From: Dichelobacter nodosus
GTDB taxonomy: Bacteria > Pseudomonadota > Gammaproteobacteria > Beggiatoales > Beggiatoaceae
Reading direction: 5' to 3'
DNA length: 39,402 nucleotides
Assembly (NCBI GenBank): GCA_020720085.1
Contig: DYPE01000011.1
Location: 1-39,402, forward strand
Shown here: positions 1 to 39,402 of the stretch, in pieces
Numbering within the stretch: position 1 is the stretch's first letter
Layout: each line of letters starts with the position of its first letter
The notes under the pieces: model-generated
Databases searched by the model: none
What the model saw: only the letters and a program-made list of their open reading frames with translations
What the model was told of the DNA's origin: nothing
Position numbers and translations under genes: made by a program

Positions 1-54
1 CGCGAAGGAGGCAGAACCGTTGGGGCTGGGGTTGTGGCTAAGATTCTTGAGTAA
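1..54 (+). CDS. tuf: Elongation factor Tu, C-terminal end (partial)
   Basis: The first 17 codons read REGGRTVGAGVVAKILE and then TAA, which is the extreme C-terminus of EF-Tu domain 3. The rest of the gene lies outside the window. EF-Tu delivers aminoacyl-tRNA to the ribosome. A tuf copy just before tRNA-Trp and secE is the standard arrangement in beta- and gammaproteobacteria, where a second copy usually follows fusA. The assignment rests on the conserved tail and on context. Confidence 0.9.
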   Translation, partial: REGGRTVGAGVVAKILE

Positions 55-71
55 TATCAATCCATTCATGG

Positions 72-106
72 GGTGGCGCAACTAAAATTTTTTCGGTTGC
101 GTCACC
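72..106 (+). terminator. Hairpin between tuf and tRNA-Trp
   Basis: An 11-bp stem pairs 72-82 with 96-106, with one G-U pair. The 13-base loop holds a run of six T. No T-run follows the stem, so it is not a textbook intrinsic terminator. It could be a weak terminator after tuf or a processing signal in a tuf-tRNA transcript. Confidence 0.4.
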
Positions 107-118
107 AATTCCTAATTT

Positions 119-194
119 AGGCCAGTAGCTCAATTGGCAGAGCGGCGGTCTCCAAAACCGCAGGTTGGGGGTTCGATTCCCTCCTGGCCTGCCA
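119..194 (+). tRNA. tRNA-Trp (anticodon CCA)
   Basis: A complete cloverleaf is visible. The acceptor stem AGGCCAG pairs with CTGGCCT. The D-arm is GCTC/GAGC. The anticodon stem GCGGT/ACCGC closes the loop CTCCAAA, giving anticodon CCA. The T-arm carries GGTTCGATTCC-type sequence, with G73 and an encoded CCA. Its place between tuf and secE is typical for tRNA-Trp in proteobacteria. Confidence 0.97.
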
Positions 195-214
195 TTTTAT
201 TGTAATCAAATTAC

Positions 215-586
215 ATGAATTCAAACGTGGCAGTAACTAACAATGGCCGGCTAGACATTCTTAAGTGGATCATAACCGGTTTATTGCTGGGGGCAGGCGT
301 CTTTGGTTTTTATTACTTCAAAGATGTGCTCCTAATTCTCCGTGTAGTGGGCGTATTGGCCATTTTTGCCGCTGCTGGCGCAGTTGCCATGCAAACCGAT
401 AAGGGGCGGTCAACTATTCGTTTTGCGCGCGAATCCTATATTGAAGTACGCAAAGTGGTTTGGCCCAGTCGGCAAGAAACCATTCAAATGACCTTAGTGG
501 TTTTGGGCATGGTGGCTATATTGTCTATTTTAGTTTGGATAGTAGACGGCATTCTCTTTTACATTGTAAAACAGCTTGTTAGCTAA
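215..586 (+). CDS. secE: Preprotein translocase subunit SecE
   Basis: SecE clamps SecY in the inner-membrane SecYEG channel and is needed for protein export. The 123-residue protein has three predicted membrane segments (about 17-34, 38-58 and 92-117), as in the E. coli-type long SecE rather than the single-helix form. The conserved cytoplasmic amphipathic segment EVRKVVWPSRQET is at 77-89, just before the third helix. The gene begins 20 bases after tRNA-Trp, and nusG begins 12 bases after its stop, so secE-nusG form an operon. No strong Shine-Dalgarno is visible, but the start fits the family length. Confidence 0.97.
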   Translation: MNSNVAVTNNGRLDILKWIITGLLLGAGVFGFYYFKDVLLILRVVGVLAIFAAAGAVAMQTDKGRSTIRFARESYIEVRKVVWPSRQETIQMTLVVLGMVAILSILVWIVDGILFYIVKQLVS

Positions 587-598
587 AGGGATTGCTGA

Positions 599-1132
599 AT
601 GGCAAAGCGCTGGTATGTCGTGCACGCATACTCTGGATTTGAAAAATCGGTTAAGCGTTCGCTAGAAGAACGCATTGTTCGTGGTGGCCTAGAAGAATAT
701 TTTGGCGAGATTTTAGTGCCTACCGAAGAAGTCGTAGAAATGCGAGACGGCCAAAAACGCAAAAGTGACCGTAAATTCTTCCCTGGTTATGTATTGGTTC
801 AAATGGAAATGAACGATGCAAGCTGGCACTTGGTGCATGACGTACCCAAGGTGTTGGGCTTTATCGGTGGCACAAAAGAAAAACCCGCACCCATTACGGA
901 TCAAGAAGCCAATGCCATTTTACAGCGTATTCAAGACGGCACAGACAAGCCCAAGCCTAAAGTACTATTTGAAGTTGGCGAGGTGGTGCGTGTTAACGAA
1001 GGGCCGTTTGCCGATTTCAATGGTGTGGTAGAAGAAGTGAATTATGAAAAAAACAAGTTGCGCGTGGCTGTACTCATTTTTGGACGTGCAACACCCGTAG
1101 AACTAGATTTTTCTCAGGTAGAAAAAGAGTAG
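599..1132 (+). CDS. nusG: Transcription termination/antitermination factor NusG
   Basis: NusG binds RNA polymerase through its N-terminal NGN domain and contacts Rho or ribosomal protein S10 through its C-terminal KOW domain. The 177-residue product starts [21 protein letters not shown], the usual NGN opening. It contains the FFPGYVLV segment near residue 60 and a KOW motif ([19 protein letters not shown]) around 125-145. AAAGGG lies upstream of the ATG. Length and domain order match the family. Rho itself is encoded at 14647-15906 in this window. Confidence 0.98.
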
Positions 1133-1296
1133 CATAAAATATTTAGGCGATTGGCAGAAAGAAATGCTGAATTGAGTATGTATGGTTTAACGATATCCGA
1201 ATACCCTACTAAAGAACAGTAATTTTTTTACTAAAATCACCTTTAAATTCAGGGGAGCCGTAAGGCGTTAATAACCCACTTAGGAGTTAGCTATCA

Positions 1297-1725
1297 ATGG
1301 CAAAAAAAGTAACTGCTTATATAAAATTGCAAGTTAAGGCAGGACAAGCCAACCCCAGCCCGCCAGTAGGCCCGGCATTGGGGCAACATGGCTTGAACAT
1401 CATGGAGTTCTGCAAATCGTTTAATGCAGCCACGCAAAGCGTAGAGCCAGGCCTGCCATTACCTGTGGTGATCACCGCGTATTCTGACCGCAGCTTCACC
1501 TTTATCACCAAAACCCCGCCTGCGTCTATTTTATTAAAAAAAGCAGCAGGAATTCAATCGGGCAGCAAAACACCGAATACCAACAAAGTTGGCAAGGTAT
1601 CCCGTGCTCAATTAGAGGTAATTGCGAACACAAAAATGCCTGATCTTACAGCGGCGGATTTAGACGCTGCCGTGCGTACGATTGCCGGTAGTGCCCGTAG
1701 TATGGGTTTGGATGTGGTTGAATAA
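1297..1725 (+). CDS. rplK: 50S ribosomal protein L11
   Basis: L11 sits at the GTPase-associated centre of the large subunit, binds 23S rRNA and is required for RelA-dependent stringent signalling. The 142-residue protein has the N-terminal signature [29 protein letters not shown]-type and the C-terminal rRNA-binding part ending [19 protein letters not shown] Shine-Dalgarno lies about ten bases before the ATG. The 164-base gap after nusG is AT-rich and may hold the promoter known upstream of rplK in E. coli, but no convincing -35/-10 pair was found. Confidence 0.98.
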
Positions 1726-1735
1726 GGGGCTGGAC

Positions 1736-2428
1736 ATGGCAAAATTAACTAAAAAAGTAAAAATAATTCGCGAAAAAGTAAAGCCTGGCACAATTTATCC
1801 AATGGATGATGCTATTGGTTTACTCAAATCTTTGCCACCTGCTAAATTTGTGGAATCTGTGGATGCCAGCATTAATCTTGGTGTAGATCCAAGAAAATCC
1901 GACCAAGTTGTGCGTGGTTCAACCGTGTTGCCGCATGGATTGGGTAAAACGGTGCGCGTGGCGGTTTTTGCGCAAGGTGCTAATGCAGAGGAGGCAAAAA
2001 ATGCTGGAGCTGACATTGTAGGCTTTGACGATTTGGCAGCACAAATTAAAGCAGGGGAAATGAATTTTGACGTAGTTATTGCCAGCCCAGACGCTATGCG
2101 CGTGGTTGGCCAATTAGGTCAGATTTTAGGGCCACGTGGTTTAATGCCAAACCCCAAGGTTGGCACGGTCACGCCCAATGTGGCGGAAGCTGTGCGTAAT
2201 GCTAAAGCAGGCCAAGTTCGTTACCGCACAGATAGGGCAGGAATTATTCATTGCAAAATAGGCACATTACAATTTGAGCCAGTTGCGTTGAAAGAAAATT
2301 TACAAGCGCTGCTTTCTAATTTAATGAAAGCCAAACCAAGCACGGCGAAAGGAATTTACATGAAAAAAGTGACAGTTTCTTCCACCATGGGGCCTGGTTT
2401 GGTAATTGATCATTTAAGTTTGTTGTAA
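1736..2428 (+). CDS. rplA: 50S ribosomal protein L1
   Basis: L1 binds 23S rRNA at the E-site stalk. In E. coli it also represses translation of the rplKA mRNA. I chose the ATG at 1736 ([11 protein letters not shown], 230 residues), not the in-frame start at 1682, because the latter would overlap rplK and add 18 non-homologous residues. AAGGGG precedes the chosen ATG, and the gap from the rplK stop is ten bases, consistent with translational coupling. The conserved stretch [18 protein letters not shown] is present. Length matches the family. Confidence 0.97.
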
Positions 2429-2700
2429 TTGCACAAACCGAAGTACCTGGTTTGAATTTCGTGCAAACAAACTAAAGACTTTGGGCTATCGACATAGCCG
2501 ATAGCTGTCAAAGACCGCGGGCAGTTTATACTTTAATTGCATCAGCAACCCGCGCAGACGGCCCAACCTTGATGTAGACATGGAAAACTCATGTTCCTTG
2601 CTGGAAAAGGCCGTTTTATTCATTGAGGCGTAATTCCTTAATGTGTTATCGCCAGTCATGCGGTATTTTTAATGCCGCATAAACTAAAGAGGAAGCAATC
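2429..2700 (+). promoter_or_regulatory. L10-type mRNA leader upstream of rplJ
   Basis: The 272 bases between rplA and rplJ are rich in potential RNA structure. A hairpin TTGCAC/GTGCAA with an inner AAACC/GGTTT stem starts right after the rplA stop. Next comes CTTTG...CAAAG enclosing a 7-bp GCTATCG/CGATAGC stem (about 2478-2512), then CGCGGG/CCCGCG. TTGGGC near 2480 can pair with GCCCAA near 2560. A 10-bp hairpin at 2658-2680 lies just before the AGAGGAAG ribosome-binding site. Known biology: the L10-L12 complex binds such a leader to repress rplJL translation. The exact fold is inferred. Confidence 0.6.
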
Positions 2701-3228
2701 ATGGCACTAAAGCTTGAAGATAAGCAAGCGATTATTACTGAAGTAGCAGAGATCGCCGGAAGTGCCTACTCTGCGGTGGTAGCTGAATATCGTGGCCTAT
2801 CCGTGGCGGACATGACTGATCTGCGGAAAAAAGCGCGCGAATCTAACGTATATCTGAAAGTAGTCAGAAATACGCTTGCTCGGCGCGCTGTGGAAGGTAC
2901 TCATTTCAGTTGCTTGCAAGAAGCGCTGGTAGGTCCAGTGGTTTTGGCATTTTCACAAGAAGAGCCTGGATCGGCGGCCCGTGTTATCCGGGATTTTGTG
3001 AAAACCCATGAAAAAATGATAGTAACTGCTATCGCCGTCGGGGGCAAGAAATTGCCCAGTTCCGAATTAGATGCGGTCGCTAAATTGCCTACTTACAAAG
3101 AAGCGTTATCAACACTGCTTGCAGTGATGAAAGCGCCTATTTCTAAGTTTGTACGTACCCTGGCCGAACCGCACGCCAAGTTGGCGCGCACCATCGCTGC
3201 AATTCGCGATCAAAAACAATCCGCATAA
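2701..3228 (+). CDS. rplJ: 50S ribosomal protein L10
   Basis: L10 forms the base of the ribosomal stalk and carries the L7/L12 dimers. The 175-residue product begins MALKLEDKQAIITEVAEIA and contains the rRNA-binding segment AEYRGLSVADMTDLRKKARE and VVRNTLARRAVEGT. Its C-terminal helix, which binds L7/L12, is present. AAGAGGAAG lies at a good distance before the ATG. rplL follows 31 bases after the stop, giving the usual rplJ-rplL pair, probably regulated through the structured leader upstream. Confidence 0.98.
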   Translation: MALKLEDKQAIITEVAEIAGSAYSAVVAEYRGLSVADMTDLRKKARESNVYLKVVRNTLARRAVEGTHFSCLQEALVGPVVLAFSQEEPGSAARVIRDFVKTHEKMIVTAIAVGGKKLPSSELDAVAKLPTYKEALSTLLAVMKAPISKFVRTLAEPHAKLARTIAAIRDQKQSA

Positions 3229-3259
3229 TATCATTTAATTTCTGGTTAAGGAGATTTTC

Positions 3260-3640
3260 ATGTCTATTTCAAAAAAAGATGAAATTTTAGAAGCCATTGC
3301 GAATATGACCGTAATGGAAGTCGTTGAATTAATTTCTGCGATGGAAGAAAAATTTGGCGTATCCGCTGCCGCTGCCGTAGCAGTAGCAGCGCCTGTTGCT
3401 GCCGAAGCTGCTGCTCCGGTCGAAGAGAAAACAGAGTTCGACGTAGTAATGACCAGCTTTGGTGCTAACAAAGTCGGGGTAATTAAGGTCGTGCGTTCGC
3501 TTACCAACCTGGGCTTGAAAGAGGCTAAAGATTCGGTGGAAGGTGTGCCTTCCGTGGTCAAGGAGGCAGTATCCAAGGCCGATGCCGAAAAGATGAAGAA
3601 AGAGTTAGAAGAAGCTGGCGCCAGCGTGGAAATTAAATAA
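3260..3640 (+). CDS. rplL: 50S ribosomal protein L7/L12
   Basis: L7/L12 is the multi-copy acidic stalk protein that recruits translational GTPases. The 126-residue product has the N-terminal dimerisation helix ([21 protein letters not shown]), an Ala/Val/Pro-rich hinge around residues 35-53 and the globular C-terminal domain ([21 protein letters not shown]). AAGGAG precedes the ATG. It is a standard length and carries no visible lesion. A 436-base gap to rpoB follows and contains attenuator-like structures. Confidence 0.98.
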
Positions 3641-3733
3641 TTTTACTGTTATTTGCAGCATCTAAAAAAGTCAGTAGTTTCCATAAGTTAGGCATGGCTT
3701 TTTATTGAATTATTTCTAGGGAGGATATTGCGA

Positions 3734-3784
3734 ATGGAAGGCACACGCCATAAACGACATTTTTCCCTAGAAGATTTTGAATGA
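3734..3784 (+). CDS. Candidate 16-residue leader peptide before rpoB
   Basis: A short ORF encodes MEGTRHKRHFSLEDFE followed by TGA. A strong Shine-Dalgarno, AGGGAGG (3718-3724), sits nine bases before its ATG. The stop codon at 3782-3784 lies three bases upstream of an RNA segment (3788-3795) that can join two alternative hairpins leading to a terminator at 3862-3891. The peptide is basic and rich in His/Arg at residues 5-9. I know of no named family for it. Its location suggests a ribosome-dependent attenuator for rpoBC, but expression is not shown. Confidence 0.4.
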   Translation: MEGTRHKRHFSLEDFE

Positions 3785-3786
3785 CG

Positions 3787-3891
3787 TGCCAATTTTTGTG
3801 ATTTGGCAAACTTGGATGCGCATACTTTATTTATTAAATTCCAAAGTTGATTTATTAAATTGGCTGGTGGCCCCTGGCTACCGGCCTTTTT
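3787..3891 (+). promoter_or_regulatory. rplL-rpoB attenuator: competing hairpins and intrinsic terminator
   Basis: Three mutually exclusive pairings are visible. First, TGCCAA (3787-3792) pairs with TTGGCA (3803-3808). Second, GCCAATTT (3788-3795) pairs perfectly with AAATTGGC (3857-3864). Third, an 11-bp stem (3862-3872 with 3876-3886, loop CCT) is followed by TTTTTCTATTTT, a strong intrinsic terminator. The second pairing removes the first three bases of the terminator stem, so it could act as an antiterminator. In E. coli a partial terminator between rplL and rpoB lowers rpoBC transcription. The switch itself is inference. The remaining gap to 4076 is AT-rich, and I see no gene in it. Confidence 0.65.
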
Positions 3892-4076
3892 CTATTTTGA
3901 AAAATTTTATTTAGCCTGTGTAATTGCTTTTTCCAGACAAAAATATCCATAAAAAACACATATTAGCTGAAGCATCACCATATACTTAAATAAATTTAAT
4001 TATCTAAGTTTTTTCAGATTTATTTGTAGTATCCAAGGCTCTGCAGAGCATGATCCTTTATCGTTAAGGAGCAATA

Positions 4077-7000
4077 ATGGCTTATTCATTTACCGAGAAA
4101 AAACGCATCCGTAAAGACTTCGGAAAGCGACCCAAGATTCTTCAAGTTCCCTACCTACTGGCCACACAGATTGAATCATATCGAAACTTTCTGCAATTGG
4201 AAAAAGCATCTGAACAGCGTGCTGATATAGGCTTACATGCAGCATTCACCTCTGTCTTCCCAATTGAAAGTTATTCTGGCAGCGCTGTACTAGAGTATGC
4301 GGGCTACCGGTTTGGTAAGCCTCCTTTTGATGTGCGGGAGTGCCAATCGCGTGGCATGACCTACGCCGCACCCTTGCGGGTTAAAATTCGCCTGGTACTG
4401 TATGAAAAAGACAGCAAAGTCAAAGCAGTACGGGATGTGCGTGAACAAGAAGTATACATGGGTGATATTCCATTAATGACCGATAATGGAACATTTGTTA
4501 TTAATGGTACAGAACGGGTTATTGTTTCTCAACTACATCGCTCTCCGGGTGTGTTTTTTGACCATGATAAAGGCAAAACGCATTCATCGGGTAAGCTTTT
4601 ATTTAATGCCCGTATTATTCCCTATCGCGGTTCCTGGTTGGATTTTGAATTTGATCCCAAGGATTGCGTCTTTGTACGTATTGATCGCCGCCGCAAACTA
4701 CCTGCGACAATTTTACTGCGTGCATTGGGTTTCTCAAATGCCAGAATGTTGGAAATATTTTTTGATGTCAATCAATTTGTCAGGGTTGGTCAAGAATTTG
4801 CATTAACCTTGATCCCTGATCGCTTGCGAGGAGAAACTATTCCTTTTGACATCAAGGCATCCGATGGTGCGGTAATTATTGAAGCGGGTCGGAGAATTAC
4901 GCCAAAGCAAATCCGCATGTTGGAAAAGGCCGGTGTTAATGAACTGGTAGTGCCGGCTGAATATTTATATGGCAAAGTAATCGCTCACGATTTGATTGAT
5001 AAGGAAACTGGAGAGTTATTGGCTCCGGCGAATAGTGAAATTACGCCGGAATTATATGGGACAATTATAGCCTCTTCAATATCTGATTTTCGTACGTTGT
5101 TTATAAACGACTTAGATCGGGGGCCATTTATTTCGGAAACACTGCGTATTGATCCTACGGTCACAGAATTAGATGCGCTGGTAGAAATTTATCGGATGAT
5201 GCGCCCAGGCGAGCCTCCAACCAAGGAAGCGGCGGAAGCTTTATTCCAAGGCTTATTTTTCAGTGATGAGCGTTACGATTTATCCTCGGTAGGACGCATG
5301 AAATTTAATCGCCGGGTAGGCCGCGAAGAGTTGACTGGCTCTGGCGTGTTATCTACTGACGATATTTTAGAGGTATTGCGCGTATTAATTGATATTCGCA
5401 ACGGTAAAGGCCAAGTGGATGATATTGACCATTTGGGCAACCGCCGCATACGCAGTGTGGGTGAAATGACGGAAAATCAATTTCGCATGGGCCTGGTGCG
5501 GGTTGAGCGTGCGGTTAAAGAACGCCTGAGCCTAGCGGAATCCGAAAATTTGATGCCACAAGAGTTGATGAATGCCAAACCGATTTCCGCTGCAATCCGT
5601 GAATTTTTTGGTGCCAGCCAATTATCGCAATTCATGGATCAAAATAATCCTCTTTCGGAAATTACTCATAAACGCCGTGTTTCTGCGCTAGGACCTGGCG
5701 GCTTAACCCGCGATCGAGCAGGTTTTGAGGTGCGCGACGTACATCCTACCCATTATGGCCGAGTTTGTCCGATTGAAACCCCAGAAGGACCAAACATTGG
5801 CTTAATTAATTCCTTAGCTGTGTTTGCGCGCACCAATGAATATGGCTTTTTAGAAACGCCTTATCGCAAAGTGGTTAATCGTCGCGTGACCGATGCCATT
5901 GAGTATTTGTCTGCGATTGAGGAAGGGCAGTACATCATTGCACAAGCCAATGCGGAATTGAACGATGCGGACGAATTGACGGAAGACTTAGTACCTTGTC
6001 GCCACAAAGAAGAATTTACGCTTAAGCCATCGTCAGAAGTCACGCATATGGACATTTCTCCTTTGCAGATTGTCTCGGTGGCGGCATCTTTGATTCCTTT
6101 CCTAGAACATAATGATGCTAACCGCGCATTGATGGGATCAAACATGCAACGCCAAGCCGTGCCGCTCATCCGCACCGAAAAGCCGTTATGCGGCACAGGA
6201 ATGGAGCGCACTGTGGCTGTGGATTCTGGCGTGGTGGTGGTGGCTAAGCGCGGAGGTTTGGTAGACACCGTGGACGCTTCACGTATTGTGGTGCGCGTGG
6301 ATGATAGCGAGGCAGAGGGATTTGAAACCGGCGCAGGGGTGGATATTTATACACTGACCAAATATTCTCGTTCCAATCAAAACACTTGTATTAACCAACG
6401 CCCGCTGGTTAAACCGGGTGATCGCATTTACAAAGGGGACGTATTGGCAGATGGCCCGTCCACGGACTTAGGCGAGTTGGCTTTAGGCCAAAATATGTTG
6501 GTGGCCTTTATGCCTTGGAACGGCTATAACTTTGAAGACTCCATTTTATTGTCTGAGCGCGTGGTCAAGGAAGACCGGTTTACCTCGATTCATATTGTTG
6601 AGCTTTCTTGTGTGGCGCGTGACACCAAACTCGGGCCGGAAGAAATTACGGGGGATATTCCCAATGTGGCAGAATCCGCGTTGAATAAATTAGACGAGGC
6701 AGGCATTGTTTATATTGGTGCGGAGGTAAAGCCTGGCGATATTTTGGTGGGTAAAGTCACGCCCAAAGGTGAAACACAACTTACTCCAGAAGAAAAACTG
6801 TTACGCGCAATTTTTGGAGAAAAGGCTTCGGATGTAAAAGATACTTCATTGCGCGTGCCCTCTGGAACTTTTGGCACGGTGATTGATGTCCAGGTATTTA
6901 CCCGTGACGGTATGGATAAAGATTCTCGCGCAAAATCCATAGAACAGTCCGAAATTGACAAGGTGAGAAAAGATTTACATGATCAATTGCGAATTTTGGA

Positions 7001-8165
7001 AGGTGATTTGTATCAGCGCTTAGAAAAATTATTGGTAGGGAAGGTAGCGATTTCTGGCCCAATCGGCTTAAAATCTGGCACTAAAATTACTAAGCGATAT
7101 TTGACAGATTTATCGCATACACAGTGGTTTGAAATTGAAGTGGAAAGCAAGGAAATTGCCGAACACTTAGTCCGCGCGCAGCAGCATTTGCGTCACCAGC
7201 GCAAACAATTTGATGAGTATTTTGAAGAAAAACGTAAAAAAATTACCGCTGGCGATGATTTAGCGCCAGGCGTGCTCAAAATGGTCAAAGTCAATTTGGC
7301 GGTTAAACGTCGCGTGCAGCCGGGTGACAAAATGGCGGGGCGCCATGGTAATAAAGGCGTGGTATCTATGATTGTGCCAGAAGAAGACATGCCATTTATG
7401 GCGGATGGCACGCCAGTAGACGTGGTATTAAATCCGCTGGGTGTTCCATCGCGTATGAACATCGGTCAAATTTTGGAAACTCATTTAAGCTGGGCAGCCA
7501 AAGGGGTGGGCAAGAAAATTGGCCAATTGCTGACTGCTCAGGCTAAAGTAGCTGAATTGCGTGATTTTTTAGACAAAGTGTATAACCAAACGGGCGACGG
7601 CGCACGCCAGGAAGACCTTACGCAATTTTCCGATCAAGAAATCCTGGAGCTGGCTAATAATCTCAAATTTGGTGTGCCCATTGCCACGCCAGTGTTTGAC
7701 GGTGCGACGGAAGAAGAAATCAAGGCCATGTTCCAATTGGCCAATCTTGCTGAAAGCGGCCAGGTCACTCTATATGATGGGCGTACTGGTGAACAGTTTG
7801 AACGTTCAGTTACAGTGGGTTATATGCACATGCTTAAGCTTAACCACTTGGTGGACGACAAAATGCACGCCCGTTCCACAGGGCCTTACAGCCTGGTTAC
7901 CCAGCAACCGCTGGGTGGCAAGGCGCAATTTGGTGGCCAACGATTTGGTGAAATGGAAGTGTGGGCGTTGGAAGCATATGGCGCGGCCTACACCTTGCAA
8001 GAAATGTTGACGGTAAAATCCGATGATGTGAATGGACGCACGCGGATTTATAAAAATATTGTGGACGGTGATCACCGCATGGAAGCCGGTATGCCGGAGT
8101 CCTTCAATGTTTTGCTTAAGGAAATCCGCTCGTTGAGTATAGACATTGAGTTGGGCCAGGGTTAA
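4077..8165 (+). CDS. rpoB: DNA-directed RNA polymerase subunit beta
   Basis: RpoB forms half of the RNA polymerase active-site cleft. The 1362-residue protein aligns throughout with E. coli RpoB by eye. It begins [19 protein letters not shown] and ends with a LSIDIELGQ-type tail. The rifampicin region (from about residue 512, [20 protein letters not shown], then [11 protein letters not shown]) has the sensitive-type residues, and [17 protein letters not shown] follows. TAAGGAG precedes the ATG. Transcription likely comes from the upstream ribosomal operon through the attenuator region. rpoC follows after 90 bases. Confidence 0.99.
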
Positions 8166-8255
8166 TTAACAAACTGAAAGAACAAGTGCGGGTTTGTTCT
8201 CCAAAATTCCTGGTTCTATTGCATAACTGACCATACCTAACTGAGGAAGAATCCC

Positions 8256-11200
8256 TTGAAAGACTTGATGCATTTATTGAACAACCAAGGGGCGGCTGAG
8301 GAATTTGACCGCATATGTATTTCCTTGGCTTCCCCAGAAAAGATTCGTTCTTGGTCTTTTGGTGAAGTCAAAAAACCAGAGACCATTAACTACCGCACGT
8401 TCAAACCAGAGCGCGACGGTCTGTTTTGCGCCAAAATTTTTGGCCCGGTAAAAGATTATGAATGTTTATGCGGCAAATATAAGCGGCTAAAACATCGTGG
8501 CGTAGTGTGCGAAAAATGTGGTGTAGAAGTCACACAGGCTAAAGTGCGGCGCGAACGCATGGGGCATATAGAATTGGCCAGCCCTGTGGCACATATTTGG
8601 TATTTGAAATCGTTGCCATCGCGCATGGGCTTAATTTTGGATTTAGCATTGCGCGACATTGAGCGAATTCTTTATTTTGAAGCCTATGTGGTGATTGACC
8701 CGGGCATGACCAAGTTGGAACGCGGTCAATTGTTAACCGAGGAAGCCTATTTGGAGGCATTCGAGGAATATGGCAACGAATTTGAAGCCTTGATGGGTGC
8801 AGAAGCCATCCAAAAAATGCTCTCATCCATTCGTTTAGTAGAAGAAGTGAACCGCATCCGCGAAGAAATCGAGGGCACAACCTCGGAATCCAAAGCCAAA
8901 AAACTAAGCAAGCGACTGAAATTACTTGAGTCTTTTTTATCGTCCGGCAATCACCCGGAATGGATGGTGCTCACGGTATTGCCTGTGCTGCCGCCAGAGT
9001 TGCGCCCGTTGGTGCCGCTGGACGGCGGACGTTTCGCCACCTCGGATTTAAACGACTTATATCGGCGTGTTATTAACCGTAACAACCGCCTGCGCCGTCT
9101 GCAAGACCTATGCGCGCCAGAAATTATTGTGCGCAATGAAAAGCGGATGTTGCAAGAAGCGGTGGATGCGCTGTTGGACAATGGTCGCCGAGGCCGCGCC
9201 ATTTCTGGCTCCAACAAACTACCGCTAAAATCGCTGGCCGATATGATCAAGGGTAAACAAGGTCGTTTCCGCCAAAACTTGCTGGGCAAGCGCGTGGATT
9301 ATTCGGGGCGCTCGGTCATTGTGGTAGGCCCGGCATTGCGTTTGCACCAATGCGGCCTACCCAAAAAAATGGCATTGGAGCTATTCAAACCGTTTATTTT
9401 TGGCAAATTGGAACATCGCGGCCTAGCCACCACCATCAAAGCCGCTAAAAAAATGGTAGAGCGCGAAGAACCAGTGGTATGGGATATTTTGGAAGAGGTC
9501 ATCCGCGAACATCCTGTGATGCTCAATCGTGCGCCCACCTTGCACCGGCTCGGCATTCAGGCGTTTGAGCCAGTGCTGATTGAAGGCAAGGCCATCCAAT
9601 TGCACCCATTGGTGTGTACTGCGTTTAATGCTGACTTTGACGGCGACCAAATGGCGGTACACATTCCGCTGTCCTTGGAAGCGCAACTGGAAGCACGCGC
9701 GCTGATGATGTCCACCAACAATATTCTTTCTCCCGCCAATGGTCAGCCAATTATTGTGCCCACGCAAGACGTGGTGTTGGGGCTGTACTATATGTCGCGC
9801 GAGCGGGTGGGTGCCTTGGGCGAGGGCATGATTTTTTCTAGCATCAAAGAATTGCGTCGCGCCTGGGAAAACCGCGTGGTATCCATGAATGCCAAGGTGA
9901 AAGTCCGCATCCGTGAGTTGGTGCAAGCAGAGGAGGGCGGCCCAACGCAAGAATGCTTCCGTGTGGTAGAAACTGTGGCGGGGCGTGCCATGGTATGGGA
10001 CATTATGCCGCCCGAACTGCCGTTTGCGCTCATCAATACCAATTTAACCAAAAAAGCCATTTCTAAATTGATCGATGCTGCCTACCGTCGGGTAGGGCTG
10101 AAGGACACGGTGGTGTTCGCGGATCAACTGATGTACACCGGTTTTCATTTCGCCACCCGTGCGGGGATTTCCATTGGTGTGGAAGACATGGAGGTTCCTG
10201 AGGAAAAAGGGGAAATCCTAAATAAGGCGCAGAAAGAAATCAAAGAAATCGAAGATCAGTATGCAGCAGGTTTGGTCACCAATGGCGAACGCTATAACAA
10301 AGTGGTAGACATCTGGTCGCGCACCAACGATGTGGTGGCTAAGGTGATGATGAAAAAACTCAGCACGGAGACCGTAATCACGCCGGAGGGCAACAAAGTT
10401 GACCAGGCCTCATTCAACTCCATTTACATGATGGCTGACTCCGGCGCGCGTGGTTCTGCTGCGCAAATTCGCCAATTGGCTGGAATGCGCGGCTTGATGG
10501 CCAAACCGGATGGTTCAATCATTGAAACCCCGATTACTGCCAACTTCCGCGAAGGGTTGAACGTATTGCAATACTTTATTTCTACCCACGGCGCACGCAA
10601 GGGCTTGGCGGATACTGCGCTAAAAACGGCCAACTCCGGTTATCTAACCCGACGTTTGGTGGATGTGGCGCAAGATTTGGTGGTGCTGGAGAGCGATTGC
10701 GGTGCAAGCAAAGGCTTAGAAATGGCACCAATTATTGAAGGCGGCGACGTAGTGGAACCGCTGGGCGACCGCGTGCTGGGCCGGGTATTGGCGCAAGATA
10801 TTTCTTTGCCTGGCGAGGAAGTGATCGCCATTGAAGCTGGCACGCTGTTGGATGAAAAGTTGGTACAGAAACTCGATCAAATGGGCGTGGATCGCGTGGT
10901 TGTGCGCTCACCCATCACCTGTGAGTCGCGCTACGGCATTTGCGCCAAGTGTTATGGTCGCGATTTGGGTCGTGGCCATTTGGTCAGCAGAGGCGAAGCA
11001 GTGGGCGTAATCGCGGCACAATCTATTGGCGAACCAGGCACACAGTTGACTATGCGTACCTTCCACATCGGCGGTGCGGCCTCCGGTGCGGTGGCGGTGA
11101 ATAACATTCAGGTTAAGTCGAATGGCACGATCCGCCTGCAAAATATCAAAATTATTCAACAAAAAAGCAAAACAGAAGAAAATTCACCGCGCTTTATCGC

Positions 11201-12488
11201 TGTGTCGCGTTCTGGCGAAGTCATGGTGTTGGATGATGCTGGGCGCGAACGCGAGCGTTATAAGGTGCCTTATGGTGCGGTGTTGACCGTCAAGGACGAT
11301 GATAAAATCAACCGGGGCGATATTATTGCCAACTGGGATCCGCACACGCATCCAGTAATCACCGAAGTGGAGGGGACAGTGCGTTTCACCGACGTGTTTG
11401 ACGGCGTAACCGTCAACCGCACCATGGATGAAATTACCGGTTTGATCAGTACCGTAGTCATGGATCCCAAGCAACGCCCCACGGGTGCTAAGGATTTGCG
11501 GCCTATGGTAAAAGTGGTGGATGCCCAGGGTAACGAATTAAACTTCCCTGGCACGCAGATTCCGGCGCAATATTTCTTGCCGCCCAAAGCGATTATCACC
11601 AGCGAGGACGGACGGCCCGTGATGGTGGGGGACGTATTGGCTAGGGTGCCGCAAGAATCCTCTAAAACTCGTGATATTACCGGCGGTCTGCCGCGCGTGG
11701 CGGACTTATTCGAAGCGCGTATTCCCAAGGAACCGGCAATCTTAGCGGAAGTGTCTGGTACGGTCAGTTTTGGCAAGGAAACTAAAGGCAAACAACGCAT
11801 TGTCCTCACCGACCAATACGGCGATCAGCATGAAATCATGGTGCCCAAATGGCGGCATGTCAGCGTATTTGAAGGTGAGCACGTGGAACGCGGCGACGAA
11901 ATTGTTGAAGGTGCGCCGAATGCCCACGACATCCTGCGCCTGTTGGGTACCACGGCATTGGCCAATTATCTGGTCAATGAAGTGCAAGAGGTTTACCGCC
12001 TACAGGGCGTGAAAATCAATGACAAGCACATTGAAGTCATCATCCGCCAAATGTTGCGTCGCATCCAAATCACAGACCCGGGTGAAACGCGCTTCCTGCG
12101 CGGCGATTTGGTGGAACGCGCACGTTTTTATGAGGAAAACGACCGCGCCACCACTGAAAATAAGCTGCCCGCGCAAGGGGAAATCCAACTGCAAGGCATC
12201 ACCAAAGCCTCGCTGTCCACTGACTCCTTCATTTCCGCTGCGTCGTTCCAAGAAACCACCCGCGTGCTCACGGAGTCCTCGGTCAATGGCAAATGCGACG
12301 ATCTACGCGGTTTGAAGGAAAACGTCATTGTAGGCCGTTTGATTCCAGCGGGCACTGGCCTGGCCTATCACGAAGAACGCCGTGCGTATTACCGCAGCAT
12401 AGGTATGACGCCGCGCGTGCTCAATGACCAGCAAGTCATGCACCAAGGCGCGCCAGTCGACCCTGGCATTGACCTCGAAACGGCCTGA
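8256..12488 (+). CDS. rpoC: DNA-directed RNA polymerase subunit beta prime
   Basis: RpoC carries the catalytic Mg2+ site of RNA polymerase. The 1410-residue product shows the N-terminal zinc ribbon (CLCGKY...CEKCG), the NADFDGDQM motif with its three catalytic Asp residues at about 460, 462 and 464, the second cysteine cluster ([13 protein letters not shown]) and the trigger/bridge region [22 protein letters not shown]. The start is TTG, chosen because [11 protein letters not shown] is the conserved N-terminus and GAGGAAG lies about six bases upstream. The downstream ATG (codon 5) would truncate it. This is the last gene of the operon. Confidence 0.99.
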
Positions 12489-12501
12489 TAGTGTGCTGAT
12501 C

Positions 12502-12723
12502 TGGGTTGGGGATGCTGCCACACTGCCATTAAGTTTGGCAAATAGCTGCCCTGAAAGGGCGTAATATTTAGAGCCTTGGGCAACGCCCTGGGTAGTGGGT
12601 ATATTTATAACCAAGCCCTGAAGGGGCGAAATAATATATTGACTTTCCTAATATTTCGCCCTTTCAGGGCGTGTTTTTTGTCTAACTTAATGGCAGTGGG
12701 CTGCTGCCAGCATTCCCAACCCA
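12502..12723. repeat. 222-bp palindromic element after rpoC
   Basis: The outer arms TGGGTTGGGGATGCTG (12502-12517) and CAGCATTCCCAACCCA (12708-12723) are inverted copies with one mismatch. Inside them, GCCATTAAG (12525-12533) pairs with CTTAATGGC (12686-12694). The core has three copies of a GCCCTGAA(A/G)GGGCG(T/A)AATA motif: two direct (12548 and 12615) and one inverted (12652-12670). A GGGCAACGCCC hairpin lies between the first two. It fills the gap between the convergent rpoC and TauE-type genes. It resembles a REP/MITE-like dispersed repeat; that it is mobile or multicopy is inference. Confidence 0.75.
12615..12678 (+). terminator. Intrinsic terminator of the rpoBC operon
   Basis: A 19-bp stem (12615-12633 with 12652-12670, one G-U pair) has an 18-base loop and is followed by GTGTTTTTTG. 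It lies inside the palindromic element. The stem could also act on transcripts coming from the opposite strand. Confidence 0.75.
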
Positions 12724-12768
12724 GAAATCAACGGTAGCGACACAACCCGCCCTAACATCTTGAAAAAA

Positions 12769-13560
12769 TTACCCAATCAACATCTGCGCGCCCAGTAGCA
12801 CCAACACGCTGGCAAAGCCTTGACGCAAGCGATCAGGCGGCAAGCGGTGTGCCATCGCTGCGCCTAGCGGGGCCGAGGGGATGCTAAACAAAGCAATCGC
12901 GACCACCGCTGGCCAATACACATACCCCGCAGAGCCTGACGGTAGATCCGCCAGCGACCAACCAGCGGCCACATAACCGACCGCGCCCGCCACGGCCAAC
13001 GCCAGACCCACTGCAGACGAAGTGGCCACTGCTTGCGCCATGGGCGTTTGGCATAGCAATAAAAATGGCACGGTCAGCGTGCCGCCGGCAACGCCCAACA
13101 GTGCAGACACGCCGCCGATCACACCACCTGCCACACCCATTCCCCACACGCCCGGCAGCCTGTGTTGCCCACTGGGCTGATAACGCAGGGCCAGTTGCAA
13201 CGCCACCACCAGTTCAAATCCGCCAAACAACCAGCGCAGTGTACCGCTGCCCAACCATTGCGCCAACCCACCACCCGCCAATGCGCCCACCATCACTCCG
13301 GGGGCCAACCGCATGACCACCCGCCATTGCACCGCCTGGCGGCGGTGATGGGCGATAACAGAAGACAATGCAGTGAATACAATGATAGCAAGTGAGCTGC
13401 CCAGCGCCAGCGGCATGATGTGCGCTGGTGGAAACTGGCGTGCGGTGAAAATCCACACCAACACCGGCACAATCACTAAGCCACCTCCCACGCCAAACAA
13501 TCCGGCCAACCCGCCCGCCAACACGCCAGTCAGCACGTACAGCCCCACTTCGGTCAGCAT
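12769..13560 (-). CDS. TauE/SafE-family membrane permease
   Basis: This is a member of the sulfite exporter TauE/SafE (formerly DUF81) family of inner-membrane permeases, linked to export of sulfur-containing or other small organic anions. The substrate cannot be read from sequence. The 263-residue protein has about seven or eight hydrophobic segments and the family's internal duplication, seen as GLFGVGGGLVIVPVL near the N-terminus and ALLGVAGGTLTVPFLL in the second half. I chose the ATG at 13560 (MLTEVGLYV). The longer frame to 13794 lies entirely within the upstream gene and is not membrane-like. The start overlaps the upstream stop by seven bases (ATGCTGA), indicating translational coupling. 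Confidence 0.85.
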   Translation of the reverse strand: MLTEVGLYVLTGVLAGGLAGLFGVGGGLVIVPVLVWIFTARQFPPAHIMPLALGSSLAIIVFTALSSVIAHHRRQAVQWRVVMRLAPGVMVGALAGGGLAQWLGSGTLRWLFGGFELVVALQLALRYQPSGQHRLPGVWGMGVAGGVIGGVSALLGVAGGTLTVPFLLLCQTPMAQAVATSSAVGLALAVAGAVGYVAAGWSLADLPSGSAGYVYWPAVVAIALFSIPSAPLGAAMAHRLPPDRLRQGFASVLVLLGAQMLIG

Positions 13561-14621
13561 GATTGCATTATGGTGGAAGCAATGGCTTGCGCCGCTTGTT
13601 CGGCACCACACGGTACGGGCAACGACGGTGCGGGTTGGTGCCACAAGGCGCGCAAGGCGTCCTCCACCTGGCCATTGCATAAATCTTGGCGGGAAATTTC
13701 CAAGCAACAGCCATGGCGCGCCAGCCAGGTTTGCAAATACGGCGCTTCCGGCCAATCGGGCCGTGCAGTGTACAACACGGGCACACCATTGCACGCGGCT
13801 TCCGTAAAAGTGCCATAACCGGGTTTAGTTACCAATGCATCGCATGAGGCCAACACATCAATAAATGGCAGGCCCAAATGTTTCCAACCCAAGCAATCCG
13901 CGCGTGCAACCGGCCACTCTGGCGGATGCAGCCAGAACAGACCTAGCCTGTGCGGCCAATCTTGCAGGGGAATGGCGAGATCAAATCCACCCAGCGCAAT
14001 CAGCACCAGGCGTGTGCCTGGCGGCAAGCCTAATTGGCTCAGCAGATTGCGGCGGCGGCCCAGCATGGCCAATGGCGCAATGGCCTGGCGATTAGGCAAA
14101 TCCGCCATGGGCATATGCGGTTGAGGTTGTAAAAATTGCGCGGCTTGGCAGTACGCTTGGTGAATTTGGGCGTGAATGGTGGTTGCGCTAGGACAGTAGT
14201 GGCGGAAAATATCAGCCCAGTTCAGTGAACATAATGCAACCGTGGGAATGCCCGCACGCTGGGCAGCGGCCAACGGCAAATAATCCACGTTGGACAATAG
14301 CAAATCAAAATCATCTTGGCGGTATTGCGCGGCCAGCGCATCCACACGCACATCCCAGTTGTGGTGAAATGCCTGGTAAGCACGCAAACTGGCGCTGGCG
14401 TCCACCGTAATCGCGTCGTGCATGATCATGCCGACTTCGCCGGATGCGGGACGCAGGGTAAAGGGCATGGTTAAGCGCGAGCGGAAAAAGGCTTGTGGCG
14501 CGGAAGAAGCAAAAATAAATTCCGCACCGGGCCACTGGTGCGCCAAGGCTTGTACCACCAAGCAAGTTTGCATGGCATGGCCAAAGCCATGGCCCGTGAC
14601 AGTCACCAGAATTTTTTTCAT
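13554..14621 (-). CDS. MurG/GT28-like glycosyltransferase (GT-B fold)
   Basis: The 355-residue protein begins MKKILVTVTGHGFGHAMQT, a nucleotide-sugar glycosyltransferase N-terminus with a glycine-rich first loop. Its C-terminal half carries FIDVLASCDALVTKPGYGTFTEAACNGVPVLY-type sequence, the donor-binding region of MurG-like and macrolide-glycosyltransferase-like GT-B enzymes. No signal peptide or membrane helix is evident, so it is probably cytoplasmic or peripheral. The acceptor and sugar are unknown. It starts 25 bases after the rho stop and overlaps the permease gene by seven bases, so rho, this gene and the permease may be cotranscribed. Confidence 0.7.
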   Translation of the reverse strand: MKKILVTVTGHGFGHAMQTCLVVQALAHQWPGAEFIFASSAPQAFFRSRLTMPFTLRPASGEVGMIMHDAITVDASASLRAYQAFHHNWDVRVDALAAQYRQDDFDLLLSNVDYLPLAAAQRAGIPTVALCSLNWADIFRHYCPSATTIHAQIHQAYCQAAQFLQPQPHMPMADLPNRQAIAPLAMLGRRRNLLSQLGLPPGTRLVLIALGGFDLAIPLQDWPHRLGLFWLHPPEWPVARADCLGWKHLGLPFIDVLASCDALVTKPGYGTFTEAACNGVPVLYTARPDWPEAPYLQTWLARHGCCLEISRQDLCNGQVEDALRALWHQPAPSLPVPCGAEQAAQAIASTIMQSC

Positions 14622-14646
14622 GGCCCCCAGCGCCTGGGTGTGCGGA

Positions 14647-15906
14647 TTATGCGCGTTTCATGGAGTCAAAAAATTCTGCGTTGTTTTTGGTGTTTTTCAA
14701 CCGTTCCAACAAGAATTCCATGGCCGTGATTTCATCCATAGGATGTAATAATTTGCGTAAAATCCACATTTTTTGCAGCTCATCCGGATTCACAAGCAAT
14801 TCTTCGCGGCGAGTGCCAGAACGGTTAATTTGAATGGCTGGATAAATGCGTTTTTCAGCAATTTTGCGTTCCAGATGAATTTCATTGTTGCCCGTGCCCT
14901 TGAATTCTTCGTAAATCACATCGTCCATGCGTGAGCCAGTGTCGATTAGGGCCGTGGCAATGATGGTCAAGCTACCGCCTTCCTCAATATTGCGCGCTGC
15001 GCCGAAAAATCGTTTGGGCCGTTGCAGGGCGTTGGCATCCACTCCGCCAGTGAGCACTTTGCCAGAAGACGGTACCAAAGTGTTATACGCGCGCGCTAGA
15101 CGGGTGATGGAATCGAGCAAAATCACCACATCCATTTTGTGCTCCACCAAGCGCTTGGCTTTTTCAATCACCATTTCAGAGACTTGCACGTGGCGGCTAG
15201 GCGGTTCGTCAAAGGTGCTGGAGATGACCTCAGCTTTCACTGAGCGCTCCATTTCAGTTACTTCTTCGGGCCGTTCGTCAATAAGCAGTACGATTAAATA
15301 ACTTTCTGGGTAATTGGCAGCGATGGATTGTGCAATGCTTTGCAGCATCATGGTCTTGCCAGATTTGGGCGGCGAAACAATCAGGCCACGCTGGCCTCTA
15401 CCAATCGGTGCGACCAAATCAATGATGCGCGGCGTTAAATCTTCAGTGGAGCCATTGCCGCGCTCCAATTGGTACGGCTGATTGGCAAACAGCGGCGTGA
15501 GGTTTTCAAACAATACTTTATGCTTAGTGTTTTCCGGCGCTTCAAAATTGATTTCATTGACTTTTAATAAGGCAAAATAACGTTCACCTTCTTTGGGCGG
15601 ACGAATTTTGCCGGATACCGTATCGCCAGTGCGCAAATTAAATCGTCTAATCTGGCTAGGGGATACGTAAATATCGTCCGGCCCGGCTAGGTAAGAACTG
15701 TCACCAGAGCGCAGAAAACCAAAGCCATCTTGGAGAATTTCCAGCACCCCGTCCCCGTAAATATCTTCCCCTTTTTTGGCGTGCGCTTTGAGCAGGGCGA
15801 AAATAATATCTTGTTTACGAGTGCGCGAGGCACCTTCAATATTCAGTTCATGCGCCAGCTCCATTAGAGTGGCAACGGGTTGTCGTTTAAGTTCAGTTAG
15901 ATTCAT
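14647..15906 (-). CDS. rho: Transcription termination factor Rho
   Basis: Rho is the hexameric RNA helicase that ends transcription at C-rich untranslated RNA. The 419-residue protein is E. coli-like along its whole length: [18 protein letters not shown] and the [15 protein letters not shown] helix, the cold-shock-like RNA-binding domain ([17 protein letters not shown]), Walker A ([11 protein letters not shown]), Walker B ([14 protein letters not shown]) and the Q/R-loop region with [21 protein letters not shown]. It has no insertion. It lies downstream of trxA in the same orientation, as in E. coli. The long upstream gap may hold an autoregulatory leader. Confidence 0.98.
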
Positions 15907-16090
15907 TGATGGTACGTGTGTTCAAGTAAGAGAGGTTGCATGGATAAATACGGGAAATCCGATAGGTGCGTGGTGGTAAGAAATTGCAGTGGTTAAGCGG
16001 TGGTTAATAGGTCTATTTGCGAGGGTGAAGCGGACTGGATAAAATTAGGCGATTTCTATCAAAGAAAGTGTAAATTCGCTGACTTTCTTG

Positions 16091-16183
16091 CCCGCCTGCT
16101 TGGTTGCGAAAGGCTTATATAGCCGATTATGCGGCCTTTCGCGCAGCACAAGCGGTCAAAAATCCGGCACAATCAGGTATTTT
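16091..16183. repeat. Copy 1 of a ~92-bp duplicated element between trxA and rho
   Basis: This segment aligns with 16424-16514 almost without gaps. Shared blocks are CC(C)(G/A)CCTGCTTG(G/C)TTGC, CCTTT and GTCAAAAATCCG(G/A)CA(C/A)AATC. Copy 1 contains a perfect 9-bp stem, GCGAAAGGC (16106-16114) with GCCTTTCGC (16134-16142). A degenerate version of the terminal hairpin in copy 2 ends it, followed by TTTTC and TTTTT. The 756-base gap 15907-16662 holds no convincing protein gene. The element could be a regulatory RNA or a dispersed repeat; strand is unresolved. Confidence 0.6.
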
Positions 16184-16423
16184 CTTTTTGGGCACGCCTT
16201 AGTCCAGGCGCGCAAGAAATTGTACTGAGTTTTTATGCGTTGGCGCAGCATGAAATAAAATCATACCATTGCCTTACATAGGTTTGCGGAATTTTAGGCC
16301 AATGCGCTATTTTTTTGAATCTCTGAGTATTGAATTTTATTTTAACACAGGCCCACGAATGTTTGTTAATCATTCCAGGAAAGGCAATTTTTATTAAAAA
16401 AATATACCATTGTTGGTCTTTTA

Positions 16424-16514
16424 CCCACCTGCTTGCTTGCAAAAAGCTTGCACAGTCAGCGTACGCCTTTTGGTCTGCTCAGACAGTCAAAAATCCGACA
16501 AAATCGGATATTTT
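16424..16514. repeat. Copy 2 of the ~92-bp duplicated element between trxA and rho
   Basis: This is the second copy, about 332 bases from the first, with the same order of blocks. The internal stem is only partly kept (GCAAAAAGC against GCCTTTTGG), while the terminal hairpin is perfect. That the same structure survives with different bases in the two copies is suggestive but not proof of selection on RNA folding. Confidence 0.6.
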
Positions 16515-16516
16515 TT
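16493..16516. terminator. Bidirectional terminator downstream of trxA
   Basis: ATCCGA (16493-16498) pairs with TCGGAT (16504-16509) around CAAAA. On the + strand it is followed by ATTTTTT; on the - strand it is followed by TTTTTGAC. It lies about 150 bases past the trxA stop and can terminate in either direction. Confidence 0.6.
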
Positions 16517-16662
16517 AGTAACTCCCTTCAAGTAGCGCAAAGGTACCCAAACATCCCCAGGGAGTAAAAACGCTCAAAATATTCATGCAGTCTGTGGACA
16601 CTTGTTTTTTTTGTGTTTTTAACCTGCCTAGGGTACGCTTGGTCACTCTTTTTGTACATTTT

Positions 16663-16989
16663 TTAAAGATTGCTGTCAATAAACGCGGTCAGTTGACTTT
16701 TGGAGGCAGCACCAACCTTGGTAGCCTCGACCACGCCGTTTTTGAAAATTATCAACGTGGGAATACCGCGTACACTGTATTTTTGCGGGGTTTCAGGGGC
16801 TTGATCAATATTCAACTTGGCGATTTTTAGGCGATCTTGGTATTCTTCGGCAATTTGATCCAAAATAGGGGCAATTTGTTTGCAAGGCGCGCACCATTCT
16901 GCCCAAAAATCTAATAATACAGGAACATCTGACTGTAAAACTTCCGCTTCGAAAGTTTCGTCCGAAACGTGGGTAATCCACTTACTCAT
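16663..16989 (-). CDS. trxA: Thioredoxin
   Basis: Thioredoxin reduces disulfides in cytoplasmic proteins using electrons from thioredoxin reductase. The 108-residue protein has the active site WCAPC at 32-36 and the cis-proline segment RGIPT with Pro at 77. Most bacterial TrxA proteins have WCGPC. The Gly-to-Ala change occurs naturally in the family and can be expected to affect redox potential only mildly. It starts 19 bases after the ParA-type gene, so the two may be cotranscribed. rho lies downstream on the same strand after a long gap. Confidence 0.95.
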
Positions 16990-17008
16990 TTTAATGCGTC
17001 TCCTTAAG

Positions 17009-17635
17009 TTATTTCAAATCCGGGTATATCAATTTCGCCAACTTGTGTAATTCATTGGCTGCTTTGCCTTTGGGTTCCAATTCAAAAACGGCCCGTCCTT
17101 CGCTGAAAGAGCGCCGGAAGGCCGTGCGTTGTCCCAGTGTTGCGTCTAGTACAAAGATACCTGGCAACAGCCGTAAGGCTTCTAATGCTTGCGCGGTTTC
17201 ACGTACTGCGGCATTGGTATCCGCACGGTTAAGAAACGCCAACATTTGCGGCGGTTTTTCTTGAATCGTGGAAGCTACCAACAGCAAAAAACGTTGTGTG
17301 GACCAAATGTCCGCCTGGCTAGGTGCCACAGGCATGATAACGCGGTCGGCTAACGAAATGGCTTTTTTAAGGCCCGTCATGTTGGCTGTGCCCACATCAA
17401 TCAATATATGTTCCTCTGCCGCGTTGACCCATTCCTTGGATAGTTTGGTATGTCTGCGCACAGCGGGGAGATACCCATCCTCTTCACGCACTTCTAGTGC
17501 ATCGCTCAACGTGCATTGCGGATCCAGATCAACCAGGGTGACATTCTGATTTTTAGTCGCTAGCCAAATCCCTAAATTAAATGCCAGCGTGCTTTTGCCA
17601 GAACCGCCCTTTAGCGTGCCAACTACGGTAATCAT
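17009..17635 (-). CDS. Orphan ParA/MinD-type ATPase
   Basis: ParA-type ATPases dimerise with ATP, bind DNA or membrane non-specifically and position cargo such as plasmids, chromosomes or protein clusters. The 208-residue protein has the deviant Walker A KGGSGKST at 9-16 with signature Lys9, the A-prime motif VDLDPQCT near 34-41 and the Walker B-like HILIDVGT. No N-terminal DNA-binding extension and no ParB gene are seen. It follows the RND pump by 40 bases and precedes trxA by 19, on the same strand. Its cargo is unknown; a single-domain orphan ParA may position a protein complex rather than DNA. Confidence 0.85.
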
Positions 17636-17675
17636 GCGGGTTTCCGTTGGGTTGGTTGGTGATACTCCAGTAATG

Positions 17676-20600
17676 TTACTCCGGTGGATTGGAGTCCTTG
17701 CTCGAAGACAACGGCTTCAGCCGGATGCCGCGCGTTTTTCCGCTCGCTGTTTTGGTACTGGCGGGTTTTGCGGTTTTTTTGTCTACTTCTTCTGTTTGTT
17801 CGTCTGGCAGCGCCTCTTCCTGTAACAATGTTACCATTTCTACCCTAGGCTGAGGTTGCTGCGTTGTTGCCACGGGCTGCGTTTCAGCCGGAGCCAGAAC
17901 TGTTTTCACTTCCTCCGCCGTAAACAGCACTGGCGGTTTGACGGGGGCTGGGGGTGACGTTTGCGACGCGGCTGGGGGAGAGTGTGGCGGTACGCTTCCC
18001 CCTCCGCCTACCGGGCTGGGTGGATTGGGCGGAGCAGGTTTTTGTGTGGCCTTTTTCCATAATGTCGTCACTCCCATCCATAGCGCAATGAGCAACATTC
18101 GCACCAAATAATATACGGTGGACAATACATTCATCAGTGTTTCGCGCCAGGCACCACCAGAAGTTTGGCTGCTCGTTTCGGCGGTGGAGGATTTGCCAGC
18201 CAAGGGCGGTGGGGAAAAGCCGCTGCCAGCGCACAGCGCATGAGGGCCTACACTGATACAACCCAAAGGGATAACCACCAGCGTTAGCAGCGTGGAAACC
18301 ATGACGCCGAACAGCAGTGAAATGGCCATGCCTTGAAAAATCGGGTCAAAAATAATAACGAATGATCCGGCCACTAGCGCCAGCGCAGTAATCATGATGG
18401 GCCGTGTACGGGTCTTGCAGGCCAAAATTACTGCGTCTTGCAGTTGTGTGCCTTTTTGCACTTCATGAATGGAATAGTCTACCAACAGGATAGAGTTGCG
18501 CACAATGATACCTGCCAAGGCGATCCAGCCAATCATAGAGGTAGCGGTAAAATAAGTGGGGTTGCCGGTAATCACTTGCAATAGCCAGTGGCCGGGTATA
18601 ATGCCGAGCAAAGTGAGCGGAATAGGGGCCATAATCACTGCTGGCACGATAAAATTGCCAAACAGCCACACCACTAAAATATAAATCAAGATTAACGCCA
18701 CACCAAAGGCCAACCCCATGTCACGGAAGGTTTCATAAGTCACAGTCCATTCGCCCGACCATTCAAACGCGGATTGCAGGCTGTTGGGCGGTGCCTCCAT
18801 CCAATAGCTGGTTAAGGTGACGTTATCCGGCGTAGTGTAAGATTGCAACAATTCCTCTACTTCCAACATGCCATAAATCGGCGCGCTTAGGCTGTATTTG
18901 TTGGCATCCTTATCGTAAATTCCCACAGGATCGCCCACTACGTATTCCATTCGGCGCAAATCTTTGTGATAAATAATCGGGTCTTGCGGTACGTTAATGA
19001 ATTCGCCCAATTCAGCCAAAGGAATGGTTTTTCCGTTCGTAGTGGGAATGGGTAAATCGTACAAATGCGTAATTTCCGCGCGCACATTCAGTGGCACCTG
19101 CATCACGATGTAAGTGGGTTCCAATACCGTGCCTTGTTTGACGTCGCCCAACTGATAACCGCCCAGTGCCATGGTTAAATTGCGGTTAATGGCGTCTACA
19201 GACACACCTTTGCGCACGGCTTTTTCAGTATCCACCTGGAATTGCAAGGTGTTGTAAGGCTGGGCCATGTAGTTGTCTACATCGTCAATAATTTTGGCCT
19301 GTTGAAAAAATTCAGTTAATTTGCCCGCCACTTCGCGGCGAATTTTATCGCTGGGGCCATATACTTCGGCCACGATAGATTGCAATACTGGCGGCCCTGG
19401 CGGCATTTCCACTACGGTAATTGATGCCTTGCGCGTTTGTTTTTCATTCAGCTCGCGCACCAAGCGGCGGGCTTCCAAGGCAATGTCATGGCTGGTGCGG
19501 TGGCGATGTTTTTTATCTAGCAATTGCACATGAATGTCGGCCTGCCACGGTTTATCGCGCAAATAATAGTGACGCACCATACCATTAAAATCAAATGGCT
19601 GAGAGGTTCCCACATAGGTTTGCAGTGCAGTGACTTCAGGTATGGCGCGCAAGATTTCCGCGAACTGATGTACCAGATTGGTGGTTTCGGTCAATGCGGC
19701 ACCTTCGGGCAAGTCCACAAATACGTTAAATTCCGGTTTATTATCCAGTGGCAACATTTTGACTTCCACGATTTTGAAAAAAAACATGGAAAGCGCCAGA
19801 AAAAAACCAACCACTAAGGCCGCAAAAAATAGCCAGCCTTTGGTTTTGTTTTCGATCAATGGTGTCAGCAGGCGGCGGAAAAAGGATTCCAAGCGTTCGT
19901 TGGTGCGGTGTTCTTTAATTTCAGATTCATGCAATTGTTTGAGTGAAGGTTTCAAGCGCATGGCCCACCATGGTGTGAACACGAATGCGGCGAACAATGA
20001 GAAAATCATGGCTACCGAGCCTAACGCGGGGATAGGCATCATGTAGGGTCCCATCATGCCACTGACAAACCCCATGGGCAGCAACGCCGCCACCACGGTA
20101 AAAGTGGCCAAAATGGTGGGGTTGCCTACCTCGCGTACAGCGTCTACTGCCGTTTCGGTGTCAATTTCACCTTTGAGCAGCCAGCGCCGGTAAATGTTTT
20201 CGATCACCACGATGGCGTCATCCACCAAAATACCGATAGAAAAAATTAGCGCGAATAAGCTTACGCGATCAATGGTAAACCCGAGTAACCAGGCAGAAAA
20301 TACCGTCAACAAAATGACCACTGGGATTACTAAGGTAACCACCACTGCTGGACGCAAGCCCAGGCTGAACAATACCAACAGTGTCACCGCGCCTGTGGCG
20401 ATAAATAATTTTTTGACCAGGTTATTCACCTTGTCGTTAGCACTTTTGCCATAATTGCGGGTAATTTCTACATGCACATCGGCTGGGATAATGTTGCCCT
20501 TCATTTCGGTGATTTTTTCTAAAACCGCTGCGGCTACTGCCACGCCGTTGGTGCCAATTTTTTTGGCAATGGCGATGGTTACCGAAGGCGCGGCACTGGC

Positions 20601-21617
20601 GCTGAGCTTAGCCGCCTGGCTTTCGCCGTCTTTTTCATGGTGTTTGTCTTCTTCGCCATACGCCTTGCCCGTGTAGAACGTGGCGATTTGTTTTACGCCT
20701 TCTTGCAATTGCGCCAAACTTTCGACTTGGCTTTGCGCGTTGCCGTTTCCGCCCCGTTCATTTTGAAATACATTAGCAACGTCGCGGATATACACAGGTC
20801 GCCCATTGAACGTGCCCACCACCAATTCGGCAATGTCTTCGGCTTTGCGTAGAAAACTACCCGTATATACGGTGAAATGGTTGTTGCCCGTCTCAATGCT
20901 GCCCGCTTGGGTTTCGCTATTGGCGGTATGGATGGTGTTGGCAATTTGATCCAGCGTAACCTGAAAACTGGACAGACGTTCAGGCATAACTTCAACCCGT
21001 ACTTCCTCAGGCCGTCCGCCGACCACGAAGCCTGGGCCGGTGGAAGGCACTTCCTTTAAGCCTTGCAACACGTCAAAGGCCAGCGTGCGCAAGGTACGGT
21101 CGTCTACAGTTTCTGACCACAGTGTCAGCGTTACCACGGGCACGTCATCAATGCCCTTTGCCTTTACAATGGGTTGGGAAACGCCAGGGGGGATTTTATC
21201 CAGGTTGGATTGTAATTTGTCATGCACTTTGAAAATGGATTTTTCTAACTGTTCGCCCACTTTGAAGCGCACAGTCACCATGCCGCGTCCCCGTTCAGAA
21301 GCCGCGTAAACGTGCTCTACATCAGGAATTTCACTCATGACTCTTTGCAGAGGCTCAATTGCCAAGCTGGCAACTTGCTCAGCGGTAGCGCCAGGGTATT
21401 GCACAAAAATATCCGCCATGGGCACGGAGATTTGTGGGTCTTCCTGGCGTGGGGTAATAATCAGCCCCATGATGCCCATGAACAACATGGCAATAAATAG
21501 CAGAGGGGACAGTGGCGAATGAATGAAACTTTGCGCCATTTGTCCCGCCAGGCCGAGATGGACGGGCGGTTGTTGTCCATGAATCGGCGGGCGGGGCGGA
21601 GAATTTTGTGGGGTCAT
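17676..21617 (-). CDS. RND-family efflux transporter permease with long C-terminal extension
   Basis: This is an inner-membrane proton-driven efflux pump of the AcrB/HAE1 type, 1313 residues. The two six-helix halves and two periplasmic porter regions are clear. The TM4 proton-relay pair is present (GILVDDAIVVIEN, Asp466-Asp467). The TM10 Lys of AcrB is replaced by Arg1040 in GIIVRNSILLVDY. A charged His-rich insert lies at 318-335. After TM12 (ends about 1122) comes an unusual ~190-residue tail: a further hydrophobic segment at about 1160-1186, then Pro-rich and low-complexity sequence to the end. Typical pumps are about 1030-1060 residues. It follows its adaptor gene by 44 bases. The substrate is unknown. 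Confidence 0.93.
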   Translation of the reverse strand: MTPQNSPPRPPIHGQQPPVHLGLAGQMAQSFIHSPLSPLLFIAMLFMGIMGLIITPRQEDPQISVPMADIFVQYPGATAEQVASLAIEPLQRVMSEIPDVEHVYAASERGRGMVTVRFKVGEQLEKSIFKVHDKLQSNLDKIPPGVSQPIVKAKGIDDVPVVTLTLWSETVDDRTLRTLAFDVLQGLKEVPSTGPGFVVGGRPEEVRVEVMPERLSSFQVTLDQIANTIHTANSETQAGSIETGNNHFTVYTGSFLRKAEDIAELVVGTFNGRPVYIRDVANVFQNERGGNGNAQSQVESLAQLQEGVKQIATFYTGKAYGEEDKHHEKDGESQAAKLSASAAPSVTIAIAKKIGTNGVAVAAAVLEKITEMKGNIIPADVHVEITRNYGKSANDKVNNLVKKLFIATGAVTLLVLFSLGLRPAVVVTLVIPVVILLTVFSAWLLGFTIDRVSLFALIFSIGILVDDAIVVIENIYRRWLLKGEIDTETAVDAVREVGNPTILATFTVVAALLPMGFVSGMMGPYMMPIPALGSVAMIFSLFAAFVFTPWWAMRLKPSLKQLHESEIKEHRTNERLESFFRRLLTPLIENKTKGWLFFAALVVGFFLALSMFFFKIVEVKMLPLDNKPEFNVFVDLPEGAALTETTNLVHQFAEILRAIPEVTALQTYVGTSQPFDFNGMVRHYYLRDKPWQADIHVQLLDKKHRHRTSHDIALEARRLVRELNEKQTRKASITVVEMPPGPPVLQSIVAEVYGPSDKIRREVAGKLTEFFQQAKIIDDVDNYMAQPYNTLQFQVDTEKAVRKGVSVDAINRNLTMALGGYQLGDVKQGTVLEPTYIVMQVPLNVRAEITHLYDLPIPTTNGKTIPLAELGEFINVPQDPIIYHKDLRRMEYVVGDPVGIYDKDANKYSLSAPIYGMLEVEELLQSYTTPDNVTLTSYWMEAPPNSLQSAFEWSGEWTVTYETFRDMGLAFGVALILIYILVVWLFGNFIVPAVIMAPIPLTLLGIIPGHWLLQVITGNPTYFTATSMIGWIALAGIIVRNSILLVDYSIHEVQKGTQLQDAVILACKTRTRPIMITALALVAGSFVIIFDPIFQGMAISLLFGVMVSTLLTLVVIPLGCISVGPHALCAGSGFSPPPLAGKSSTAETSSQTSGGAWRETLMNVLSTVYYLVRMLLIALWMGVTTLWKKATQKPAPPNPPSPVGGGGSVPPHSPPAASQTSPPAPVKPPVLFTAEEVKTVLAPAETQPVATTQQPQPRVEMVTLLQEEALPDEQTEEVDKKTAKPASTKTASGKTRGIRLKPLSSSKDSNPPE

Positions 21618-21661
21618 AACAAATCAGCTCAAATGGGAGAAATTGCGCGGAACTTGCGAGT

Positions 21662-22804
21662 CTAACGGCTCCGTGAGGAATATTCCGGTGCGCCGCTACC
21701 GCCTGGCGGATTGGTTTGTATTTCGTCGCCAGGTTCCAGCCCGCTGAGGATAGTGACTTCATTAGGATAAATTTTGCCAATACGCACCACACGCAATTCT
21801 GTGCCGTTATCTTTGCGTAGGTACACGCTGGGCAAGCTGCCACGTTGCACCAGGGCTGCCGATGGAATGACCGGGACATAGCGTGGGGGTGTGGTAACAT
21901 CTTGAATTTCAACATGAGCGTACTGACCTGGATAGGTTGGCGTACCTGGTGGCAAATCGAATTTTACCGTGACGGTGTGGCGTTGCGTGTCTGCGACCGG
22001 AAATATCTGTGCAACCCGCACTTTGCCCCAGCCACCCACGTCTAATTTGGCATTGAGCACCATCCCTTCGCGCAATCCAGTAATCATGCGGGCAGGCACT
22101 TCCACTTGGATTTGCAATTGTTTGGTATCCGCGAATTTGATAAGCGGCATACCGGGTTGTACGGTATCACCAATCTCTATGAATTTATTTACAATCACGC
22201 CTAGAAAGGGGGCCAAACTTTTGGTGTCGCGAATTTTGGCATCTAGTGCTTCCAATTTGGACTGGGCCATCATAATGGCGTTGCGCGCTTGCTGCATCTG
22301 GCTACCCACATTCGCCAATTCGGCCTGGCGATCCAGATCCTTATCACTACTTGTCACCATCTCTGCCACATTTTCAGTAAACATTTCGTCAAACATCTTG
22401 GGCATTCCCATGCCACCAGGCGCTTTGCTGGGCGAGTCAGGCGAAAATACTTCTTTGGTATATTGCGCTTCCGCATTGCGGGAGGATGCCTGCGCATTTA
22501 GATATTCGCCCCAAGCGGCACGATGTTGGGCCAGTAATTCGGTATCATCAATTGATACTAACACAGTATTCGCTTCAAACGAGTCACCTTCCTTGCCAGC
22601 AATGGCTTTCACACGCCCGGGAACCTGGGCGGAGAGCGTGACTTCCTTGGATGGGATAACCGTGCCGCCCAATGCCACAGCGGTGAAGATAGGGCGTGCT
22701 TTTACTGTGTCAAACTGGGGCGGCGGTGTTTGCGCTGCAACGGAGTTAAAAAAACAGACAGCCAATACGCCAGTAAGCAGTAGACTTCGCTTTGAACATA
22801 TCAT
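21662..22804 (-). CDS. RND efflux periplasmic adaptor (membrane fusion protein)
   Basis: The adaptor links the RND pump to an outer-membrane channel. The 380-residue protein begins with a signal peptide (about residues 1-24, ending SVAAQ). It has a biotinyl-lipoyl-like half (GRVKAIAGKEGDSFEANTVL), a long helical hairpin region at about 75-190 containing a Met/Pro-rich insert (GGMGMPKMFDEM), a second lipoyl half (LGVIVNKFIEIGDTVQPG) and beta-barrel/membrane-proximal domains. No outer-membrane factor gene lies nearby, so the pump probably shares a TolC-like channel encoded elsewhere. It is the first gene of the adaptor-pump-ParA run. Confidence 0.93.
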   Translation of the reverse strand: MICSKRSLLLTGVLAVCFFNSVAAQTPPPQFDTVKARPIFTAVALGGTVIPSKEVTLSAQVPGRVKAIAGKEGDSFEANTVLVSIDDTELLAQHRAAWGEYLNAQASSRNAEAQYTKEVFSPDSPSKAPGGMGMPKMFDEMFTENVAEMVTSSDKDLDRQAELANVGSQMQQARNAIMMAQSKLEALDAKIRDTKSLAPFLGVIVNKFIEIGDTVQPGMPLIKFADTKQLQIQVEVPARMITGLREGMVLNAKLDVGGWGKVRVAQIFPVADTQRHTVTVKFDLPPGTPTYPGQYAHVEIQDVTTPPRYVPVIPSAALVQRGSLPSVYLRKDNGTELRVVRIGKIYPNEVTILSGLEPGDEIQTNPPGGSGAPEYSSRSR

Positions 22805-23140
22805 AAGTTAAGTTCAGCCAAATTGAGTGAATATCAAGAAAAGGATGGCTTCTGCCCCGTATTGAGCAGAATTAGGTTATTGACAGCTGCCATCAATACG
22901 CAGACGGCTGGGTCAGTGTCTATATAAAAAGGCACTGCTTCGTGGCTGGTGAGTGTCTCACAAAAAATATGGCTACACATCTTTCCCTGCTTCAGTTATG
23001 GAACCCTCTGTTTCATCTAGTGAGGTGGCCAGTATCGCATGACCTCTCTGGCTAGAGACGGGCATATGTCCGTTAAATCAAATAAAAATTATGCTCACGC
23101 GCTGCCTTAAAGAGAGCCGGTGAATTTTACGAATCCATGT
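22805..23140. other. Gene-free gap upstream of the efflux adaptor
   Basis: No ORF with coding character is visible. On the - strand TTGATG and TAATTC, 16 bases apart, lie about 70 bases before the adaptor start and could be a weak promoter. No operator or riboswitch was recognised. Confidence 0.4.
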
Positions 23141-23202
23141 AAAAAAAGTCACGACTTTCATCTAGATCGGGGCAGATGGCGAGTTTGCGCCTGCCCCGAT
23201 CT
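23141..23202 (-). terminator. Two stem-loops downstream of the SCP2-like gene
   Basis: Reading the - strand, a 12-bp stem (23202-23191 with 23175-23164, AGATCGGGGCAG) comes first. A short AAAGTCGTGACTTT hairpin (about 23157-23144) follows and runs into a T-tract ending at 23141. The second has the form of an intrinsic terminator. The first may reinforce it or stabilise the mRNA 3' end. Confidence 0.6.
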
Positions 23203-23234
23203 TAACCGATGGCCGTGTGTGCTATGTTGGCCAA

Positions 23235-23636
23235 TTATGCTACCCGGCCCATAACTGAAAAGCTCTTAATAAAAGGCCCTGCCATACGTGGATCCTTGAC
23301 CATGGCCATGTAATCACCCACATTGAATTTTATCTTGCGTTGAGTATATGCCATGCCCAAGCCCATCATGCCAATCCCTTTTTCCACCCATTTTTGCCAA
23401 TTTTCCCGGTTGGCGCGTAAGTCCCAATTCAAAGCTTCACCATTGTAGGGACCAGCGCGCACGACACGGCCATTTTCCACGGTAATGATGCCAACCGGTG
23501 TTGCGCTACCGTCATCAAAACCGTAGCCTATGGTTGAATTAAAATTGATTTTTTCCAAAGTATCCACGATTTCAGGTTCTTTATTCCATTCTTCCATGAA
23601 TTTTTCCATCCATTCCTGCGAAAACAGCTCAGCCAT
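23235..23636 (-). CDS. SCP2-like lipid-binding domain protein
   Basis: The 133-residue protein looks like a stand-alone SCP2 (sterol carrier protein 2-like) domain. It has an N-terminal helix, IGYGFDDGSATPVGIITVENGRVV, a central acidic region and a C-terminal GDYMAMVKDPRMAGPFIKSFSVMGRVA segment typical of the hydrophobic-pocket fold. Such proteins bind lipids or other hydrophobic ligands; the ligand here is unknown. I chose ATG 23636 because GGAGG lies five bases upstream. The frame can be extended only to a TTG four codons earlier. It is a single gene with its own terminators. The family assignment is moderate. Confidence 0.6.
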   Translation of the reverse strand: MAELFSQEWMEKFMEEWNKEPEIVDTLEKINFNSTIGYGFDDGSATPVGIITVENGRVVRAGPYNGEALNWDLRANRENWQKWVEKGIGMMGLGMAYTQRKIKFNVGDYMAMVKDPRMAGPFIKSFSVMGRVA

Positions 23637-23762
23637 GAAAGCCTCCAAAATATTTTATATTGAATAGGTTATTGCGAAAAAAATGATATTATCCCACTTT
23701 GAGGGAAATTTCTACGATCCCTACTTCAAGTTTGCCACGCCATGCCTAATACCATCCCAGGA

Positions 23763-24479
23763 TTAGGTTTGATTGTCAATCCAAGCTTGTGCAATCTTGT
23801 TGATTTCTGATGCACTTTTCCCTTCTGGGGTGATCAGCGGCCCACAACGTAGGGTAATTTCTCCAGGTTTTTTTAACCAGGCGTTGCGTGGCCAATACGA
23901 ACCGGCATTATGCCATACTGGCAACACTGGCGTCTGCGAATATTCCGCCAGCATGGCACCGCCTACGTTGAATTTGCCGGTTGTTCCCGGCGGCAGGCGG
24001 GTACCTTCGGGAAATATGATAACCCATCTGCCCGCATCCAGTGCTCGTTTTCCTTGAACGGTGAGGTGCTTAAGCGCTACCGTGCGTTTTTCGCGATCAA
24101 TGGCGATAACGCCCAGTTGGCGTAGCCCCCAACCGAACAAAGGAATGCGTAGGAGTTCTTTTTTTACCACCCACACCTGCGGCGGGAAATAAACCGGAAA
24201 AAAAATAGTTTCCCATGCGGATTCGTGGCGGCTAAGCACAATCACCGGCTGCGTGGGAGGCGGAATATGCTCGGTGCCTTCAATGCGGCAACGCAGGCCG
24301 CAGGTTTTGTCCAGCCACCAAATGATAAAACGTGACCAACTGGTTACCACACGGTAGCGCGGCATGTACGCCAACCACTGGCTGAACGGTAGCACCAGGG
24401 CGAATAGCAGCAGAGCGCCGACATATCCTGCGTTAAAAAACCAGGAGCCTAGCCATATTCTAAGTGTCCAGAAGGACAT
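23763..24479 (-). CDS. plsC: 1-acyl-sn-glycerol-3-phosphate acyltransferase (PlsC family)
   Basis: The enzyme adds the second acyl chain to lysophosphatidic acid at the inner membrane. The 238-residue protein has N-terminal hydrophobic segments, the catalytic H(x4)E motif RHESAWE (His85, Glu90, with Glu instead of the commoner Asp), FPEGTR at 156-161 for glycerol-phosphate binding and the VWHNAG segment. I chose ATG 24479 (MSFWTLRIW). It overlaps the gmhB stop by 20 bases, whereas the earlier start at 24515 would overlap by 56 and lacks a better ribosome site. gmhB-plsC adjacency is common in betaproteobacteria, where glyS usually precedes; here it does not. Confidence 0.88.
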   Translation of the reverse strand: MSFWTLRIWLGSWFFNAGYVGALLLFALVLPFSQWLAYMPRYRVVTSWSRFIIWWLDKTCGLRCRIEGTEHIPPPTQPVIVLSRHESAWETIFFPVYFPPQVWVVKKELLRIPLFGWGLRQLGVIAIDREKRTVALKHLTVQGKRALDAGRWVIIFPEGTRLPPGTTGKFNVGGAMLAEYSQTPVLPVWHNAGSYWPRNAWLKKPGEITLRCGPLITPEGKSASEINKIAQAWIDNQT

Positions 24480-25002
24480 GCGCCACCGCTGCCAAGTCGT
24501 TAAAAACAGGAACATTTTGCATACCTTCCTGCGCCAGCAATGCCTCGCTTTTTGCGCCCTTGCCGGTGCGTACCAATATGGGATCCGCTCCCACTGCCGC
24601 TGCCGCCTTCAGGTCGCGAATTGAATCACCCACCACCGGCACATCGGCCAGCGCCAAGTTTAACCGCCGGGCCAGGTCATACAACATGCCTGGTTGCGGT
24701 TTGCGGCATAAGCAGCCATCCTCTGGGCCATGAGGACAATAAAAGATTGCCTCAATTTGTCCTCCTGCCGCTTCTAATTCGCGGTTCATTTTTTCGTGAA
24801 TACGATTCAGCATATCAATGCTCAATAAGCCTCTGGCAATGCCGGATTGATTGGTGACTACCACCACGCGGTACCCACTGCGGTTTAGGCGCGCAATGGC
24901 CTCCAAGCTACCAGGCAAAGCGCGCCATTCACTGGGAGATTTGATATAGGCGTCGGAATCAGCGTTAATAACGCCATCGCGATCTAGAATAATCAATGGC
25001 AT
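24460..25002 (-). CDS. gmhB: D-glycero-beta-D-manno-heptose 1,7-bisphosphate 7-phosphatase
   Basis: GmhB dephosphorylates heptose 1,7-bisphosphate in the ADP-heptose pathway for LPS inner core. The 180-residue protein is a HAD-superfamily phosphatase. The nucleophile motif LDRDGVIN has Asp7 and acid/base Asp9. VVVTNQSGIARG carries motif II Thr. The structural zinc site CPHGPEDGCLC has Cys89, His91, Cys97 and Cys99. The distal motif VGDSIRDLKAA is present. Length and motifs match the family. It is coupled to plsC by overlap. Other heptose genes are not in the window. Confidence 0.95.
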   Translation of the reverse strand: MPLIILDRDGVINADSDAYIKSPSEWRALPGSLEAIARLNRSGYRVVVVTNQSGIARGLLSIDMLNRIHEKMNRELEAAGGQIEAIFYCPHGPEDGCLCRKPQPGMLYDLARRLNLALADVPVVGDSIRDLKAAAAVGADPILVRTGKGAKSEALLAQEGMQNVPVFNDLAAVAHVLLDT

Positions 25003-25116
25003 AAGCCTACCGGCGTTAAGGGGTTGCTTAGCGCTTATGCAAAAATGCGTCTAACCGTCTAGCGACACAATCATCCGCTATTTTTGCCAACACTAATAAA
25101 TTGAATAATAATACAT

Positions 25117-25452
25117 TTATTGAAATTCGGAAACTCGCACGCGGCCATTGATCATGCGGCTGTTGCGCTGTTCCAACTTTGCCATTTTGCTCCAAAAGGC
25201 TGCGTTAAGATCAAATCCCGCCGCAATCGCTGTGCCCATCACTAAGATGAACAAATCCGCCGTTTCTTCCGCCAGTAGGGCAACGTCCTTGCCTTTGCTA
25301 ACGCAGGAGGAGATTTCGCCCAATTCTTCTGCCATCAGCGCGACTCGGTAAATCAATTCCTCGCCGCCCGTGTTTTTGAAGTCATGCTTGTCATGAAATG
25401 CCTGCACGGCAGCTAACATGGCTTGATAAGAGTCGGTATGTTGTATTGTCAT
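25117..25452 (-). CDS. MazG-like nucleotide pyrophosphohydrolase
   Basis: This small all-alpha NTP pyrophosphatase-type protein probably hydrolyses (d)NTPs or related nucleotides to monophosphates. The metal-binding pattern is visible as MAEELGEISSCV followed by AEETADLFILVMG, matching the ExxE...ExxD arrangement of MazG/dUTPase-like folds. The start is uncertain. MTIQHTDSYQ at 25452 gives 111 residues and fits the usual length. In-frame starts at 25494 (ATG) and 25512 (GTG) would add 14 or 20 residues without recognisable homology. It stands alone between gmhB and an ArnT-like gene. Confidence 0.75.
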   Translation of the reverse strand: MTIQHTDSYQAMLAAVQAFHDKHDFKNTGGEELIYRVALMAEELGEISSCVSKGKDVALLAEETADLFILVMGTAIAAGFDLNAAFWSKMAKLEQRNSRMINGRVRVSEFQ

Positions 25453-25627
25453 AGCTGTATTGTAATTTTCCAGGTGTAGATGTGCAACTTCCATTTTCAT
25501 TCTCGCGCGCACTTTAGGGTCATGGCCAAAATCAGCTTCCCATATTTTACATTGTGAACTGGGGCGTAATGTGAAGTCTCCGAAAAAAGTAACCGCTTTG
25601 CTGGTCGCACAGATGGCTCACTTTCTT

Positions 25628-27226
25628 TCAGTTTTGTAGCGGCTCATCTGCCAGTTGCAGCAGTGTTACGCCTTGTTGCTGGTACAACACCTGGTGGGGT
25701 GGTAAACCAGCGCAATGGCGGGTTTGCGTCAGCACTATGTCGCCAGGCTGTGGATCGCGCCGTTGCGCCACGCGCCCGGCGTACACGCTAAAGCTGGGCG
25801 TATGTATGCGCCACATGACCAGCGGCGCGTGTGAATCGCCCGCTGCACGGTAGCGTAGCGCGGCTTCTTTAACCGGACGTTGTTGGATGTCCGCCACCGC
25901 AGGCAGCACAGCGAGCGCCATCCACAGGTTCATGAAAATCCCCAAAATAATTAACTTGGGTAAGGCTGGCCAGCGCTGATCCCAGGCCAAGCCTGCGGTC
26001 AGCACCAGCGCGGCCAGGGTCCAACCATAGTATTCGCCGTCAAAAAAACGCGGCGAATCAGCGAGCATGGCTTGCGCGTGGGTGTCGTGGATATGCGGCA
26101 ACACGGCGGGAATCCATGCGGGTAACGCAAGGAATGTGGCCAACAGCAGCCCAGCGGGTAAAAATATCCACCAGCGGTTAGGCAGAGGTTGCACGGCCAA
26201 AATCACCAGCACGCCGCTGTAGCCGTACACAATGTAGTGCGGCAGTTTGGTAGCGGACGCTGAAAATAATACCAGGGCCACAGCCAGCCAAATCAGTCCA
26301 AACCGCGCCCATGGAATTTGCCACCATTGCCGCATATCGCGTAGCGCCAGCAGCAAAGCGGCGGTGTATGGTATCAGGCCCAGTAGAATGACCGGCAGAT
26401 AATACCACCAGCCGCCAGTGTGGCCTTCCATGGCTTGCTGAAAGCGCCCCAGGTTATGTTTGAAAAAAAATCCTTGGATGAACGCATCGCCTTCTTTGAG
26501 GTATTGCAGTAGGTACCACGGGGCGGCAATGAGCAAAAATAGCGTCCACGCCAATGGGTTGAAGGCTAAACGCAACCACGTCCGCCCAGCGCCATAGCTC
26601 AGGCAATACAATAATGAAACGGCGGCGGGAATGGCCACTGCCACGGGTCCCTTGGTCAGCACACCTAAACCGGCAGTTGCAGCGGCGAGATACAGGTAGC
26701 GCGCCACAGGTGGCGCGTCAGGCGCGCCACGCGCCACGCTAGGCAGGGCGTGGTAGAGCAAAAACAGGGTGGCGGCGAGCAGCGCATTTAGTAATGGGTC
26801 GGCAGTGGCAGCCTTGCCCATCAGCGCGATTTCTAAGCTGGTGGCCATAATGGCTACTGCTATCCAGCCGTGGCGCATGTCCACCGTTTTGCGCGCAAAC
26901 CAAAACAATACGCCCGCCCAAGCCAGGGCGCATAACACGGACGGCAAGCGGAACGCCCATTCACTGGGACCTAGCCAAGATACGCTGGCGGCTTGTAGCC
27001 AATAGCTTAAAACCGGCTTGTCATAGCGCGGTTGATCATTGAGATAGGTGGAAATAAAGTCCTGGCGTGCCAGCATTTCCATGGTCGCTTGGCTGAATGC
27101 ACCCTCATCCACGTCAAACAGCGGAACTTGGCCAATGCCCAGGATAAAGCCAGAAGAAACCGCCAATAGCGCCAGCCAAGCGTATAGCCGCACCTCCGCC
27201 GCAGGATTCATGCGGGTAAAGGCCAT
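25628..27226 (-). CDS. ArnT/PMT-like polytopic glycosyltransferase
   Basis: The 532-residue membrane protein has about twelve hydrophobic helices and the first periplasmic-loop motif FDVDEGAFSQATMEML (Asp38, Asp40, Glu41), followed by RYDKPVLSYWLQ. This is the pattern of the GT39/GT83 protein-mannosyl/ArnT family that transfers sugars from polyprenyl phosphate to lipid A or other periplasmic acceptors. The large C-terminal periplasmic part (after about residue 430) is present. The acceptor is unknown. No arn operon partners are nearby, so aminoarabinose transfer cannot be assumed. The start ATG has GCAGGA just upstream and follows a degraded nuoD copy by 74 bases. Confidence 0.82.
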   Translation of the reverse strand: MAFTRMNPAAEVRLYAWLALLAVSSGFILGIGQVPLFDVDEGAFSQATMEMLARQDFISTYLNDQPRYDKPVLSYWLQAASVSWLGPSEWAFRLPSVLCALAWAGVLFWFARKTVDMRHGWIAVAIMATSLEIALMGKAATADPLLNALLAATLFLLYHALPSVARGAPDAPPVARYLYLAAATAGLGVLTKGPVAVAIPAAVSLLYCLSYGAGRTWLRLAFNPLAWTLFLLIAAPWYLLQYLKEGDAFIQGFFFKHNLGRFQQAMEGHTGGWWYYLPVILLGLIPYTAALLLALRDMRQWWQIPWARFGLIWLAVALVLFSASATKLPHYIVYGYSGVLVILAVQPLPNRWWIFLPAGLLLATFLALPAWIPAVLPHIHDTHAQAMLADSPRFFDGEYYGWTLAALVLTAGLAWDQRWPALPKLIILGIFMNLWMALAVLPAVADIQQRPVKEAALRYRAAGDSHAPLVMWRIHTPSFSVYAGRVAQRRDPQPGDIVLTQTRHCAGLPPHQVLYQQQGVTLLQLADEPLQN

Positions 27227-27300
27227 TTATCCTGCATCACTGTACAGTCCAGCGCAAGAAGTTCCTGGCACGTGATTGCACCGGAACGTGGATTTCGCCA

Positions 27301-27603
27301 TTAACGATCCACCTCCGGCGGGCAGGCGTCGAGTGAAAACATGATTTGCGCGATGTCTTCAATGCGTCCACCCACGCACAGTTTTTCCAGCACTTGCACT
27401 GCGTGCATGGTGGATGGGCCGCGCACATGCACGCGCCAGGGTTTGGGGCCGCCAGTGGATACCACGTAAAACGCCAATTCGCCTTTGGAGGATTCGGTGC
27501 GCGCGTAGGCATCGCTTTTGGGCACATTCCACGCCAGCGGATTGGGCAGCGGATCAGTAATTCTCAATTTAACCCCCTTCACTTTAGTCATGAATTCCCC
27601 CAT
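27301..27603 (-). pseudogene. Truncated second copy of the nuoD-like 3' end
   Basis: Bases 27301-27552 match 29046-29297 at 249 of 252 positions. All three differences lie in the last 37 bases of the coding strand and are synonymous, one being TAA against TGA. The fragment encodes the last ~83 residues of the NuoD-like protein (PLPNPLAWNVPKSD to EVDR). It is fused to 17 foreign N-terminal codons, starting at an ATG with AGGGGG upstream, so a 100-residue product is possible but probably non-functional. Downstream, TAATG starts a 24-codon ORF (27302-27231, MAKSTFRCNHV...) whose first residues resemble the methyltransferase start MEKPT. Confidence 0.85.
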
Positions 27604-28137
27604 CCAACCCCCTGATCATAAAGCGCATCAGGTGCCCCCAGTCATCAAAAGGAACATACTGGAGCCATGCGCACGAATACTCAAAAAATGTCCGGCGCGA
27701 AGGCAGTAAACTGCGCACGGAGCAATATGCCGTATCCATCCCATTTCAGGTGGTTGGCAGTCGCCTTTTTACGCGCATCCGGCCACTCACCCAACCGTGC
27801 GCGAGTTTTGCTGAGCTGTCTGCTGGCGGTAAATGGTTTTTTTTACGCCGTGTGCAACTTTCATAACCAATTTATTTTAAATGTTAATTTTTTTGAGCGA
27901 CTGAAGTTTGAGAAAGTCACCTCAAGGTATATCAATGGGTTACAGAAAAAAGTTGCACACGGTGTTTTTTTTGTCAATGCTTCAAATGGTGTGGCCATGG
28001 CTTGTTCTTCGGTGAGTTGCAAAATCCCATTATGGCATTGCGGTCTTAAATTGGGAATTGCTACTACCAATCTGTTGTGTTTGACAAGCTGCCGTTTGCT
28101 AGCTGAGTAGTTACGATTGGGATTGACAACAGAGTAT
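27604..28137. other. Decayed/non-coding stretch between nuoD fragment and methyltransferase
   Basis: No ORF here has convincing coding features. On the - strand a 50-codon open stretch (LSKTRARLGEWPDARKK...) ends near 27677 and could be a remnant of an unidentified gene. The + strand 147-codon frame at 27667-28110 has no recognisable family and crosses an inverted repeat, so it is not called. Confidence 0.5.
27848..27962. repeat. 115-bp inverted-repeat element flanked by T-runs
   Basis: CCGTGTGCAACTTT (27848-27861) and AAAGTTGCACACGG (27949-27962) are perfect 14-bp inverted copies, with weaker pairing beyond (ATAACC/GGTTA). T-runs lie outside both arms: eight T end just before ACG at 27845, and eight T start at 27965. 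It may be a small MITE-like element or a terminator-type structure. Confidence 0.55.
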
Positions 28138-29046
28138 CTATTCGGCTGTAGCAATAATAAATTTGAAATCGCTACCTAGGGTATTTTCTGCCATCAATTT
28201 TCGCTCATAGTCAAAAGCAGCTTGAAGTATCGTATTGTGTGACGGATTGCCTGGATCGAAATTATTTATAACTGTGGGGTCAAAAATCAGGTTTAGCAAA
28301 GTCCCGCCCATTGCAAAGTTGCGAATTTCGTCAAAGTATTCCACCAGTAGCGGGTAGATGTCACTCGATCTTACGGCTTCCGAAGGATCAGCCGCAATGA
28401 TATCTTCTACAGCCGGACGGCGAATTTTTTTGTGCAAAGAGCCGTCAGTGCGTTTGAGCAATTCATCTGGAATTAAGGCAAGAAAGTGGTTGGCTGCTTC
28501 TAATTGCGCATCCGTCCACTGAAAGCGGGTGGGGCCAAAAAAATCAATGGCCACCAATTTACCACCGGGCTTCAGGCATTTTTTTATACCGCTAAACAAT
28601 GTTTCTAATTGTTCTACATGATGCAACGCCGCTTTGGCAAAAACAACCTCATACTTTTTATCACCAAACTCCCCCTGATTGACATCGCCAACCATGAATT
28701 GCAGACGGTTGGCAAACTCCCCGGCTTGCGCGTTGGCCGTTGCCACCCTCACCTCGGCAATGTCCACGCCAGTAATCGTGTCAAAGACATTATGCGCAAG
28801 CAATAGCTTCTCAAATGTGCCGTCGCCTGCGCATAGACTGAGTGCACAACTGTTGGCAAACTCAGGATAGGCTTGTTTTAAATAGTCAAATACGGTAGTC
28901 GCTGGTGATCCGAACACATCGCTATACAACAATTCTAATATCGTTGGATGGTCGCCCCAATCTACATAACCGGTCTGACCTTGATTTCTTTCCTGTTGCC
29001 AGCGATTCCAAAAATCCGCTCCATTTGGCGACGTTGGTTTCTCCAT
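28138..29046 (-). CDS. Class I SAM-dependent methyltransferase coupled to the NuoD-like gene
   Basis: The 302-residue protein has Rossmann methyltransferase motifs: motif I as ALSLCAGDGTFEKLL (variant CAGDG), motif II VDIAEVRVATA, AKAALHHVEQLE after an acidic GDV segment, and LKPGGKLVAIDFFGP. It resembles small-molecule or quinone-type methyltransferases, but the substrate cannot be assigned. I chose ATG 29046. It overlaps the NuoD-like stop as TGATG, so translation is likely coupled. The TTG one codon earlier is less likely. Coupling implies a shared function with the NuoD-like protein, or a fortuitous junction. Confidence 0.8.
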   Translation of the reverse strand: MEKPTSPNGADFWNRWQQERNQGQTGYVDWGDHPTILELLYSDVFGSPATTVFDYLKQAYPEFANSCALSLCAGDGTFEKLLLAHNVFDTITGVDIAEVRVATANAQAGEFANRLQFMVGDVNQGEFGDKKYEVVFAKAALHHVEQLETLFSGIKKCLKPGGKLVAIDFFGPTRFQWTDAQLEAANHFLALIPDELLKRTDGSLHKKIRRPAVEDIIAADPSEAVRSSDIYPLLVEYFDEIRNFAMGGTLLNLIFDPTVINNFDPGNPSHNTILQAAFDYERKLMAENTLGSDFKFIIATAE

Positions 29047-30188
29047 CAACGATCCACCTCCGGCGGGCAGGCGTCGAGCGAGAACATGATTTGCGCGATG
29101 TCTTCAATGCGTCCACCCACGCACAGTTTTTCCAGCACTTGCACTGCGTGCATGGTGGATGGGCCGCGCACATGCACGCGCCAGGGTTTGGGGCCGCCAG
29201 TGGATACCACGTAAAACGCCAATTCGCCTTTGGAGGATTCGGTGCGCGCGTAGGCATCGCTTTTGGGCACATTCCACGCCAGCGGATTGGGCAGCGGGCA
29301 GCGGATTGGGCCGTTGACACTGGGCAGTTTGGCGATGACTTGGCGCACGATGCGCACGGATTGGATGAATTCGGCGCGCCGCACCAGCGCACGCGCTAAA
29401 ATGTCGCCGCCAGTGACTGTGGGAATATCAAAATCCAGTTGGTCATACACCAAATAAGGATCATCTCGGCGCACGTCGTAAGGATGGCCACAGGCGCGCA
29501 AATTCGGGCCAGTCACGCCCCAGGCCAAAGCCTGTTCGGGGGTGATTACGCCGATGCCTTCAGCACGTCTGCGGAATACGGGGTTGTTGAAATATAAATC
29601 ATCATATTCTGGCAAGCGCGCATCTAGGTAATCCATCACGTGGCTGATTTCCGCCAAAATGCCCTCGGGCAAATCGCGCCGCACGCCGCCTGGGGTAATG
29701 TACATGTGGTAAATCCGTCCGCCTGCGATTTTTTCAAAAATGTCGAGAATGCGCTCGCGGTCGGTGATGCCCCAGAACATGTTGCTATATTGGCCAATGG
29801 TGGCGGTATTGCCGCCAAAGGTAAAAATATGCGCGCATAGGCGCGACAGCTCTAGCATCAGCACGCGAATCCATTGCGCGCGCTCCGGCACTTCCAAGCC
29901 GCCAAGTATTTCCACCGCGCGGGCGTAGGTTTCTTCCATGGGTACAGGGTCTGGCACGCAAATGCGCGGCACAATGGCGATATTTTGTATCCACAGCCGC
30001 TCTTCCATGAGTTTTTCAAAGCCACGGTGAAGATAGCCGCCGTCAGCACGGCAACTGAGCACGGTATCGCCGCTCACCCGCACTTTTAAGGCATAATTGC
30101 CCTCAATGCCAGGATGGTTGGGACCAAAATAAAGGTCATATTCATGGCTGGGCGGCTGTTCTATTGCCTGATAATTTTCTGGGTACAT
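29046..30188 (-). CDS. Solitary NuoD-like (49-kDa, [NiFe]-hydrogenase-related) protein
   Basis: The 380-residue protein is full-length homologous to NADH-quinone oxidoreductase subunit D: GPNHP near residue 22, GGYLHRGFEKLMEERLWIQN, VPERAQWIRVLMLELSRL, YITPGGVRRDLP, GVTGPNLRACG and the C-terminal SKGELAFYVVSTGG...PPEVDR. The usual HPxxHG motif reads HPGIEG, with Glu29 where complex I has a quinone-site His. The PRMDY motif reads PRICV. No hydrogenase Cys pairs are present. No other complex I gene is nearby. I chose ATG 30188 because GGAG lies six bases upstream. The role is unclear: part of an alternative complex I assembled from elsewhere, or a stand-alone derivative. Confidence 0.85.
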   Translation of the reverse strand: MYPENYQAIEQPPSHEYDLYFGPNHPGIEGNYALKVRVSGDTVLSCRADGGYLHRGFEKLMEERLWIQNIAIVPRICVPDPVPMEETYARAVEILGGLEVPERAQWIRVLMLELSRLCAHIFTFGGNTATIGQYSNMFWGITDRERILDIFEKIAGGRIYHMYITPGGVRRDLPEGILAEISHVMDYLDARLPEYDDLYFNNPVFRRRAEGIGVITPEQALAWGVTGPNLRACGHPYDVRRDDPYLVYDQLDFDIPTVTGGDILARALVRRAEFIQSVRIVRQVIAKLPSVNGPIRCPLPNPLAWNVPKSDAYARTESSKGELAFYVVSTGGPKPWRVHVRGPSTMHAVQVLEKLCVGGRIEDIAQIMFSLDACPPEVDR

Positions 30189-30250
30189 CCGTGGCTCCAA
30201 CAAGACGTTTTCAACGGAAAAATCTGAAAAAATACGTGGCGTTCGCTATG

Positions 30251-30300
30251 TTTTCCCGGTGCGGGAAAAATAGTATAGCGGCACGAGCATAGGGTAACGG
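30251..30300 (-). promoter_or_regulatory. Predicted promoter with overlapping palindromic operator for the NuoD-like gene
   Basis: On the - strand, CCGTTA (30300-30295) and TATACT (30277-30272) are 17 bases apart, giving a plausible -35/-10 pair about 84 bases before the ATG. A perfect 8-bp inverted repeat, TTTTCCCG-CAC-CGGGAAAA (30269-30251), covers the expected start site. This placement suits a repressor site or a 5' RNA hairpin. The regulator is not identified. Confidence 0.5.
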
Positions 30301-30330
30301 TTTTTTGTGTCATTTTAAGTAACCCAGTCA

Positions 30331-30357
30331 TTCCCATTCGACAGGCTCAGGGCAAGC
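30331..30357. repeat. Dispersed-type repeat at the mutM 3' end
   Basis: The sequence includes TTCGACAGGCTCAGGGC, the core of a repeat found in many proteobacterial genomes (recognised from memory). It supplies the last codons and the stop of mutM. Confidence 0.5.
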
Positions 30358-31174
30358 ATGCGCGCTGGCATTCTGGGCAAAAATAGCTTGCGCGCTGCAT
30401 CTGGACAATTTTGACAATAGCAGTACCGCACTGCGGGCAAAGTTTACCTTGACGGCCATAGACCTGCAAGGCAACTTGAAAATAGCCAGGTTTGCCATCG
30501 CTGGCGGTGAAGTCGCGCAAGGTGGTGCCGCCTTGGGCAATCGCGGCGGCGAGCACGCGCTTCACCGCGCTGGCCAAGGCATCGCATTGGAAGGGCGTGA
30601 GTTGCCCGGCAACCTGCGTGGGCGCGATGCCAGCCATAAACAGGCTTTCATTGGCGTAAATGTTGCCAACGCCAGCCACGCGGTGGCTGTCCATCAGCAA
30701 CGCTTTAATTGCCAAGCTTTTGTTGCGGCTGATGCGGTGTAGATACGCGCCGTCAAACTCAGCAGACAAGGGTTCCGGCCCCAGCCGCGCCAACAGCGGA
30801 TGCGAAAGCTGCGGCGCAGCGGCCCACAGCAGCAGGCCAAATCGGCGCGGGTCTTTGTAACGCAGCAACACGCCATTGTCCAGCGCCAAGTCCCAGTGCT
30901 CATGCGCTGTGGGCGGTGCGTGATCGGTTACGATGCGCAAACTGCCGGACATGCCGAGATGGATAAGTACTGCGCCCACTTCACAATCCAATAACAAATA
31001 TTTGGCGCGCCGCACAATGGCCGCGATACGCAGTCCTGGCAGCCTTTCCGCCAGTTCCGGCGGCACGGGTTGGCGTAATTTGCCATTGCGCACAGACAAG
31101 GCGCAGATGCGACGCGCTTGCACATGGGGTTCAAGCCCCAGGCGCGTGGTTTCTACTTCGGGCAATTCAGGCAT
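30347..31174 (-). CDS. mutM: Formamidopyrimidine-DNA glycosylase (Fpg/MutM)
   Basis: MutM excises 8-oxoguanine and ring-opened purines and cleaves the abasic site. The 275-residue protein starts PELPEVETT after the initiator Met, so Pro2 is the Schiff-base nucleophile and Glu3 is present. It has Lys58 (RRAKYL), the helix-two-turn-helix segment with VAGVGNIYANESL, and a C-terminal zinc finger with Cys246, 249, 266 and 269. I chose ATG 31174. The frame to 31252 runs inside tatD and would put Pro2 internally. The extra tail RACLP after the finger comes from a repeat. The start overlaps the tatD stop by eight bases. Confidence 0.97.
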   Translation of the reverse strand: MPELPEVETTRLGLEPHVQARRICALSVRNGKLRQPVPPELAERLPGLRIAAIVRRAKYLLLDCEVGAVLIHLGMSGSLRIVTDHAPPTAHEHWDLALDNGVLLRYKDPRRFGLLLWAAAPQLSHPLLARLGPEPLSAEFDGAYLHRISRNKSLAIKALLMDSHRVAGVGNIYANESLFMAGIAPTQVAGQLTPFQCDALASAVKRVLAAAIAQGGTTLRDFTASDGKPGYFQVALQVYGRQGKLCPQCGTAIVKIVQMQRASYFCPECQRACLP

Positions 31175-31973
31175 GGCTGGTAGCCAACGGCAGCGCGTCG
31201 CAGGGCGGCACGCGGAACAGCCGTTCGAAATTGCGATTGGTGCAGGCGGCAATGTCTACCAACGCCGCCTCACGCAATTGCGCTACAAAGTCAGCCACAT
31301 GACGCACATAGGCCGGTTGATTGGCTTTGCCACGGTACGGCGCGGGCGCAAGATAGGGCGAATCGGTTTCTATCAACAGGCGATCCGCAGGCACCTGTTG
31401 TGCAACGTTTTGCAATGCGGTGGCGGTTTTGAAGGTAACAATGCCGGAAAACGAAATATAAAAATTCATGTCCATGGCCTGCTGTGCGGTGTCCCAATCG
31501 TCCACAAAACAGTGCATGACCCCGCCCACCGTGTGCGCCTGCTCCTCGCGCAACAGCCGCAATACATCGGCTTTGGCGTCGCGGCTATGTACAATCAATG
31601 GCTTGCCCATTTCACGTGCCGCACGGATGTGGCGGCGGAAACGTTCGTGCTGCCATTGCCAATCGCTGCCGCCCATGGGATTGGGGTGATAATAATCCAG
31701 CCCAGCTTCGCCAATGGCCACCACCCGCGTATGATCCGCCAGCGCGCACAGCGCGGCTACGTTCGGCTCATGGTGGGTGGGTGTGTTAGGGTGAATGCCC
31801 GCCGAGGCCCACACGCGCGCATCGCGTTGCGCAAGCAGAAGCACGTCAGCCATGGTTTCTTCATCCACGCTGACATTGAGAAAACGGTTTACGCCCATTT
31901 CTTCAGCGCGCGCCAGCCAGTCGGCAGCGGGGGTTTTGGCCAGGTAAAAGTGGCAATGAGAGTCGGTTAACAT
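31167..31973 (-). CDS. TatD-family metal-dependent hydrolase/DNase
   Basis: The 268-residue TIM-barrel protein shows the amidohydrolase metal motif DSHCHF (His6, His8), the GEAGLDYY glutamate, IVHSRDA, and HCF and ETDSPYLAP motifs of the TatD/YcfH group. Characterised members have 3'-exonuclease or D-aminoacyl-tRNA deacylase-type activities; the substrate here is not determined. It overlaps mutM by eight bases, so both are likely cotranscribed and could be linked to DNA repair. The YcfH subgroup is often near holB and pilZ, which are absent here. The 83 bases upstream separate it from the restriction gene. Confidence 0.9.
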   Translation of the reverse strand: MLTDSHCHFYLAKTPAADWLARAEEMGVNRFLNVSVDEETMADVLLLAQRDARVWASAGIHPNTPTHHEPNVAALCALADHTRVVAIGEAGLDYYHPNPMGGSDWQWQHERFRRHIRAAREMGKPLIVHSRDAKADVLRLLREEQAHTVGGVMHCFVDDWDTAQQAMDMNFYISFSGIVTFKTATALQNVAQQVPADRLLIETDSPYLAPAPYRGKANQPAYVRHVADFVAQLREAALVDIAACTNRNFERLFRVPPCDALPLATSHA

Positions 31974-32056
31974 GGTTTTTTATCCAAAAATAACGTTTGA
32001 GTTCAGCAGCGCGCGGTTTTCTTGTGCGTTCGCTGGAACGATTTGTTAGTGGTTTT

Positions 32057-32797
32057 CTACCCAAGCCTTGCCGCCGTTGATGCGACATGACCAGCAAGCG
32101 CCGTTATGAATGTCTTCAAGCTGGTCATATCCGACAGGTTCGTAAAATCGCCGGCAGTTACCGCACTGCGTTCCGCTGCAATGACTGCTGCTGTGGTATA
32201 AAGCTGCTCCTGCACCAGTCGCTGACAAAGCAGGTCATACCGCTTGAGGTACGATGCGCCCTTGAATTCCTCGAACACAGGAAAATGTGGCGACGAATCA
32301 CGGACAGGACTGCGTGACTCCGAAGCATCTTCAACCATCATCAGCCAGCCGACAAAGGGACGGGGCTGCTTGCCGAAAGCCTCTTCACGGTAGGCCGTCC
32401 ATAGATCATGAGCCGTTCCGATAGCCTCCTCGGTTCGGTTGTTGAAATTATTACCAAACGATGGTCCAACTTGACTTTTTAGCTCGATGACGGCAATCAG
32501 CTCTCCCTTGTGGATCACCAAGATATCCCACAATTTCGTCGGTCGGAAGTAACCGGGCAAGGTCAGCATCGCCCTGTTCTGGTGTATCTCGGCATGGTTC
32601 AGTCCATTGGCCTTGATGATGTCGAGCACCAAAGCTAAGAACCCGTCCATGTTCTTGCCAGCGGTGACGCCTGCGCGCTCACCTTGGTCGGCCTTACCCG
32701 ACTCAATCTGCTTCTGTTTTGCTGCTTCGCGGTTTCCCCAAAACGCCTTTACGGCTTCACGGGCTTTCTGTTCGTAATCGACTAGATCGAGTGCCAT
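32057..32797 (-). CDS. PaeR7I/XhoI-like type II restriction endonuclease
   Basis: The 246-residue protein closely resembles PaeR7I as I remember it: [64 protein letters not shown] and [15 protein letters not shown]. The PD-(D/E)xK catalytic residues are probably Asp91, Glu105 and Lys107 (WDIL...IELKSQ). Members of this family cut CTCGAG; that specificity here is inferred from similarity. Its ATG follows directly on the methyltransferase TAA, so both enzymes come from one transcript, with the methylase first. Confidence 0.92.
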
Positions 32798-34510
32798 TTA
32801 TTCTCCATTGCCGCCAAGGGCAGATCGCTCTTCATGGCTGAGGCCGTAGAGCTTGAACACCGCCTGGTTGCAGGCTTGCACGTCTCGCTTGATGGCGGCC
32901 TCGGCCAACTCGCGGTGCAGCGATTCAGGCACATCTGCCCAGCGCGGAACGCGAATGCGGCGTAAGTACTGCGCCTGGAAGCGCAGGAATCCACCACGCA
33001 TTTTCGTTGAATAGGTCGCTATGAACAGGCGAGTGACAGCGGACAACAACAGCGCTTGTAAGGCTCGCAAATCCCAATCATCTGACGTGACATAGTAAAG
33101 ATTGTGGTGGGGATACAGCCCACCACCTTCAAACACAATATGCGCTTCCCCTTTGATGTCTGGGATTAGAAGCTTCGGCCTTTCAGCCAGTGCTGGGATG
33201 ATGCGGTCAATTGTGCGATACCAGTTGGCCGGAGTCTTTTGCGCACAGTGACGCCCGCTAATCACTTCTTGTCGAGCCTCAAGATAGCGCCGCAGGCGCG
33301 GATACTCGTCAAGATCGACCAGCCCGCCCGACTCGGCAAAGGGATTGATGACGCCCTGACCGCGCCACTTCACCTCACCGGACATGATGTCTCTGGTTGT
33401 CACCAGCGGAACCTTCCGGTCTGGCTCGACATCAAGCGCATCAAAGTCGCCGATGAATGCCTTGTCCGCGCCGGTTGCGACACCAATCCCCACCTTGCAC
33501 CCCACCTCTTCCAGCAAGGGGAAGCAGTTTTCCAGACGACGAATGAGCGCCATCTGGCTGGATGACTCCAGCAACCACGGCTCCGCGCCATGAGTGACTT
33601 TGGCGAGTTCTCGCACCTGGACAGTTTCTTTCGGCAGCGTCTGCACACACAGCAAATCCGCCAGTGTGGTCAGTGTCGCCCGGTCAATGGTCGGACGGTG
33701 GGCTATGCGCGTTGTCCCCGGCGCTTCTCGGCTGATAATGGTGATCGCTGGATAGGCAATCACATCCGAATGGAAAGCCGGTGTATCCACCATATCGACA
33801 TAGATTTTCAGATGAAATCGCTCGGCCACGAGACCGCGCAACGGCCCGCCATAGCGGTTTTTCATCCAGCGATCCGCGCAGATGAAGCCCAGACTGCCGC
33901 CTGCGGATAAGACTGACAGCGACCGCTCGATGAAGGGAATGTAAATGTCGGCCCGGTCATACATCGTTTGGTAGCGACTGCGGTATTCGGTCAGCAGCGT
34001 GGCTGGGATCAGTTCCTGGCGGACATAGGGGGGATTGCCCACCACAAAATCGAATTCACCCTCCAGCGATGCCAGCAGAAAGTCCCCTTGCGATAGCCAG
34101 AGACTAGCCAAGGCTGTTGCGGTATTTGTAGCTATCCCCTCGCGCATGAGAAGCGCGACAACAGCGGCGTGGGTGTTGCGGAATGTATCGTAGTGCAACT
34201 CGACGGCACGAATCGCATTGCCCAACTCGTCGAGCGCGGAACCGTTCGGCCTTGCTGCCCGCCACACGCTTAGCAGCCGCTCGATAATCGGCAACAGAAA
34301 ATCCCCGCCACCGAATGACGGTTCCAAAAGCCGTTTTTTGTGGAGCATCTGATCTTCTGTGTAGCCCGCCAAGTCAAGAATGAAATCTACAACCTCTCGG
34401 CGGGTGAAAACCGCGCCCCGAGCATTGCTCTCGGTGCTCAAAGCCAAATGATCTATTGCAGCCTGCACTTTCCGAGAGGTGCCGGTTGGATTAAGTAGCC
34501 CAAGAGTCAT
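32798..34510 (-). CDS. PaeR7I-like N6-adenine DNA methyltransferase
   Basis: This enzyme protects the host from the neighbouring endonuclease by methylating adenine in the same site. The 570-residue protein has a SAM-binding motif in the form [14 protein letters not shown] (about 61-75) and the catalytic NPPY (159-162), in the order of gamma-type amino-methyltransferases, followed by a long target-recognition region. I chose ATG 34510 ([12 protein letters not shown]). The open frame to 34651 overlaps the sensor kinase and is not homologous. No Shine-Dalgarno is visible before it. No controller (C) protein gene is present. The adjacent 76-base gap must contain the promoter. Confidence 0.92.
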
Positions 34511-34586
34511 TTGTGTTAATTGCAAAAATGTGGCCTTTGTATATTGGTGCACTGAGGTTGAACCGCTAAGAGGGGATGGTCGAGAA

Positions 34587-37034
34587 TCAAACTTCCAAGC
34601 GGCGGCGGATTTCGCCCAGTTGAAACCGTTTCGCCAAGCCCAGCAGGACATGGGCTTGGCCGGGGCAATCTGGAGCTTGCATGAGGGTCTTCAGATAATT
34701 CATCACTTGGCTTACGTCGCCGCGTTTGGCCATGGCCAACAGTGTACCGCGTTGTTCCGTGGACAGCGGCGTATCCGGCGGGCATTCTTGGCGTTGTTCC
34801 GCAGTGGCCCACGTCAACGGCAAATGCGCTTGCAGCGTTTGCAATAAAAGCTCACGTTTGAACGGCTTGACCAGATACGCAGTGCAACCCGCATCACGGC
34901 TGGCCAGCACATCTTCATGAAATGCGCCCGCTGACACCGCAATTACCGGCACATCGCGCATTTCCGCCAGCGCGCGCAGGCGGCGGGTGGTTTCTAGGCC
35001 GTCCATGCCGGGCATACGCATATCCATCAGCACGCCGTGTGGCCGCCACTGCGGCGCAATACGCAGGCATTCCTGCCCGCTGCCCGCTTCGCGCACCTCA
35101 AAGCCCAGCGGCTTGAGTTGATTGCCCAAAATTTCTAAGTTATCGGGAATATCATCCACAATCAACAGCCGCAACACGCCTACCGGACTTTGGTAGCCCA
35201 GAATCTGGGCGATTACCGGCTCTGTTGGCTTGACGGTATCAAAGCACAGTTCCACGGGCAACGTGACTTGAAAACAACTGCCCTGGTGCATTTCGCTGTG
35301 CAAGTCAATTGTGCCGTCCATGGCTTCCACGATGTTGCGCGTGATGGCCAGGCCCAAACCAGAACCTTGCGATTTGTAATAATAGTCACCGAGTTGCACG
35401 AAAGGTTTGAAGACTTCTTCATGCTGATCGTGCGGAATGCCTGGGCCGGTGTCGTTGACGCTCAGTCGCAATTCGTTGTCCACGTATTCCACGCGCAAAT
35501 CAATGCGGCCACGCTCGGTGAATTTTACCGCGTTGCCGAGCAAATTGATGACAATCTGGCGCAGGCGTTTGGGGTCTGTGGCCAAGCAATACGGCAGTTC
35601 GGCAGCACCATGTAAGACAAATGCAATGTCCTTGGCTTCGGCGCGAATTTGGAACATTTTTTCAATTTCTTGAAAAAACGTCTCCATAATGACTTCTTCT
35701 GTGTGGATTTCAAAGCGTCCGGCTTCAACTTTGGTTAAATCGAGAATGTCGTTGATCAGCGTTAATAAATACTGTCCGCCCCGGTAAATGCCATTCACCT
35801 GGCGCTTGTGCTGTTCTGTCAGGTGCTCGGATTGTTCCAGAATTTGCGCAAAGCCTAAAATGGCGTTGAGCGGTGTACGCAATTCATGGCTCATGTTGGC
35901 CAGAAATGCAGTTTTGGCCTGATTGGCGGCCTCAGCGGTCTCGCGCGCGCGCAACAATTCGTCTTCCATATGCTTGCGTTCGCTGATGTCGGTGTGCGAA
36001 CCCGCCATGCGGTAGGGCCGTCCAAGCATGTCGCGCACCACAGCGCCGCGCCCAAGAATCCAGCACCAATCCCCCTCCTTGCGCTTCATGCGAAATTCTA
36101 TGGCAAAGGTTGGGATTATGCCGCGAATATAGTCGCTGATCATGGCAAACACTTTGGGCGCGTCCTCGGGATGCAGCAACGCGCGGAAAGTGTCCAAGGT
36201 TCCGGCTAACTCGCGTTCATCGTAGCCTAGCATCTGTTTCCACTTGGGGGAAAAATAGATTGCGTCAGTGCGCAAGTCCCAGTCCCAAATGCCGTCGTTC
36301 ACGCCGTTGATGGCCAATTGCAGGCGCTCTTCCGAACTGCGCACTTGTTCGGCGCTGGTTTGCAGTGCATCGGCCATCACATTGAAGCACTGAATTAAAT
36401 GGCGCAATTCTGGGCTGCCGGTTTCTTCCAAACGGGTGTCCAGCCTTCCGTCCGCCAACTCAGCGGTGGCCTTCTCTAATTGTTTCAACGGGCGCAGGCC
36501 AAAGCGCAATACCAGCCAGATGCCGATAAAATCCATGCCCACGGCCAGGAATAGAATGGCCATGTGTTTAAGCAGGCGCTGCCAAGCACGGAGGGCAAGG
36601 CGATTGGGGCTGAGTTTCAGGCCAAACGTGCCATATTCACGGCCCCCAACGGTTACAGGGGTTGCGCCCTGTTCGTCATGATACGCAAAAAAATGCAGAA
36701 ACCAGTCCGGCGCGCCGCCCGGTTCAGTATCATGGCTGGCCAGATGGGTGGCCGTGGGGTCGTTGAAATGCGCTTCAATCACTAAAGGCCTCGCCACATA
36801 ATGGTTTAGCGTTTGTTGCAGCGTGGCAAAGTCGCCGAGCACCACCACTTCCGCCAATGCGTCTGGCATGGTTTCCAATTCCTGCGCCAGCACTTGCTGC
36901 AAATCGTGATGCGCGTCCTGCGCATCCTGCCGTGCGGACACGGCCACCATCACAATGCCTGCGGAGAGTAAGGCAATGCTGGCAGTGACGAATAACCGGC
37001 CCGCAAAAGGAAGGCAATGCCATAGCCAGCGCAT
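34587..37034 (-). CDS. Hybrid sensor histidine kinase/response regulator
   Basis: The 815-residue inner-membrane sensor has TM1 at about 13-33, a periplasmic domain at about 34-155, TM2 at 156-178, HAMP to about 230, PAS/PAC at about 235-355 ([22 protein letters not shown]), HisKA with His383 in [10 protein letters not shown], HATPase with N-box [10 protein letters not shown]1 DTGPGIP (528-534) and G2 GSGLGL (557-562), then a REC domain with phosphoacceptor Asp671 ([11 protein letters not shown]) and Lys723. The ~65-residue C-terminal tail is not a recognisable output domain. It starts seven bases after the PhnD-like gene, so the binding protein likely feeds ligand information to it. No separate DNA-binding regulator is nearby. 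Confidence 0.95.
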
Positions 37035-37041
37035 GAGGTGG

Positions 37042-37884
37042 CTACTTGATGTCAGATACTAAGGTATTGGCGTAGAAATCTACGTAACTTTTATAATCTT
37101 CCGGCGTGGCGGCGCGGAAGCCCAACGGCGGTTTCTGACTGATAACCTTAGCGCTGGCCGCAAGGATTTGCGCGCCTTGTGCGTCGCTGTCCATACCATC
37201 CATGGCTTTTTGCACTGCATCCACCACCTCGCGCGGCACGCGCGGGTGCGCGGCGATGGGCAAGTTTAAGAACGGCGGCGATTCCCATAACACGCGGTAA
37301 TGCACGTTTTCGCGCGCGGCAAATGCCTTCATCACCTGGTTATTCACGCCAGCCGCAACCACCCGCCCAGCCTTGAGTTGGCCCATGATGCCCTCTTGGT
37401 TGCCGCCGAACACTGGCGTAACGGTTACCCCAGCACGCAACAGTTGATCCATAGGTACGGCATAACCGACAAAAGCAGCCTGCGAGGGAAAGCCAACTTC
37501 TTTGCCCGCCAAATCCGTAAGCGCCTGAATGGGCGAATCTTCCAGAGTGACAATCTGTCCGGTAATTGCTTCTTCGCGCGGACGCAGAATCACCTGGTAA
37601 TTGGCGGGAACCATTTTGGGCTGGAAAATGGTGTTGGAATAAACAAAATCGTATTCACCGCGTTCGGTGGCAGCATTAGAATCCGGCGCATTGCGTGCCA
37701 ATTTCAGCGTCAGGGTGATGCCGGTTTTGCGCTGCGTGTATTCTAAAATGGGGTTCCAATATTGTGCGGTCAATACTGCGCTGCGTTGCGACAACACACC
37801 AAAAGAATATTCTGCTGGCGGCGCGGCAAATGCCTGGGACAGGCATAGGGAGAATAAAAACAACCAATTGAATAATGTCTTCAT
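37042..37884 (-). CDS. PhnD-like periplasmic substrate-binding protein
   Basis: The 280-residue protein has a signal peptide (MKTLFNWLFLFSLCLSQAFA, cleavage near 20) and the PhnD/phosphonate-binding fold: YSFGVLSQRSAVLTAQYWNPILEYTQ, YDFVYSNTIFQP, DLAGKEVGFPSQAAFVGYAVP, VFGGNQEGIMGQLKAGRVVAAGVN. No ABC permease or ATPase gene is adjacent; the next gene is a sensor kinase. This fits the known use of PhnD-like proteins as ligand-presenting partners of kinases. The ligand could be an oxyanion or a small organic compound, not determinable here. GGAGG nine bases upstream supports the ATG. Confidence 0.88.
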   Translation of the reverse strand: MKTLFNWLFLFSLCLSQAFAAPPAEYSFGVLSQRSAVLTAQYWNPILEYTQRKTGITLTLKLARNAPDSNAATERGEYDFVYSNTIFQPKMVPANYQVILRPREEAITGQIVTLEDSPIQALTDLAGKEVGFPSQAAFVGYAVPMDQLLRAGVTVTPVFGGNQEGIMGQLKAGRVVAAGVNNQVMKAFAARENVHYRVLWESPPFLNLPIAAHPRVPREVVDAVQKAMDGMDSDAQGAQILAASAKVISQKPPLGFRAATPEDYKSYVDFYANTLVSDIK

Positions 37885-38078
37885 TGCATTATTCCTCCGT
37901 TACAATGATTAGGTGGAAAGGAACTGTTCAAGTATCCCACCCCGCCTAGGTCCGGTCAAGGAGAATATGCCTGAAAATTGCACGCCAACTACTTAATTTC
38001 GCTGACAACTTCGAGGAGTTAGGCGTGCTAAACAGTAGCTTGGCACGTGCGAAGCACTCCGCACTTGTGCAAAAAGAT

Positions 38079-38106
38079 TTGCATTATTTTACTGCACAGG
38101 TATAAT
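38079..38106 (+). promoter_or_regulatory. Sigma-70 promoter of tRNA-fMet
   Basis: TTGCAT (38079-38084) and a perfect TATAAT (38101-38106) are 16 bases apart. The expected start is about seven bases after the -10, close to the tRNA 5' end at 38120. The region 37885-38078 upstream holds no gene. It includes CACGTGCGAAGCACTCCGCAC (38044-38064), which resembles the tandem repeat at the window end. Confidence 0.8.
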
Positions 38107-38119
38107 TGTCTCTCTTAAT

Positions 38120-38196
38120 TGCGGGGTGGAGCAGTCTGGCAGCTCGTCGGGCTCATAACCCGAAGGCCGTAGGTTCAAATCCTACCCCCGCTACCA
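38120..38196 (+). tRNA. Initiator tRNA-fMet (anticodon CAT)
   Basis: A 77-base initiator tRNA. The anticodon stem TCGGG/CCCGA with three consecutive G-C pairs next to the loop CTCATAA is the initiator hallmark. The D-arm GAGC/GCTC, T-arm GTAGG-TTCAAAT-CCTAC and encoded CCA are present. The acceptor is TGCGGGG against CCCCGCT, so position 1-72 is U-U. E. coli has C-A; both are unpaired, as initiators require. It is a single gene with its own promoter and terminator. Confidence 0.97.
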
Positions 38197-38201
38197 TTTC
38201 A

Positions 38202-38236
38202 AACCCGTTATGGAATCAATCCATAGCGGGTTTTTT
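38202..38236 (+). terminator. Intrinsic terminator after tRNA-fMet
   Basis: AACCCGTTATGG (38202-38213) pairs with CCATAGCGGGTT (38221-38232), with one G-U pair and a 7-base loop. It is followed by TTTTATTG. Confidence 0.9.
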
Positions 38237-38306
38237 ATTGCCTGCAAGCCTGGTTGTTTTCTACACAGGGCGACATCTTCCATAACGATGCCGCACTGGT
38301 GTCTGC

Positions 38307-39221
38307 TTATTCCATATCCGCCAATTGTGCGGCAGTGAGCATGAATACGCCTTCGCCGCCACGTTCAAAATCTAGCCAGATAAATTCCAGTTGCGGATAG
38401 GCTTGTTCCAGGGCTTCTTGCGCTTCACCGACTTCTACAATTAACAAGCCATCAGGCTGCAAAAATTCTCCAGCTCTGGCCAAAATACGGTGAATCACGT
38501 CCAATCCGTCTTCGCCCGCAGCCAACCCCAGCTTGGGTTCATGGTTAAATTCAGACGGTAGCGCATCATACGAAGCGTGCGGCACATAAGGTGGATTGCT
38601 TACAATGACATCATATTTTGTTGGTGTTAATCCGGCAAATACATCGGCTTGCCATAGCCGCACCTGCGGCTCTAGGTTGTATTCATCCACATTACGGCGC
38701 GCCACAGCCAGCGCATCCATGGAAATATCCGCCGCGTCCACTGTAGCGTTAGGCAGGTACAACGCGCTGGCAATGGCAATGCAGCCACTGCCTGTGCATA
38801 AGTCCAACACAGCATAGATTTCTTCAGGGGGTTTCCACGGCGAAAAGCCGTGTTCAATCAGTTCAGCAATGGGCGAGCGCGGAATCAGCACGCGCTCATC
38901 CACCGCGAAACGCAATCCAGCGAACCATGCCTCGCCCGTGATGTATGCTGCTGGCTTGCGTATGCGCACACGCTGATCAAAATAATCTGCGATTTTTTCC
39001 TTTTCTGCTTGCGTCAAACGGGCATTCCATAAATCATCAGGGATGCTATGTGGTAGATGCAATGCGTGCAACACCAACGCAATGGCCTCATCCAGGCCGT
39101 TGCTTGTGCCATGGCCATAATGCAGGCCCGCTGCGTTGAAACGGCTGTAGCCCCAGCGCACTGCATCGCGCAACGTGCGCAATTCGCGCGGCAGGTTTCC
39201 AACAGGGTAATCCTTGGTCAT
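38307..39221 (-). CDS. prmB: Ribosomal protein L3 N5-glutamine methyltransferase
   Basis: PrmB methylates a glutamine of ribosomal protein L3 using SAM. The 304-residue protein has an N-terminal helical domain, RIRKPAAYITGEAWFAGLRF, motif I LDLCTGSGCIAIASA (139-153) and the catalytic NPPY at 209-212 followed by VPHASYDALPSEFNHEP, features that favour PrmB over PrmC. It has no adjacent aroC, a frequent partner. GGAAAGCGA precedes the ATG. It is convergent with tRNA-fMet. The gene upstream is not in the window. Confidence 0.93.
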   Translation of the reverse strand: MTKDYPVGNLPRELRTLRDAVRWGYSRFNAAGLHYGHGTSNGLDEAIALVLHALHLPHSIPDDLWNARLTQAEKEKIADYFDQRVRIRKPAAYITGEAWFAGLRFAVDERVLIPRSPIAELIEHGFSPWKPPEEIYAVLDLCTGSGCIAIASALYLPNATVDAADISMDALAVARRNVDEYNLEPQVRLWQADVFAGLTPTKYDVIVSNPPYVPHASYDALPSEFNHEPKLGLAAGEDGLDVIHRILARAGEFLQPDGLLIVEVGEAQEALEQAYPQLEFIWLDFERGGEGVFMLTAAQLADME

Positions 39222-39330
39222 TCGCTTTCCTTTTTAGCCGTGTCCGGCGCGGAAGTGGTCTGGGTTTGCTCCGGCGTGCTCAGCCGTTAATCTTAAAAGA
39301 GTATCAAAGCGGGCCGCTTGTGGTCAAAGC

Positions 39331-39402
39331 CACGTGCGCGTTCCGCACCACGTGCGCGTTCCGCACCACGTGCGCGTTCCGCACCACGTGCGCGTTCCGC
39401 AC
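39331..39402. repeat. Four perfect 18-bp tandem repeats at the window end
   Basis: Unit CACGTGCGCGTTCCGCAC occurs four times without mismatch and continues to the edge. Each unit contains GTGCG...CGCAC, a short palindrome. The length is a multiple of three. On the - strand one frame reads VRNAHV repeats and then ALTTSGPL and a stop at 39304, so the array may be the 3' end of an upstream gene, but this is weak. The 39222-39330 stretch holds no other clear gene. Confidence 0.9.

Follow-up and report, generated by a model that had tools for sequence, protein, structure and literature searches.

An attenuator in the gap between rplL and rpoB decouples the expression of ribosomal proteins from that of RNA polymerase (PMC4670729), and Barry et al. 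1980 (in PMC5371410) and Steward and Linn 1992 (in PMC2659441) are cited as dealing with attenuation at this junction. The question raised by the corresponding gap in Dichelobacter nodosus is whether it holds an element of this kind or, as proposed in an earlier note on the same DNA, a switch in which a ribosome on a small leader open reading frame (ORF) decides whether a terminator forms. The gap was analysed within a stretch of 39,402 nucleotides (contig DYPE01000011.1; hereafter the window) and its features are collected in Table 1. Very probably, it contains an ordinary rplL-rpoB attenuator, orthologous to that of Escherichia coli and to Rfam P26, which would act by partial termination and need no leader peptide.

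Table 1. Features in and around the rplL-rpoB gap of the window
Feature	Position	Strand	Basis and remarks
rplL (50S ribosomal protein L7/L12)	3260..3640	+	ORF, homologous to E. coli rplL; served to set the gap limits
221-nt lead-in, rplL stop to attenuator, lineage-specific	3641..3861	+	Gap comparison with relatives
Long imperfect stem-loop (predicted) containing the small ORF	3654..3822	+	Folding; RNase III-type processing role possible
13-bp stem, 3713-3725 with 3761-3773, over the Shine-Dalgarno of the ORF (predicted)	3713..3773	+	Folding, z -3.97
16-codon ORF MEGTRHKRHFSLEDFE, judged incidental	3734..3784	+	Present, not conserved
Proposed 'switch' segment	3787..3795	+	Folding; predicted partner 3685-3694
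Sub-threshold RF00630 (P26) match, 22.5 bits against gathering score 36	3823..3887	+	Only the 3' hairpin well matched
rplL-rpoB attenuator hairpin GGCTGGTGGCC-CCT-GGCTACCGGCC, 11 pairs	3862..3886	+	Terminator scan, model R1, covariation, Rfam P26 3' hairpin
Intrinsic-terminator T-run	3887..3891	+	Sequence; termination predicted near here
rpoB (RNA polymerase beta)	4077..8165	+	1362-aa ORF; homologues in 38 of 42 family genomes

The attenuator hairpin and its homologues

The rplL-rpoB gap of the window carries an intrinsic terminator hairpin and U-run on the coding strand. The stem encloses a 3-nt loop and is followed directly by TTTTT, and it was the one terminator-like site returned by a terminator scan of 3600-4120. 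With a local fold z of -4.65 (0 of 200 shuffles equally stable), the terminator is far beyond chance, and alone in being clearly so among the elements that the earlier note listed; the 11-bp stem and T-run described there (3862-3891) are confirmed, with homologues at this position throughout the class. The stem agrees with the consensus GGCUGG...CCRGCC in its first six and its last six bases.

Gaps between rplL and rpoB were compared across relatives of the same family, 79 other Gammaproteobacteria and E. coli K-12. Most of these other Gammaproteobacteria, and roughly half of the family members, carry a GGCTGG...CCGGCC hairpin with a U-run there, as a rule 30-70 nt past the rplL stop. The E. 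coli attenuator, GGCTGGTGACTTTTTAGTCACCAGCCTTTTTGCGC, agrees with the window hairpin in place, orientation and sequence, the two sharing the gap, the strand, the hairpin class (GGCTGGTG...CC(A/G)GCC) and the U-run. They differ in that the window hairpin starts 221 nt after the rplL stop whereas that of E. coli begins 39 nt after it, and in that the window lacks the upstream E. coli hairpin AGCCTGA/TCAGGCT and has a downstream part that is not unusually structured. A covariance model (R1) built from an alignment of 46 attenuators, the window sequence among them, recovers the attenuator in 97 of the 276 genomes sampled from the class and also picks up copies missed by the original search pattern. 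Among the 87 matches with a listed rpoB position, 76 sit immediately before rpoB, the median distance being 104 nt; the window scores 45.8 bits against this model, of which it is itself one of the 46 sequences.

In the 46-sequence alignment, 99.8% of cells in the attenuator helix are paired, five pairs are changed on both sides, and the covariation score is 0.312 compared with 0.150 in shuffles. The GGCUGG/CCGGCC bases are nearly invariant, though this invariance is overstated because the outer stem bases were partly fixed by the pattern used in the seed search, which selected neither the inner pairs nor the C-N-G-T-T further downstream. A U.G pair within the stem (columns 16 and 39 of alignment A1; 3865 with 3883 in the window) is kept in 41 of the 46, rather than being replaced by U-A or C-G, and the C-N-G-T-T 3' of the U-run is also conserved. 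Together, the kept U.G pair and the C-N-G-T-T are more constraint than a plain terminator needs.

In a permissive Rfam search, the hairpin of the window aligned with the 3' end of RF00630, 'Pseudomonas sRNA P26', which reportedly originates from Livny et al. in 2006. The score falls under the curated cut-off (Table 1) since the first of the P26 hairpins has not been retained: the alignment matches the 3' terminator hairpin, and at the GCAGCC...GGCUG hairpin upstream of it the window has non-standard and missing pairs. The attenuators of E. coli and of a Pseudomonas genome (locus L048) stand in identical genomic context and match P26 at 74.5 and 74.1 bits, respectively; P26 is therefore the attenuator region itself. 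Judged by these alignments, the window holds a divergent P26 homologue, with the terminator hairpin kept and the first P26 hairpin absent. Sequence comparison thus establishes both the presence of the hairpin and its orthology: the window terminator is the putative rplL-rpoB attenuator, orthologous to that of E. coli and to the 3' hairpin of P26. The attenuator placed between rplL and rpoB by the earlier note is supported, as an already known, E. coli-type element. With the rplL-rpoB attenuator, P26 and the window terminator being a single element, an Rfam 'sRNA' that is listed without function gains a plain explanation.

By analogy with the known element, RNA polymerase leaving rplL would encounter the G+C-rich 11-bp hairpin and then the U-run, whereupon a fraction of transcripts would stop near 3890 and the remainder would run on into rpoBC, with fewer rpoBC than rplJL messages as the outcome. 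Partial termination most likely lowers the output of rpoBC relative to rplJL; for Dichelobacter nodosus, we infer the efficiency of this termination and any regulation of it. P26 has been detected as expressed in P. aeruginosa (PMC3272035), and a review lists it without target or function (PMC9029176). A role in trans for the short RNA that stops at the hairpin, as a functional small RNA beyond a by-product of attenuation, is improbable: the reported expression would suit such a role, as would the near-invariant GGCUGG/CCGGCC and the U.G pair (bases partly selected by the seed search), but the review names no target or function, the window has not kept the upstream part of P26, and attenuation alone explains the placement between rplL and rpoB.

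The small ORF and the proposed switch

The earlier note proposed that a ribosome on a 16-codon ORF sets the pairing of the segment 3787-3795, either locally or with 3857-3864, and hence whether the terminator forms. The ingredients of this model are present in the sequence. The ORF runs from ATG to TGA, is preceded by GGGAGG as a Shine-Dalgarno and ends 3 nt before the segment; TGCCAA (3787-3792) is the exact complement of TTGGCA (3803-3808), and over 8 bp GCCAATTT (3788-3795) complements AAATTGGC (3857-3864) exactly, reaching the 5' edge of the terminator. Neither the ORF nor the 8-bp pairing stands far from chance expectation. When 3641-3861 was shuffled with its dinucleotide composition kept, 23.5% of the sequences held a Shine-Dalgarno-preceded ORF of 6-40 codons; requiring an ATG start and 10 or more codons lowered the share to 5.8%. 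In 7.0% of such shuffles, 8 bp or more could pair between 3785-3799 and 3850-3872.

Nor is the ORF conserved in attenuator-bearing relatives. In most of those within the family, the attenuator starts 42-66 nt after rplL, and there is therefore no room for a comparable ORF. A search for Shine-Dalgarno-preceded ORFs in the longer lead-ins (G002, G004, G017, G020 and G041) found unrelated ones or none, and the sister genomes G003 and G004 differ completely, including in having any ORF. Comparison of MEGTRHKRHFSLEDFE with all translated gaps gave a best score of 30, where the maxima for shuffled peptides average 27 and reach 33, and so no similarity. The conserved small ORF that the earlier note had suggested seeking in relatives is thus absent or replaced by unrelated ORFs where the attenuator is kept, an outcome which that note had named as refuting the switch, as far as relatives from other genera can show it. 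The trp- and his-type leader-peptide attenuators likewise have a small ORF before a terminator; unlike them, the window lacks a run of codons for a single amino acid within the 16-codon ORF, conservation and a credible antiterminator, and its terminator is not disrupted by the proposed pairing.

Folding was assessed by equilibrium predictions, in which translation and the order of co-transcriptional folding are not modelled. The mean pair probability of the proposed antiterminator is 2e-9 in RNA extending to 3895 and 2.5e-5 in nascent RNA extending to 3866. Enforcing this pairing makes the transcript 3718-3890 about 8 kcal/mol less stable; only 3 of the 11 pairs in the terminator would be lost to it, and the remaining 8-bp stem would still have about -11.6 kcal/mol. 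For RNA beginning only at 3718 or 3785 and ending before 3881, this pairing comes within about 1 kcal/mol of the best fold, a near-tie that is lost once 3641-3717 or the 3' arm of the terminator is included. The segment 3785-3795 is predicted to pair upstream with 3685-3696 (P about 0.7-0.97), and the predictions revealed no mutually exclusive antiterminator able to compete with the terminator. In addition, the Shine-Dalgarno would be buried in a 13-bp stem, and a ribosome at the stop codon would merely favour the terminator, which forms anyway. With an ORF that is not conserved and an antiterminator that is thermodynamically negligible, a translation-dependent leader-peptide switch is unsupported and hardly credible; a peptide-coupled switch between rplL and rpoB is removed as a false lead. 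Both the small ORF and the complement of 8 bp are most probably accidental features of a structured spacer peculiar to this lineage.

The lead-in upstream of the attenuator

Given the predicted fold of the spacer and the stem burying the Shine-Dalgarno, the 221-nt lead-in is more than random sequence. Its fold z is -2.88 relative to shuffles, and the 13-bp stem, which is absent from the earlier note, is formed with a predicted pair probability of 0.93 and matched in stability by 0 of 200 shuffles. This stem encloses a 35-nt loop and buries the Shine-Dalgarno of the small ORF; translation of the ORF would itself open it. A search of the genome with the lead-in, aimed at repeats and mobile elements, gave chance matches only (best E 0.3), a DNA-level search for relatives of the gap within the family matched, at rplL-rpoB, the coding ends and the terminator alone, a scan of the gap found no sigma-70-like promoters, and Rfam at the gathering threshold over the whole window returned two tRNAs and nothing else.

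The spacer may serve RNA processing or stability. On one account, possible though doubtful, the lead-in serves mainly as a processing or stability stem of the RNase III type (3654-3822) which, together with the attenuator, separates rplJL from rpoBC messages. This account would be consistent with the stability of the long predicted stem and its 13-bp core (z -3.97), with the hairpins that follow rplL and precede the attenuator in other relatives too (median z about -1.9, 41 loci), and with Barry et al. 1980 (cited in PMC5371410), whose title describes the RNA of the E. coli transcription unit as attenuated and processed. Against it, the stem is lineage-specific and hence offers no covariation to test, and the larger folded part in E. 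coli follows the attenuator (z -3.64 over 250 nt), a region whose counterpart in the window has an unremarkable fold z of +0.9; a processing or stability role for the lead-in of the window is therefore a guess. Very unlikely is a genus-specific leader ORF, closed by the stem over its Shine-Dalgarno, through which the supply of ribosomes would act on how the 169-nt lead-in folds and, by way of this, on attenuation or RNase III processing before rpoBC.

Probable loss within the family and neighbouring elements

The attenuator hairpin is absent from 14 genomes of the family (G008, G010, G012, G021, G025, G026, G030-G033 and G037-G040; loci L119, L120, L125, L129, L130, L132-L139 and L141). On an RpoB tree, these occupy one side of a single supported branch (96/97), and this clade suggests that the attenuator was lost once inside the family of the window.

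Elsewhere in the operon, an L10 leader would be expected in the rplA-rplJ gap. The window shows no Rfam match to the L10 leader in this gap (2429-2700), even at a permissive threshold. In the Pseudomonas locus L048, the Rfam family 'Pseudomonas sRNA P27' matches the minus strand at 1148-1336 with 205 bits, upstream of rplL and antisense to the operon; judged by position, it falls between rplA and rplJ where the L10 leader would lie, and P27 may be that leader's antisense strand. Repeated inverted units (CCTCCGAGG / GAGGTCTGATAAAAAA; CTTCGAGG...CCTCGAA) fill the rplL-rpoB gaps of G023 (locus L004) and of G032 and G033 (loci L130 and L132), and look like small palindromic repeats.
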